Shown here in pieces: positions 1 to 64,000 of a DNA stretch of 64,000 bases; position 1 is the stretch's first letter, and the number at the start of each line of letters is the position of its first letter. The notes beneath the pieces were generated by a model. That model was not told the DNA's origin, did no database searches, and worked only from the letters and a program-made list of their open reading frames with translations. A program made the translations under genes and the position numbers. This DNA comes from Prostheceraeus crozeri (Eukaryota > Platyhelminthes > Polycladida > Euryleptidae). The stretch is from positions 62,001 through 126,000 of the forward strand of contig CAJQUW010003440.1 of assembly GCA_907163375.1 (NCBI GenBank), read 5' to 3'.

Positions 1-1060
1 ACATCCAAGAATGAAATTTCTCGTCCATCTCCATTGTGAATTGTATATTGCAGTTCAGTTGTTTGAGAATTTGATTAAAATCTTTTAATTCTTCATCGTC
101 AAAAGTACATATAATGAAGCAATTATCAAGATACGTCTTCCAGCTTCTCTTCACATGCTCACAATTTTCTTCGCCCCATAATTTTCTTACTTTTTCATAT
201 AATTGGATTTCTAAGTAGGCAAGGGTAGGGGTTGCATAAGTTGGAGCAACTACAGTACCATTGCTGTACCTTTAATTCGTGTATAGTGATCATTTCCAAA
301 TGAGAAATTATTGCTTGTTAACAACAATTTTAAGCTTTCAATTATGAATTCCTGCTGGAAGCGTTCATCAATGTCACTGGAATGTTGAGATGTCCAATAT
401 TTGATTGCTTCTATGCCTAGATCGTGGGGAATGTTAGTGTATAGGCTCACAACATCGAATGTCACCAACTTAGCATTTTCATTGATGGTGTCTGGTAAGA
501 ATCTTAAAAAATCTAAATCATCCTTCACGTAACTTTCAACGAAATGGCATTGCGGTTTTAATAAGATATCCAAAAAATTGGTCAAACGTTGTGTCGGAGA
601 ATTGGGTCCACCAACAATTGGTCGAAAAGTTAAGTCAGGGGGGATTGATACTTTGTATGTACTCAGAATTTTGTTCATGGATTGACTTTTTGATAAATGA
701 GGATTTATAGATTTTGGGTAGATCGTAGAAATTACTTTCTCTACTTTCAAATTTGACTAAGTGATCCTTTTCTTTCGTTGTAAGATTTTGAGATATTTGA
801 CATCTAGTCAGTCTTTTTATTTTCAGAATTGACTTTGCATCGGCATTTTCATTCGTTTTTGAATAGAAATTTGTGTCACTTAGCATAGCTGGTATATGCA
901 TTTCTTAAAGTCCTTGTTCATGATAACCACGGCTCCTCCCTTATCAGCTTCCTTGATAATTATATTCTTATCAGACGATAAGTTACGTAGTGCATTTGTT
1001 TTCTTTCATAGAAAGATTATCTTTGATTTTCTTATTGTCACTCTTAAGATCAACAGATTC
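1..1060 (-). pseudogene. Penelope-like retroelement reverse transcriptase relic
   Basis: Minus-strand frames across this stretch read as pieces of a PLE reverse transcriptase. Around 880-1000 is the conserved ADKGGAVVI region. Around 440-470 is the catalytic block TFDVVSLYTNIPH, and around 290-240 the GTAM motif. Around 150-100 a YLD-type active site continues toward position 1. Stops and frame changes break it into pieces of 88 and 166 codons, so it is inactive. PLEs copy RNA into DNA in the nucleus and usually carry a C-terminal GIY-YIG endonuclease; that part would lie beyond the left window edge. Confidence 0.75.
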
Positions 1061-2350
1061 TATAGTCTCACATAAAGTATCCAATAAGTGGTTTCCCTAG
1101 TAACACGCTTCTGACGGCCCCACGCTGGCTCAGGAATGGGTCATATGGGCTGTCGTGGGCACCACTTTTTTGAGGATTGGCAAGGTGAGGGCACCACTTG
1201 AGGTGACCCATACCCGATAAAACCCTCACCGTACCGGCGACTGACGGCATCTCTAAATATTTGCCCCATAAGCCACAATTTCGCCAGTAGCGCGCCGATG
1301 CTTATAAATTTAGCCAGCCGTTTATGCAGAAATTTCCATAACGATGAAATTTATGACATGTAGTAAGCCATAATTGTCATCATATGAATAATGCTATAAG
1401 TGGCGATTGCACAGCATGTATGGTAATGCAGGATTTGAATATCGATCAGTGTCCCCAATCAATCAGCAACATTATCATGGAACAGATATTTTATTCTTCT
1501 ATATTCCCGTATTTTGTGAGTACTAACGGAATACACTTGTTTCACCCTTACATCATACAGAGTGAGGCTACTTGTTGACGCTGAAATCTCCCTTCATTTT
1601 CTGTTTATGAAGACATTTTTGAAGCACAACGGTACTCTATTAACTTACGGCATATTTAGAAGCTTTGGGTATATTTTGTTTAAGTGCTCATATTTCAAAT
1701 AGATATATTTCGGTTCTGCAAGCCTGTGGATTCTTGGAAAACATTTGTCAGACTTACTTCCTAATCCGCTATTATACATCATTACCGACTGACTGGTGCG
1801 GAGGCAAGTATTGATTGAGCTTTGTGCTGCTGCTAGTAAGAATAATACAACAAATACATGTAATGGTTATTGTACAGTAAGCTAGGTCGAGTACGCTGGG
1901 CCTTGTCTTCCAAACTTGTGGTAGTTTATTGTCTTGAAAGAGAATTTCATTGACAAACTCATAACGTCACTTTGTGTAGAAATTGCGTAATGAAGCTTGT
2001 CAGATGGTCGACCTGTTTGATACAGACGAGAAAGTTATTAGTTAGGCTAAGAGAAACCTGGGCAGACGCTCCACGAGTCTGAAATATGACATTGCGCAAC
2101 GTGAAAAGGGAAATCTGGATTTTCATAATATTCATGCAGCTTTTCATCCAACGCTATCACGTGATGAAATTTTACTTGGTGAAAGTAACTAATTGAATGA
2201 GTAAACGAGACTTCAGTTGTCGCCATAGCGAAGACGGCCTGCTCTGATCAACAGCACGTGAAGCCGGTAAGCAAGTCATTGTCTCGTGTCAGAAATATAC
2301 TGGGGTGTATTTTGGGTCTAAAAAATACTTCGGCAAGAAGTTGGCGGATA
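1061..2350. other. No recognised gene
   Basis: The relatively GC-rich patch at 1080-1260 has the look of repeat-derived sequence, but I could not assign it. The rest is AT-rich, and short open frames here show no motif. Confidence 0.4.
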
Positions 2351-2714
2351 CAGTGAAACTTCTGTAAACCGGTCCCTCATAAAACCGGTTTTCTCTTCAA
2401 ACCGGCCATTCAGAAAAGTCCCTGCCAATATGCATTGCTTTCAGTGAGCATTTTATTCAAAATACCGGCCACCCCTCTATACCGGATATCGGCCGATTTT
2501 CTATATTTCTTATTATATAAATCAAATGATTTTCACCTCATTATTCCGGCCGGTTCTTTTTGCACACAATAAAGATTTCTTCCTGTATGACAAAGTTGTC
2601 AAAACTTCAAGCAAAGATGAGCCTTTGAGTCAGTGGTTAGCAATCTCCTCCAAACAGAAGCCGACTTACGCGCGCGGCTCATTAGACTTCCAAGAATCTC
2701 TGAGGTCAGAAAAA

Positions 2715-3322
2715 ATGAATAAGGATGCGTCAGTCATGTCACGACCGGTGAAGCGACAACGTGTGGAACTATCTCTCAGTGATAAATTCAACTTAATAAA
2801 AGATCATGACACCATACCAAAACTCTCACAGAGGCAACTAGCAGAGAAATACAACGTGGGGAAGTCAACTGTTGGTGACATAATTAGGAAAAAAGACGCA
2901 TATATCGACCAGTATGAAAAGAATGCTAATTTAACCAAACAAAGATTGCCAGGGATTTGCCAGGACATTGCAAAGATGTCCAGCTTGCCAGGGAACTCGG
3001 ACTCAGGAACGCAGACCTCAGCTTCGATGACCATCTACCAACTGAAGATGACTCCGATGACTGGGAGAAGGAACTGATAGCCAGTCACACACAACAGCCA
3101 GACGCCGAAGAGAGTGACGAGGAAGACGTTACACCAGAGGCGACACCAGAGGAACACCTTTCACTTGAGGAAACACTAGCAGCAGTTAAGAAGATTCATC
3201 AGACTACAACCGTCAGTTCCATTCTACAGAAGACGCATACCATCATCACCGAACTTGAGCAGCTAGTCGTACAAAAACGTGTCCAGAAGAAGCAGACCAT
3301 CATAGATAGCTTCTTACAGTAG
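2715..3322 (+). pseudogene. Tigger-type transposase fragment (HTH plus acidic tail)
   Basis: The first frame (stop at 3075-3077) contains KLSQRQLAEKYNVGKSTV, typical of the CENP-B N-terminal DNA-binding domain. An overlapping second frame (2957-3322) carries the D/E-rich C-terminal region of the same protein type, ending near KKQTIIDSFLQ. The shift between the two frames coincides with loss of the whole central DDE integrase domain, which is several hundred residues in intact relatives. No catalytic residues remain. The start near 2715 is an in-frame ATG just before the HTH; the longer open frame to 2526 is less likely to be coding. Confidence 0.7.
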
Positions 3323-3339
3323 TGATCTAAGGAACTCAT

Positions 3340-3445
3340 ATCTTAAGTGCTTCTTGCAACAATTTTCTAACGATTTGTTTATTATCGATTTGTTTTTTAT
3401 TGATTCGTTTATTATCGATTTGTTTTCTATCGACTCGTAATTGCA
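3340..3445. repeat. Short AT-rich minisatellite (ATCGATTTGTTT-type)
   Basis: Several degenerate direct copies of a unit close to TTATCGATTTGTTT follow the transposase tail inside the Tigger-like element. Confidence 0.6.
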
Positions 3446-3737
3446 ATAAAGGAAAATACATTTCTCTACCCTTTTTTATTACATGCAAGGTATTTACGTA
3501 CAGTGTATAATGTACAGAAAAATACAACTTTGCATGAGTAAATACTACATGTACAAATATATACTCGCACAAATATCAATAAACAAACAAACATCCACAT
3601 GTACAGTGCTATTTGTATACATGTCTGCAACGTCTTAAGAGAGTACTCAAGACACCTAAAGACTAAACCGGCCACCCCTCTAAACTGGCCATTATTTCCG
3701 GTACGTCCGGTGGCCGGTTTACAGAAGTTTCACTGTA

Positions 3738-4209
3738 CTATTAAAGTCGCGGCAATTAGTCATTGATAAAAGTGATTAGAAGCTCATATGATAAAAAGTA
3801 GACATTTACACCATTTCCATTTATATAAGTAATCACGCAGTACGTACGGGTTCTGATTCATCTGCATAGTCAGTCATCGTAATTGCAGCTTGATAAAATT
3901 GCAAGAAGTTTCTGTGGAAGTTCATCAACTCAAATATGTGATTAAGCGCTTTTGCAGTTATAGATGAACGTTCCTTCTATGAAAGGAACACCTTCATAAG
4001 TGCCCGTTTGTAATGAATACGAGAATTTTGGAGAAAATATATGAATCATTTGTTTGCAATTCATGAAGATTTTCAATGTAAATCCATTCAATTTTATGAA
4101 ATGCACCATCAGAATCTTTGTAAGTAAGAATTTGATAGTCATGCAATAGATTTCTCATTAACTTAAGCAAATGAGACGCATCAAAAATTCACTTCGGTTG
4201 GCCTATTAA
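3738..4209. other. No recognised gene
   Basis: AT-rich sequence between two transposons. I see no coding frame with motifs. Confidence 0.4.
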
Positions 4210-5359
4210 CGGTTGTCCTGCCCTAGAAAAAATTTTGCTTCACCTGCTCAGCAGGGTCTCCCGGACAATCATTACTCTAATGTATTATTGTCACTTTGAT
4301 GCAAACTAATCGACTCAATTTAATAAAGTCATAACTTTCAAAGCACACCATTGCTTAGTAACATTATTTTGAAAACTGAAAATGATCCGTCACATATTCA
4401 AAGTGCAGTTTAAAACTCTCGTTTAGGTCTGCCATCTGCAAGTTATTAGAAAGAATGATGTACAATTTAGCATATCCATATCAGCACTTCAATGGGAAAA
4501 ATTGAGTTTGATGATGACAATTAAATCGCATTCTATGAAAGCAGCAAAACTTTTGTACCGAAAGCATAATTACATGACAAATCCATAGATTCAAAATATG
4601 TTCATATGTTTGTATTAGCGTGTGCACCTCATCATGCTACCGTACCTGTACTCTGCTTCTAGAATATGATCACAATATGCATTCCTTTTCTTTCGGAAAC
4701 GTACTCACAATTCCTGATGGTGACATCTCCACTTAACATTTTCCACTGATCGGATCTTCTTTCTCACAGGCAGGTGTCAGAATGAGCACCTACATCATAT
4801 GATGCAAGCATCTGCAAGTAGACCTAACACCAGGATGGAATCTTCATATTGCATCGTCTGTCTAAAAGCACACCAATTCGGTCAGTTTTGTCGTCTAACT
4901 GTTGGCCATGTCATCTTCGAAATCAACTGCTTCAATATAGCGGGAATTCGTCACGCCGGCTGTCTCATTTTGGCCTACTCCTCACAAGTGACGTTCATCT
5001 GAGAACAGTTTCGCTAGAAGAAACGTCAACATAGTGCAGTTTCATTCATCAGACCAACAGCTGATCATCATGCAGTGCTAGCAAAGCTCACACATCAATA
5101 AATATTCTAAGGGAGCGCGGATTGTAGAGAGAACTTGACAGATTCCGTAACAGGGTCCAGGCAGGTGAAGCACTTTTAGGTAGTAGCATTAAAACAAATA
5201 ATAATTGGCGGTTCAAACTTTACATGTGGCTTCACTGTGTCAGTTCATGAAAAGTCACGGAAGAGCTTTGGGATAGGCTATATTCATTAGCCTATTTACA
5301 CTTCTACAGCTGATTGAATATTGAAAAGTCCTGAAAAACCTTGCAATGCAGGACAGCCG
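4210..5359. mobile_element. TTAA-flanked MITE (piggyBac-type ends)
   Basis: The left end CGGTTGTCCTGC (4210-4221) and right end GCAGGACAGCCG (5348-5359) are inverted with one mismatch. Both are flanked by TTAA (4206-4209, 5360-5363), the duplication made by piggyBac-type transposases. The 1.15-kb interior has no supportable coding sequence, so it would be a non-autonomous element. Short TIRs can match by chance. Confidence 0.45.
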
Positions 5360-5532
5360 TTAAAGAATTGGGACATGAGATGTTGGAACGATCTGGAGGT
5401 GCGCGACGAGGTATTTTTAGTGTCGTGTTCAATTAGGACGGATAACCATAAAAAACACTGGGAACTGCATTATTTTTCAAAAGAGGTTTTCGTCTGAAAC
5501 TGACTTTCTCCCTTGCCTTCCCCGAGATACCA

Positions 5533-5624
5533 AGTTATCTTCATAATCGCTGTAAACGAAGTGAGCACTACATACGAAGTTATCTTCATAATCGCTGTAA
5601 ACGAAGTGAGCACTACATACGAAT
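5533..5624. repeat. Tandem duplication of about 46 bp
   Basis: The segment containing GTTATCTTCATAATCGCTGT is present twice in direct, adjacent, essentially identical copies, implying a recent duplication. Confidence 0.8.
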
Positions 5625-8600
5625 GAGATGTTTTTAACGGGAATGAATTTCTTTCTCTATATTTTACTCAGTCAAGTTTTGAGAAAATCGGAATTACTAC
5701 ACAGAAACAAATGAAATGATAATGTTGAAAATTTTATCGCTCGATTTTAGCAGCGAGGAACACAACATGACACATATATCCTCTGAATAATATCAGTCAA
5801 AAACAAAATTATAAGTTATATTACTTATATTATTTACTTCAATTGCGAAGACTCCTACAAGTTGTCAAAACATGTCAATCAAGAATTTAGTACTTCAATG
5901 ATAAAAGAAAAATGTGGCCGTCAAATTTTGATCTCTTCAAATATCGATTCAACCTGTGGCATGCCTAAGGTACCGCACATTTGTTAATTTAGCAATTGAA
6001 CACAATATTGCATGATGTAATTCAAGCAAAACATTGTAATTTACTGGTCTTTCATGCTTTGCTGCTGGCTAACTCCAATTACTTGCCCAAGTATTTTCAG
6101 CGGTCGTCGATGTAAACAAGAAATCGCGGCTTCAGTGCAAGTAACGGTGAATGAATGAAAGCGGGAAGTCTTTCCCTAATCTAGTTCTGTGGTTGTCGTA
6201 CGCTGTGGTCATTTCTCTCCTTCTCGTGGAATAATATTCTAACCACAGAATTTTGATTCTGTGATTCTAACCTATTCCTAGCGTTGTTCTTTTTAGGCTT
6301 GCAATATAATTTCTGCGTTGTCTGATGACTTTGAAGATTCTTTGAAGTATATATTAAAGCAACATGAATGATGTTTACTTTTGTTCACTTCCATCATGTT
6401 TAAATTTCGTGTTTATGTTTAACTGCTGTGCAGATCACACAAGCCGTTTAATAAATAATTTCATAAAAAAGTTGAACCATTTTCATATGCAGTTTTCGTG
6501 TTGAATTTAATTTCTTAAGTGATCAGTTGTGGCCAGTAGGCTTTCCGAAAGATAATTGAGAGTTTTCTTTGATGCAGGATTTTAGCATGAAGAGGACCGA
6601 ATTTTTCCATGAGAACTGTCAAACAGTGTGAGCTATCATTCAGCTTCATCATGATGTTAAGATTTGTTGAATGTACAAAAAGATACAGTGCTAATAACAT
6701 TTACCGAAAAAAAGTTATGTCTTCTGCTAGATTTGTTATTATTTGTTCTGTCACGGATGTTTAGATAGCAGTATTTTAAAAATTCACATGCTTTCCGCAT
6801 CATATTTTGCCGCAGTTATGCCTTATCTAGTAAGAATTTACTTCGGACTTCCTGCAGGCAATGTTGTGAAACATAACATTCTTATCGCCGTGGTTTTTAG
6901 TTAAGCAATTTAATTTCCGCGAGATCTGATATGCCTATTAGATTCTTTGAAGTAATTATTAAAGCAGTCTGAATGATATTTACCTTTGTTCACTTCATCA
7001 TATTCAAATGGCATGTATATATGTTTAAATGTTATGTAGATCATACATTTACTTTATGTTGCACACTGATGTCAACATGCAAACTTCACAAGACGATCAA
7101 TGACTTACAACCTTCGGATGTAACTTAATCCTTTAATTGTAATGTCTTAGAAACTCAATTAAGACTGGTTGAGGGGCGCAAAGTCTCAAATTTCAGCGCC
7201 AACTTTTAGGCTACCTTCTATAGGCTAGGTCTAGAGATTTCGTCTTATCGGCATTGGGGTGCACTTCTACGCGTAGAAGTAGTGAAGAAAGAAATTGTTG
7301 CGATATGATGCTTTCCCCATCATATTTTGTCACAGTGGTAGAAGAGAGTGAGATCGGCTGACACCAATCTTTTCTGGATTGGTGATAGGAAAAGCAGAGG
7401 GTTCCTTAAAACGCAGAGTGAAAGAGAACCGAAATGCCGCCCACCGGTCAATCATATTCTCGCTAAGTAGCTCTCAAAGTGTAGAATCCGCTTTTCTAGT
7501 AAAATATTAAATGGCCGAATATCTCTCTTCTAAAAGGTATCAATATGCCCCCATTCTTTAGTTTAGGAGTTAGGGAAATTGTTGTTGAAATTTAAAGTTG
7601 ATATTCTTGATTTATCATTAAAAGTAGGTCTAATCGCCATCCACTGTGCTGAGAAAATTCGCTGAAATGCTAGGTATACTCAACAAAAGTTATGTCTCCT
7701 ATCACTAACTATTATTAGGTCGAATGACGAAATTCTATATTAGTATAAAAGTTACGCCATTTTATGGATAGCTCTACCTTGATTCTCGAAATTATAGTTT
7801 AGTCGAAGTTATAGTTATTTTGTCGAAATTTAACTAACTTTTTAATTGCAAATCTCGAATTTACCCGGGTATGACTGCGACTTTAAATAGGGAGCTGTGT
7901 CGATGTTGACATATGTGAACTAGGGATTCTAATGATTCCTGATATTGGATGAAATGCCAGCTATTCAGGTCTATTCTATTTTCAACTGAATTTGGAACTC
8001 AATATTTAATCATTCTATTTACATTGTGCATATTTTCATTTTCGTGGCTTGCTTCAAGACATCCCATTTACGTATACATTTTTTTCTGACACAATGTTCT
8101 GCCACTGTGTGATGAACATACACTATTACTTCATCGCAGTTACTTGTGCATATTTTTAAGGATTGATCCATATTGCCGACATTAAACACAGTAAATCTCG
8201 GCTCAAAACAAAATTATTTCAGGTTCTCCAAATTCTCAAACTCCGTGGACGACAGTGGATAAATAAATCATCGCGGTTGGTCATAACATCAACTCATCAC
8301 TGATTTGGCCAAGTGTTCAAAAATTTTGTTGACTGTTACCGAAAATGGAATTACTATTGAATCTCTCATTTCGACTTGAAACCCTGTCGGGCCTTGAGAG
8401 AGGTGAGCATGAAATAAGTAAGTAGTACTAGATTTCGTTGCACTGGTATATGACAATTGAAATGAAATCTGGTCGATATGAAATAATAGCTTGAATTTGA
8501 TGAAATCGACTTCGAGCAGTTCGAGAATTTGAAGCTGGTAACTTGTAATGGTGTCTATTATTGCGGTAAATCAAGAGTGCCCAGATTCATCAAAATAAAA

Positions 8601-9359
8601 AGCATTTCCATTCTTTATTTAGATTATATTGCTGTCGGCTTCCAGACGCATATTGATTTTAATCAATCTACTCATTCATTAATTCTTTTACTCTTGTGAA
8701 ATTTACTATTAAATGTACGATATACACAGTTATGACTTGCTTGATTTTAAAATCTTCCTACAGATATGCCTAATTGCATACTTGCCAGCTGGAAAATCAA
8801 AAGTAGGCCTACTTATTCTGGTTATCTTACATTCAACTTCCCCTGTATTGACCTCGCAGATATGGAATTTCTGCAATGAAATCTCTCATTAGTAGAACTG
8901 TAAATGCGGAGGGGCCGGCCTATAAGACATAGAAATTTTCTTCGACCATTCATTAAAAATGCATGGAATTATAAAGCAACTACTATATACTATGTCGTTG
9001 AATCGAAATCGCGGTCTAGGCGATCCTAGGCATCTTGGGAGATGTAGCAAAAGTAGACTACCCGTGTTCTATTTCATTTCAACTGCCCAGGGCTCTTCTA
9101 TAAGAATCATTTTTCAATTTGCTTTACAAAGCTCGTGTTAATCAGTGTCAATGACATCTGCTAGAACATTGGTTTTAGGCTCTAAAATTGCACAATGATA
9201 AAGATTCTTAACTATAATGCTTATTAGATTGAAGAGCTTTGCCGCTTCCATAAAATATGACCAGTGCGGGAACTTAATAGACACGTAAATATTTTAATTA
9301 ACGGTAGCAAGGAAATATTCGGTCGCTGAAACTATCTAATTAAGCTTAATTTATTCTAG
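5625..9359. other. Intergenic or intronic AT-rich sequence
   Basis: No convincing coding region. A diverged direct repeat pair is visible around 6300-6420 and 6890-7030 (shared ATTCTTTGAAGTA and TTTGTTCACTTC blocks). Some of this may be intron or upstream sequence of the exons at 9360 and 10032. Confidence 0.4.
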
Positions 9360-9528
9360 GTCCGTCGTCTCTCCGTTATCGGTGGAAGGAATGAATCTGA
9401 ATTGGTGAAAAGAATATTCGACACTCTGTTATCGCACAACGTACAGTTGCAGTGCAACTTAGATGGGAGGATCGGATCCAAAGGATTTAAGTTTGGGTTG
9501 AAAGGCCCATTCTTACAGCTAGTTTTCG
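9360..9528 (+). CDS. Host exon with DUF4806-like domain (first of two seen)
   Basis: A pyrimidine-rich TTATTCTAG acceptor precedes 9360, and a consensus donor GTAAGT starts at 9529. The single open frame reads VRRLSVIGGR, then a segment with LDGRIGSKGFKF. I recognise this pattern (R-x-G-G, helix, N-x-x-G-x-x-x-K-x-x-F) from the DUF4806 domain common in invertebrate proteins of unknown role. The exon is 169 nt and leaves phase 1, which matches the next acceptor. The rest of the gene was not identified. DUF4806 sequences are also often carried by repeats, so a pseudogene is possible. Confidence 0.55.
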
Positions 9529-10031
9529 GTAAGTTAAGATGTCAAGACTAAAAAACAATCCCTGAATTAATGTCTGCTTTGTTGCATGTTAACATGATTA
9601 GATGCACATTACTAGTGGTTATTTGATTTCTGAAGTCTTCAGTTATAATGTTTTGTGATATTCCATCCCAGAATTTTAATTTTCGTTTATCTAGTTCATT
9701 CAGTTTTCGTTACTGTATTCGGTTTTGTGTATTTTTAATATTTCATTATTGTTTGATAATTGAAAAAGACTGTGGAAGCATTATTGGAAAATTACCGTCA
9801 TTTATTTGATTAGCATTTAGAAATTTTAATTGTGCAAATAATGCTTCTCAGTTACTTGCATAATACATGTATTTTCATTAAGTTTGTAGCCAGAGTAGAA
9901 ATGATTGTATATGTATAAATAGTAAACAAAGCATGATTATTGTACTGTTCTACAAAATTTATCAGCTTCTCAAAAGCAGTTTCACTCGGTCAAAAGAAAT
10001 TAATATAAAATGAATTGAAGTAATTTTTCAG

Positions 10032-10135
10032 CCAAATTCATTGAAGCTGTCAAAGCATATTTGCAAGAAATCCCTGTCACAAAAAGGTTTTGTTGCACCG
10101 GAATTGAGCCTCCCTTTCGAGGTGCTGTCCCGCAA
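10032..10135 (+). CDS. Host exon continuing the DUF4806-like domain
   Basis: The acceptor TAATTTTTCAG ends at 10031, and a donor GTATGT begins at 10136. The split codon formed with the exon ending at 9528 is in phase and gives a continuous helix (KFIEAVKAYLQEIP), as expected at the end of the domain. The intron between them is 503 nt. Function of this family is unknown. Confidence 0.5.
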
Positions 10136-12029
10136 GTATGTTTCTTTTGTCCCAGTAATGATGCCAGCTGGTTCAGTAATGGATGCAATCTCTCACATCT
10201 TAAGATACATAAATTTGTCTAGTCTAAACGTGGAATTTCTTTGAAAATGAGGGTCTTTCAATATTCAATTGTTGTAGGGACTCCATTATCATGATGGTAG
10301 ACCTAATAGCAAAAAAGCAATTTGTATTTAGACGGGCGCTTTTCCACGAGGCATGATTATGGTGGTCGATGACCATCTGAAAGCTATCAGGCTCATGGGG
10401 TCACTCCAACAACTAAACGTGGAAGTTGTAATCACATTGAAATTCTATCTATGTATACAGTGCTTTCATTCTTTACATATGCGCAATAGTTTACCTGCAT
10501 AAATTTACTCGGCCTGCGTAAAAAATGCAAGTTTGCCGCGTATGACCATTGAGAGGCAGTTTTTGAGATATATTGTACAATGCTTTAATCGCGTTGTTCT
10601 AATAACAATAGCGACTGTAGGAGTGGTTGTGAGTATACAATAATGTATTTGTTTCTTCTATACCATTGGTTTCAAATTTGCCATTTTTATGAAAATTATT
10701 ATATCTAGAAAATTAATTGAGCTATTTATCGATTCTTTTTTATGGTAAGATGAAGTGATGAATCAACAGCATTAAACCGTTTTAAAAAAGTGTGGGTTTC
10801 GGTTGCAGACCGAAAAGACAGTTAAAATGTCATCAATGTACTTTATGTAAAAACGGACATTGCTTCCTATAATGTCTAATGAGAATTCAACTACTGGAGG
10901 TTCAATGGAGGTTCCCATGCTCATTTCTTCTTTTTGCGGGTAGTTTTCATAGTGAAGCAGGTCTATTATTATCTGCTTGGATAAACAAATACGTGAAAGG
11001 TTGACTCCCTTCTAAAATCGTTTCATATTGATATCCCGACAAAGGCAATTTTAAAGTACTCATTTATTGAAAATTTTGTTTATGAAAATACGGTATTCAT
11101 ATAGCGCACAATACAAAAGTTTCAAGGTGCTCAATGTACGCTCTCCTTACTGACTTCCCCGTTTTTCGTCCTTGTCCACGCTGAACGGGGGTCAGTTAGC
11201 GTAGTCCATACACAAAAATTGTTCAACCATTCTACATGAAGTCATTTCTTCATTCGCATTATTTTATGACTAATTGTAACAAATCACAACCACCTTCCTT
11301 GCATTGATTTTTCTTTCCTTTAAGTCCTGCATATATTGCATCATTGTTATTGATCGTTGTCACGGTCATTGATGATGGCATCTTGTCTACTGAAACATAT
11401 CTGCGAATACATTATCTCCGATGAATTTTAATCAACTGGGATCGTCATATCCACCGGATGTTGTAAACTTTTATCTTGAAATATAAAAACGACACCATTT
11501 CAGTGACATAGCAGCTATGTGGGTGTAAAATGGTTCCATTTCCGTTACAGATTCTGTGAAGAAACAGCAGTTTCCAACGATAACTTCCAAGAATTTTGAG
11601 GAGATCTCCAGCAGGTATATGCGTGGTACAAGGGACCGCAAAGGTGGGCGGCGACAACGAGAGTTTAGATGAAGGAGGCGGAGGCCCAAGCGCAGTGAAG
11701 TCACAGTGATTTATCTGACTCGGACTAAGTGGACTCGGACTATTGAGTGGTCTTCTCTGACTTTCACTTTCATAGATGCGCTACGCGCGCCAGTAGCTTT
11801 TTTTATACATAGTTTCATTGATCACATCGCCTGATGAACCGTTGAATTTCAAGTTTTATTCAACTTATTTTTATGAAAATGTTCATTGAGGCTATGAAGC
11901 TTTATGACAAATTTCATCGGAGATTAGTTCTTTATGCTTCCTGTTTAGATTGTATTCCGGGTATTATCACCTCTGTACCCATGACTCAGAAAATGAAGAA
12001 ATTCATCTTCATTAATCATTTTCTTTTTA
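10136..12029. other. No recognised gene apart from the RT scrap
   Basis: AT-rich sequence without a supported coding frame, apart from the RT remnant at 10790-11010. Confidence 0.35.
10790..11010 (-). pseudogene. PLE reverse transcriptase scrap with YIDD box
   Basis: The minus strand reads an MSMGTSI-type motif followed by FYIKYIDDILTVFS, the reverse transcriptase active-site region. The spacing is that of PLE reverse transcriptases. Only about 70 codons survive. Confidence 0.65.
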
Positions 12030-12510
12030 GTTGAAATTAATGAATTTTTAAGTCTTTTTGGGCACAAAAATTAATAAATTATGTCAAGTTATGTTTCGCC
12101 GATCTGACTTTGTCAATTGAAATAGAAAGAAATCATATGAAAAAATTCAGGAAGTCAAATGCCAAATCATTCGAAATCTCTACAAAATTACAGACTGTCA
12201 ATATCGATATCTAACAAATATACACATATACCACAGCTCATTGATTGTCGTAGTTCTGTCAGTACAACAAGAATCAATGAACTTTAGTATATGTGTATAT
12301 TTGGTAGATGTCGACATTGACATTGATGGTTTGTAATTTTGTACAGAGATTTCAAATGATTTAGCATTTGACTTCCAAAATTTTTACTTAGGACTTCTTT
12401 CTATCTCAATTGATGAGACCAGATCGACGAAATATATTTTGTCATAATTTATTGATTTTGTGCGTAGAAAGACTGAAGAATAATAATATTTCATTGATTT
12501 CAACTATAAA
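12030..12510. repeat. Large imperfect palindrome (foldback/MITE-like)
   Basis: Sequence left of about 12245 recurs inverted right of about 12255. For example TCAAATGCCAAATCATT pairs with the AATGATTTAGCATTTGA block near 12355, and ATATACACATATACC pairs with the ATATGTGTATAT block near 12290. The arms are roughly 220-240 bp with mismatches and a tiny spacer. A weaker inverted match (GATGAACCGTTGAATT near 11832 and AATTCAACGGTTCATC near 12880) suggests the original palindrome was larger. Confidence 0.65.
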
Positions 12511-13814
12511 GGAAAATGATATCAGAATCTTTCTTTACCAGATCAATAAAAATAGCCAAGAATTGCTAATATTATAATTATTATCTGCCTTTCAGATTTT
12601 TCCAGGTTGCTTGATAATCATGATTCGTATCCAGATTAATTATCTTTCCTGTAATTGCAGTTGAGACATAGTCGTGAATTTACTATCATTACCGCGTAGC
12701 TGTTATTATTTTGCTATCTTAAACTGCAGCTTCTGTAAAAAAGTCACATCAATTTCATTTTGTCTTGTAATAAGTGGGAAATGTGTTACTTAAAACTGTT
12801 GCTAAGACATTGCCTAAATGGCATTGATAATATGCTCGAACTTAATTTCAATTTCATATCAAGTCTCTAGCTCATTCAAAATTCAACGGTTCATCCGTAA
12901 TTTTTTACTCCCTACCACGCTTCAGTATTCTTTACCGGACAGTAATTCTAAGACTTGTTAAAATGAAATTTATTATATAGATGGCTTTTAGTAGATGACG
13001 CCACGTCGAGAGGAGATTGAACACTCTTCACAACATTTGTGCTATTGTAAAAGGTTTTTTATTCAAGTCTAATCAATCCTTTTCTGTTAGAAATCATACG
13101 ATATAGTTAGATGCAGTACTTAATGGAAATATTGAATAGCTCTCTTCTAACTACTTTATAACAAATAAAAATAATAACTGTAGCTGAGCAAGACTGTAGT
13201 AGCTAAACATTAAAATACTTACTATTTGTCCGTCATATCCTATAGAAACGAATCGCTGTTTTTGGGTATAGTTAGTTAGTTCTTAGTAGCATTTTGAAAT
13301 TTTCTGTCTGCTAGAGGTTGGATTTTTCAGATGGAGGATTGACTTTGAAGAGCTAATTGATCCTTTTCTGCAAAAGCCTCCGAGTTTCTCCGATGCAGCA
13401 CTGATGGCAGTGTCAATTTATTTATGCTAATGCAAGAAAGGATGGCCAACTGCAGTCATGCTCATAGCTATTTAGCTATTTCTTTCATTTTTAAGTGATT
13501 ATGTTGGTTGTTAGGAAACTAGGTCATCAGATATTTCTAATAAGGACTGTATATACACATGATTAATTTATTCTAGATGTTTGATGTCTAAATAAAATTC
13601 AGCGTGTTCATTTTGACAAGTCTCATATCATGTAATTCTGTATCAGATTTTAATACTTGTGTGATTATGCGATTGTTTCAGTCCCCTTTTTATGATGAGA
13701 ACATACACATTTGAACTTCAGAATTGTATTTTATCTCACAAACAGCACAGCTATCCGCTACGTAAGTTTAACCAATTAAATCAGGGAGTTTTGAATTGCA
13801 GTCAGCTTGATTAT
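12511..13814. other. No recognised gene
   Basis: AT-rich; nothing supportable was seen. Confidence 0.35.
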
Positions 13815-14129
13815 CCCATGAAGTGCGACACAGGTGCGTCAATCTTGCGATTTTCTTTTCTGCAGTACCGCATTAGTTCCGTTCCCGATTATCCATCTTG
13901 GCCACAGCAACAATGCCGTAACACTAGTTATGGCGATACATATAATAGCTACGCTATTGATGTACACATCCCCCGCCATATTTTGAGCCAGAGAAACGGG
14001 GATGTATCGCCATAACTAGTGTCACGGCATTGTTGCTGTGGCCCAGATAGATAATCGGGAATGGAAAAAATGCGGTATTGCAGAAAAGCAAATCGCAAGA
14101 TTGACGCACCCGCGTCGGCGCTTCATGGG
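13815..14129. repeat. Inverted repeat with ~127-bp arms, 60-bp spacer
   Basis: The left arm 13815-13941 and right arm 14002-14129 are reverse complements with few mismatches; both contain TTGTTGCTGTGGCC or its complement and the ATGTATCGCCATAACTAGTG boundary. The arms sit just beyond the PLE 5' region. Confidence 0.8.
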
Positions 14130-14284
14130 TAGCACCTCATTTCGGCGTCGGCTCGGTGTGGAGCCGCTGCGTGCACGGTAAATGCATGCGCGCTGACGAC
14201 GGGTATTTTGTGGCAACATTGGGCTATTTTTTGCTGGGCCAACGTCGTTTACACGCCGGTGCATGTGGGCTTACGTGGGATTAA

Positions 14285-15099
14285 CTAGACTAAAACGGCC
14301 ATTTCCTGATGGTGGCCGGCACCTGCTACCATTCGGGTAGCCCACGGGGCCATTGGGCAAAACGGTATCTTCCCATGTTGGGGCCGACGGGGCTGTGCTA
14401 CTTGGGTTCTCCCTTTTGGAGGATTAAAATTAGAATGGTTTTGGACTAGGCTGACATCGTTTGTTATAGTATTGTGAAAAAATTCGGAGAGTCTTAAACG
14501 TCTCGTGTAAGTTTTGACATCTGATGAAAGCTCACTAATATTTTCTCGTGGAGTAGGGGCAAATTTGGGACCCTTTGACAATAGTTCGATTTCTGCTTCG
14601 TCTAATGGTCGATGAGATAGATTGATTATTTTTGGCTTTACACATACCGATATTTCATTTGTGTCATTGCTCTCTTTTGAGGTATTCTCCTCGTAAGATT
14701 CAGTTTGCCTCCACCTAAATAATGATTTTGGGGATTTTGAATGTGGAGATTTTGAGGATTCTCGTTATTCATATTTTGCGTATTGTGATGTTCTCTTGAG
14801 TTCAAATGAGCATTTTTAAATGTTTGAAAATCATCTCTCGTTTGGTGTCGTGGAAAAATGTTGATACTGGGGATTGAACCCACGTTGTCGATATCGATGA
14901 TTTGTGTTAGTTGAGCCTCGATAATTTCGAATTGGCTTGGATTGATCTCTTCTTTGAAAATGTCGAGAATCAGAGTGATAATTGTATTGTTGCATTTTCT
15001 GATTTGCTTGAAATTGGTTATACATATTAGTTTTAACCAAAGTCTTCCTCACAGTTGGTCTAGTAGCAGTGTTCATGTTGCCAGTTAGATTTAATCGTG
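14285..15099 (-). pseudogene. Penelope-like element 5' coding region, decayed
   Basis: Overlapping minus-strand frames give an N/R/Q-rich N-terminus (14831-15076) and then LLSKGPKFAPTP with a basic helix (14285-14640). This is a signature I associate with the region just upstream of the PLE/GIY-YIG reverse transcriptase. The RT itself is absent. The segment abuts the left end of Polinton 1, and its last six bases form the Polinton target duplication. The PLE on the other side of Polinton 1 points the opposite way and has its own KFSPTP motif. Confidence 0.6.
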
Positions 15100-15390
15100 A
15101 GTAGTAAGTAAAACTCCACTTCTGGATAGCGCAAGATGGCCGCCGTCGCTGACGTCCCCCCCCTCTGGACCGGCAGAGTGTCGTGGTCGGCCGCCGTGGT
15201 GCTTCGGGTCTGACGTCCCCCCCCTCTGGCCGACCGTCGTATAGCGCGCGGTGATGTGGTGTCTAGGTTGGCGTGGTGTGCCGGCCAGGTTGGCGTGGTG
15301 TGCCGGCCAGGTTGGGAGGGTGGACTGTCGTAGCTCACCTGAAAAAATCCTAAGTGTCAGAGTGGATTTGTATGGGTAAAATTTTGAAAA
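15100..15390 (+). repeat. Polinton 1 left terminal inverted repeat
   Basis: Matches the complement of about 37760-38050. It includes two G/C-tract blocks (TCTGGCC/TCTGGACC with runs of C) and three near-identical GGCCGGCACACCACGCCAAC units. Open frames here are mirrored at the other end and are not genes. Confidence 0.85.
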
Positions 15391-16330
15391 TTTTCCAAAG
15401 TGTGGAATTTCGACCTGGGACCGTCACCAAAACATTTTTCATCAAATTTCACTGACCTCCCCCCCCCCGCCCGACAGCAATCTTCTAACTTTGGTTCTAG
15501 TGAACGGATTTTGTTCCTTTGAGTTGCATTCGAAAGAGGAGAAAAAACTGCTCGACGACATTTTTTGTTGCGAGTCAATCGGACCAGCCGTTCAAAAGTT
15601 AGAGCGGTTACAAGATTTTAGGTCGGAGCTCGCTCACCTGAAAAAATCCTAAGTGTCAGAGTGACTTTGTATGGGTAAAATTTTGAAAATTTTCCAAAGT
15701 GTGGAATTTCGACCTGGGACCGTCACCAAAACATTTTTCATCAAATTTCACTGACCCCCCCACGACAGCAATCTTCTAACTTTGGTTCTAGTGAACGGAT
15801 TTTGTTCGTTCGAGTTGCATTCGAAAGAGGAGAAAAACTGCTCGACGACATTTTTTGTTGCGAGTCAATCGGAACCGCCGTTCAAAAGTTAGAGCGGTTA
15901 CAAGATTTTAGGTCGGAGCTCGCTCACCTGAAAAAATCCTAAGTGTCAGAGTGGCTTTGTATGGGTAAAATTTTGAAAATTTTCCAAAGTGTGGAATTTC
16001 GACCTGGGACCGTCACCAAAACATTTTTCATCAAATTTCACTGACCTCCCCCCCCCTCTGGACAGCTAGCTTCGATCTTGGCTTCTAGTGGACGGATTTT
16101 GTCGTGCTATAGCTCGTTTGAAAGCTAAGAGTGAGACAAATTCAGTGAAAGAAACGGCTTGTTCATATCTGTCTTCGTTCAAAAGTTAGAGCGGTTACAA
16201 GATTTTAGGTCGGAGCTCGCTCACCTGAAAAAATCCTGTGTCAGAGTGGCTTTGTATGGGTAAAATTTTGAAAATTTTCCAAAGTGTGGAATTTCGACCT
16301 GGGACCTTCAACAAAACATTTTTCATCAAA
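15335..16330. repeat. Subterminal tandem repeats, ~295-bp unit
   Basis: Three near-complete and one partial copy start at about 15335, 15630, 15925 and 16220. Each opens with CTCACCTGAAAAAATCCT and contains GGAATTTCGACCTGGGACC and a poly-C tract. The third copy carries a diverged middle. The last partial copy is followed at 16360-16480 by an inverted copy, giving a hairpin around the G-tract at 16340-16360. Confidence 0.85.
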
Positions 16331-16645
16331 TTTCTCTGAACGAGGGGGGGGAGGGGGGGCCAGTGAAATTTGATGAAAAATGTTTTGGTAAAGGTCCCAG
16401 GTCGAAATTCGGAAGTTTTAAATTTTTCAAAATTTTCACCACACTGGAGCTCTCACACTTAGGAATTTTTTCACTTGTGGCATGTTACATGGACATGTGC
16501 TGACGGACCAACTTCCCGTGGTCATATGAGAATGGTTCAGGTGTCATATGATAGAGAATGATGAGACGAATCGTTTGCAACAAACCGCATGTCCCTACAA
16601 TGAATACTTTCGGAGATAGAGCCATTTTAAGTTTTCTTCCGAGCA

Positions 16646-16653
16646 TATATAAA
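16646..16653 (+). promoter_or_regulatory. TATA box of left-end gene 1
   Basis: TATATAAA in a GC-poor context. About 25-30 nt downstream lies a TCACTTC initiator-like sequence, and a donor-like GAG|GTAAGC is at 16693. Confidence 0.55.
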
Positions 16654-17274
16654 CCCCCTACAACGTAAGTCTGATCACTTCATCGAAAGACGAGGTAAGC
16701 GACGGTCGTCGCTCTGAGCTCCCGATATCGGGTGTTTCAAAGGGCTCTATCTTTTGAAGTAGGCAAGCTATCTTCTTACTTCAAAGTTTGTATGATAGAG
16801 TTTGATAGTGTTTTTACTACTGATAAAATTTTTTAAAAGTAGTATGAGTAGTAAAATGCGGAATTTTTTAAAAGTTCTTAATTTTTAGTTTTTTCAAAGT
16901 TTTAACATATAGACTAAGGTTTTCAAGTATCCTGAGTTCAAATCTGCTATCAGATTTGAAATTTGACTAAGTCTAAGGCAGCTTTGAGGGGTTAGATCCC
17001 AGCTACTGATCACTACCTTTGACTCGGCGTTCCTGTTACCACTTCGGGGCAGTGACAATGATGTCTTCAGCTGTAAAGAGCGGGTATCGGGGAAGATCTC
17101 TCACTTCCCTAGTGATCAGTACAAGGCCTTCGGGCTGTCGACGGGATCGAGTGCCACTCACTACACTCAAATCTATCATTCCTGACTAAGTGTAATACTT
17201 TAGGAATATGACTGTACTACATGATTCCAAACTTATACAAATTTCATTATCTTACAGTTAACAATAAATCAGGC

Positions 17275-18453
17275 ATGGCAAACGATAAGAATCGTAAATT
17301 TCACATCAAAATGTGCTCATGTGGGCGAATTAATCGCAGTGCGGACGCCAAGGCGCATGTGAAGAAGGCGGGCACCGGCCACATGATTATCTTGAATAGG
17401 GTTGCGTGTGTGAAGTGCAGAGGGCTGAAGGGTGATGAGGATGAGGCGCGTTTTTACAGAGTGCATGCTGACTGTAGTGGTGGTTTAGTGACTGATTTGA
17501 GATTTACGCAGTTGATTGTGGAAGAGAGGGAGCGAATGTTGGCGATCGAGCGAGAGGGTAAGGCTGAGAATGTTGTTGAGAATGTTGTTGAGAATGATGA
17601 GTTGGCGAGAGCGGTTGCGTCGTTGGAGGGTGAGATTGAGCGAAAGAGAGTGCTTGAGAGTGATGATGAGGATGATGTGGATTTAGATAGGGAGCGTGTG
17701 AGGAAGCGTGTGAGGAAGTTGAGCTCTTCGTCGTCGGAGGTGTCAAACATTGTCATCACCGACCCCCCGAAGAGCTCATCTTCCCCAAAAGTGAAGAGTG
17801 GTGGGATTCGTGTGCAGTCGGCGAGGTGGTTGAAGGATGAAGAGAAGAGGCATGTTTCGCAGCAGATGGCGCATGATTCGTTGGTTAATAAGTATGAGAG
17901 TTTGAAGAAAGTGAAGGATGAAGTTGTGAAGGAGTTGGATGAGTTGAAAAAGAAGGAACTGAAGTCGAAGGAGGTAGCGGATGAAAATATTAGAATGAGG
18001 CGTAGTGTGACTGATTTGAAGAAAAAGACGCGAGAGTTGGAAGAGAAGAATGATGAGTGTGAGAAGAGGGCGAGTGCTGCGGAGAGAAGAATGAGAGATG
18101 CAGAAGCGAAGTTTGAGGAGATGATGAAGGAGATGAGTGTGTTGAGAGCGAGGAATGTTGAGTTGGAGAGGACTGTGGCTCGGCGGGGTGATGAGAGGCA
18201 GGCGTATGAGAAGTTGGAGCGCATGAGGGATGAGTGGGAACGTGTGAATGAGGATCGTTTGTTTGAGTTTCACATCCCTATTCGGGATAATCATTTGGCC
18301 GGCGAAGTATTAGTAAATCAAAGCCTCGACGAAAGTATAATATGCTATAACGGCCATCCAACGAAAAAATGTTTGTATGCCAGCCTACGAATGCGCGGTC
18401 ACTTGCACAAATTCTCGATTCGGAAGCGCGCGAGACTGCCAAAGGATGGCTAA
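17275..18453 (+). CDS. Left-end gene 1: Cys/His-rich plus long coiled-coil protein
   Basis: I do not recognise the family. The frame is open upstream to 17221, but a good acceptor (TTATCTTACAG, ending 17257) suggests the mRNA is spliced just before the ATG at 17275, giving 392 residues. The N-terminus has Cys/His pairs (CSCG, then CVKC, then H-x-x-C) that could form a zinc ribbon. An acidic/Ser-rich linker follows, then about 150 residues of charged heptad-like coiled coil. Codons in the coiled coil are strikingly G/A-rich; the last 60 codons look different in composition and may be a separate addition. A 3'UTR intron (18458-18518) and a histone-type stem-loop follow the stop. Confidence 0.65.
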   Translation: MANDKNRKFHIKMCSCGRINRSADAKAHVKKAGTGHMIILNRVACVKCRGLKGDEDEARFYRVHADCSGGLVTDLRFTQLIVEERERMLAIEREGKAENVVENVVENDELARAVASLEGEIERKRVLESDDEDDVDLDRERVRKRVRKLSSSSSEVSNIVITDPPKSSSSPKVKSGGIRVQSARWLKDEEKRHVSQQMAHDSLVNKYESLKKVKDEVVKELDELKKKELKSKEVADENIRMRRSVTDLKKKTRELEEKNDECEKRASAAERRMRDAEAKFEEMMKEMSVLRARNVELERTVARRGDERQAYEKLERMRDEWERVNEDRLFEFHIPIRDNHLAGEVLVNQSLDESIICYNGHPTKKCLYASLRMRGHLHKFSIRKRARLPKDG

Positions 18454-18457
18454 CTTG

Positions 18458-18518
18458 GTAAGTGAAAAAGTAAATAAAATAGTATATCCTATTCTAATAC
18501 ATATCATTTTCATTGCAG
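18458..18518 (+). other. Probable 61-nt intron after gene 1 stop
   Basis: Donor GTAAGT at 18458 and acceptor TTTTCATTGCAG ending 18518, with short-intron spacing similar to the polB introns. It lies 4 nt after the stop codon, so the stem-loop would be about 57 nt from the stop in the mature RNA. Confidence 0.55.
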
Positions 18519-18552
18519 ATCTTTGCCCGCCTTCACCACCCCATCACGACAC

Positions 18553-18700
18553 TCCCGAGAACGAACCATCGGCTCTCTTAAGGGCCACCTAGGGGCAAGA
18601 CATGATAGAACCTCCACGCGGTTTGCCCTGGGCAGTCTTCGGACTGGCGAATACTATCATTAAGTTGAATCTGCTATCAGTCAACTTGAACGTTGCGTCG
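18553..18700 (+). repeat. ~145-bp 3'-end module, copy 1 of 3
   Basis: The same module, from CCCGAGAACGAACCATC to about CAGTCAACTTGAACGTTG, recurs at about 19030-19170 and 19552-19695, each time directly after a gene. It contains the stem-loop and over 100 bp of conserved downstream DNA. Confidence 0.85.
18571..18586 (+). terminator. Histone-mRNA-type 3' stem-loop, copy 1
   Basis: GGCTCTCTTAAGGGCC fits the metazoan histone 3' stem-loop consensus GGYYYUHHUHARRRCC at every position: six base pairs (one G-U) and a four-base loop. ACC follows, as in histone mRNAs, then a purine-rich GGGGCAAGACATGATAGAA resembling a U7 snRNA target. Confidence 0.6.
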
Positions 18701-18750
18701 CGTTAGAGGGGTACATAAACCACTGCATCTCATTTCATTTCATTTCAATC

Positions 18751-19017
18751 ATGCAGACGCCGAACAGTCAAGTCAGCTCTCCTCGCGGACCGCAGTTAAG
18801 GCCGCGAAATTTATTTGAGGAGTTTGCCAGGCTAGAGGAGCAAGACAGAGTTTTTAATAATCTTGCTCGGATTGGCAATCCGATGACAGCAACTGCTGTC
18901 AATCCAACGGAATGGCGCTACATTCCACTTTTTAGTCACGTGCCAATTAGCGTGGAAGTCGACAGTGCTACCAAAGAGAGAGTCAAAGACTCTCTCAGCA
19001 GAATTGGTAGGGTGTAA
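18751..19017 (+). CDS. Left-end gene 2: small hypothetical protein
   Basis: 88 residues, unrecognised. The ATG follows a CATTTCATTTCATTTCAATC leader. The frame ends 29 nt before a perfect copy of the histone-type stem-loop, the usual spacing for histone mRNAs. Composition is normal, with no membrane segment and no Cys/His motif. Its place between two copies of the repeated 3' module supports a real, separately expressed gene, probably made by duplication of a promoter-plus-3'-end cassette. Confidence 0.55.
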   Translation: MQTPNSQVSSPRGPQLRPRNLFEEFARLEEQDRVFNNLARIGNPMTATAVNPTEWRYIPLFSHVPISVEVDSATKERVKDSLSRIGRV

Positions 19018-19046
19018 GATGACGTTACTCCCGAGAATGAACCATC

Positions 19047-19062
19047 GGCTCTCTTAAGGGCC
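19047..19062 (+). terminator. Histone-mRNA-type 3' stem-loop, copy 2
   Basis: GGCTCTCTTAAGGGCC, identical to copy 1, followed by ACCA and GGGGCAAGACATGATAGAA. It starts 30 nt after the stop of gene 2. Confidence 0.6.
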
Positions 19063-19235
19063 ACCATGGGGCAAGACATGATAGAACCTCCACGCGGTTT
19101 GCCCTGGGCAGTCTTCGGACTGGCGAATACTATCATTAAGTTGAATCTGCTATCAGTCAACTTAAACATTATGCAGTCGATTGCTATCCCTGAAGCATTC
19201 TGATTCGCTGTTGAGCAATTCATTGTTGAAAACCC

Positions 19236-19243
19236 TATATAAG
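19236..19243 (+). promoter_or_regulatory. TATA box of left-end gene 3
   Basis: TATATAAG, with an initiator-like TTCTCATTC about 25-30 nt downstream and the ATG of gene 3 at 19284. Confidence 0.6.
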
Positions 19244-19283
19244 CCAGAAGATTGTAGCGCTTCTCATTCAATTTGAAGTCACA

Positions 19284-19538
19284 ATGGAAGCGACATCTGC
19301 CGACAACATCCCCGTCTTCATCGATGAAGACAACGCCATTCCCGAGTTCGTCATCCTCGACGAGTGGGATGAAGAGGATGAGAAGAAGGGGAAGATCAAG
19401 AGGATCGTTTGGACGGATGAGGTATGGACTCCAAATACCACTCGCATCCGAAAGGTGCCAGATGCACCAGTACGACCTCGGCGGTATAGGGTCTATGACA
19501 ACCTAACCGTCATACCCATTGACTATTCCAGCCAATAG
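19284..19538 (+). CDS. Left-end gene 3: small acidic/basic hypothetical protein
   Basis: 84 residues, unrecognised. An acidic first half (DEWDEEDEKKGK) leads into a basic, proline-containing second half. It has its own TATA box, and a stem-loop copy 32 nt after the stop. As for genes 1 and 2, nothing indicates the biochemical role. The extreme left position, opposite in direction to the virion genes, suggests an early or accessory function. Confidence 0.55.
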   Translation: MEATSADNIPVFIDEDNAIPEFVILDEWDEEDEKKGKIKRIVWTDEVWTPNTTRIRKVPDAPVRPRRYRVYDNLTVIPIDYSSQ

Positions 19539-19569
19539 TCAAATTCACACCCCCCGAGAACGAACCATC

Positions 19570-19585
19570 GGCTATCTTAAGGGCC
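19570..19585 (+). terminator. Histone-mRNA-type 3' stem-loop, copy 3 (one mismatch)
   Basis: GGCTATCTTAAGGGCC: one stem position is changed (A instead of a pyrimidine), which breaks one pair. ACCA and the purine-rich downstream region are conserved. Confidence 0.5.
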
Positions 19586-19699
19586 ACCATGGGGCAAGAC
19601 ATGATAGAACCTCCTCGCGGTTTGCCCTGGGCAGTCTTCGGACTGGCGAATACTATCATTAAGTTGAATCTGCTATCAGTCAACTTGAACGTTGCAAAT

Positions 19700-20029
19700 G
19701 AAGTTCGGTGTAATACTTCCTTTCGACGGGCGTTCCTGTAAAGGGCGGCGGTGAAACCCGTAGCTATGTATACCGCAAGGGACATTCGGCAATGGTCAAT
19801 CTTGTTTAACCTCTCTGCGTCATGTTTGCAAGTGATTGCCTCTGTCTCAACGTAGTATGCATTCGCGCCAGGGCGACATTTAGCCAACTGTCGAAGGTTG
19901 CCTAAAACTTTCCATTGCATACGTTATGAGAACCATGAGTTCTACCTGTCTCTATCAATGAGACGAATTGATGAATGGAATGAAATGGGAGGACACTCAC
20001 GCGCCACACGCAACATAACACACTTCTCT
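19700..20029. other. Noncoding stretch
   Basis: No gene supported. It leads into the 211-bp tandem repeats. Confidence 0.5.
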
Positions 20030-20655
20030 CTTCCGTAGTCTAACAAGCTCTTTACACATGGATCGCAGTCGATTGCTATCCCTGTATCAGAAGTGTAAGC
20101 TATCTTAATTTTATTTGACACTATTTCATCTATCATCATCATCGTCCATATGAAATGTTTTAAGATTTACAAGTTAGACTAAGCGTGCTACTATTTCCAA
20201 ATGAAAAAGTATACATGGTTAAATCATCCACTTAAGCCCATCCGTAGTCTAACAGGCTCTTTACACATGGATCGCAGTCGATTGCTATCCCTGTATCAGA
20301 AGTGTAAGCTATCTTAATTTTATTTGACACTATTTCATCTACCATCATCATCGTCCATATGAAATGTTTTAAGATTTACAAGTTAGACTAAGCGTGCTAC
20401 TATTTCCAAATGAAAATGTATACATGGTTAAATCATCCACTTAAGCCCATCCGTAGTCTAACAAGCTCTTTACACATGGATCACAGTCGATTGCTATCCC
20501 TGTATCAGAAGTGTAAGCTATCTTAATTTTATTTGACACTATTTCATCTACCATCATCGTCCATATAAAATGTTTTAAGATTTACAAGTTAGACTAAGCG
20601 TGCTACTATTTCCAAATGAAAATGTATACATGGTTAAATCATCCACTGAAGCCCC
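20030..20655. repeat. Three tandem copies of a ~211-bp unit
   Basis: Each copy contains CGATTGCTATCCCTGTATCA and ATGTTTTAAGATTTACAAG; the copies differ by a few bases and a small deletion in the third. A short shared block (CAGTCGATTGCTATCCCTG) also occurs upstream of left-end gene 3 (about 19173-19192), so the unit may hold a regulatory or origin-type sequence. Confidence 0.85.
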
Positions 20656-20704
20656 ATTCAAGTAAGTCAGTATGAAAGCAAAGATAATGCGAAATAAAAA
20701 TTTA

Positions 20705-21100
20705 TTATGGCATGTATTTCAAAAGGTCTTCATCGTCAATATCGTCCCAGAGTCTGGCTTCACATAGATAACAAAAACAGTTCAGTTGCTTTAATCGTTC
20801 TTCCACTGCGAGCCTCACTTTGTCAATATACTCCCACTCCTCCATAGTTCGTGGCTGGGAGTTAGGGGTGTACCACTCCCATAATTGGTGGAGGAATTTC
20901 GTGCTGGTGATCTCCATCACATCGTCAGTATCGTACTGGAGATACTTCCACCTCACGCCTGTTACGTCGGGACACTCCTTCTCACATACACTCTCTTCGT
21001 TGTCCGCTGGTAATAACACCTTCTCTACCTTCGTTGGAGCGTTTGGTGTTGAGGATGGAGAAGAGAATTTTGTGTTTGGTGTTGTCGGAGGGCTTGTCAT
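20705..21100 (-). CDS. Hypothetical 131-residue protein divergent from polB
   Basis: Unrecognised. The N-terminus is Pro/Ser/Thr-rich and the middle Glu/Trp-rich (LWEWYTP). A CFCYLC motif near the C-terminus could bind metal with an upstream Cys pair (residues about 39-43). It is transcribed away from polB, sharing a roughly 280-bp intergenic region with two CCAAT-type sequences (around 21157 and 21173). The polyadenylation signal AATAAA overlaps its stop. Confidence 0.55.
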   Translation of the reverse strand: MTSPPTTPNTKFSSPSSTPNAPTKVEKVLLPADNEESVCEKECPDVTGVRWKYLQYDTDDVMEITSTKFLHQLWEWYTPNSQPRTMEEWEYIDKVRLAVEERLKQLNCFCYLCEARLWDDIDDEDLLKYMP

Positions 21101-21197
21101 GTTGACTGTGAATAATGACTTTGAAATGTTTTCTAATTCTTAAGTATCAACAAGCAACCAATCAGAATGAACAGCCAATGAATGATGAATATGAAAG

Positions 21198-21209
21198 TAT
21201 ATATGTAAA
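21198..21209 (+). promoter_or_regulatory. TATA box of polB transcript
   Basis: TATATATGTAAA, with an initiator-like TCATTTCACTC about 25 nt downstream. CCAAT sequences lie about 30-45 bp upstream. Confidence 0.5.
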
Positions 21210-21377
21210 GTGACATTCGTGTCATTTCACTCTGTCTTTGAGACGCATAAGTGAACTGTTGTCTAGCGAATTCTGTTATTATTTGAGGCGTACAAGTGAA
21301 TTCCAAATTTGAGACGTATTATTTGAGTGAAGTCTCTATCTTGTTGAAGTATCAAGCTTAAACATAATTTCGTTGAA

Positions 21378-24300
21378 ATGGTAAGTTGAAAATTTCTTCA
21401 CTCATCTCCCTCAAACGTGTGGCTAATAGCATCTTCCTCAATTTCAGGCATCAACTTCATCACCAACACCCTCCCTTCTCGAGGAAAGTTTAGAGTTGTT
21501 GAGTCAAGGTAGGTTGTAACAATACACTGAGACTTGAACAGAGATGAAAGAATGATTTCTCTTTCAGGTGATGTGAGTTCCAGCTCAGGACTCTCGCGAC
21601 AAGGCGACGAGTGGGAATGTGCCGACTGCGGACATATGTTTACAAGGAAGCACAGTCTCCTTCGACACATCAAACAACGTGTGTGTCAACGCAAAGCGGC
21701 GTCAATCTCCGGAGGTGAAGTTGATTCTGACGATGACATCTCCTTTCCTTGCGATTTGTGCCGTCTTTCTTTTGATAGTCACTTTCAGCGATCTTCGCAC
21801 AGACTTCAACACACGCATGCAAATGATCACTACACCAACGGTACCTCTACCATCTCCCTCATTAATGTTTCACATAATAATTTAGTACGCGACTACTGCA
21901 TGGAGTCCAATACTCAAATAGTAGATTTTCCTGAGTGGCTCCTTCAAAATTCAAACATTATCGAAGCGCTCTTCAACAATTTAGACAATTTTAGAATGAA
22001 GGCGCTCATCTACCTTAAACTAAAATATATTAAGATAGATTTTCAAACGGGTCAATTGACGGAGAGAATACAGTTTCATGTTCCTTCCTCTTCCGCAACC
22101 GAAGTTGTAGACTGCGAGTCTTGGCTAAATTTTCACATTCAATGTTTAAAATCAAATGTAGATAAATTCAATCAACGCGACAGCGCTCTCATTTTTGATG
22201 CTGTGGACTCAGCCATATTCAAAATTTCACTATTAGAAAGTCATGCAGCTCGAGGTACATTTAAACTACCAAAAACGTTGTATAATAAGAAAGCTGTCAT
22301 CAATGTCGATTGTAAATCACAGTGTTTCAAATATGCAGTCCTATCCATCCTTCACTATAATGATATCAACGCGCATCGAGATCGCACCTATAGCTATAGA
22401 CAGTGGGAGGATGAACTAGACTTTGAAGGTTGTGATAGTAACAACATGAAAATCAAAGATGTAGAAACGTTCGAAAAACATAATAAGATTAAAATTGTCG
22501 TTCACGTGTGGGAGAAGGGGTTGAAGGGTGCCCGCTATAATTCACGTTCAACTTGTTATGAACGTGTAGTCAACCTCTTATTAGTAAAACAAGATGATAG
22601 CGAGGAATGGCACTAGTGTGGTATTCCCAAAATCTCTCGCTTGTACACTCACTTGGGGCACTCTAAAAGAGGTGAACATTTTGTATGCGACCGCTGCATC
22701 CGCTCCATTTGGAGTAAAGATAAATTTGAAACTCACTATGAATGGTGCAAGCGAGGTAAATTACAAATGGAACGCATGCCCAAAGATAAAATATTTTCAC
22801 ATAGGGATAATGGTGACGAATTAAGTCCCCTGCGTGTCATTTACGCAGACATAGAATGCTACATTGATGATATCATCCACAAGCCAGCAGCCATATCCTG
22901 CTATGAAGTATGGCATGACCACTTTAGGAATAGACAAAACAAAATGTATACTTGGCAAGGTGAAGATTGCATTTCAAAATTTCTAGAATTTCTTGATAAA
23001 GCTGCTAAATTTCAACAATCATATGATTCCCAATTGCAGCGTAAGTCACTACATATGTCAGATGAAGACAAACAAAAATTTGAAAGTTGCACATCCTGTC
23101 CTAAATGTCATAAAACGTTTGATGACGATAAAATTAAGAAAGTGCGTGATCATGATCACATCACTGGTAAATTTAGAAACGCACTCTGCTCCAAATGTAA
23201 CTTTTCACTTAGGTTGAGACGTCGTGTACTACCCGTCATTTTTCATAACTTTAAGGGCTATGACAGTCATATGCTCATAAAAGGAGGGTTGAGCCAGATG
23301 AAATCGTGGCAGTTTAATGTAATAGCACAAACGAGAGAAAAATTCATGGCAATGACAGCAAAAGTACCAGTAGATAAAACTAAAGAAAATAAGACAGTCT
23401 TCTTCGAAATAAAATTTTTAGATTCATTTCAATTCATGTCAGCGTCACTAGCTTCTCTCGTTCGAAATCTCAAGTTTCTTCCCCATAGTCAAACTTTGAA
23501 GAAACACTATCCAAACTTAACGGATGAAATAATCACTCGCAAAGGAGTCTTTCCTTATGCGTATTTTAGCTCAATGTCTAAACTAAATTAAACAACCCTT
23601 CCTTCCATTGACAAATTCAAAAACGATTTGACGGGTGAAGATTGTCCAGTAGAGGACAATGAACATGCTCAAGAGGCATGGTCAAAATTTGAATGTAAAA
23701 CGTTTGGCGATTATATGATCGCTTACTTAGAATTAGATGTCATTTTCCTGGCTGATGTCTTTCAGGAATCTCGACGAGTGGCATTAGAAGAAGACAAATT
23801 AGATCCTGTCCACTTTGTCAGTCTACCAGCCATGTCCTTTAAATCAGCCTTTAAAATGACTGGTGAGACCATTCATCTCTTACAAGACCCGGAGATGTAT
23901 AATATATTTGAGCGCGGAATACGCGGTGGTCTCACATTTGTAAATAAACATCATATAAAATCTGAAACAGTAGGTGATGATCATATCCACCTAAAGTACT
24001 ATGACCAAAATAATTTATATGGCAGTTCACTGTCTAAACCACTACCTCATTCCGAGTTTAGTTGGCTAAATCAAGATGAGCTTGAGTATTACTCCAACCC
24101 TTCAAACATACTGAAGATTCCAGATGAAGGTGATTGGGGATATTATTTTGAAGTGGATTTGATTTATCCAAATAGCATTAAAAATAAAACTGCTGATTTC
24201 CCACTCGCACCTGAATCTGGTGAAGTGACTGAAGATATGTTTTCACCATTCATGTCACAATTTCATAATAACTTAACAGAGTGTGGACAGCCAAGGTACA

Positions 24301-25352
24301 AACCATGCCGCAAACTTTTAATCACCCAATATGATAAGAAAAATTATCTCGTACACTTCTGCATACTAAAATTCTATTTAGAAATGGGCATGCTTCTAAA
24401 GTCAGTTCACCGCATTATCAAATTTAGACAGAAAGCCTTCCTCAAACCCTACATAGATAGTAACAGTCAAAAACGTGCACTCGCCCAAAATAATTTTGAA
24501 AAGGATTTTTATAAATATAATAATAACAGTCTTTTCGGAAAGACCATGGAGGATGTTAGAAAACGTATGAACTACAAACTAGTCGTTGATGAACAAAAAT
24601 ATCACAAATTGACCTCATCACCTCTTTTCATTGATAGAGACATCATCGATGAGGATCTTGTAGGTGTTAAAATGATAAAATCAGAAGTTGAGTTGTGCAA
24701 ACCCATCTATATTGGGCAAGCCGTTTTAGATTATTCCAAGCTTGAAATGTATCAACTCTTCTACAAAATATTAAAACCATGCCCTCTCGTAAAAGAGGTT
24801 CACTTGCTGGGTGGTGATACAGATAGTTTCTTTTTAGGAATTACCACTCAAAAAGATTTAAATTTTAATGAAGTAGGCAAGTCATTAGAAAAATATTTCG
24901 ACACATCTAACTACAATCCCACTCATCCACTCTATTCCATACAGAATAAAGCCAAACTTGGTTGTTTTAAGGATGAAACAGCAGGAAAGGAAATAGATGA
25001 AATGATTATCCTCCGTCCTAAAATGTATTCCATGAAATTAAAAGAATGTGCAGATAGTATTAAGCGTGCTAAAGGTATATCAAAATCCATTGTTCACAAA
25101 ATGAAACATCGGTCCTATAAGAAGGCCTATAAAAATAAAACTATAACGTTTGTCAATATGACAACCTTAAAATCTCAAGTTCATACTGTGAAAACGTACA
25201 CGTTCAAGAAACGAGCACTTTCAGCATGGGAGGATAAGAGGTGTTGGATAGGACATAACACATCTCTTCCACATGGACATCCTGACACAAACATACCACC
25301 ACCCAAAAGAATAAAACTCACGCTACCACATTCAGGAGATGTATTGACATAA
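21378..25352 (+). CDS. DNA polymerase B (Polinton 1), spliced, two premature stops
   Basis: Protein-primed-type family B polymerase that would copy the element. Proposed exons are 21378-21380 (the ATG alone), 21448-21508 and 21567-25352; introns are 67 and 58 nt with consensus GTAAGT/GTAGGT donors and TTTCAG acceptors. The join is in frame. N-terminal C2H2-type fingers (CADCGHMF, CDLCRLSF) come first, and a third near 22690. The exonuclease motifs are YADIECY (~22842), FHNFKGYDSH (~23241) and YLELDVIFLAD (~23725). The polymerase motifs are YYDQNNLYG (~23998), NNSLFGK (~24523) and GGDTDS (~24812). In-frame TAG (22614-22616) and TAA (23589-23591) interrupt it without any frame change. All catalytic residues are intact. 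Either a recent nonsense-damaged copy or dependent on readthrough. Confidence 0.88.
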
Positions 25353-25502
25353 TCAACTTTAACTCAGTATTTTGATGTTGCTTTTTGTAGATATACATGG
25401 TTGTTTTATGTATCGCATGAGATCGTTTCTTCCTTGTGAATATATGCCTACAGTTAGCTCATTCCCCCTATATCTGTGAAAAGACTTTTTCATATACATA
25501 TT

Positions 25503-25516
25503 TTTATTTCAATAAA
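25503..25516. terminator. Back-to-back polyadenylation signals
   Basis: AATAAA on the plus strand (25511-25516) serves polB. AATAAA on the minus strand (complement of 25503-25508) serves the converging minor capsid gene. Confidence 0.65.
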
Positions 25517-25531
25517 CATATCACAATGACT

Positions 25532-27052
25532 TCACTTTGTTTTCCGAAACACTAAAGTTACTAGGGATTCAGAATCTTTCACATGGATGCACTCTTGTAA
25601 ACCATTGGTAATTTTGATAGCAATAGAGGGTATAGTTTGTTTGACGACGGGATGATAGAAAATAGATTCAAACATCTTCTCGACTATTCCATATGAAGCG
25701 TCTTTATCATGAATGAAATCACGTAAAATGTATTCTTTTTTCTCACCAACAGAAATAGGTAGAATCAAATCACTTTGAATGTAAAGGTGCTGTTCATGTT
25801 TATCAAGTGTCATTGGTGTTTCTATACCAATCGTATGCGCAGCAGCAAACACTGTTTGTAGCATTGAAAAACCAAAGAGTTTTTTCAAATTTTTACTCAA
25901 TTGACATTGAATGTCATCACCCAGTTTCAGAACAACGCGTTGATTTTCAATTGAAAACGAAATGTGGTGTGTCTTTACATCATATTTACTTTTCATCACA
26001 TGCTTCAACTTCTGTTGTATATAAGGATTTACTACATGAATGAAGCTTTCAACTGTATGATATAAACGCGGCATTATATTGATAGCAACTTTAGATTCTT
26101 CATAAGACTGGTAAATTTTCTTGATGCGATCGCCATAGATGTCCACCCACCATTCATCATTAACTGAATCAGCTTTAGTGTGATATTCATGAGAAGCATA
26201 CACCACACCGCTTCCAATAATAGGTGTATGATGTCTTACAAAATGACGAAAGGTTGGAGAGAAATAAACTGTAAGTTTGTCATTATATTTCTGAATAACC
26301 AACTTATTTTTGTTCGCCATAATTTTCTCTCCATACTTCTTACCCACAGTCTCATTCCATCGTTTTACTAACTCAATAAGTGATAAAGGTTGAACACCAC
26401 GCTTTTTCAAAATGATGCGTTCTTTGCATTCTACAACATCTTCATCAAATATTTTAAATCTATAATGAAATTTGTTGATTCGATTTGAATAAACTTTTTT
26501 AACATTTGCAGTAGCAATTGATGTTAGATGTAGTCCATGACCAAAACCAAGATGTGGATAGAATTCATTATCCAACCTCAGCGTAAGACCTTTAGTAAAA
26601 GAATGAAAGCGGAGGAACTGTCTCCCACTCCAATGATAGATAGTAAACTCATAAGCTTTCTGATTTTTATTCTTCATGATGGAAGTATTACCACTGTTGA
26701 ATGCCTTAATAATTTTCTCATTCCCAAATGGTTCATAAGAATCTGATTTTATCTGAATCCATTCATAGTTCCACTTTCCATCTGATGTTAAATTGTATGG
26801 GAACTGAAATGTATTATTCATCGTTATTCCATCATGGGTGCGAGGAGTCAATATCATTTCTTCCAAATCATTCACATTCTGAATATTGCTATCATAGCAA
26901 ATACTAGAAACGCCAACCTCCCATTCACCTTCTAAATGCAGTGGCCGATTTAATTCTACTCGATAGTCTGATGGTTTATTTTTGGGAAATTTATTCATAG
27001 AAGCATTACTGGGCAAGTAGATTAGAAACGAGTCCTTATTTTCACTTTCCAT
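25532..27052 (-). CDS. Minor capsid-like protein, paralogue A
   Basis: About 506 residues from the ATG at 27052; the frame is open to an ATG at 27082. The N-terminus matches a pattern I associate with invertebrate Polinton proteins: FLIYLPSNASM, then LEGEWEVGVSSICY. The C-terminal third contains KLFGF, YIQSDLI, and a terminal block with paired beta-strand-like segments. The same C-terminal pattern is present in the next gene and in the 267-residue protein of Polinton 2, which I take to be the minor capsid/penton family of Polintons. The role is inferred from these patterns and from gene order among virion genes. The frame is intact. Confidence 0.55.
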   Translation of the reverse strand: MESENKDSFLIYLPSNASMNKFPKNKPSDYRVELNRPLHLEGEWEVGVSSICYDSNIQNVNDLEEMILTPRTHDGITMNNTFQFPYNLTSDGKWNYEWIQIKSDSYEPFGNEKIIKAFNSGNTSIMKNKNQKAYEFTIYHWSGRQFLRFHSFTKGLTLRLDNEFYPHLGFGHGLHLTSIATANVKKVYSNRINKFHYRFKIFDEDVVECKERIILKKRGVQPLSLIELVKRWNETVGKKYGEKIMANKNKLVIQKYNDKLTVYFSPTFRHFVRHHTPIIGSGVVYASHEYHTKADSVNDEWWVDIYGDRIKKIYQSYEESKVAINIMPRLYHTVESFIHVVNPYIQQKLKHVMKSKYDVKTHHISFSIENQRVVLKLGDDIQCQLSKNLKKLFGFSMLQTVFAAAHTIGIETPMTLDKHEQHLYIQSDLILPISVGEKKEYILRDFIHDKDASYGIVEKMFESIFYHPVVKQTIPSIAIKITNGLQECIHVKDSESLVTLVFRKTK

Positions 27053-27091
27053 ATTATTCACATTGGAAAAATATATTAGCATACTTTTGCA

Positions 27092-28489
27092 TTAACTCTT
27101 CATTCGGAAATGGAGTGTGATACTTGTCACAGCATCTTTATGAAAAGGAATCAACGCACCAGCATCGTCATAAATGGCAATATCAATTTGTGGGATGTAG
27201 TTTGATTTCAGCTTTGTATAATGCACTTTCTTGAAAGTATGCTCAGATAAAATACTGCAGCTTTTTGGCTGGTATGGTATCATTGCTAGCAATGGAGCTT
27301 CAACATCTCCCACACGTACATCTTCACCAATATTGGAATATATCTGAAAATAGTTAATACGACGCGATAGCGACATGTCTGCGCTAGCTTTGGTTACAGT
27401 ACCACTTTTAAAGATATTTTGATCAAAACCCAAAATGTCCATTAGAGTTTTATCCATAATTAGTTCAATACCTTTTCCACTTATAGTGAGAGACAAAGTA
27501 CCTTCTTTTTCAGAAAATGAAATATGTTGGTCATTAATCACTTCATTTAAATAATCTACAACCAATTTAACCGAAGTAATAATGCGAGGCATCAACACTC
27601 TTGTTTCATGTAAGATACCACCAAAAGGCTCTACACACTTTCTGTATAAAGATACGGACCATTCTGTATCAAATTGATTTGACCTTTCACATGGTAAATG
27701 TTGCATATCAAATTTTCCATGAACAGCTGCAGAACGATGTCGTAAGAACTGATGAAAATCTTTTGAACAAACTAATACTAGATCATCATCATTTAATTTG
27801 CTTATTGCAATATGATTAGATGATTTAATATAAGTCAATGTTGCCACTTGTTTACCATCAACTCGAAGGAGATAATTAAATTTCTTCAATAATGTTTCAG
27901 GAGTCATGTTTGTCTTTCTTGGCTTAATCACAATCTTCTTCACCAACGTCTTCTCATTTCTTGGAATAAGATCTACATAATACGCTTCCTCTCGATATAT
28001 TAACTGTTTATGACCACTTATGTGGTAATTAACGTTAAAATTATCATAGCTTGTTAAGGCGCTAGCGAGGTATCCTAAATCATTTCTTAAACTTGGACTT
28101 AAACCAACAATCCAATCTTTCTCAACTACATGATGTACATAGGTATAATCATCATTGTGCGGAGTAAATTGGGCAATATGTTTACACGCTTTATTCAAGA
28201 AATCATATATAAACTTTTTACATGTTAAGAGATCTTTCTTTGGCCACTGTGGAATGTATACTCGGCACCCCTTTTCACATTGGTAAGCAGCTGTACGTCT
28301 CATATTAATAGTCATCACCTCATGATCAAAAGTATAGACACAGTTGCTATAAACAAGTTGAGTGACACCTGCTTCCCAATTTCCATTTAGCTGTTGTGCA
28401 TGATCAATGGGAGTAGAAAAGAGTGCGGCTCGATTACTAGTAAATCTCTTTGTAGCCGCATTGCTAAGCAAAATATGATAAAACGACAT
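27092..28489 (-). CDS. Minor capsid-like protein, paralogue B
   Basis: 465 residues from the ATG at 28489 (FYHILLSNAATKRF, then LNGNWEAGVTQLVY). It is colinear with paralogue A at low identity: the same N-terminal SNA motif, the same length class and the same DILGF and terminal strand block. The two are adjacent on one strand with about 40 bp between them. An octamer-like ATGCAAAG (complement of 28511-28518) lies 22 nt upstream of the start. The divergent gene at 28525 starts only about 35 bp away, so the promoters overlap. Confidence 0.55.
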   Translation of the reverse strand: MSFYHILLSNAATKRFTSNRAALFSTPIDHAQQLNGNWEAGVTQLVYSNCVYTFDHEVMTINMRRTAAYQCEKGCRVYIPQWPKKDLLTCKKFIYDFLNKACKHIAQFTPHNDDYTYVHHVVEKDWIVGLSPSLRNDLGYLASALTSYDNFNVNYHISGHKQLIYREEAYYVDLIPRNEKTLVKKIVIKPRKTNMTPETLLKKFNYLLRVDGKQVATLTYIKSSNHIAISKLNDDDLVLVCSKDFHQFLRHRSAAVHGKFDMQHLPCERSNQFDTEWSVSLYRKCVEPFGGILHETRVLMPRIITSVKLVVDYLNEVINDQHISFSEKEGTLSLTISGKGIELIMDKTLMDILGFDQNIFKSGTVTKASADMSLSRRINYFQIYSNIGEDVRVGDVEAPLLAMIPYQPKSCSILSEHTFKKVHYTKLKSNYIPQIDIAIYDDAGALIPFHKDAVTSITLHFRMKS

Positions 28490-28510
28490 TTTTATATTGC
28501 TGATCTGCAA

Positions 28511-28518
28511 CTTTGCAT
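28511..28518 (-). promoter_or_regulatory. Octamer-like ATGCAAAG motif
   Basis: One of five ATGCAAA sequences placed just upstream of late-type genes on this strand (others at 27085-27092, 32022-32029, 34508-34515, 34913-34920). Confidence 0.35.
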
Positions 28519-28524
28519 AACATC

Positions 28525-28881
28525 ATGAAGACTTGGATTTTGGACTCTCTACAATATATCAGAGTTGATCGTGATGGAAACGTACATTTCAAAAATTCTC
28601 ATGGTCATACATCAAGAGGAATTACATTAACATGGCGACAATTTGTCAACCTCAATGATATCATGAGGGATTTGGAATATTTTGAAACATTAAGATTCAT
28701 CTCCTTGGATGATCAAGTTTGGCTTCAACATTACAGAAATGAAATTCAAATCTACCATTCTCATTCCGCAAACTGTTTCTCATTTCGCAAATACAATTGG
28801 GAGAAGTATAGAAGATACATACATCGCTCCATCATGACATTTATTCGTCGTGAGTTCATCGCCCTACTATGCAAATCTTAA
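28525..28881 (+). CDS. Small PC4-like (?) protein, paralogue 1
   Basis: 118 residues. Beta-strand-like segments (DGNVHFKN, RGITLTWRQF) are followed by a helix, a second strand pair (VWLQHYRNEIQIYH) and a helix. The order strand-strand-GITLT-x-x-Q-helix recalls the PC4/Sub1 transcription coactivator and ssDNA-binding fold, but similarity is weak and I would not name it without structure prediction. The next gene is a clear paralogue. Both precede the TBP-like gene on the same strand. Confidence 0.5.
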   Translation: MKTWILDSLQYIRVDRDGNVHFKNSHGHTSRGITLTWRQFVNLNDIMRDLEYFETLRFISLDDQVWLQHYRNEIQIYHSHSANCFSFRKYNWEKYRRYIHRSIMTFIRREFIALLCKS

Positions 28882-28903
28882 TCAGACATGACTACCACAC
28901 ATC

Positions 28904-29554
28904 ATGAGTTGGAAATTAGATTCCTTACAACGTATTGAAACGGATCATGATCGAAACGTCTATTTCAAAGATTCAACTGGAAATGTGAGAAGAGAGTTTG
29001 CTTTATCTTATCGTCATTTTCAATCTCTACATCATATCATGAAGGACTTGAAATACTTCTATATGAAAAGACATTCACGTATTGGAAATCGCATCTGGCT
29101 GCGCGTCAACAATCGGCGAATTCAGCTCTATCATTCCCAACTTCATACTAACTTCACATTTCATCAAGGTAGTTGGGAAAAGTATAAAAGGAAGGTACAT
29201 CGCTCAATTTACTCATTCTTTCATCATGAAGCGCCATCGCTACACCATCGTCAACATTCTCCGTCGCTTCAGACTCTACACCAAAATCGATCTCACAACA
29301 TTACACCAACACCTTCCAAACAGCAAGTATTATCCGGGCCGACCTCACATGTTAGTGGTGAAGATGAACAATTCACGGAATCTTCAACTCTTCCCAAATG
29401 GGACTGTACAGATTCTCGGCGCCCTTTCTCATTCATCGGCGCAGTCAATGCGCTTAGAGCTACAAAGACTACTACGTCGGATATGGAAGAGGGAGAGGTG
29501 TGTGATGTCGAATCTGACTGTGGACAATATGGTGATCTCTACTCAATTGAGTGA
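28904..29554 (+). CDS. Small PC4-like (?) protein, paralogue 2, with overlapping tail
   Basis: The first ~108 residues (from MSWKLDSLQ) align with the preceding gene: LDSLQ.I....GNV.FK at the start, WEKY....HRSI at the end. The frame continues to 216 residues with a low-complexity His/Ser/Pro-rich tail, and that tail overlaps the TBP-like gene in another frame from 29226. The tail composition is probably dictated by the overlapped gene, so the functional domain may be only the first half. Confidence 0.5.
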   Translation: MSWKLDSLQRIETDHDRNVYFKDSTGNVRREFALSYRHFQSLHHIMKDLKYFYMKRHSRIGNRIWLRVNNRRIQLYHSQLHTNFTFHQGSWEKYKRKVHRSIYSFFHHEAPSLHHRQHSPSLQTLHQNRSHNITPTPSKQQVLSGPTSHVSGEDEQFTESSTLPKWDCTDSRRPFSFIGAVNALRATKTTTSDMEEGEVCDVESDCGQYGDLYSIE

Positions 29555-29771
29555 AAGTGTATCATTTTTGAAGATTCGTACCAGCAGTTACAATTTGTGT
29601 TATGAACCCGAACTTTTTCCTGCAGCTCTCATTAGTTGTTGGTTACCTGTGCATGTGGCAATCTTTCATAATAGTAAAGTGATCATTACTGGACTAAAAT
29701 CTCATGTACAAGCAAATGTGATCCTAGACTATCTCATTGAGTATGTACGTACCCAGCGGATTGTAAAATAA
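29226..29771 (+). CDS. TATA-binding-protein-like protein
   Basis: 181 residues from the ATG at 29226, which is the size of a TBP core. There are two tandem repeats, about residues 7-85 and 96-176. Repeat 2 contains YEPELFPAALI and then FHNSKVIITG, almost the conserved eukaryotic TBP pattern (YEPELFPGLI, then F-x-S-G-K-V-V-x-T-G). Repeat 1 has the matching KIDLTTL, YYPGR and LFPNGTVQILGA blocks. Three of the four phenylalanines that TBP inserts into the minor groove are kept (LQLF, ELFP, VAIF); the first is replaced (GRPH). It overlaps the preceding frame. It is presumed to bind TATA elements in the nucleus, either for the element's own promoters or to redirect host initiation. AATAAA (29767-29772) overlaps the stop. 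Confidence 0.85.
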   Translation: MKRHRYTIVNILRRFRLYTKIDLTTLHQHLPNSKYYPGRPHMLVVKMNNSRNLQLFPNGTVQILGALSHSSAQSMRLELQRLLRRIWKRERCVMSNLTVDNMVISTQLSESVSFLKIRTSSYNLCYEPELFPAALISCWLPVHVAIFHNSKVIITGLKSHVQANVILDYLIEYVRTQRIVK

Positions 29772-29802
29772 AAAACAATTTTTCCAACATGATGTTTTTA
29801 TT
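29767..29802. terminator. Converging polyadenylation signals
   Basis: AATAAA (plus, 29767-29772) for the TBP-like gene, and AATAAA (minus, complement of 29797-29802) for the protease end of the capsid cluster. Confidence 0.65.
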
Positions 29803-30259
29803 TCAAATCATGATAGAACTTACAAATCATTTTTTCATTAGAGGATGGATTACATGAAAAGTTTTGAATAATAGATGCAAATCGAGATACATGTAAACGT
29901 TTTAAGATGAAGTACAGTACAAAAGCACCACACGTTGATGAAAGTGGATGTTGTAGTATGCGTTCATTTCGCTGATATTGACGCGTATGTTTTCTCAACC
30001 ACTTCTGTGTTGGTATATTTGGAGGTTGAGCAAGAGAGTCAAATAGTTCACCACGTCGGTCTTCTCCAATAAAGATCGCTTTCCAATGCTCACCGCCTAA
30101 ATTCTGCGAATGAGTGTTTAGCACAATAAAGATGGGATAGTGATTTACTGCAGGTGGTAAGGTATCGAGTGAATAGACATTATCGAAAGATTTCAACGTC
30201 GCTTCGTCTGCATTACGCTGCACTTTAGTCTTAATATCGTCAGCAGTCAACCAACTCAT
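29798..30259 (-). CDS. Adenain-like cysteine protease
   Basis: 153 residues. Catalytic pattern of the adenovirus-type (C5) protease: His58 in GGEHWKAIF, Asp74 in ELFDSL, Gln103 in ILQHP and Cys110 in SSTCGAFVLYF. In this family the enzyme cleaves capsid and core precursors during virion maturation. Its ATG overlaps the capsid gene stop by one base (TAATG), as in compact viral gene clusters. The frame is intact. Confidence 0.9.
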   Translation of the reverse strand: MSWLTADDIKTKVQRNADEATLKSFDNVYSLDTLPPAVNHYPIFIVLNTHSQNLGGEHWKAIFIGEDRRGELFDSLAQPPNIPTQKWLRKHTRQYQRNERILQHPLSSTCGAFVLYFILKRLHVSRFASIIQNFSCNPSSNEKMICKFYHDLK

Positions 30260-31533
30260 TAACGATTATACTGAAGAATCACGTCACGATACTTTGTAAT
30301 TTCAATATTTGAATCGAAGACTGCATAAATTAATACATTGATCGTCTCAGGTAGTGTTCTTTTGAACGTCAAATCCAAACGAATATTATGAGGCACGTTC
30401 GCTTGACGATAGGGTGCACTAATATCGCTGTCAGCAGTCAAATCAAATGCATAAATAGTATATCCACTCTTAAACTCTTTCATAGTCAGTCCGTTGGTGT
30501 CATCCGTATTGTAAAAGCCAAAGACATCCATAAAATCAACATAACTGCGCATAAATTGATCCGAAGCAAAATCTGGTTTGTAGGGTGGACCAGGATGACT
30601 CACACCATTTACACGTAAAGCAATTTCACTTAACTGATTGTGTTTAAAATTGAAAGGATTCTTCTTTATATTACCATTAAATGCATCATTTTCAACCATT
30701 GCCACCATGAGGAGCTTCGGTGCTTCCGATGGAAAGAGGCCATCTTTCATGAAACTCTTTTGATCTTTCGGAATTGTAAAGGTGAGAAGCTTTGTATGCT
30801 GAACGGGGTAAATGGCATTTTGGCGGTTAAGGCCTTCAGCATGCCCTCTAATGACACTTGGATTCGGTACTACTCGACGAATGTAAAGTGCAATATCTTC
30901 CACATGAATTCTAAAATTGTCAAATTTAGCAAATGCATTCAGCGCAAATTCAGGCTTATTCAATGTCAGCTTGAGTCGCATGCTGGTATTACAGAGTAAA
31001 AACTTTGACTGTCTAAAGAAGTCTAAATTCAGCGGACCATATAGCTGACATACTTTACTATCTTTAATCATAGCAGATCGCTTTACAAAGCCATTGTTTG
31101 TTTCAACATCAAATTTTCCTGCTTCATCTCTATACCATTCCATGGCTTCCATATGACTTTTTTGTGCTGGATGAAACTGTGATACATGATTGAAATATGA
31201 TTTATAGGGATAATCGCTTTGACCACCTTCCACTTGCTGCTCTCCAATCGTTAGAGAAACATCGCGAAGTAATGTAGTCAATGGTAAATTGTTCAGTCCA
31301 ACTTTATGTGCATCGTCAATAGCAGTTCCATCTGCTTGCTGAATTCTAAACTTCAAATCAAGCATCGCATAACTCAAATCTATGTAGTCATCACTACCAC
31401 CAGGAATAACAAATTCAATGGGGCCAGCATTCTCAGCTGTTCGAGGATGATAATCTACAATACTTGAACTAAGAATATCTGTCTGTATGGCTTGTTGATC
31501 GAACAAACAAAAACCGGAAGTTTTACACTCCAT
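30259..31533 (-). CDS. Major capsid protein (F54H12.2-like)
   Basis: 424 residues. I recognise the family annotated in many invertebrates as F54H12.2-like, which represents Polinton major capsid proteins (double jelly-roll). Recognisable parts include FVIPGGSDDYIDLS near the N-terminus, NHVSQFHP, and the C-terminal GYTIYAFDLTAD followed by a strand-rich end. It starts 3 bp after the stop of the core-protein gene upstream and overlaps the protease downstream. No stops or frameshifts, which suggests a relatively young insertion. Confidence 0.85.
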   Translation of the reverse strand: MECKTSGFCLFDQQAIQTDILSSSIVDYHPRTAENAGPIEFVIPGGSDDYIDLSYAMLDLKFRIQQADGTAIDDAHKVGLNNLPLTTLLRDVSLTIGEQQVEGGQSDYPYKSYFNHVSQFHPAQKSHMEAMEWYRDEAGKFDVETNNGFVKRSAMIKDSKVCQLYGPLNLDFFRQSKFLLCNTSMRLKLTLNKPEFALNAFAKFDNFRIHVEDIALYIRRVVPNPSVIRGHAEGLNRQNAIYPVQHTKLLTFTIPKDQKSFMKDGLFPSEAPKLLMVAMVENDAFNGNIKKNPFNFKHNQLSEIALRVNGVSHPGPPYKPDFASDQFMRSYVDFMDVFGFYNTDDTNGLTMKEFKSGYTIYAFDLTADSDISAPYRQANVPHNIRLDLTFKRTLPETINVLIYAVFDSNIEITKYRDVILQYNR

Positions 31534-31535
31534 GA

Positions 31536-31991
31536 TTAGAAGTTATAGCAGCGTCGTCGTTTAGCGCCTGATGAATGATTAGAGCCTCTACGACGTTTGC
31601 GTGAATGCCTTTTGACTGAAGATCGCACCTTACCAGCTCCGCGATGTTTCCTCCTTCCTTTATTCATTCGTTTAGGTGATTTCTTTCCTTGAGTAACACC
31701 AGCAATGGTCTGCTTCAATGTTTTTAAACCGCGTTCCTTCCCACGATTCAACAAACTGCTCTTAAAACTTCTACCTCTGGAAAGATCACTAGCAACATCA
31801 CCAGCAAAGCCAACGGCATTACTTAAAACATTTCGTTTTAAAGATCTACCGACATTGGATATGAGAGGTGCTACAACAGATTTCAGTGCACCAAGTATGC
31901 TACCTCCACGTTGGCGGCGAGCGCCGATGTAAATTTGTCCTCCACCACTTACGTAGGAGGGTCGTGAATAAAATGAGGCAGTTGGATTCAT
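31536..31991 (-). CDS. Basic core/minor virion protein (pVI/pX-like)
   Basis: 151 residues, strongly basic at the C-terminus (K/R-rich stretches, RKRRR). The N-terminal part has a GGSILGALKSVV amphipathic segment, like adenovirus-type core/cement proteins found beside Polinton capsid genes. It probably condenses DNA or lines the capsid and is a likely protease substrate. The octamer-like motif (32022-32029) lies 31 nt upstream of the ATG. It forms a tight cluster with the capsid and protease genes. Confidence 0.7.
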   Translation of the reverse strand: MNPTASFYSRPSYVSGGGQIYIGARRQRGGSILGALKSVVAPLISNVGRSLKRNVLSNAVGFAGDVASDLSRGRSFKSSLLNRGKERGLKTLKQTIAGVTQGKKSPKRMNKGRRKHRGAGKVRSSVKRHSRKRRRGSNHSSGAKRRRCYNF

Positions 31992-32021
31992 AGCTCAAAC
32001 CCTAAACATTGTTAGTTACAA

Positions 32022-32029
32022 CTTTGCAT
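32022..32029 (-). promoter_or_regulatory. Octamer-like ATGCAAAG motif
   Basis: Complement of CTTTGCAT, 31 nt upstream of the core-protein start, in the same position relative to the start as at four other late-type genes. Confidence 0.35.
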
Positions 32030-32032
32030 GAA

Positions 32033-33121
32033 TCACTGTCGATCACTTAGATGAAAGATGTCGGCACGACGCATCCAAGAGTTCATACTTGAAGGATAAC
32101 CAGTCCATTTAACAAGACACCATTCTCCACCTTGCCGTTTTTTACATCGAATGATTTTCTCTACCAAATATGTTTCACTTTCAGTGACTACCTCAATCTC
32201 ATCGCGGTCAAAGCTACCCTCAATTTCTTCATTATCGTAATCTTTCAACTTGTAGGTGGTCGGAGAGTCTTTTTGATTAATCCTTGATACTGTAAATACC
32301 TCCTCTGTCCAATTCGGAAGGTACCCTTTAGCAAAAACACTTTTCACTTTTGAGATACGAACTTTATCGCCAATTTTCACATCACTTTTCACATGAGTGC
32401 GTTTACGTTAGAATGATTCGCGCACTTTATCTACATTGTCAGCATTTACATCTACTGGTCTGAGTCCAATAGAACGATGGATAGAGTGATTGTAGGCATG
32501 GAGTGTATCTTGTAGAACCTTTGTCCAATTTTGTGTCAAGTTGGCAGTAAAATGTCGCCACAAGCGATTTTTTAATGTGCGATTAAAACGTTCAACGAGT
32601 GCAGCTTTATAAGCACTCTTTACACTAAACAACTCAATGTCATGCCTCTCAAATAATCTTGTCACATGCTGATTTTCAAACTCTTTTCCTTGATCACTCT
32701 GAATTCTTTTTGGAATCCGACCTTCTCGAAAAATTGTTTGGAATGCTTTTGCTACTCCTTTCCCTTCTTTAGTTTTTAAAGGTTGAGCCCACGCATAACG
32801 CGAGAAAATATCAATGACGGTTAAAATAAAATTATTGTCCGAGTTATGTTTTGAAATGGAGGCGACATCGCACAAATCTGCTTGCCACTGTTCATCGATG
32901 TCATGAACAATATAATGGCGGGTGCGGTACTTCTTTTTCGCTTGTTTGTGGAGTGTATAGGTAGCCTGACCCTTTAACCATCGTTTCACTTGTGATTGTG
33001 GAAGACCACTCGCTTTTGATAATTTCTTGATAGATGCAAATCCTGCCGGATGTTTTACATCATAATAGATTGACTTCAAACGTTCAGTCGATGACGACTG
33101 ACTCTTTTTCCTCCTTCTCAT
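32033..33121 (-). pseudogene. RVE integrase plus chromodomain, one in-frame stop
   Basis: Retroviral-type integrase that would insert the element. The first part (33121-32408) has an HTH-like N-terminus, then the DDE triad: Asp82 in QWQADLCDV, Asp143 in IQSDQGKEF, Glu177 in ALVERFNRTLKN. A TAA (32408-32410) follows. The same frame then continues (to 32033) with an SH3-like segment (IGDKVRI) and a C-terminal chromodomain (GGEWCLVKWTGYPSSMNSW). No frame change occurs at the stop. Chromodomains may guide insertion to particular chromatin. The truncated product would keep the catalytic core but lose the C-terminal and chromodomain. Confidence 0.88.
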
Positions 33122-33190
33122 CTTTTTGTTTTCTTACCTTTCTACATTTACAACAACTACAGCATTTAGCTTTAGCACATCTGCTTCATA

Positions 33191-33883
33191 TTAATAGTCT
33201 GAGAACATGTATTTCCTAGGAGGAGCTGTTTTACGTTTTCCTTTTACTAGTTTTAGTGGTGATGTAGATCTACGTCGAGTTCTTCCTCTTGTTTGCTTAG
33301 TGAGTGTGGGAGGGGATGTAGCAGGTGACGACTTAAACCAATTTGTTGTCATTTTCATCGTCTGAAGCATAGGAGCAGTAGCCACTGTTCAATCAAGTTC
33401 TTTCAATGTCTCATTATTCAAAGCAAATTTTGGTACATTATGCTTTTTCAATAGTTTAAGAAAGTATGACCAACCAGGTGGAACATAGCCCTGACGGCGC
33501 TTTCTACGTGTCGCATACTGAATCAAGTCTTCATAACGTGAAGCATCAATCACTTTATTTTCATCTGTAATGATTTCTCCTCTATCATTTACATTGAGAT
33601 GGGGTTCAATACTATTGAAAAGAGATATGGCATGTGCGCGAGATGCTAAAGGTGTAGCAGTCGATACAGAGTCACGCATCTTATTCTTCAAGTTTTTTAA
33701 TTGCTCAACAGTTTCCGATTGTAATAATACAGCACGATGTGGATCTTTGATGTGAACATTTTGCTGATAATCTATTTCTTTCCTATACATTTGATTTGCA
33801 AGAGGTTGCTTTACTTGCTGCATGGCAGTCAATTGTACATATTCATCCTGAGGAATAACAATCATGCGAGAATAAGAACTCAT
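33191..33883 (-). pseudogene. Conserved hypothetical virion-cluster protein, one in-frame stop
   Basis: 164 codons from 33883 to a TGA (33389-33391), then 66 further codons in the same frame ending with a basic, Pro-rich tail (PPRKYMFSDY). The first part is largely helical, with a P-P-G-W motif (GYVPPGWSYF). It occupies the place where Polintons often have a hypothetical protein between ATPase and integrase; the 294-residue protein of Polinton 2 may be the equivalent. The function is unknown. The tail's composition argues that the region after the TGA was once coding. Confidence 0.55.
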
Positions 33884-33928
33884 AGTTTGTAGATAATCAT
33901 GGGAGTTTTCAAAATATCACTTCCAAAT

Positions 33929-34486
33929 CTAAATTCTTCCGGACACTTGCGTAAAGTCAATGAATAAGTAACCGTATGGTTTTTCAGTAGCTGCTTGAAA
34001 AATTTCAATTAAGGCTTTTGATCCTCTGGGTGCAACTTGTCGCGCTAAAATTTCAAATTGACTTTTATCTCGCGGATTCTTGAAAATAGCATAATAGTGT
34101 GTATTCAGGTTTCGTGTACGAGCTTCTTTTCCATCAGGAAACAAATTTTGTGTGATAAAACACCTTTTATGATGTGCTGCACGAGTGAACATATCTGTAA
34201 CATCTTTTGAATTCTTACTTTCTTTTAATAAATCATCCAATACAACAACATCATTAGACTGAAGTTTATCCACTGGAATAATTCCTTCATGTCGAATAAA
34301 GTTGCGACTTTGCAATTCCTGAAACAACGACGGTTGATAAATACCATAACACCAAATCACTCGATTGATAGGTTCCTTAAACAACTCCCTTCTTTTATCC
34401 AATAAATTCAGCGTGAAAATAGTTTTACCTGCATGAGATGGACCTGATACAGTCAGAACTTTATCACATTGAAGTCTGAAATCCAT
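33929..34486 (-). CDS. Packaging ATPase (A32/FtsK-type)
   Basis: 185 residues from the ATG at 34486 (open to 34534). Walker A is GPSHAGKT and Walker B is VVVLDDLL. An ITQNLF segment follows in the place of the sensor/arginine-finger region. This family pumps genomic DNA into preformed capsids. ATGCAAAT (34508-34515) lies 22 nt upstream of the chosen ATG. That favours the shorter start over the one at 34534, which would overlap the next gene. Confidence 0.88.
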   Translation of the reverse strand: MDFRLQCDKVLTVSGPSHAGKTIFTLNLLDKRRELFKEPINRVIWCYGIYQPSLFQELQSRNFIRHEGIIPVDKLQSNDVVVLDDLLKESKNSKDVTDMFTRAAHHKRCFITQNLFPDGKEARTRNLNTHYYAIFKNPRDKSQFEILARQVAPRGSKALIEIFQAATEKPYGYLFIDFTQVSGRI

Positions 34487-34507
34487 TTTATTACTTTGAG
34501 ATTCAAC

Positions 34508-34515
34508 ATTTGCAT
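34508..34515 (-). promoter_or_regulatory. Octamer ATGCAAAT motif
   Basis: Perfect POU-type octamer on the minus strand, 22 nt upstream of the ATPase ATG. Confidence 0.35.
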
Positions 34516-34517
34516 AA

Positions 34518-34874
34518 TTAACGCTTAGAGCCAAAGATATTTCCCAATAGGTTGCCCACGGCAGGAGCTATCATTGGAAGTATTGCTGAAAGGAAACCGC
34601 CCTTTTGTGTTAGAGTTTTCCTCTTTCTTTGAAGGGTGACTTTAGGACTGGAGATGAAACGCAATTTCGTAGCATATCGCTTAAGTAACTTTCGTTGTTT
34701 TGGTGCTAATTTCTTCGTCCTCAACTTTCTCACATGAGAAATAATTTCATGAATGAATTTATAGTTGGCATGTCGTATAGCATTGTATCGCTGATTTGCT
34801 TTCATTCGTCGGAGAGCTTGAATGGCTGAAGAAAACTTTTGACTTTTACGTTTCGCCATTTTACGTTTCGCCAT
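34518..34874 (-). CDS. Basic protein with hydrophobic C-terminus (core pX-like)
   Basis: 118 residues. The first 90 residues are very basic; the C-terminal part is a Gly-rich hydrophobic segment (GGFLSAILPMIAPAVG) ending in basic residues. This architecture is typical of adenovirus-like core peptides encoded by Polintons. Alternative ATGs at 34874 and 34859 lie in a repeated MAKRK sequence. ATGCAAAT (34913-34920) is 39 nt upstream. Confidence 0.65.
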   Translation of the reverse strand: MAKRKMAKRKSQKFSSAIQALRRMKANQRYNAIRHANYKFIHEIISHVRKLRTKKLAPKQRKLLKRYATKLRFISSPKVTLQRKRKTLTQKGGFLSAILPMIAPAVGNLLGNIFGSKR

Positions 34875-34912
34875 TTTCCGTGTTAGTCTTTGCTAAAACC
34901 TATCTTTACCAC

Positions 34913-34920
34913 ATTTGCAT
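34913..34920 (-). promoter_or_regulatory. Octamer ATGCAAAT motif
   Basis: Perfect octamer on the minus strand upstream of the core pX-like gene. Confidence 0.35.
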
Positions 34921-34925
34921 AGGTA

Positions 34926-35243
34926 CTAACTATTGCGACATAAGTGACACTCGAAATGAGCAATGTCACAGTGGTTACATTTGCAAAGTTGAATGCAATT
35001 ACGTATGAAACAGCGTTGACAAAAAGCATGCTTACATCTCTTGAAGATGCGCTTTCCATCCTTTCGCTTACATACATCACAACACATAGTTTCACCGTTA
35101 CTGATGTCTATAGCAAGTCTTTTTGAAGATATGAATTTGCTAGCCTTTTCTAAATAATAGACACATGTACAGAAGGAATATACTTCGAGAGTGAGCAGAC
35201 ATAGCTCGAAAACCAGTTGTGCTACAATCAAGTGCCACTGCAT
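34926..35243 (-). CDS. Membrane-anchored RING-type zinc finger protein
   Basis: About 105 residues (ATG at 35243; the frame is open from 35249). A hydrophobic N-terminal segment (LIVAQLVFELCLLTL) could anchor it in membrane. The C-terminal half has RING-type spacing: C-x2-C, then C-x-H-x2-C-x2-C, then C-x2-C, ending in further Cys/His. RING proteins are usually E3 ubiquitin ligases, and viruses use them against host factors; that role is inference. It is followed downstream by the core pX-like gene. Confidence 0.6.
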   Translation of the reverse strand: MQWHLIVAQLVFELCLLTLEVYSFCTCVYYLEKASKFISSKRLAIDISNGETMCCDVCKRKDGKRIFKRCKHAFCQRCFIRNCIQLCKCNHCDIAHFECHLCRNS

Positions 35244-35245
35244 TT

Positions 35246-35656
35246 TCAACTTTTCTTTATGGAAAGTTGAATGTGAATATCTGAAATCGCTTCAATCACT
35301 AGACTGCTACCATGATGGTTAAATGCGTTAAGACGTTCAGCAATTTTTATCATATGTCTTTTAAAAAATTCTTCGGGGTGATCTACCACTTCCATTGAAT
35401 AAGAAGCAAAATGGAAAGAGCGACTTTCCACCTCTTCCTTTCCAAAATGACTAAACTTAATTTTCGCAACTAATCGCGCCATGACAATGCTATCAGAGAA
35501 TGTATTCATTAACTCTAGAAATAGAGTGCTAGCATCATCGACCACTGCTTCGATGTCGGTCTCATCTTTATGAAAATTCATCACATAATCTTGAACAGCT
35601 CCTTTTAAACTTTGCCTATGAAAATGTAATGTTCCGCAGTCGTTTGAGAAAGACAT
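35246..35656 (-). CDS. Stand-alone copy of the polB N-terminal domain (?)
   Basis: About 136 residues (ATG at 35656 or 35662). The pattern E-x-R-x-F-H-F, then EVVD, FN-x-x-GSSLV-x-EAI and alternating hydrophobic strands parallels residues ~115-215 of the Polinton 1 polymerase, where FHVPSSSATEVVD, FNQRDSALIFDAV and ISLL occur in the same order. I infer a paralogue of that non-catalytic N-terminal domain. It has no known function; a role in replication or as a decoy or partner of the polymerase is possible. It overlaps the RING gene slightly. Confidence 0.45.
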   Translation of the reverse strand: MSFSNDCGTLHFHRQSLKGAVQDYVMNFHKDETDIEAVVDDASTLFLELMNTFSDSIVMARLVAKIKFSHFGKEEVESRSFHFASYSMEVVDHPEEFFKRHMIKIAERLNAFNHHGSSLVIEAISDIHIQLSIKKS

Positions 35657-35740
35657 GATCACCCTTTATCTAACCCATCCAGTGCATGAAAACAACTCTT
35701 CTCATAGTAACATTTATTGAATAACGGTAACAAGCATGCA

Positions 35741-36289
35741 TTATAAATCAATGGTTTGAAAGAGATAAAATAGATACAGCTGGTAACTATCATACAGCGA
35801 GCAATGATAACCATACAGGACTTTGGCAGTGCTGAGGTAAGGAGGAAAGAAGCATTGGTTATGAACGTAGCTACTACAACGAACAGACAAAATAGGAACA
35901 CACAAATCCTTAAAACGTTTCGTGACTTCATGATAATGTTGATTCACTCTACTATCCCTAGGTGGGAGCAAAATATCATCAATGATTAAATTAGGAAATA
36001 CTTTCCTCTCCTTACCAGGATTATTACAAAAGATGCGTATAACATTGAAAGCAGCTAACCATCGTTTAAAGTCAATAAGAAGAGCACTCTCACAAGAAAA
36101 GCCATAGTCTTGCAAATATTTCAGATTAAGTCCATGAATGTGTTTTCTCGCCCATTGATCAACATTGGGATTGCAGTTGGCACGTTGATGATAGACACTG
36201 ACAATCTGATATGTCCAATTGTTCATAGCAATAGCACTGAGCTCCTGTACAGGTTCACCCTCACAATCCATAAAAATGATGATAGAAGC
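35741..36289 (-). CDS. DEDDh-type exonuclease-like protein
   Basis: The 176-residue frame begins at an ATG (36271), but a good acceptor (TTCCGTTTTAG) lies at 36290 and the frame remains open up to it, adding IIIF before MDCEGEPVQEL. That gives a typical first beta strand with the D-x-E of an RNase H-fold exonuclease. A D-rich strand (LIIDD) and a C-terminal HCSLYD (H-x4-D, the DEDDh Exo III pattern) follow. The upstream exon, possibly ATG-only as in the neighbouring gene, was not located with certainty. The hydrophobic C-terminal end is odd. It probably trims nucleic acid 3' ends. Confidence 0.5.
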   Translation of the reverse strand, partial: ASIIIFMDCEGEPVQELSAIAMNNWTYQIVSVYHQRANCNPNVDQWARKHIHGLNLKYLQDYGFSCESALLIDFKRWLAAFNVIRIFCNNPGKERKVFPNLIIDDILLPPRDSRVNQHYHEVTKRFKDLCVPILSVRCSSYVHNQCFFPPYLSTAKVLYGYHCSLYDSYQLYLFYLFQTIDL

Positions 36290-36323
36290 CTAAAACGGAA
36301 ATTTACACATCTAAGGAAACGTT

Positions 36324-36572
36324 CTATAACATATTACAAAATGAAGAATTACATCGATGCTTTTCACGACAAAATACACAAATGATATGATGGCAACGAA
36401 GAAGTAAAATGTATCTAATAAGACCACGTCTACGACACTCAAAGCACATAAGCGAATTGTCATAGGGTAGAGTTAGGAAAGGACTAGTAATTCTCCTTCT
36501 TTGATTTGCGTTTTGATGTAGCATTCTTCTCCGACTTGCGCTTCGTACCACTGCTGTTAAGGATTTGATCAA
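36324..36572 (-). CDS. Small RING-like Cys/His protein
   Basis: 82-codon frame. The C-terminal half has C43-x2-C46, C60-x-H62-x2-C65-x2-C68, C74 and C79, again a compact RING-like arrangement similar to the protein at 34926. The N-terminal half overlaps the end of the next gene in another frame, so the true start may be the ATG at codon 42 or a spliced one. Function unknown. Confidence 0.4.
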   Translation of the reverse strand: MIKSLTAVVRSASRRRMLHQNANQRRRITSPFLTLPYDNSLMCFECRRRGLIRYILLLRCHHIICVFCREKHRCNSSFCNML

Positions 36573-37253
36573 TTATGTCGTCCACGTTGGGTGGTTTTGG
36601 AATATATAGGATGGATTCCATATGCATGGAGAGAGAGGCTATTTTATTATCCTTATGCCGACCATAATATAGCCCATTCACTTTGAAAAGGATATCCCAA
36701 GTACCTTCTCCGAGCTCGTCGCATGTGATGGGTGTTGAATGATCTCCCTCCTTCTTATAGTAAGCGCACCAATGTGATACCGGTAGGCAAATGTGATTAC
36801 CATCCCAAATCTTTCTATAGGGAGTATCCTTGTCATCTCTCGCCTTCCACTCTTGAGCAAGAGGAGTAGGAATGTCCATATTTAATGTCACGTACTCCTC
36901 AATAATATCAAGTTGGTGGCGAATGTACGGACTCACGGGGATCAGTATGTAGTCCCCATACTGATTGTGCATTATCTTGACATCCGTGGAAGGGAGCATT
37001 CCCGTTTGGAGTACTACGCCATGATCGTCATAACGCAAGACTTGTTTAAATTTACGCTGTAGCGGTGTAGGATTATGTACCTTGGTTGTTTCTTCCACTG
37101 GCCTCAGTTGTAGATGATCTGATCGTAGCGAACCTTGTAACGTTTGACCACCATTTTGTCCTACTAGTGCAGCAGATGGAGTAGATGCCTGAAAATGGAA
37201 AAGATTGTATTAGGTTTACGTTCAAGGGAGGGAGGAAAGTAGCGACTTACCAT
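36484..37253 (-). CDS. Right-end hypothetical protein, intron directly after ATG
   Basis: 235 residues from exons 37253-37251 (the ATG) and 37188-36484. The intron (37250-37189, 62 nt) has a GTAAGT donor and a CATTTTCAG acceptor; exon 2 opens with GCA, as in polB. I do not recognise the protein. It has a mixed alpha/beta middle and a Lys/Ser/Arg-rich nuclear-signal-like tail (SKRKSKKENY). A strong TATA box lies about 110 bp upstream on this strand. Confidence 0.6.
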
Positions 37254-37360
37254 TTTAGTTGGATAATAGAGCAGGGAACTAGAGAGAGAGAGAGAGAAAA
37301 TGTGCGTCCGTCACTCGTGCGATTCAACGATGGAATGATTCTCACTGTGGAAGGCTCGCT

Positions 37361-37369
37361 ATTTATATA
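37361..37369 (-). promoter_or_regulatory. TATA box of the right-end gene
   Basis: The minus strand reads TATATAAAT, followed about 25 nt later by a CCACAGTGAG initiator-like sequence and the ATG at 37253. Confidence 0.55.
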
Positions 37370-37373
37370 GAAA

Positions 37374-37759
37374 TGCCTGATTCTCATTGGATGATGATCC
37401 TCATTGGACAATAACATCAAGCTGATTCCAGATCTGGCCTCCATTTACCAATCCGAGCCTTCATTCGCCCGCTGGAGCTGTTTCTTGGGAAATTCTAACT
37501 CTGTCGTTTTTCGTCAATCTCCCAAAATCTTAATTCGTCAATCTCCCAAAATCTTAAATGGCGTCTCACATCTAAACGAAGACAGATAGGAACAAGCCGA
37601 TTCTTTCAATGAATTTGTCTCACTCTTAGCTTTCAAACCAGCTATGGCACGACTTTCTACGATCTCTAGAACCAAAGTTGGAAGATCGGTGCCGGGGGGG
37701 GGGGGGCGTCAGCGAAACTTTTTCTCTCCGATTGATTTGAAACTCACCATACCGATGCA
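37374..37759. other. Noncoding right subterminal region
   Basis: Contains a duplicated CGTCAATCTCCCAAAATCTTAA block (about 37511-37556), a G-tract at 37694-37707 and diverged pieces of the left subterminal repeat in inverted orientation. Confidence 0.6.
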
Positions 37760-38050
37760 AACCGATGCCATACCCATACAAAGCCACTCTGACACTTAGG
37801 ATTTTTTCAGGTGAGCTACGACAGTCCACCCTCCCAACCTGGCCGGCACACCACGCCAACCTGGCCGGCACACCACGCCAACCTAGACACCACATCACTG
37901 CGCGCTATACGACGGTCGGCCAGAGGGGGGGGACGTCAGACCCGAAGCACCACGGCGGCCGACCACGACACTCTGCCGGTCCAGAGGGGGGGGGACGTCA
38001 GCGACGGCAGCCATCTTGCGCTATCCAGAAGTGGAGTTTTACTTACTACT
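37760..38050 (-). repeat. Polinton 1 right terminal inverted repeat
   Basis: Complement of the left terminal repeat, ending GTTTTACTTACTACT at 38050, followed by the duplication atcgtg. Confidence 0.85.
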
Positions 38051-39341
38051 ATCGTGTCTGTTCCAAGTCATTCAAAATACAACTGAGTTCTTCAATATAC
38101 CCAAAATTCTTATCCCAGACCAAAAGGGGTCCCACTTCCAGGGTCAGATATCGTAGAAATGATCAGTTTTATCGAGGAAATTTCGATTGACACAATCGAG
38201 ACAATAGAAATAATCGGAATAACCTCTATACTCGAAACAATCGAAATAATAACGTAAACAGCAGTTATGATGCTCACGAAAATGAAGAAGCAAATGATCT
38301 TTTTATAATAAGTAGTGTCTCTGTTTTTAACTTGTCATCAGCTGTCTTAGACGATGATTCCAAATTTTTACTCTCGAAGGGCGCCAAATTTTCGCCAACT
38401 CCAGATAAAAAAATTTAAAAAAATGGAAAGTGAGGTAGCCGAAATTAGTAGGAATCTTCGCTTAAGTGACTATTGTAAAGATGATTTAAATGAAGTCGGT
38501 AGAGATATTAAGCGCAAAAAGTGTAATTTTCTTCCATCTAAAGGAGCTAACGGTCAACTAGACACAATAATTGATATGGTTACTGACAAGACTAAGCATG
38601 TTAGTATCAGTGAGAATTTACGTCATAATAATCTTCCCAAAGATGAAAATAGTTGTATAAAATAGCTAAAAAGTAGCACTTCCTTACACATTACGAAAGC
38701 AGACAAAAGATAGCAATAGTTCTGCTTGATTATCGACTCTATAGGAACAGGATGATGGAAGAACATCTGTCTGACACGGAAGCGTACTCAGTCATCGATA
38801 AATACAATGCTGGTGTTACATTAAAGAAAATTAAGGAATTGATAAAGAAATACACTAATTCCTGCAGTTTCGCCAAGAATGGAAAAGAATTTCTCACTAA
38901 TTCAATTGCCAAATGCCATACATATGCGGGTTACCCAAAGTGCACAAGCATCAGAGCTATTTTGAAAACGCATCAGTTGATAAATTCAAGTGTGCTGAAG
39001 TGAAGGCTCCATCAGACCTCAAATTTCGTCCTTTAGTTTCATGTACTTTTCTCCTACTAGTCACCTAAGTGCCTTTGTTGACGAGATCCTGAAGCCTTTG
39101 ATTTCGTTGCTGCCAAGTTATTGTAGAGACACGTATCACTTTTTGTAAAAATTGCCTCGTGTGTGTATCTGATTTCCACATTGATGATATGATTTTAGTA
39201 ACGCTGGATGTCGTTTCATTATATACGAAAATTTCTCTATCTCTCGGCCTAGACGCCGTAAATTTTTGGCTTGCAGAGAAAAAGTTCTTGGGTTCACGGA
39301 ATATTTTCAAATGACTTTATAATTGCGGCTGTCCGGTTTGT
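38051..39341 (+). pseudogene. Penelope-like element, 5' part up to mid-RT
   Basis: Plus-strand frames show an N/R-rich start, LLSKGAKFSPTP (~38370), a basic helix, TKADK (~38690) and, near 39190, the RT block LVTLDVVSLYTK. Several stops and shifts are present. The sequence breaks off at 39341 in the RT domain and resumes at 60392 with NNHFAFEDNIYLQ and GTAMG, so one PLE copy has been split by the long-TIR element. Confidence 0.8.
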
Positions 39342-39347
39342 ACATGT

Positions 39348-39830
39348 CGTTGAAGTTAGCACCAACTTTTTGAATAGGGTTTGTGCAGAATAGAAAACCT
39401 CATGTACAGGTACGATTAATGACGCAGAGTTTGTACAGACAAACATTTTTCCAAAATTCGAACTCTTTCACCTTCAAAATTCAACTTTAAATTCGAAAAA
39501 TTGGTGCAAGTATTGGTGCTATCTAGTTAGTGAGTTTGTACAGCACTCCGATGGAAAAATGTACATACAAGCACAAAAAACTGAGTTTGTACAGCAACTT
39601 CCAGCACTTTCCCTACACGAACAACCGGTAAAAACCGCCAAAAAGCGATTTTTTCAAAAAATGACAAATTTTCCAGAAATGAACTTGGTGCTACATGGAA
39701 AATGAGTTTGTGCAGTGCTCTAACCGGTGGAATAGTGTTCTACTAATCAAGTCTGAGTTTGAACACACACTTCTCCGACACTCCATCACTCCTACGACCG
39801 CTAAATACCGGTTATTATACAGTAACTACA
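39348..39830 (+). repeat. Left TIR of the long-TIR element
   Basis: Complement of 59903-60385. Repeated CTGAGTTTGTACAGCA-like units occur about every 60-100 bp. Confidence 0.85.
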
Positions 39831-40025
39831 AGAATATTGCCCATTTATGAACATAGAATGATAGGTTTCTCTAAATTGACCGTCAAAGTAAGTGAATTCA
39901 AGGTCTCTTTTACCTCGTGTTTTGGGTAATTGCGACATGTTCTGGGGGTTATTGCGACTAAGTGCGTTTTCATATAGTGTTGCGAATTAAATGCCAATGA
40001 TAGTTTGGGAATGTAATATGAAATG

Positions 40026-40475
40026 AGTAGTATATAGTGTGACATCCGGCGCAACGCTTCGCTTCGCTTTGCTTCGCTTCGCTTGCGCCGGATGTCACAC
40101 TTTTGCGGGTTTTTTCAAAAAATCAAAATTTCAAAAATTTCAAAAATTTAGGTAGACTTCGAATTTCACGTGGCCGAAGGCCGAAGGGCGAAAATTTAGG
40201 TAGTGACAAATTTTCAAAAAAATCAAAAATTCAAAAATTTAGGCGGTCTCAAAATATCACGTAATCGAAAATTTAGACGGTTTCAAAATATCACGTGGAC
40301 GAAAATTTAGGCGATCTTAAAATATCACGTAATCTAAAAAATATCACGTGGACGAAAAATATCACGTAGCCGAAGGCCGAAAATGTAGGCAGATGAAAAT
40401 TTAGGTAGACCAAAAAAAATCACGTAGTCTCAATATACCAGAAGATTGTATTCAAAATATTTCTTTAAAACATGG
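40026..40475 (+). repeat. Polinton 2 left TIR with terminal hairpin
   Basis: Matches the complement of about 56697-57140. Positions 40036-40099 form a hairpin: GTGACATCCGGCGCAA pairs with its complement across a GCTTCGCTTCGC-rich loop. Further in are many AAAATTTAGGCGGT and ATATCACGTAAT/GTGGAC units. Confidence 0.85.
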
Positions 40476-40628
40476 AAACCTCAACGGGGGAAGCCTCAGA
40501 AATGGAAGGAATCTGAGTGATCTGATGTCCATTCATTGTCTTTGTTGATCCGTGAAAAAATTATTTTTTATTTTCATGAGAAAACAATTTTTATTTCCAT
40601 GACATATATATCTTTTATTGTTAAAAAA

Positions 40629-41516
40629 ATGATGTTACCAAATGTTGGTGGAGGTGCATATATCCCGAATAATCGTGAATTAGAAATAGAAATAGAAAAT
40701 TATATCATGAAAACTGGAGACGTTTTATCTGGTCCATTGCATCTTTCTATTCTTCCGCAACAAAATACAGAGTTAACAAATAAACAATATGTTGATACAC
40801 AAATCAATGACTTAAAATAAAAATATATAAACGATGTTTTGGTTCCACTGATGAATGAATTAAAGTTGCTTAAACTTAATGACAAATCATTAAACGAAAA
40901 ATTATTAAAACTTGATAAAAAGGATAGAGAGCTAGAAGCAGATATAGCAAAACTTTTTAAAAATATTTCAGAACAATCAAAAATTTTAATATTACTTTCT
41001 TTAAATTTAAAATCTGCTGTAATTGAAAATAAACATCAGATAAAATTATTGAAAGAACAAATAGAAGATGAAATAGAAAAACTACCTGAAAGAATTAAAA
41101 AAAATTTAAAGCAGTTACAAACTACATTCCAAAAAAGTGTTGATGAATTAAGTTCTAAAATTACTCAACAAATGAAAAAGATGAATAGAATAATAAATGA
41201 AGTAAACTCGCTTAATCAAAAAGTTGATAAAATGAAAACTCTTAAAATCAATTTGAAAAATGAATTAAAGAAAAATTTACAAGAAAACTCTAAAGAAAAT
41301 AAAGAACAGTTAGATTCTGTTAAAAGACAATTAGATGTTCTTAAAATTAAGTTAAATGCTCTTAAAGCTGCGTTGAAGATGAATCAGGAGAAAATGCAAG
41401 TCAATAGAAAAGAAATTAAAGTACATCACACGCTACTTGACGCAATAGATAAAGTGCAACGGAAAATTAATAAAGTTATCACGAAGTTGTTGGACATTCA
41501 CACACGTAAATCTTGA
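40629..41516 (+). pseudogene. Fibre-like protein: tail-fibre motif plus coiled coil, one in-frame stop
   Basis: The N-terminal part (ATG near 40629) contains KTGDVLSGPLHLS, then LTNKQYVDTQI. This matches the repeat seen in phage tail fibres and similar trimeric spikes (G-D-x-x-S-G-x-L, then K-x-Y-V-D). A TAA (40818-40820) interrupts it. The same frame then continues through 41516 with about 230 residues of uninterrupted Lys/Glu/Leu-rich coiled coil. The arrangement (attachment motif, trimeric stalk) fits a capsid vertex fibre. The receptor-binding end is not apparent. Confidence 0.55.
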
Positions 41517-41630
41517 TAGAACTTTGTTCAGAGGCTTTAGCCGATCGGACCAAAGGTCCTCAGGTTACTTACCTATAGAACTTTGTTCAGAGGCTTTAGC
41601 CGATCGGATCAAAGGTCCTCAGGTTACTAA
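41516..41630 (+). repeat. GC-rich hairpin repeat, two tandem copies
   Basis: Unit of about 55-60 bp, TTTGTTCAGAGGCTTTAGCC then GATCGGACCAAAGGTCCTCAGG. It contains short stem-TTT-stem palindromes (GGC..GCC, GGACC..GGTCC, CCGATCGG). An inverted copy is at 44246-44291. Confidence 0.8.
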
Positions 41631-41675
41631 CCAATCGTAAATATTTTTTCCAAAAGTCAAATTTATTCCTAAAAA

Positions 41676-42176
41676 ATGCCTATAATTTATAAACACAATC
41701 TTAAACATTTTGCTTCAAATCAAAGAATTGCTCATGAACCACGTATGAATCCTGTTTATCATTATGATAATAGAGAAACAGTTCACACGTAAGGAGCTGG
41801 CATCTTTTCTGGTATTGTAAGTATCGTTAACTTAATTAAAAATAATAAAGATTTGATTACATCTGCTGCAAAAGGAGCAGCTGCTATAGGTAGTACAGCT
41901 AGTGCCATATCAAATGCTGTTAAGTCTCAAAACGAATTAAAACAACTAGAAGCTATTCGTAAACTTAGGAATGATTCTGAAGAACTAAAAAATTTAAAAA
42001 AACTTTCAAAGGAAACAAAAAACAAAATTGCTAACATAGCTGTGGAGTCTGATAGCAAACATAATGAAAATAAAAATAATGAAAAAACAATTGAAGAAAT
42101 AAGAGGTAATGGCGTGAGCAGCAACCTTCGGTCTAACCAGCAAAGCTGTAGCGGAGCTGGTCTAGCAAAATTCTAA
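41676..42176 (+). pseudogene. Core/minor virion protein (pVI-like), one in-frame stop
   Basis: The ATG is at 41676; TAA at codon 39 (41790-41792); open in the same frame to 42176. Right after the stop comes GAGIFSGIVS, then LITSAAKGAAAIGSTASAI, the Gly/Ala-rich amphipathic region of Polinton core proteins. A charged helical tail follows. It lies directly upstream of the capsid gene, as in Polinton 1. Confidence 0.6.
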
Positions 42177-42331
42177 AATTTCATTTAGTAAAATTTTTTC
42201 TATGTGTGAGAAAAACAAAAAGTCAAATTATTTTTTATAAAAATGTCTTCCTCGTTTGAAAATAAATTTGAATTAGATAAACCACCAGGTGTTAGTCATA
42301 ATCAAAAAAGAATGACTATATAAGAATTGCT

Positions 42332-43573
42332 ATGAATCACGGATCTTCTAGTAGAGTAAATACTGGAGGTGATTTAATTTTTGAAGTTGATAATCAGCAG
42401 AGTTATATATATTTACCTGATTCGTTTTTACATTGTGAATATTCTTTATATAGTGATGCTAATTTTACAACACCATTACCAGAAACCGATAATATTGCAC
42501 TAGAGAATAATTTTTTTCCAAGATTATTTACACAAATGCGTTTAGATGTTGCAACTCAAAATATAGAAACAATAAGTGATTCTCCAGGTGCAATTGATAC
42601 AATGCTTAGATTTGTAACAATTGGTGAAAATAATAAAAAGTATGAAATCGAAGGTTGGTTTCCTGATACTAATGATGGTATAATTGTTGATGATTTAACT
42701 CACGCTGGAACAGATGCAGCAGGAATTGCGAAAGATGTAGAAAATATTGCAAAACATTTAAATAAAACAAACAATAGTGCATATAAAGAAAGACGTGAAT
42801 TTAACAAGAAAAGTAAACAGACAGTAAATTGGTCATTGTCTCCATTATTCGGATATTTAGATTATGATAAAATATCATATCAATTAAAATTTAAATTAAT
42901 AATTCATCGCACAGCAAATAATGAATTAATCTTTTTTGGTAAGACTGGAAAAAAAGCATATTTAAAAATTGATAGACTTGAATGGTGGATTAAGCATATT
43001 ACTCCTAGTTTAGAGATTGAAACAGCTATTGCAAAAAGATTAAATACTAACAAAACAATTCCAGTAAATTTTCTAAAGCGTACTGCTAGTTCAGTAACTT
43101 TTTCCGAACAAAGATTTAACTGGCATTTTACTAGAACTTCGAATACTCCAAGATATTTATTACTAACTTTTCAAAGAAATAATTCTCCAAGTTTTGATAA
43201 GAACAATAATCTCTTCCATATTAATACAATTCGAAGTTTACAAGTTTCATTAAATCAAACCCGATATCCAATTGATCCATTAAGATTCGATGATACCAAT
43301 AATCAATTTATGGAAGGATATGATTCTTATCGAAATCTTTGTATAGAATTTGGAGTTGAACCACAATTAACTCCTGGAGATTGGAGACATTTATATCCTG
43401 TTTTCTGTTTCGATTTAAGTGCACAATCTGAAGATATTATCAAGACTGGTTGTGATGTAACAATTAATATTGAAAAGAAAGATTCCACAACTTCATTGAT
43501 GGCTTATGGTTTATTGCTAGATGTAAAATATTCTATTGAAATTCTTAATGGAAGGATGGCAAGGATTAATTAA
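42332..43573 (+). CDS. Major capsid protein, Polinton 2
   Basis: 413 residues, intact from the ATG at 42332. Typical Polinton capsid features are an early IYLPDSFLHCEYSLY strand region, NFFPRLFTQMRL, RLEWWIKHITPS near the middle, and a C-terminal YPVFCFDLSAQ followed by strands, the equivalent of YTIYAFDLTAD in Polinton 1. An upstream ATG (42243) opens a short frame one base out of register, so the native N-terminus was probably longer and is now separated by an indel near 42310. Confidence 0.8.
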   Translation: MNHGSSSRVNTGGDLIFEVDNQQSYIYLPDSFLHCEYSLYSDANFTTPLPETDNIALENNFFPRLFTQMRLDVATQNIETISDSPGAIDTMLRFVTIGENNKKYEIEGWFPDTNDGIIVDDLTHAGTDAAGIAKDVENIAKHLNKTNNSAYKERREFNKKSKQTVNWSLSPLFGYLDYDKISYQLKFKLIIHRTANNELIFFGKTGKKAYLKIDRLEWWIKHITPSLEIETAIAKRLNTNKTIPVNFLKRTASSVTFSEQRFNWHFTRTSNTPRYLLLTFQRNNSPSFDKNNNLFHINTIRSLQVSLNQTRYPIDPLRFDDTNNQFMEGYDSYRNLCIEFGVEPQLTPGDWRHLYPVFCFDLSAQSEDIIKTGCDVTINIEKKDSTTSLMAYGLLLDVKYSIEILNGRMARIN

Positions 43574-43579
43574 TTTGTT

Positions 43580-43760
43580 TTGATAACTTAAAATTTTGAC
43601 AACTAGAATAGATTAAAAATTTTTGATAACTTAAAATTTTTTCATAACTAGAATAGATTAAAAATTCTTAACTGAAAATTTTTCATAACTAGAATAGATT
43701 AAAAAAATTCTTAGATTAAAATTTATTCATAACTAGAATAGATTAAAATTTTTTTATTAA
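43580..43760 (+). repeat. AT-rich tandem repeat (~45-bp unit, ~4 copies)
   Basis: Repeats of CATAACTAGAATAGATTAAA with variable A/T spacers between the capsid and core genes. Confidence 0.8.
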
Positions 43761-43881
43761 AAATATCGCAAGCGAAAAGTAATGATAATAAAACTGTTGA
43801 ATTAAAATTACGTAATATTGTTGAGAAAAATACCCCTAAAACTATTACGATTAACAAAAAAAGTATTACATAAGTAAACCA

Positions 43882-44244
43882 ATGATAGAGAATATTCAAT
43901 TACAAGAAGAAAAGAATGGCGGGATTCTCCCATTAATTCCACTAATAATAGGTGGCATAGCAGCTGCAGGAAGTGTTGCAGGTGGGACAGCTGGTATTGT
44001 CCAAGCAGTAAATAAAAATAAATCAGAGAAGGCAGCATTAGAAGAACAAAAACGTCATAATAGAGAGTTAGAGAAAGTTGCTAGGGGTGACGGAATCGTA
44101 AATAATTTTATTAGTAAATTAAAATTAGTTGATGAAGGAAAACGAGTTCTTAAAAATATTCTGCACAATGTTGATTATTTAATTGAAATTAAAGAAACAA
44201 AAGATGGTTCTGGAATATATCTAAGTCCTAGTATGATTCGGTAA
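43882..44244 (+). CDS. Core pX-like protein with Gly/Ala-rich hydrophobic segment
   Basis: 120 residues. The N-terminal GGILPLIPLIIGGIAAAGSV segment is followed by a basic/helical region. Same protein class as 34518-34874 in Polinton 1. The frame is intact. Confidence 0.6.
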   Translation: MIENIQLQEEKNGGILPLIPLIIGGIAAAGSVAGGTAGIVQAVNKNKSEKAALEEQKRHNRELEKVARGDGIVNNFISKLKLVDEGKRVLKNILHNVDYLIEIKETKDGSGIYLSPSMIR

Positions 44245-44245
44245 T

Positions 44246-44291
44246 AACCTCAGGACCTTTGGTCCGATCGGCTAAAGCCTCTGAACAAGGT
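44246..44291 (-). repeat. GC-rich hairpin repeat, inverted copy
   Basis: Complement of the repeat at 41516-41630. The two sites bracket the pVI-like, capsid and pX-like genes. Confidence 0.8.
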
Positions 44292-44325
44292 TCGATTAGG
44301 TAAAACATTTATTTTATCTTTTAAA

Positions 44326-45616
44326 ATGAATTCTACAAATTCCGAAAATTTAATTAAATTAAAAATTGCTAATTTAGATTTATTAAATTATCTATTAAAC
44401 AAAAATAAAAACTCAAATTGTAAAATTTATGAAGGTAACGACATACAAAAAACATTAGAAAACTTTCCTGGATTTATTTGGAGTAAATATTCGAAAGAAA
44501 AACATCTTCCTGGTCATTCATATACCGGTCCAGGAACTCGATTAGATATAAGACTAGATGAGAATAATAATCCGAAACCAGGTGAAGAACCAATAAATAG
44601 AGTAGATGCCGCCGCTTATAGACATGATTTAGCTTATCGAAATCATGGTCTAAGTTCTCGACATGCAGCTGATAAGAAGATGATTCAAGAATTAGATAGT
44701 ATTCAAAATCCTACATTTAGAGAAAAAATTGAAAGAATGTTTGTTAAGAAAGCTTTACAAGCTAAAATATTATTCGGTCAGGGTTTAAATGAAACGACAG
44801 CAAAGCTGACTGAGAGCAACGCTCGAACCTATGCGTCTGAAATTCATAAAGATTACAGAAGGCCTAAATATTTATTGAAAGTAAAAGTATTTAATAAAGA
44901 TGATATTTGGAGTGCTGATCTTATTCATATGCCGAATGATTCTGATTATAAATACGCATTGACCGTTATAGATTTATATACACGATACGCTTGGGTAAAG
45001 CCTTTAAAAAATAAAAGTGCTCTATCAGTTAAATATGCGTTTGAAGAAATCTTTAAAGAAACTAATAGAAAGCCAAAAAATTGTTTGTTGATAAAGGGTC
45101 GGAATTTTATAACCGGACGTTCAGCCACTATTTGAAACTGTTTATTCAACTGAAAATGGAGGAAAAGCTGTAGTGATAGAAAGATTCAATCGGACGTTAA
45201 AAAATGAATTATTCAAGAAATTTACTGAGCAAAGAAATCAGAAATGGTTGAAGATATTACCACGAGTTGTAGAGCAGTACAATAATAAAGTTCATTCAGG
45301 TATTGAAGAAACCCCAAAGAATGCTTCTGTCGACCCTGATTTAATACGAAAGAAAATATTCGAAAATAATTATTCGAATGAGAGTAATCCGAATTTGCAG
45401 AAGCTTAAGCCGAAATTTAAAATTGGAGATAGAGTTAGAATATTTAAGTATAAAAATAAATTTGAAAAAGGCTTCGTCGGATACCGGAGTAAAGAAATAT
45501 TTGAAGTTTGTAAAATAAATCAAACTTATCCGATTACTTACGAAATCAAAGATTTAGATGATGAAGATATCAGATACCGATTTTATCAAAATGAATTACA
45601 ACGGACTGATTTTTAA
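44326..45616 (+). pseudogene. PLA2-like domain fused to integrase, frameshifted
   Basis: The frame from 44326 (269 codons) begins with a parvovirus-type phospholipase A2 region: YTGPGTRLD (calcium loop), then DAAAYRHDLAY (catalytic His-Asp). It runs straight into an integrase: DIWSADLIHM with the first Asp, then TVIDLYTRYAWVKPL. A single-base shift near 45090-45130, just before or at the second catalytic Asp, breaks the frame. The third motif (IERFNRTLKN, with Glu) and a C-terminal SH3-like domain follow in another frame from 45173 to 45616. No chromodomain was seen. In parvoviruses the PLA2 opens membranes during entry. Confidence 0.8.
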
Positions 45617-45644
45617 TTATCATTATCATTATTTATTATTGGAA

Positions 45645-46121
45645 CTAACGTTTCGGGAATGAAATTCCCTTGTTCAATTCTAACATAATATCTAGAAATG
45701 GTACTCCTTTTTGTAATTTAAATAAAACATAAAGACATAATTGGCCGCAATAAGTAGTTCCTGGTTTTTGAATTTGAAACGTATTATAAGTTCCATTTCC
45801 AAGTAACTTTTTAACTTCGTTTGTTGGAGGTAATCCATAAGAGTCGAACCAGTAGTTCTCAGCCTCCGGGCGGTCTAAATAGTAATTATCTCCATTTTTA
45901 TTAGACGTAACTGCAGACCAATGTATTCCTTTTTCATCTGACGTATGAAGATTTGTTATGAAGTTTATAGTTATTGTTGGCTAATTTTTTAGGAATTGTA
46001 ATTCGTCTCTCATTAGAACATGAAAATTCTTTATTCCCAATTGATTTGGGATTTTCTTTAAATCGAAATTCGTTGTTGTTTGTGTTCCATATAATTTCAA
46101 AAACTCATTTATGTTGCTCAT
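45645..46121 (-). pseudogene. Adenain-like protease, Polinton 2, one in-frame stop
   Basis: 158 codons from the ATG at 46121 to the TAG at 45645-45647, with an internal TAG at codon 47 (45981-45983) and no frame change. After that stop come KGIHWSAV (His), YWFDSYG (Asp), TFQIQ (Gln) and TTYCGQLC (Cys), the complete C5 protease set. Too broken by the stop to appear as a long open frame. Confidence 0.75.
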
Positions 46122-46158
46122 TTTATAATAAAAAAATTTCCTATAGGGTCCCCTAGAA

Positions 46159-46340
46159 GTCAGAAGGGAGGGGGTATTGATTTAAAACTGTTCCATAATG
46201 ATGACTTTCCTTACTACTTAGTCAGAAGGGAGGGGGTATTGATTTAAAACTGTTTCATAGTGATGACTTTCCTGACTACTTAGTCAGAAGGGGGGTATTG
46301 ATTTAAAACTGTTCCACAATGATGTTTTTCCTTACTACTT
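46159..46340. repeat. Three tandem copies of a ~62-bp unit
   Basis: AGTCAGAAGG(G)AGGGGGTATTG, then TTTAAAACTGTTCCATAATG and GATGACTTTCCTTACTACTT, repeated between the protease and its partial duplicate. Confidence 0.85.
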
Positions 46341-46379
46341 ATTCGATTTTGAAATCATTTAATTTAATCTAAATTAAAA

Positions 46380-46568
46380 AGGTACATTTGTAAGGAATCA
46401 GTTGATTAGTAGAGTTAGTACTTCGCACATCTTTAATCAACTGCAATTCATTTCTCATCAATAGGTGAAAATTCTTTATTTCCAATTGATTAGCGATCTC
46501 ATTTAAATCGAAATTTGACGTGGTTTGTTTGCCGTATATTTTTAGGAAGTCTCAAATGTTACTCATTT
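46380..46568 (-). pseudogene. Partial duplicate of the protease N-terminus
   Basis: The minus strand repeats the first ~45 codons of the neighbouring protease gene (KQTTSNFDL and KNFHLLMRNELQ against TQTTTNFDL and KNFHVLMRDELQ). It then diverges into an AT-rich end. The 62-bp repeats separate the two copies. Confidence 0.65.
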
Positions 46569-46569
46569 T

Positions 46570-47130
46570 AAATGAAATAAAATGTATTTTTTAACAATGT
46601 TCCATTTTATTTTTATGAACTCTCATTAAGAGGATATTGTTCGTTTTATCTGTATTAAGACAATAGCAACATCTGTTACCACATTTCTCAAACCGCATGA
46701 TTGTTTTAGGGGATCATACGGGTTGTGCATTCATAACATGGCGTTAATAACATAAAAGCAATCTATTAATTCATTCTCTGCTTTGAGGGAATATTCTGTT
46801 GTTATAGCAATCATTCAATACAATATCGCAGTATCGATAGTCGAGACCGACTGTCGAACCAAAGCCAGAACTTTTCTGGTTTTGGTTTAGGATCTGGCTC
46901 GCGTTATGGCCGATGAAATGATTTACAATGCGGTGCAATTTCCCCATTGTCATTCAAGTACATTTAATCATACCCGTCATGTCATACCCGTATGTTGTCA
47001 AGCAAACTTCATTCACCTACAATGCCGCTTTGCTTAGATCACCATTCATAATTTTCACTTACTATTTAAACACACACACAATTCATAAAACGTGACGCAT
47101 TACAATCTTAGTTTAAATTTTATCGTCACA
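46570..47130. other. Noncoding stretch
   Basis: No coding frame supported. It leads to the repeat-protein gene, with CACACACACA near 47075. Confidence 0.45.
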
Positions 47131-48176
47131 ATGGTTGGATCTACTGAAAGATCTGTTCGATTGGAGACAAAGCGGAGAAGAATTCAGAAGTTAACAAGGG
47201 AAATCATACATCTGCAAGCACGAAGTAAAATATTCTTACACTTGGATATGAGAAGAATTTTTGAATATATCGGAGACTCGCACATCAATTATGCAATTGA
47301 TAAGAAAATATTAAACTTAATTGAACAACGGCAGACAGTAATATTTTCTTTAAATAGAACCTTATCACAAGAACGGGACGAACAAATTATTGAACAATCA
47401 ACAATATCATCGAACAACATCGATACAACAGGGCCGCCAACTTATAGAACAATCTCAACAAAATATGCAGCCTATTCAAATATTCAATCTATGTCAAATA
47501 TGTAGCCTATTCAAGAAATTCAATCTATGTCAAATATTCAATCTATGTCAAATATTCAATCTATGACAAATATTCAATCTATGTCAAATATGCAGCCTAT
47601 TCAAGAAATTCAATCTATGTCAAATATTCAATCTATGTCAAATATGCAGCCTATTCAAGAGATTCAATCTATGTCAAATATTCAATCTATGCCAAATATT
47701 CAATCTATGTCAAATATTCAATCTATGTCAAATATGTAGCCTATTCAAGAAAATTCAATCTATGTCAAATATGTAGCCTATTCAAGAAATTCAATCTATG
47801 TCAAATATTCAATCTATGTCAAATATTCAATCTATGTCAAATATGCAGCCTATTCAAGAAATTCAATCTATGTCAATTATTCAATCTATGTCAAATATTC
47901 AATCTATGTCAAATATTCAATCTATGCCAAATATTCAATCTATGTCAAATATTCAATCTATGTCAAATATGTAGCCTATTCAAGAAAATTCAATCTATGT
48001 CAAATATGTAGCCTATTCAAGAAATTCAATCTATGTCAAATATTCAATCTATGTCAAATATTCAATCTATGTCAAATATGCAGCCTATTCAAGAAATTCA
48101 ATCTATGTCAATTATTCAATCTATGTCAAATATTCAATCTATGTCAAATATTCAATCTCTGTCAAATCTACATTAG
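47131..48176 (+). pseudogene. Basic helical protein with SNIQSM hexapeptide repeats
   Basis: The N-terminal ~125 residues (ATG at 47131) are basic and helical. From about 47470 the gene is an 18-nt repeat (Ser-Asn-Ile-Gln-Ser-Met), with interspersed Asn-Met-Gln-Pro-Ile-Gln-Glu-Ile-Gln units. At some copies CAG (Gln) has become TAG (for example 47503-47505 and 47737-47739), and a one-base insertion occurs near 47750. Function unknown; repeats of this sort can act as spacers or oligomerisation arms. Confidence 0.55.
47470..48176 (+). repeat. 18-bp coding minisatellite with higher-order units
   Basis: AATATTCAATCTATGTCA repeated about 30 times. Two long blocks (about 47740-47970 and 47975-48160) are nearly identical, pointing to recent unequal exchange or slippage. 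Confidence 0.9.
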
Positions 48177-48792
48177 CTGGCGCAAAACAAACAAACAATT
48201 TGAAGAGAAAAACCTTCATATAAACGCTGTGAGTGCTATAATTAATTAATTATATTTTTGGTTGTAATAAGTTTTTGGATGTAATAAAAAAATTATTATT
48301 CCCACGTGTCATCATCATCATCACTTAAATTACTCTCACTGACGATTGTTTGAAATATTTCAGCTTGAATATCTTCTCCGTTATAAGGTAACATAATTTC
48401 ATTTTCATCAGGTGCTTGACGTTTAAGAATATTTATTTGACCAGAAAATTTTTTTCTTCAGTATTATTATTTTTATCAGGAATACTAATTCCAGTTTCTA
48501 ATGATCTTTTCCATGGTTCATTAACTGTAGTCGATAATGTTTTACCCGAATATAATTTTATAAAATCTTCTACTTTTACTTTATCTTGTGAATATCCTTT
48601 GAATGTTTTCTTTTTACTAAGTCTCCCCTGTTCATCTACAGTAATAAAATATTTTATTTTAGGAGCAATAAACATTGAAAAAATAATTCCACCATTTCCA
48701 TAATCATTTTTTCCTTGACACAATTCCCCACCAACATATCCAGCAGCATCTAATTTATTGAAGAGCTCATTATCACTGTATATTGAATCAGT

Positions 48793-49841
48793 GTTTTTTA
48801 CAATTAATGGAAAACCACAATTAAATGCGGCATCTTCTGTTTCAATATCATAAACATATTGTGGTTTATTATTTAAGTATCTTACAGTGGTGACATCTTT
48901 GGTAATATCATTTTTAACTTGATACGCAGTAAAACACAATGGTTTATCTTGTCTTTCGCTTACTACCAAATTAATACCTAGAGATGATGCCAAATTGTAT
49001 AAACCCCTAAAGGTTTCTTTATTTTTCTGTGTAAAACAAATAGTTGCATATTTACTTGTAAAAAAAGATTTCTTGCTCCCATCTGCTGCATAAAATCCAA
49101 CAAAGAACCAATATCTAATATTATATTCAGCATTTAGAACATTCCAAGGAACACGCTTTTCTCTAAACTGATTATAATAATTTTCACTAAAGTATGTGGC
49201 ATATTGTTTTGGATTTTCAAAATTAAGTTTGTATACCCTAGATGATCTCATTGTATCATATATTTTACAATCATTGTTATAAACTTCATTAATATATGTT
49301 TGCAATTTAATTAAGAGGTTAAGGTCTTGGTTATTTAAAGTACAACAATATCTGACTCCTGATTCATAATTATAGATTCCAGCAGAGCCATCTCCTAAAA
49401 AGAACCCTTCTATAAATGCTTGCTTACATCTTAAATTAGGTGGATCATTAAAATAAATATCACTTAAAATTTGTTCTTATATGATTTTATTGTCGTGTAA
49501 AAATAATTTATTATGTAGTAAATTTGTTCCTATATTTAATTCTTGTGGCTTTATTTCATTACCTGTTTCATCTAACAATGAATGATCTTCAGTAACATCT
49601 ACTATTCCCATTTTTGTTCTTATTCGATAAATACTTTTATTTGTAAAATGTCTAATAACTTTTTTACTTTACTCCATCCATTATGAGTATAAATTTCTAA
49701 ATTATCAACAAATGAAATTTCTTTCATATCACCATTAATTTCAAACGGATTAATTTTATAGTTGTTTACAATACTATCTATTCTAGAAATAAATAATAAA
49801 TTATTCTTTCTCAATATTACAGGCGTGTCAGCTGTTACTGA
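48793..49841 (-). other. Intein with LAGLIDADG-type endonuclease in polB motif C
   Basis: Inserted between D and T of the polymerase YxDTDS active site. The upstream extein ends IHYTD, the intein begins SVTADTPVILR (splice block A with Ser1), and the downstream extein resumes TDSIYSD after LIVKN (C-terminal Asn, with Thr as +1 nucleophile). Block B is IVDVTEDHSLL (~49570-49612) and block F is YVYDIETEDAAFNCG (~48820-48865). Two dodecapeptide-type motifs, EGFFLGDGSAG (~49380-49412) and VGFYAADGS (~49080-49111), indicate a homing endonuclease. It spans 1049 nt, one base short of 350 codons: a one-base loss near 49645 and a TAA at 49477-49479 have damaged it. The block G penultimate residue is Lys rather than His. 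Confidence 0.85.
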
Positions 49842-50737
49842 ATCTGTATAATGAATGTATTTTTCGTTGAAACCATTAATTTCTAAAATAAAGTTATTCA
49901 TGGTTCTTCTAGAGTGAGAAAGAAAGAAAGAACCTAAGTGTGATGGCATGAATGATGTCTTTCCACTGTCTGTAATATTAGCTTTAAGAAATTCATCACC
50001 TTCCATTTCTACTTTCGCTAAATATTGTTCATCATTTAATTTTTCATAATCTTTTACTTCTTGAGTTAAACTTTTTCTCAATGTATTCTCATTCCATAAA
50101 TGATATTTAGTGGTTATATCTTTTTGCACAGTTTTGCCATATAGTGAATTCATCAATAATTTAATTAACTCATCACCTACAGTATTTCCTTCTGTTTTAT
50201 ATCTTTTTCTCAAAATAAAAAGTTTTTCATTATAATTTCGAAATGGTGAAACTTGACAATTTTTTTCATAAATTATACCATCAGTAATATGTAAGATTTT
50301 TCCACCACATCTAACAATTTCTTGTATGTCTACAGAAGTTAATACATCATAACATATACCATTTCTAAACCTGATTACTTTTACATGAGAATTATTATTT
50401 TGATTTTTAACTTTATCTTTTATAGGAACTGGTTGGAAAAACATATCATTCGGATATTGAAACACAACTGTAAATATTCCAGTTTTAGGTCTAAATGTTT
50501 GAGTATTAAATTTATATACTATTTCTCGTTCTTCTTCTTGACGAAATTTTCTAGCTGATTCAGCTTTAGGATATTCTGAATTTTCATTATACATAGCTGA
50601 TGGATATAAAGATGTTGCATCAAAAGCCATTAGAAATTCATTTTTTTGTTCAAGTAGTTGATTTGAAATTTTCTTACAAATTTCAGTTTTATCTCCTAAA
50701 TCTCGATACTGTTTCATTAAATCTATTAAATTACTTC

Positions 50738-50805
50738 CAAGGGACAAAGTCCCCCCAGCGTAGCGACCAGGGGACAAAGCCCCCCCCCCCAGCGTAGCGA
50801 CCAGG
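50738..50805 (-). repeat. GC-rich duplicated hairpin insert inside polB
   Basis: Two copies of a ~30-bp unit reading, on this strand, CCTGGTCGCTACGCTGGGGG then a GGGGACTTTGTCCC hairpin. It is strikingly GC-rich in AT-rich coding sequence and interrupts an otherwise conserved palm region. Confidence 0.8.
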
Positions 50806-51511
50806 TAAATACTGTTTTAATATTGGTAACAAGATGCTACAAAATGGCGATATGTATTTTCTTATATTTGTTGAAACTCTTCCACCTTTAACAGATTTTC
50901 TAATATAATTTCTAGCCCATAAATCTATATGAGAATGAATATTTATATTGTCATTTTGTACGCTTTTCATCCAACCGTAAAATGTTAAAGCAGAGGATGT
51001 CAAATTAGTAGTTATATCTTCACCAACTAAATCTTGCATAACATTATTATATTTGTAGATACAAAAAGCTAAAGAAAGAATATGGTAACTAAATATGGTC
51101 TCCATTCATTTTCTTTTTCTTTATAATTTTCATGTGTTATGTCTCCAATTTCATAATTTAATTTACACACATTCGTAGGAATTTTAAAATTCTCACACCA
51201 TTTAGAAAGACTTGTTTTTACATGTTGATAACTACATTTCATTATAATAGTTTGAAGTGCTAATTTACGTGAAGGTGAATCTTTTTTCATATTGTTTTTA
51301 AATCTAAAAGATTTTTTAATGTATCTACTAACACATTCAGTTGTATAAGGATTTTGTAATGAAGCAGTAAATATTCCTCTTGAAGTTTTAAGAGGTGGTT
51401 TAGATAATTTAAAATTAGCTTTTATCGGAAAATAGGAATCAAAACCTGATGAATTGTGAGCTATTAAAGTTACTCTCGAATAATTAAATTTTCCAAGAGT
51501 TTTAAAAAATT

Positions 51512-51562
51512 GATGGATCGGACATACGTCCTCTGGGTTTCCCCCGATCGGACATTCATCAT
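51512..51562 (-). repeat. GC-rich hairpin insert inside polB exonuclease region
   Basis: Contains two GATCGGAC blocks around CATACGTCC and GGGTTTCCCCC, i.e. short stem-loop palindromes sharing the CGATCGGAC core with the repeats at 41516 and 44246. Confidence 0.6.
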
Positions 51563-52939
51563 CCTCAGTTCTCGTAAATATTTTCACACAATTTTGAAGT
51601 TCATTAAATTCTAATTCAGTTAAATTATTATACTCATTAATCTGTTTTTTAAGTTTTTTAATTTCATCTTCATCTTTTGATCGTTTAATTTTAATTTTAA
51701 TCATATCACTTAACAAACGTGTTTCTAATTCTTTCAATCTTTGTTTCGGTAAGCAACATATAAATTTATTAAAATTAATAGCTCCTACAGCATAAGGAAT
51801 AGGATGAGCCGTTGAACAGTTAGGATCAGGAAAAGTTTCGAGATCCCAAATATATGTTGAACTATAGTCAATTTTTTTCTTTGTTATGATTTTATATGGA
51901 CGCGTTGTTAGATTTTCATCAGTAACTGTTTTATATATGGGTTTGAAATTATTTTCAATTTCTCTAATAGCTTTTAATTTGTGAGATTTATTAATTAAAC
52001 AATAGTGACCAATTGTTGAACCTTCGTGAAAATAATTGTAATAAACATAATTATGAAACGTTTCAATTCCTCTAGGATTTAAATGACGATTGGCAGGACT
52101 ATAATATTGAACACATTCTCCAAAATATTTATTGAATTGAGAAAATTTGCAGTTTGACATTACTCCTGTTCTAGATGTGGCTTTCTCTTTATATAAAAAA
52201 TTATTTAACATTTCTTTCATCATTTCTCCTTGTTATTCATTAAAACCTCGTAAAACATTATAACATTTAATAAAACAAAAATCTTCAGAAGGAATATAAC
52301 AATATTCACCGAAATATTCTTTGATTCTATATTTCATATTAATCCCTGCCCCTCTATGCGATCTTTGTACTAACTTCATTCCAAAATCTTCATATTTAAT
52401 ATTACCTGTAAAAATCCATTCGTTAGCATCGGATTTCTCATCCAGATTCGAAAACCATATTTCAAATGAATTTTTATTATAGAAGGTTACGTAAAAATTT
52501 TGAATTATATTTTCCTGATCTTTAATAACTTTTCCAAGTAAATTAATAATTTTACCATTTGCTAAAAGTTTCCGCATATCATTTACTACATTAATAAAAG
52601 ATACATTTTCACATTTAATTTCATTTGGATTAGATAAATGACATAAATCATCACCAAGTTCATCCTTAATTCTATCATCAAAAAAGATATCAGTAATAGG
52701 AGTTTCTAATATTTCTTTTGTTCCACTTTTGTTTTTTAATATTACGTCTAATACTACGCCTAGTACGTTTCTGTTTTTTAATACGTTTACTACGTTTGCT
52801 ATGTTTAATTTGTGCATCAAACCCAGCAGTTTGTTTCTTGATTAATTCATCAATCCTAGACGTTTGTCCGAGAGACATTTCACGATTCATATTTTTAAAA
52901 AGAAAAAATGAATTTTTACATAGAACCTCGGTTCCGTTT

Positions 52940-53245
52940 TTACATATACACAGGAATATGTAATTGATGTAATGTTTCTAATTCATGTGTTGTTAAATGT
53001 TCTTTCTTAACCAACCACCATAAATTATTATACGCCAAAAATACTCGGAAACTTCTTAAACAAAGTGGAAAGTCTTTTGTTTTAACACACGGTTTAATAG
53101 CATGTTTTGTTTTATAATCTGTAACGAGCGCTACGTATTTATGATGATAATGAAATCCAACTTCTTTCTTCGAATTTACAGGATTTGTAGGATGACGATA
53201 ATCTTTTAAAACTGGTACATGTTCTATCTTGTAAGCATCCAACAT
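52940..53245 (-). CDS. Hypothetical protein between polB and ATPase
   Basis: About 101 residues from the ATG at 53245 (open to 53311). Unrecognised; rich in His, Lys and aromatic residues (EVGFHYHHKYVALVTDY), no clear motif. The frame is intact. Confidence 0.45.
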   Translation of the reverse strand: MLDAYKIEHVPVLKDYRHPTNPVNSKKEVGFHYHHKYVALVTDYKTKHAIKPCVKTKDFPLCLRSFRVFLAYNNLWWLVKKEHLTTHELETLHQLHIPVYM

Positions 53246-53353
53246 ATTTTTTTTATTTTTATTAACAAAAAATTTATAAGAAAAAATTATTCGGTCAATC
53301 CGTTCGATCACTCCCCAAAAATATTTTCTATCGACTTTCAGTCGGGGCGAAGC

Positions 53354-54121
53354 TTAGTCAGAGAACAAATCTTCTATAGCTCTATCATGAATTTTTTTAT
53401 CAATATTAATTGTAATGAAGCCATAATCTTTTGACCAAGCATTGTTACACGATTGTTTAAATTCATCTTTATTTCTTACACATAAATCTCTTAACAAATC
53501 ACTTAAGTTTCTTGCATTTATTTCAAATAGTATAAATATATTTGCATTCTTTGTAATAACACTTCCGTCTAATGAATACATACTTTGTGTTAAATAAAAA
53601 ACACTACAGTTATTATGTCTACCTCTTGTGAAATAATTTCTCTGAACTGACTGATTTCAATCATTAACACAATCATCAAAAATTACACAATGTTTCATTG
53701 TTTTATCTAGTTTACTAGGATCTTGCATATTACCACTATCATTTATTAATTGTATCTTTATATGCTTATTTTTATTGGATTCTATTAACTGATTATTTTT
53801 TGCTGCTTCTTCACACCACGAACTTATTTCTTCTTCATATTCAGAATTTTCATATTCTTTGAATAATGAAGCAATTGCTGTTTTTTAAAGATTATTTTCA
53901 AATCCATATTTTAAAAATTGATAGACGGGTTGTTCTGCTGTTGTTGTATAAATTATAAGATTGTTATAATCCAAAAAATTTGGAGTCGTTAAAATTTTGA
54001 ATAATAGATACGTTTTTCCACATCCTGATCTTCCACAAATAACTGACAAAACTTTATTCGATAAATTTGGATGATGATTAAATTTGAGTTTTTTTTTATT
54101 TAATGGGGGGACTTCACTCAT
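53354..54121 (-). pseudogene. Packaging ATPase, Polinton 2, two in-frame stops
   Basis: 256 codons in one frame from the ATG at 54121. Walker A is CGRSGCGKTYL and Walker B is HCVIFDDCVND. YLTQSMYSLDGS follows in the sensor position. TAA (53885-53887) and TGA (53657-53659) interrupt it without any frame change. Same family as 33929-34486 in Polinton 1 but clearly divergent. Confidence 0.8.
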
Positions 54122-54182
54122 TTTTTAATACACAAATTTATTTTTATTTTAAAAGAAGAAGAAGAAAATTAAACTTCTCTAG

Positions 54183-54236
54183 CTTCGCGTGGGAGTTTAT
54201 ACCTCTCGAACGGGAGTTTATACCTCCCGAACCAAA
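54183..54236. repeat. GC-rich double hairpin repeat
   Basis: GGGAGTTTATACCTC/TCCCGAAC occurs twice in tandem; each copy forms a GGGAG..CTCCC stem. It overlaps the 3' end of the minor capsid gene. Confidence 0.7.
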
Positions 54237-55021
54237 AGATCTATCATAATCTCTTCACCTCCAAAATTTATTTCTTGTCCTTTTTCATCAGTGATTCTCA
54301 TGTTAATGTTGTTAATAGTTTTTCTTGTAATAGGGAAATATATTAATGTTTGTGGAATTTTATTTAGTCTATAACCAATGGGTACAGTAAAAGCTGGAAA
54401 ACTGAAAATTAAATTTGATAATTTACCATTTATATATCCTCCTTCAATAATGTCACAATGTACAACAATTGAATTTATTTCAGTTATTTTTGGAATCTTC
54501 TCACCTAAATGATAACCTTGACTATAGGTTTGTTTATTAAATCCTAATAGCTTTGACAATGATCTATCATGATTAAAATCAACTTGATGATTTTCGTCTA
54601 AAGTAAGAGAAAATTTATTAACTGCCGGTTCAACTGCAAAATGTAATTGTTTCTTATCTTTAAATGGTATACCTAAATTTCTCTTAATTTCATTTGATAT
54701 TGATTCAACTTCGTAAGAACCAGGAAGAAAAGTTAGTATTTTCCGTGTTTTGCCTTTATCAGTAGAATATCTAAATTGATCATTCACATCTTTGATAACG
54801 TTTTGAATAGTGTTAAATGTGGAGAAACTAGTCAATGCAATTTGATAATTTTTATTTTGCTCTAAATGTAGAATGGGTTCTAAATTACAAGTGTGTGATG
54901 AAGTAGTTGTTATAATTTTTAACGTCGTACTAAATTTTGATGAACCCAAAATCTCTGTTAGATTTTCTAAATGATTATTAATTTTGTCTAAATCTGCTGA
55001 TGATAATTCTCTCGAAGACAT
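54218..55021 (-). CDS. Minor capsid (penton-like) protein, Polinton 2
   Basis: 267 residues, intact. Beta-rich, with LTFLPGSYEVESI in the first half and SKLLGF in the middle. The terminal block (LIYFPITRKTIN, then MRITDEKGQEINFGGEEIMI) is typical of the vertex/minor capsid proteins of Polintons. The longer paralogues in Polinton 1 share the LLGF-to-end layout. The assignment rests on this pattern and gene neighbourhood. Confidence 0.65.
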   Translation of the reverse strand: MSSRELSSADLDKINNHLENLTEILGSSKFSTTLKIITTTSSHTCNLEPILHLEQNKNYQIALTSFSTFNTIQNVIKDVNDQFRYSTDKGKTRKILTFLPGSYEVESISNEIKRNLGIPFKDKKQLHFAVEPAVNKFSLTLDENHQVDFNHDRSLSKLLGFNKQTYSQGYHLGEKIPKITEINSIVVHCDIIEGGYINGKLSNLIFSFPAFTVPIGYRLNKIPQTLIYFPITRKTINNINMRITDEKGQEINFGGEEIMIDLLVREV

Positions 55022-55064
55022 TTTTTAGTTAAAATTTTGAATAAATATTTTTTTATAAAAAAAA

Positions 55065-55883
55065 TTAAAAACAACAACATATTTCAGCTATGCTTTTATA
55101 ATCCTCTTCATTTAGAATCTTCTTTTCTAACAGTCTTTTCAATATAGAATGAATTTCATTGAAACTAGAATTATGTCCTTCTTTTATTGCAGATATTAAA
55201 ATATTTAATCTATTTAGTAATTCTTGTGGATCATCTGGCAAGAATACAGTTGTTTCAGATTTAAAACCTTTTCCTACTTTAACTCCCGTTGATAATAAAT
55301 TTTCTAATTGTTCATAACGTCTTAGAGATTTTACTGCACCAACTCTATCTAACATAGCTTTATATTTTATGAGATCATCTACAGCATAATTATTTAAATC
55401 TGCTCCCCTTAAAAGATCAACAAAATTTCTATCTAAATTAAAAGGAGATTTATCTGGTGAAAAAATTAAACCTCGAAAAGGTTGTGGAAATATTTCTTTT
55501 TGTCCGAGATAAAATCTAGGTATTGTTTTTCCATCTATAAATGAAATAGAATGTTCAAATTGCATAGATTTTGGTAATTTCTTATTAATGTTTGATTCTA
55601 GTAATCCATAGTCATCTAATATAGTTTTGTGCTCTGGATCTGTTATATTAATTTGTTTATCATTATTTGTACTTTCTTTTTCAAGAATTTTAAATGGTTT
55701 CATAGTTTTCTCAAAATCAGTTTTTACTTGCTCGGTTTGCTGCATTTTTTCAAACATATCAGATTGAATACCAGCTTTTATCATTCTATGTTGAAGATGA
55801 TTTTCTTTCATAATATTTCTTTGTTTTATTAACTCTTCTAATTGTTTTATTCTTTTAAAATTATCAGCTCTAATTTTATCCAT
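55065..55883 (-). CDS. Conserved hypothetical Polinton protein (helical)
   Basis: About 272 residues from the ATG at 55883 (open to 55949). Helical N-terminal half with coiled-coil character. Then DDYGLLESN, FYLGQKEIFPQPFRGLIFSP and a helical C-terminus with SLRRYEQLENLL. Polintons commonly carry a protein of this layout near the minor capsid gene; its role in the virion is unknown. Confidence 0.55.
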   Translation of the reverse strand: MDKIRADNFKRIKQLEELIKQRNIMKENHLQHRMIKAGIQSDMFEKMQQTEQVKTDFEKTMKPFKILEKESTNNDKQINITDPEHKTILDDYGLLESNINKKLPKSMQFEHSISFIDGKTIPRFYLGQKEIFPQPFRGLIFSPDKSPFNLDRNFVDLLRGADLNNYAVDDLIKYKAMLDRVGAVKSLRRYEQLENLLSTGVKVGKGFKSETTVFLPDDPQELLNRLNILISAIKEGHNSSFNEIHSILKRLLEKKILNEEDYKSIAEICCCF

Positions 55884-55885
55884 TT

Positions 55886-56699
55886 TTAAAATATAATATT
55901 TGAACTTTGTGGTAACATTGGAATACAGCAAAAACATTTTACTGAACAAATTATGTTTTTATTGCTTTGTTGTCTGACATCTTTTCGTTTAAAGTTTTCT
56001 CGTTTTAAGTTTTGTCTAATAAAGTTTTGTTTAATAAAGTTTTGCTTAAATTTTCGCTTAAAGTTTTTAGCTCTTCCAAAAAAAAATTTTGTCATTTTCT
56101 TCATTAGAAATTTTACCATCACTCGAAATTTTGCCATCCTGTTTATTCTTATCATCAACTTTTTCTGACTGTAATTGAAATGATATTTGATTTACTTCAT
56201 TAGCTATTTGATCAAATTTTTCAATCTCATCTAACGTAATAACATTGTCATCACATACTCTTTGAAAGTAGTAATGTAGTTTATCATAGACTTCTTTAAT
56301 ATGTAAATGCTTAGTTTTTAATGATTTTCGTTTCTTAGTTATTAAAGATTTATCTAACATTGTAACAAGTGAAGTTGCAAAAACACCTGTACCTGTTAAA
56401 GCTGTAGCAACTACTGGAATTACTAAAACACCTAAAGATATAACAATTGTTAAAGCACTTAAACTTATTGTTAAGAATATGCCAATTCCTTGTGTTACAT
56501 TCTTAACTTTGGTCCATCTCTTTCTTAATTTTTTATAATGCTCTAATCTTAATAATAATTGAGATTCCTTATCTTTCATATACCTAACTCTATCCTTGTG
56601 TTTTTCTTTATTCAATTCAGTTATTTTTAACTGTGATAACGAAGGTTATATTCTTGCGGTTTCTTCCACTTTTGTTTCATCCACTTTTGTTTCTTCCAT
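55886..56699 (-). pseudogene. Membrane protein with coiled coil, early in-frame stop
   Basis: The ATG at 56699 is followed by repeated EETKVDETKV, a TAA at codon 18 (56646-56648), then the same frame open to 56067. A basic coiled-coil start (HYKKLRKRW) leads to two adjacent hydrophobic spans (GIFLTISLSALTIVISLGVL, then IPVVATALTGTGVFATSLV) and a helical tail with a D-x-N-x-I-T-x-x-E pattern. A frame change near 56085 leads into a K/N/F repeat tail (55990-56075). Similar two-span helical proteins occur in other Polintons; function unknown. Confidence 0.55.
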
Positions 56700-57140
56700 T
56701 TTTAAAGAAATATTTTGAATACAATCCTCTGGTATATTGAGACTACGTGATATTTTGAGACAACTTAAATTTTCGTCTGCCTAAATTTTCGGCCTTCGGC
56801 TACGTGATATTTTTCGTCCACGTGATATTTTTCAGATTACGTGATATTTTAAGACCGCCTAAATTTTCGTCCACGTGATATTTTGAAACCACCTAAATTT
56901 TCGATTACGTGATATTTTGAGACCGCCTAAATTTTTGAATTTTTGAATTTTTTTTGAAAATTTGTCACTACCTAAATTTTCGCCCTTCGGCCTTCGGCCA
57001 CGTGAAATTCGAAGTCTACCTAAATTTTTGAAATTTTTGAAATTTTGATTTTTTGAAAAAACCCGCAAAAGTGTGACATCCGGCGCAAGCGAAGCGAAGC
57101 AAAGCGAAGCGTTGCGCCGGATGTCACACTATATACTACT
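56697..57140 (-). repeat. Polinton 2 right TIR with terminal hairpin
   Basis: Complement of 40026-40475, including the GTGACATCCGGCGC hairpin at 57068-57128. It ends at 57140 and is followed by gaaatg. Confidence 0.85.
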
Positions 57141-57146
57141 GAAATG

Positions 57147-59902
57147 ACCGTGATGTATTTCGCTCCTATCCGAATATAGAGCAACTGATCGTCACAAGAA
57201 AATCCTAAGTGCCCAATCGCTACCTAGAATAAAGATTTTAAGATATAGAAGTGGATCTAGGTCTATTTGTGATTGCAGAATTGATGTAGTTCATTATTTC
57301 GATATATTTATGTTTATGTGAGATAAAAATGGGAAGTGTTTGTAGTATGTCTATAATAAGCGTATTTTTAAGCTGAATAGGCCTATTTTTAAATAGGATA
57401 CATACATGAAATGCTACAACTGATCTATATTCAAAAACAGAATTAGCCTATTTTACAAAATGCGAACGTGTTAGAGAAAAGAATATCAGAATTAGGCCCT
57501 AAATATCGTAAAGGTTTCTCGTTCTTTCTGGGCGTAGACCCTTTCCTCTGATTGACTTGAAATTACATCTAGCTGTTGTTAATCGATCGAAATCCATGAA
57601 CTCGAAACGAGCTTGGATCTTGAGCATTGTACTCTATTGTCGTTTGAGACATCTATGATTTCAAAATATGTTGGTGACGATTTTACTGACACAGGAGTGC
57701 GCAGGAGTGCATCAAAAACTTAAGTGGCAGAAGTCAAACTTTTGCTCGTTGTCGCACTTATCCCGATGGGCCATGTCGCATTTACCCCGGACCTGGTTTT
57801 CACTACCAAAATCGATCGGGATTCGTAAATGATGAAGAGATATCGATCGAATCTGCTATTTCGTGTGGATGAACTTGACATCTTACTGTGATCTAAAAGA
57901 TCGCCCATATTTAATTCCAGCTTGCTTCTCTTGACAGCTAACAAAATTTGTTGCAGAGTATAGCAAATAAGGCCCAACTTTAAAAAAACTGCCAAATCGG
58001 TCACCAAGAGCCAGGGTAGTATGCAATACTTTTGCGAGATAAAATACCTTAGAGATTAGCTATCGATGTAGGTATGGATGCAACTGAACGGTTTCTTGGC
58101 TATGAGTTATTGGTTCTGGCTACAACCTAGTCGCATTTACCTCATGTTGCATTTCCCTAAGCCAGCCTATCGTAATAAGGAATCCTGGAATAGTTTTATA
58201 CACTGCATGTTCAATATTTTCATCTACAATCAACGATCAAGGTCACTTAACTATCACATGTAGATTTAAAAATTTGGCGGATGACTGAATGGTCGCAATT
58301 CCATCTTTTGCAGCGAATTGCGTGTATTTGTGTTTCTTAATCTATGCGCGACTGTATATGTTTAAATGGCACATAGAACTGCAAACTTTCACATAGGAAA
58401 ATGAAGTAATATGCAAGTTTGCTGGGTTTACATTCATTTATACAGCATCATTTAATTAGTATTAGCACACAAGAAGATCTAATTGTTCAAATATTTGACG
58501 ATGAACAAACCAACAAAAATGAGATTAACATTGAATATAGCCCTTAAGTTTTATATGTCAACATTTTATGGCTACTGAACTGAGAATCTAACTAACCTGG
58601 CTGACTGTGATACAATTTTTGATGCATCTGGTGATTGTCATCATCAGTTAAGGTTCAGGAAATCAAGTTGCTATTCATTGCGGTTATTGCAATGTAGCGC
58701 ATATTTCATTTGAAGAAGCTATACTTCGAGTTGTACGACATAACTTGAAAATCAGTAGGTTGCCTTCTACAGCGCTCGTTATGACATCTGGTTCTTTCAT
58801 TTGAAATTATTCAAATTATCAACTTAGTGAGCATGCGGTCTATCTCAACATGTGTGACTGATTGCAGAGAGAATCTGTTTAACAACTTCGTTTACGACTC
58901 CTTTGCTTACATCTTTGATCGATAAGTCTTCAACATTTTTTGAGTGTGTGAACAAGTGACTGAACACGAAATTGGAATATTTTGGCCTCTACTTTATTCC
59001 GCTTGTCATGAGCATTATGAGGTTTGTTGTAATTGATCCTATCCCGACCATTTCCTTTTGTCTTTTAAAAATTTTATCACTTGGTCACATTGTTAGTCAT
59101 TAAAGGTTCATCGTATAGGCTATACGTAAACCTACACAATTCTTAGTTTTATACCTTTGAAGTTTTCCGGATTTTACTAATACCTAAAATTCACATATGT
59201 AGACAAACATTTTTCCCTTTGTATTCTACGGATTCCATTGTTTCATCCTATCAGCTGGACTATGGAAAAAGCATATGCAGTTGTTACATTCATAATACCT
59301 TCGATTGTTTTCAAGGTATTAGTGATAAATTGCAAGCAACACTTCTATCAAGATTGTTGTTTTTTTACCGTGATTTTTAAGTGCATTTGTAATTGTTTTG
59401 ACTACAATTTGTTGGCACAACTTAGTACAGGCATTTTCAGCGATGTTCTTCTTTTCTATGCTTTGTGGTTGTTTTTCCATATGCACTTCGGACCGTCCGA
59501 TCATTATTACCTTTTTTTATAATAGTCATTCATTTATATGAATGTATTTATATAGTCATTTTTATCTTATCTGACCTTTCTATGCTGTGCTTCTTACTGT
59601 AATAGAGTATGCGGAAATTGAGAACTGGATATTTATCTGCCGGCCTTCACCCATGTCAATATTCAGATTTGGTGCAGCTATTCATTTTTGCAGTACCGCC
59701 TACGTTATACTTTCCACCCGTGCACTTTATGACGTACACGGCCTTTTTGCAGAGTTTTATGTACCATTCTCAGTAGATTTCATATTTTGATGGATAATAA
59801 TATTTCTTGAATCAATATATTGTTTTAATTGTCGTTTCAATGGTGGAAGTTAGCGATTCAACTGACAGTTGAATTTTAAAGATAAACCATCGTGTCGTTT
59901 TT
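57147..59902. other. Interior of the long-TIR element, no gene seen
   Basis: 2.76 kb of AT-rich sequence between Polinton 2 and the outer right TIR. Short open frames have no motifs and look non-coding. If a transposase existed, it is gone or unrecognisable. Confidence 0.5.
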
Positions 59903-60385
59903 GTAGTTACTGTATAATAACCGGTATTTAGCGGTCGTAGGGAGTGATGGAGTGTCGGAGAAGTGTGTGTTCAAACTCAGACTTGATTAGTAGAACACTA
60001 TTCCACCGGTTAGAGCACTGCACAAACTCATTTTCCATGTAGCACCAAGTTCATTTCTGGAAAATTTGTCATTTTTTGAAAAAATCGCTTTTTGGCAGTT
60101 TTTACCGGTTGTTCGTGTAGGGAAAGTGCTGGAAGTTGCTGTACAAACTCAGTTTTTTGTGCTTGTATGTACATTTTTCCATCGGAGTGCTGTACAAACT
60201 CACTAACTAGATAGCACCAATACTTGCACCAATTTTTCGAATTTAAAGTTGAATTTTGAAGGTGAAAGAGTTCGAATTTTGGAAAAAGGATTGTCTGTAC
60301 AAACTCTGCGTCATTAATCGTACCTGTACATGAGGTTTTCTATTCTGCACAAACCCTATTCAAAAAGTTGGTGCTAACTTCAACG
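59903..60385 (-). repeat. Right TIR of the long-TIR element
   Basis: Complement of 39348-39830, ending CTTCAACG, then the palindromic duplication acatgt. Confidence 0.85.
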
Positions 60386-60391
60386 ACATGT

Positions 60392-61445
60392 TTTGTGCTT
60401 GAAAATAATCATTTTGCATTCGAAGACAATATATATTTGCAAAGAAACGGTACGGCTATGGGACCGAAGATGCCATACTTACTTATGCTTATTACTTTTG
60501 CGATCTTAGTAATGGGATTTATTAAACATAAATTGTATAGTACCCTACAAGACCTTTACGATGATGATATTGCTACGAAAATTAAAGCAAGATGGACTCG
60601 ATACATAGATGATGGTCTGGAATAGGAATTTTGGAGATATTGAAGAATTCAGTCGTGTTTTGAATGACTTGGATAAAGACATTACATCCACAATGGAATA
60701 TAGTGAAGATTAGTTGCACTTTCTAAATGTTCAAGTTTATATATTTAATGAAGGCTTGGAGACTGATGTTTGCCGAAAGGCTACTGATAGTCAAAGCTAC
60801 GTCCCGTTCAACTCCGCCCTCCTTAAACATATTCTTAACAACATAACATTTGTTTTAGCCAAAAGAATTCATGGAATTGTTTGGAATGTTGATAGACAGA
60901 AAAATCAGCTAGCACCACTTAAAAATGGGCTGTTGAAGTCAAGATATCCAGTGAACTTTATTGATAGCGCATTTTGCGAGCTAGTAATGATAGAAGAGTT
61001 GCATGCAATAACATTGAACGTGGTCAAGGTGAAAGGGTACACATAATAAGAACAATCCTAACATTTATAAAGATGCGATCTTACCACCTTATAACACTCT
61101 TCAATTAATGAAGCCTTTTGATAAGTGCAAATTATTAAGATCATATCGGCAACCACCTTCCTTGAACAGGATTATCAGCCGGAATTATTGGCCTACCATC
61201 AATGGCATCATCAAATATGGGGATCCACGGTGTGGATCCTGTGAGACCTTAATTACAGGGAGGTTTATCACCTTCAAATTCGGCGGTGGTTATAAGACAT
61301 TTAACATAAACAAGAACTGTAGCTGTATTTCCAGCAATGCTATCTATGTGTTGAAGTGTAGGTCATTTGGGGACTTTTATGTGGGTCCGACCGGTGTCCA
61401 AAACTATATAACTGTCCACAGACAGCAGATATCTCATTGTTAGCA
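60392..61445 (+). pseudogene. Penelope-like element, 3' part: RT palm and GIY-YIG
   Basis: Resumes the PLE broken at 39341: FAFEDNIYLQRNGTAMG (~60416), then the active site RYIDDG (~60600). After several frame breaks comes the C-terminal GIY-YIG endonuclease region (CSCISSNAIYVLKC, then GDFYVGPTG, ~61315-61395) with the Cys-rich segment before it (GDPRCGSC). The presence of GIY-YIG identifies a canonical PLE. Inactive because of stops and shifts. Confidence 0.85.
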
Positions 61446-62065
61446 CATGATTTTTAACTGTGAGCAAGCATAGTGCGGACTCTGCCAAAACTGTGAGTCC
61501 AAAATTTGAGGCTGCCCCCATTTATCAACTTCATCTAGGGACATCTATGATTAAAATAAGATATCTAAGGGACGTTCAACTCCCAGAGCTGGAACTGCAC
61601 TGGACTGGAGGCCACTGACTTTGGTGGACTTGATTAATGACGATGGTGTAGGCCTATATCTGGACAAGACCACCCGGGACAAAAATTCTTGCTAATATTA
61701 CGAAGACTTGTACGGCTTGTTCAATACTTTTATCTGCATTCAAGCGTTGTACAACGATTATTCAATTATGCAAAAAAATGAAATGTCAGTTATAAGCATT
61801 CAATTACTTGATAAAGTTCAGGTATGCTTTCAAGTGCTTAATAAGTGCCCAAATATTCTTAACATGATGTAGAACAATTTTGGAAAGTTTATCGCGTTTG
61901 GAAAGAAAATCCTTTATATTCCTCTGCATACTAATGTTACTTTTAGATGAATTTCAACACATATATTGTTTGATTTGCACATTTGAACAGACAGTTCTGT
62001 GCATTTTCATGCAAGCATGTTTTACTTTAAATAGTATATAATAGTATCAAAATATCAGCAGAGTA
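61446..62065. other. No recognised gene
   Basis: Probably the PLE 3' end and flanking AT-rich DNA. Confidence 0.4.
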
Positions 62066-64000
62066 TTAACCCTTTGACTGCGGCAGGGAAATTCAGCGAT
62101 GTCCTTCCATATGCGGATGACCAGTGGACCTGTGCATAGGAAGATAAGATGATAAAGCCATTATTGAGATGACTGAAGTAGCCACTTCAGTATGTTATTA
62201 AGATCTCATCTATGTGAATGGGTCAGTGGAAAAGTGTCAATTCCCCACCTATTCAGTGCCCGTAGTGTCCACGTACCGGTCAGTGACGAGATGTGATGTA
62301 ACAATAGGAAGACCGAAAGACTGATGAATGCTATTTAAAGTGACAGAGGGCGGTGCGACCATAATGTAGTATGAATGCATGTGCAACACATATTACCGGT
62401 TATGTAGAAAATAGTATAGAGTACACTACATGGCCACATCATCCACACCCTTTTATTTGTAAACTAATCCATATTAAAAAAAACATTGGTATTACTCGTA
62501 TGTACAGTGGTTTAGACGTGTCTGGAATCCAAATGAAATGCAAATTAAATCCAAGCTGTCTGACTCAGTGTAGAATTTCTCACCTTTAAGACATTTCGCA
62601 TTGAGAAACCCTACAGGTGAAGCGATATAGTGATAATAAATTGATTTGTGTCCGCAAGAGTAACTTTCTTTGTATTTCTTGGCATCGCATATTTATATCG
62701 GGTGATGAATATGTCCATCTACATTTTAGAAATGCGTCTGTAGACAGTTACCTATCTTTTAGTGAAACTAAATATATAACTTTTCAACATGGCAAATTTT
62801 TGAAGGCATTATTGTCAGTTGAAATCTGTTGAAAGTATGAAAATATTACTGAAAATATAGCATGTTAAATAGAGAGCACCAGTTGTTTATGAGAATCATT
62901 CTTGAAATTTTGTCACTTCTGTCAGCAGTTTTGTTTATTTACGACAATTTTTCCATTATTCTCTATGGTCATCGAAACTTTTGTATCTGTGCGATTTACA
63001 CGCTCATCGTATTCTAACAATTGTGTAATGAACAAATACCAAATGATTGAAGTAGCTCCTATCGAAACAGCTTAACAACGAAGACAATCAAAAGACTGTG
63101 GAATTAGTTGTTATTACAAGTCAGCACAATCTTTTCAAAAGTTTCTAAAGAACAAGATTTGGGGATAACTCACATTAGAGAGACTGTCACATTGCGATTT
63201 CTTTCAACTTCTGCCTGAAATATATGCTTTTGCTAGCTATTTATCTTTTATTGACTTATTATTACTAACAACCTTACAAGTGAACCATTATAATAGAATG
63301 ATTTGAACCTAGTGCTCAATTGAACTGTTTAGATTTATTTTCAACAAATGCAATATTGACAACAATAGTTGTCATTCTCTTCAGATATTCAAGCCCAATA
63401 TTCTTCCATTTTCATTTCATCGCGCGAAAAGGCAGTAGCAAAGCAGGAGAATCCATATAAGGAACTACACGAGAAAGTAGAGCATATATTTTATTGCGGA
63501 TAAGTTAAGGGTGTCTTTTCTGCTGAGGAATGTCATCAAGAAGAATAGACTACTCACTGCAGATCAAATCGCAGAAATGGTTTGTTTGACGGATGACGAT
63601 GATGATTTGAAAGTTTCGAACTCTGACTGTATCAGCGACGACGACGATGATTCTGAAGCGGACTTGATGGAAACGTCTTTCCCGACAAGTTCCTTATCGA
63701 CGAAACACCAATCAGCACGCGTGAGCTCCAAGTCACAACATCAACGTGAACCACCTTCAACACTTCCTCCTCTAGACTCATCTTTTACATCAAGTGATCG
63801 ACCTGAATGGCAGTTTGTCACCGAAGGAAATGATGCCAAAATAGAGGATTCTGCCCTATTTCTAGGTTCTTCTGGTCTGTCGACGGATGCTGAAGAATCT
63901 ATCAATATGGCTACCAGTGATGAAGATCTGATCTCAAGGATCTTGGACATGTAGACATCATCGACGAACTGATCGATATGCTGGTTCGATTTACGAACAC
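62066..64000 (+). mobile_element. Possible piggyBac-type element, truncated by the window
   Basis: TTAA at 62066-62069 is followed by CCCTTTGACTGC, a typical piggyBac-type start. A frame with a piggyBac-like acidic N-terminus begins 1.4 kb later. The right end is outside the window, so this is tentative. Confidence 0.35.
63511..63954 (+). pseudogene. Asp/Ser-rich N-terminal region of a possible piggyBac transposase
   Basis: 147 codons (RLLTADQIAEMV, then a DDDDD stretch and SDCISDDDDDSEAD). Short helices followed by D/S-rich linkers precede the catalytic domain in many piggyBac transposases, but no catalytic Asp region is inside the window and the frame closes at 63954. It could instead be an unrelated acidic host protein or pseudogene exon. 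Confidence 0.35.

Follow-up and report, generated by a model that had tools for sequence, protein, structure and literature searches.

Histone-type stem-loops followed by an HDV-like ribozyme fold behind left-end genes of a Polinton: a candidate self-processed mRNA 3' end

The mRNAs of replication-dependent histone genes end in a stem-loop (RF00032) served by SLBP and the U7 snRNP, and the U7 snRNP cuts the histone pre-mRNA 4-5 nt past the loop, as described in the accessible part of the source (PMC7026596). HDV-like ribozymes form a second module, and the cases from mobile elements described in the accessible text of the literature belong to retroelements (R2, LINEs, L1Tc), the ribozyme of R2 being located at the 5' end. 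The cut of a theta ribozyme makes the 3' end of a tRNA. These ribozymes of gut phages are HDV-like, their cleavage site lies within 5 nt of the tRNA, and changing the catalytic C to U abolishes activity, according to the available portion of the report (PMC10879173). In the beta-His-delta reporter, the level of unspliced RNA, but not splicing, was restored by a histone stem-loop placed ahead of a delta ribozyme, as stated in the accessible text (PMC4456446), which indicates that a stem-loop and a ribozyme can work together. Here, we analysed a stretch of 64 kb, hereafter the window, which contains a Polinton with three histone-type stem-loops behind its left-end genes. The stem-loop finding is real, and it is more unusual than the first-pass annotation of this DNA had reported. 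With a probability of roughly 0.8, the left-end genes would have ribozyme-made, non-polyadenylated, SLBP-bound mRNA ends, with a probable link to S phase.

The element, Polinton 1, belongs with the Polinton/Maverick elements on its terminal inverted repeats, an rve integrase, a family-B polymerase and capsid genes, the last two being labels without a Pfam match (Table 1). One gene product is presumably the polymerase, going by its motifs. The capsid label is based on position and on a 20% match between the DJR protein of Polinton 2 and a relative of 30259-31533. A match to the C48 protease is weak and under its cut-off. A Pfam search of the three left-end genes, ORF1 to ORF3, gave no histone match; ORF2 and ORF3 had no match of any kind, and ORF1 had two weak ones, both below the cut-off.

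Table 1 Coordinates of Polinton 1, its left-end genes and the cassette components in the window.
Feature	Position	Strand	Basis or remark
Polinton 1, approximate extent between terminal inverted repeats	15100-38050		inverted repeats, rve, Endonuclease_7
Polinton 1 inverted-repeat arms	15100-15163/37987-38050; 15156-15378/37771-37993; 16048-16209/37545-37706		
Integrase rve	32408-33121		Pfam match, Polinton 1
Endonuclease_7	22767-23591		Pfam match, Polinton 1
ORF1, first cassette gene	17275-18453	+	392 aa from ATG 17275; 410 aa from 17221
Putative 61-nt intron, GTAAGT...TTGCAG, ORF1 3' UTR	18458-18518	+	sequence; holds AATAAA at 18473
ORF2, 88 aa	18751-19017	+	relatives P0123 99%, P0124 72%; TATA-like box 18712
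ORF3, 84 aa	19284-19538	+	relatives 34-57% in second lineage; TATA box 19236
152-nt repeat units	18543-18694; 19019-19170; 19542-19693		
Stem-loop 1, histone-type, GGCTCTCTTAAGGGCC	18571-18586	+	sequence match, consensus fit
Stem-loop 2, histone-type, GGCTCTCTTAAGGGCC	19047-19062	+	sequence match, consensus fit
Stem-loop 3, GGCTATCTTAAGGGCC	19570-19585	+	sequence match; 1 mismatch, breaking stem pair 5
Spacer 1, ACCTA, 5 nt	18587-18591	+	predicted mRNA 3' end after 18591
Spacer 2, ACCAT, 5 nt	19063-19067	+	predicted mRNA 3' end after 19067
Spacer 3, ACCAT, 5 nt	19586-19590	+	predicted mRNA 3' end after 19590
HDV-like ribozyme fold 1	18592-18660	+	descriptor, weak Rfam matches
Fold 1, P1	18592-18598/18623-18629	+	
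Fold 1, P2	18602-18608/18654-18660	+	
Fold 1, P3	18610-18612/18620-18622	+	
Fold 1, L3	18613-18619	+	
Fold 1, P1.1 (GG)	18630-18631	+	
Fold 1, P4	18633-18637/18642-18646	+	
Fold 1, J4/2	18647-18653	+	predicted catalytic C 18648
HDV-like ribozyme fold 2	19068-19136	+	descriptor, weak Rfam matches; predicted catalytic C 19124
HDV-like ribozyme fold 3	19591-19659	+	descriptor, weak Rfam matches; predicted catalytic C 19647; L3 TCCTCGC
Trailing hairpin, AAGTTGA...CTGCTATCAG...TCAACTT	18662-18687 (copy 1)	+	sequence; common to all three copies

The first-pass annotation had described stem-loops 1 and 2 as full fits to the histone consensus GGYYYUHHUHARRRCC and the third copy as one mismatch away, and all three were confirmed at their sites. 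With the consensus taken as given there, copies 1 and 2 are the only fits on both strands of the 64 kb, and copy 3 fails. The chance expectation for the stem-loop with up to 3 mismatches is 0.11 per window, and a count of 3 was reached in 0/100 shuffles; the consensus itself was fitted 30 times in 731 dinucleotide shuffles, or 0.04 per window. On the RF00032 model, copies 1 and 2 score 18.9 and 18.1 bits under a gathering cut-off of 34, and copy 3 is not listed. A distance of 30-60 nt from stop to loop had also been given; this stands for ORF2 (29 nt) and ORF3 (31 nt) and fails for ORF1, where the distance is 117 nt, or 56 nt if the putative intron is one. The repeated unit is longer than had been noted, with copies 2 and 3 being 95% and 92% identical to copy 1 over its full length.

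In all three copies, exactly 5 nt separate a histone-type stem-loop from what looks like an HDV-like fold of a self-cleaving ribozyme downstream. Because the structure lines of RF02682 and RF00094 show no P2 pairs, a descriptor of the full fold was applied. In its strict form, it consists of a 7-bp P1 starting with G, P2, P3, an L3 with CC, P1.1, P4 and the J4/2 cytosine. This descriptor has exactly three matches on the plus strand of the 64 kb and none on the minus strand; all three lie inside the cassettes, and every helix of the fold is perfect in each of them. An equivalent descriptor gave 20 matches in 731 dinucleotide-shuffled windows. When the J4/2 C was replaced by A or T, it had no match in the window; with G, it matched the three units at a shift of one base, since the C is preceded by two Gs. 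Looser descriptors that tolerate mismatches also match places in the window outside the cassettes, 8 in one version and 2 in another. The three folds score 26.8, 26.8 and 26.5 bits on RF02682 (cut-off 44) and 24.8, 25.9 and 27.5 bits on RF00094 (cut-off 50), all under the gathering scores, and what is proposed for them is an HDV-like fold and not membership of an Rfam family.

The presence of this fold changes the reading of the purine-rich stretch CAAGACATGATAGAA, which had been placed where the U7 target lies in histone genes. The stretch corresponds to the 3' part of P1, J1/2 and the 5' strand of P2, and, as it is thus paired in the fold, we do not adopt the U7-target reading. Since the ribozyme begins 5 nt past the stem, the predicted mRNA end is the stem-loop plus ACCTA, ACCAT or ACCAT; the cut is placed 5 nt past the stem in 3/3 window copies, as a descriptor position only. 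The cut would more likely be made by the RNA itself than by the U7 snRNP and CPSF73.

Histone genes of the host were searched for comparison. One locus (L080) has a complete histone H3 frame, followed 27 nt past its stop by the stem-loop GGCCCTCTTAAGGGCC, which scores 31.1 on RF00032 and is itself under the cut-off of 34. In the histone-family search, the best 150 of 735 candidates were scored and 125-base 3' flanks were taken from the 20 top H3-type matches; the GGCCCTCTTAAGGGCC stem-loop is present in 3 of these 20 further flanks and no such stem-loop in the other 17. The comparison with host histone stem-loops, called for in the first-pass annotation, gives a close match: the window stem-loop is one base off that of host H3, and the loop is CTTA in 4/4 host genes, L080 included. 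The 5' flanks are also alike, with 13/15 positions shared between the host GTGAACGCCGCAAAC (L096) and GAGAACGCCCCAAAC of the second lineage described below. These likenesses suggest that the stem-loop was captured from a host histone gene, but common demands of processing could have produced them as well. The SLBP_RNA_bind domain has two matches on one host contig, at positions 1-37 and 34-69 of 70, the first of which crosses a TGA; the pair looks like two exons. A related small gene, L088, has a stem-loop identical to that of the host, with the flank CCAAAA and no ribozyme. U7 processing may hence apply at L088, and the stem-loop may be the constant part, behind which the cut is made in either of two ways, one of them the ribozyme.

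A search of the window's own 2.05-Gb genome with the cassette gave 770 candidates, the best 40 of which were all 100% identical over 152 nt. The 30 loci that were cut out contain 85 cassettes with no more than 18 changes in 90 nt; 29 of the 30 loci have 2-4 cassettes each, mostly about 470-530 nt apart, a spacing like that of the window. The 55 lineage-1 cassettes that were not chosen by the query have 96 changes over 90 positions, among them 27 in L3, 18 in J1/2 and 18 in P2, 17 of the last at the outermost P2 pair. No compensatory change was found among these 55 cassettes: a pair survived in 6 of the changes and was broken in 31, among them the 17 at the outermost pair of P2. In lineage 1, ribozyme 2 and ORF2 have mean pairwise divergences of 0.038 and 0.035, ribozyme 3 and ORF3 of 0.062 and 0.057, and stem-loops 2 and 3 of 0.013 and 0.022. 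Since the two ribozymes vary as their genes do, these figures do not show a bulk slowing of the ribozyme in this young lineage, and the support for the fold comes from the comparison between lineages. Two other contigs (P0121 and P0122) gave matches in a protein search, in antisense frames of the third cassette, and both (n=2) agree with copies 1 and 2 at the stem-loop residue; P0122 has two further differences, by codon reading in L4 and J1.1/4. In whole-collection scans, no relatives were found in viral contigs; two scans gave pattern matches (2 and 58), none of which was confirmed. Two loci from the pattern scan of genome contigs, L001 and L002, were judged on reading to be chance matches.

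The RF00032 search of the genome is independent of the ribozyme. The best 75 of 295,389 candidates were scored, and the 52 matches listed were all read. Of the 52 listed, 9 exceed the RF00032 cut-off, and 7 of these 9 are followed by the ribozyme fold. An HDV-like fold of a different sequence stands behind 47 of the 52 listed matches, which belong mostly to a diverged Polinton lineage; the fold penalty is 0 in 10, at most 3 in 44 and at most 5 in 47, and the listed matches without the fold are L033, L034, L070 (with a shortened ribozyme), L080 and L088. A penalty of at most 5 was found at 26/3000 random places in the fetched loci, which hold cassettes themselves and so do not give a clean null. 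In a 28-kb scan of 13 loci, HDV families were absent from the matches listed at E<=1, and a narrow scan of one locus gave RF02682 at 20.6 bits. Group B has GGCTCTTTTAAGAGCC in 29/29 copies, a spacing of 4 nt in 21/29, GGAGCAA/TTGCTCT as its commonest P1 and a P2 that starts with G. Group C has mostly GGTCTTTTTAAAGACC, a spacing of 5 nt in 17/18 copies and mostly GGGGCAA/TTGCCCT as P1. In both groups J4/2 is ACTGAAT (47/47) in place of GCGAATA. P1 is perfect in 80/86 copies of group A, 11/29 of group B and 13/18 of group C, and we infer that the copies with an imperfect P1 are decayed. The genes are related as well: at loci L033-L062, relatives of ORF1 (22-36% over the matched stretch) are found in 24/30 and relatives of ORF2 (46-61%) in 27/30. 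The ORF3 relatives found in the second lineage are mostly on the opposite strand, with no cassette seen behind them. The element at L063-L064 has polymerase, capsid-type, integrase and ATPase-type relatives that are 78-89% identical to those of the window.

The pooled set consists of the window and 60 loci, 30 of which were picked for a cassette match of 100% and the other 30 through RF00032. In the pooled loci, the J4/2 base is C in 140 matches, as against A in 3, G in 1 and T in 6. A stem-loop with at most one bad pair lies upstream of 133 of the 140 ribozyme matches; some of the 7 without it are chance matches. The spacing from stem-loop to ribozyme in the 133 cassettes is 5 nt in 102, 4 nt in 22, 2 nt in 5, 6 nt in 2, and 7 and 9 nt in 1 each, and GGYYYUHHUHARRRCC is fitted by 123. 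Among 69 distinct cassettes, 95.4% of pair cells are paired and 6 pairs are compensatory, as against 30-46% and 0-2 in controls in which the 3' partners were slid by 1-3. The first figure is partly built in, because the cassettes were selected on pairing, and the compensatory pairs are the better evidence. In 64 distinct cassettes, both sides have changed at P1 pair 3, P2 pair 1, P4 pair 4 and stem-loop pairs 3, 4 and 5; for the stem-loop, this is the compensatory conservation between related elements that the first-pass annotation had proposed to look for. Such pairs separate the three sequence groups, and they therefore represent a handful of events, not 69.

Two other explanations are to be judged on this comparison. 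The repeat might owe its conservation to a coding function or to a role as a DNA site, and not to RNA, and one sense frame is indeed open across stem-loop and ribozyme in 84/86 copies of lineage A. But the same frame is closed in 18/18 copies of group C and 23/29 of group B, by which frame test a coding reading of the cassette was rejected, and the paired changes between groups keep RNA pairs, which makes this explanation extremely improbable. The second is a plain histone-type 3' end, cut by the host U7 snRNP and CPSF73 with no action of a ribozyme. It would account for the agreement of the stem-loop with both the consensus and the H3 loop of the host, for the SLBP-type sequence in the host and for L088 with its loop and no ribozyme. 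The place of the histone downstream element is, however, occupied by P1-J1/2-P2 of an HDV-like fold in the 47/52 listed matches, and compensatory changes between lineages fall in P1, P2 and P4; we consider a U7-made end very unlikely for the cassettes.

Poly(A) signals were scored in the interval between 5 nt ahead of the stop and 150 nt behind it. The other genes of Polinton 1 had been said to use AATAAA, which is borne out for 7 of the 18 other ORFs, which have AATAAA/ATTAAA, and does not hold as a general statement. ORF1 itself has AATAAA 19 nt past its stop, inside the putative intron. Within 150 nt after the stops of ORF2 and ORF3 in the window there is no AATAAA/ATTAAA, and within 400 nt of the ORF2 stops of lineage 1 there is none in 20 copies (0/20); the second-lineage ORF2 genes have one 122-131 nt past the stop in 10/17. 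The signals near ORF1 and the second-lineage ORF2 stops mean that polyadenylated forms are possible and that a poly(A) route may coexist. They also favour the cassette being a relic or decoy, with the fold kept while transcripts are polyadenylated downstream, or with a ribozyme that mainly lowers expression, as do the many imperfect P1 helices of group B and the changes of lineage 1, which mostly break pairs and do not keep them. A relic or decoy gives no reason, however, why a host-like stem-loop should lie at a spacing of 4-5 nt, and it does not fit the signal-free ORF2 and ORF3 of the window and the 20/20 lineage-1 ORF2 copies; we regard it as rather unlikely.

A non-polyadenylated, SLBP-bound end is the best reading, because of the histone-type motif, the compensatory changes, the match to host H3 and the SLBP-type sequence. 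From these features we infer the following course. Each left-end gene would be transcribed from a promoter of its own and end in a composite signal for 3'-end formation. Transcription by Pol II would run through the stop codon, the histone-type stem-loop, the 5 nt and the HDV-like ribozyme, which would fold and cut just 5' of P1 (in copy 1, between 18591 and 18592). The released mRNA would be capped and non-polyadenylated, ending in the stem-loop and ACCUA or ACCAU, and would thus reach the geometry of a mature histone mRNA without the U7 snRNP or CPSF73. Host SLBP may then bind and protect this end and aid export and translation. S-phase coupling would be a reasonable consequence of an SLBP-bound end, as SLBP would probably link expression to S phase, the time at which the histone mRNAs of the host are stable.

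The same cut also creates a new 5' end, and since the genes lie head to tail (17275-19538), the ribozyme could mainly free the 5' end of a downstream transcript, in the manner of R2, or split a polycistronic RNA, the stem-loop serving only to protect the upstream piece. R2 ribozymes work at 5' ends, as far as the accessible part of the source goes (PMC3774820). Against this, the TATA-like boxes of ORF2 and ORF3 sit between the preceding ribozyme and the ATG, and no plus-strand ORF of at least 60 aa starts between copy 3 and 21552; a function directed mainly at the 5' end is thus given a rather low probability. Returning to the 3'-end function, we lean, with some reserve, towards a wider reading, in which the cassette is a portable, U7-independent machine for histone-type 3' ends in a eukaryotic virus-like DNA element. 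It would combine a host-like H3 stem-loop and its 5' flank with an HDV-like ribozyme whose cut leaves precisely the end of a histone mRNA. The mRNAs of two to three left-end genes would then depend on SLBP, lack poly(A) and follow S phase in their timing, and the design would have persisted across diverged Polinton lineages.

If this is true, nature has made what experimenters designed by hand, a histone stem-loop and a delta-type ribozyme as the 3' end of an mRNA. A protein-coding mRNA of an animal-type genome would then have a self-processing end, HDV-like ribozymes would gain a new role, and a virus-like element would have a means of tying its own genes to host S phase. It would also offer a natural test that separates the contribution of the stem-loop from that of U7 processing to the behaviour of histone mRNAs. 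In the accessible portion of the open-access literature, the two modules are known and their combination as a natural mRNA 3' end appears new; in the same portion, we found no report of a histone stem-loop or an HDV-like ribozyme in Polintons.

Compared with described Polinton/Maverick elements, the element of the window shares the inverted repeats, the rve integrase, Endonuclease_7, and capsid-type and protease-like genes. Like the replication-dependent histone mRNA 3' end, the cassette has a 16-nt stem-loop of the histone consensus with the CUUA loop of host H3, close to the stop codon, and a predicted end 4-5 nt past the stem; it differs in following non-histone genes and in that an HDV-like fold occupies the site of the histone downstream element. 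With the HDV-like ribozymes (RF00094, RF02682; R2, L1Tc, CPEB3), it shares the nested double pseudoknot, L3, P1.1, the J4/2 cytosine and a mobile-element setting; unlike those of retroelements, it lies in a DNA element, at the 3' ends of genes and beside a histone stem-loop. The theta ribozymes, as the available portion of their report presents them, are alike in that the predicted cut falls within 5 nt of another functional RNA, which here is the histone stem-loop of an mRNA in a eukaryotic element. The beta-His-delta reporter, in the accessible text, was built to stabilise a non-polyadenylated 3' end and is man-made, whereas the cassette looks natural and is present in many copies.

The left-end gene block has been rearranged between the two Polinton lineages, since the relatives of ORF3 lie on the opposite strand from ORF2 in most of the loci of the second, diverged lineage in which such relatives were found (e.g. 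L042, L041 and L055). Upstream of ORF1, the segment 16690-17250 of the window is strongly folded, with an MFE of -58.5 kcal/mol for 16990-17170, and is perhaps located inside a 5' UTR intron; its sole Rfam match, SNORD45, is weak and below the cut-off. The CTATCA of the hairpins that carry the CTG-CTAT-CAG tip is a potential rival of P2' in pairing with the P2 strand of the ribozyme.

Elsewhere in the window, neither the strict ribozyme descriptor nor the stem-loop consensus detected a cassette in the second Polinton-type element. The long hairpin, whose Rfam matches to miRNA-type families are below the cut-off, is probably a palindromic repeat.

Features of the window and of locus L088 in the host genome
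Feature	Position	Description
Long hairpin	window 12196-12322	arms of 63 nt, 84% complementary
Further CTG-CTAT-CAG-tip hairpin	window 16926-16960	upstream of ORF1
CTG-CTAT-CAG-tip hairpins	window 18662-18687, 19138-19163, 19661-19686	one after each ribozyme
Second Polinton-type element	window 39342-60391	matches to DJR capsid domain, rve, DNA_pol_B_2, LAGLIDADG
Locus L088	G000:C13281:363500-364900	contains a small open frame that adjoins a relative of window ORF 35246-35656

Among the 20 top H3-type matches in the host genome (L093-L112), 17 lack the stem-loop in their 125-base 3' flank. Several of these 17 copies retain the H3 3' UTR until just upstream of the stem-loop position (for example, ...GTGAACGCCGC) and diverge from there on, as if copied from an mRNA shortened at the loop. 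The small frame of L088 has at its 3' end the stem-loop GGCCCTCTTAAGGGCC, which is identical to that of the host H3 and behind which the ribozyme is absent at this locus. The motif ACTGCT, located 12-13 nt downstream of the loop, is common to L088 and the complete host H3 gene (L080), and it is a possible U7 target in both.
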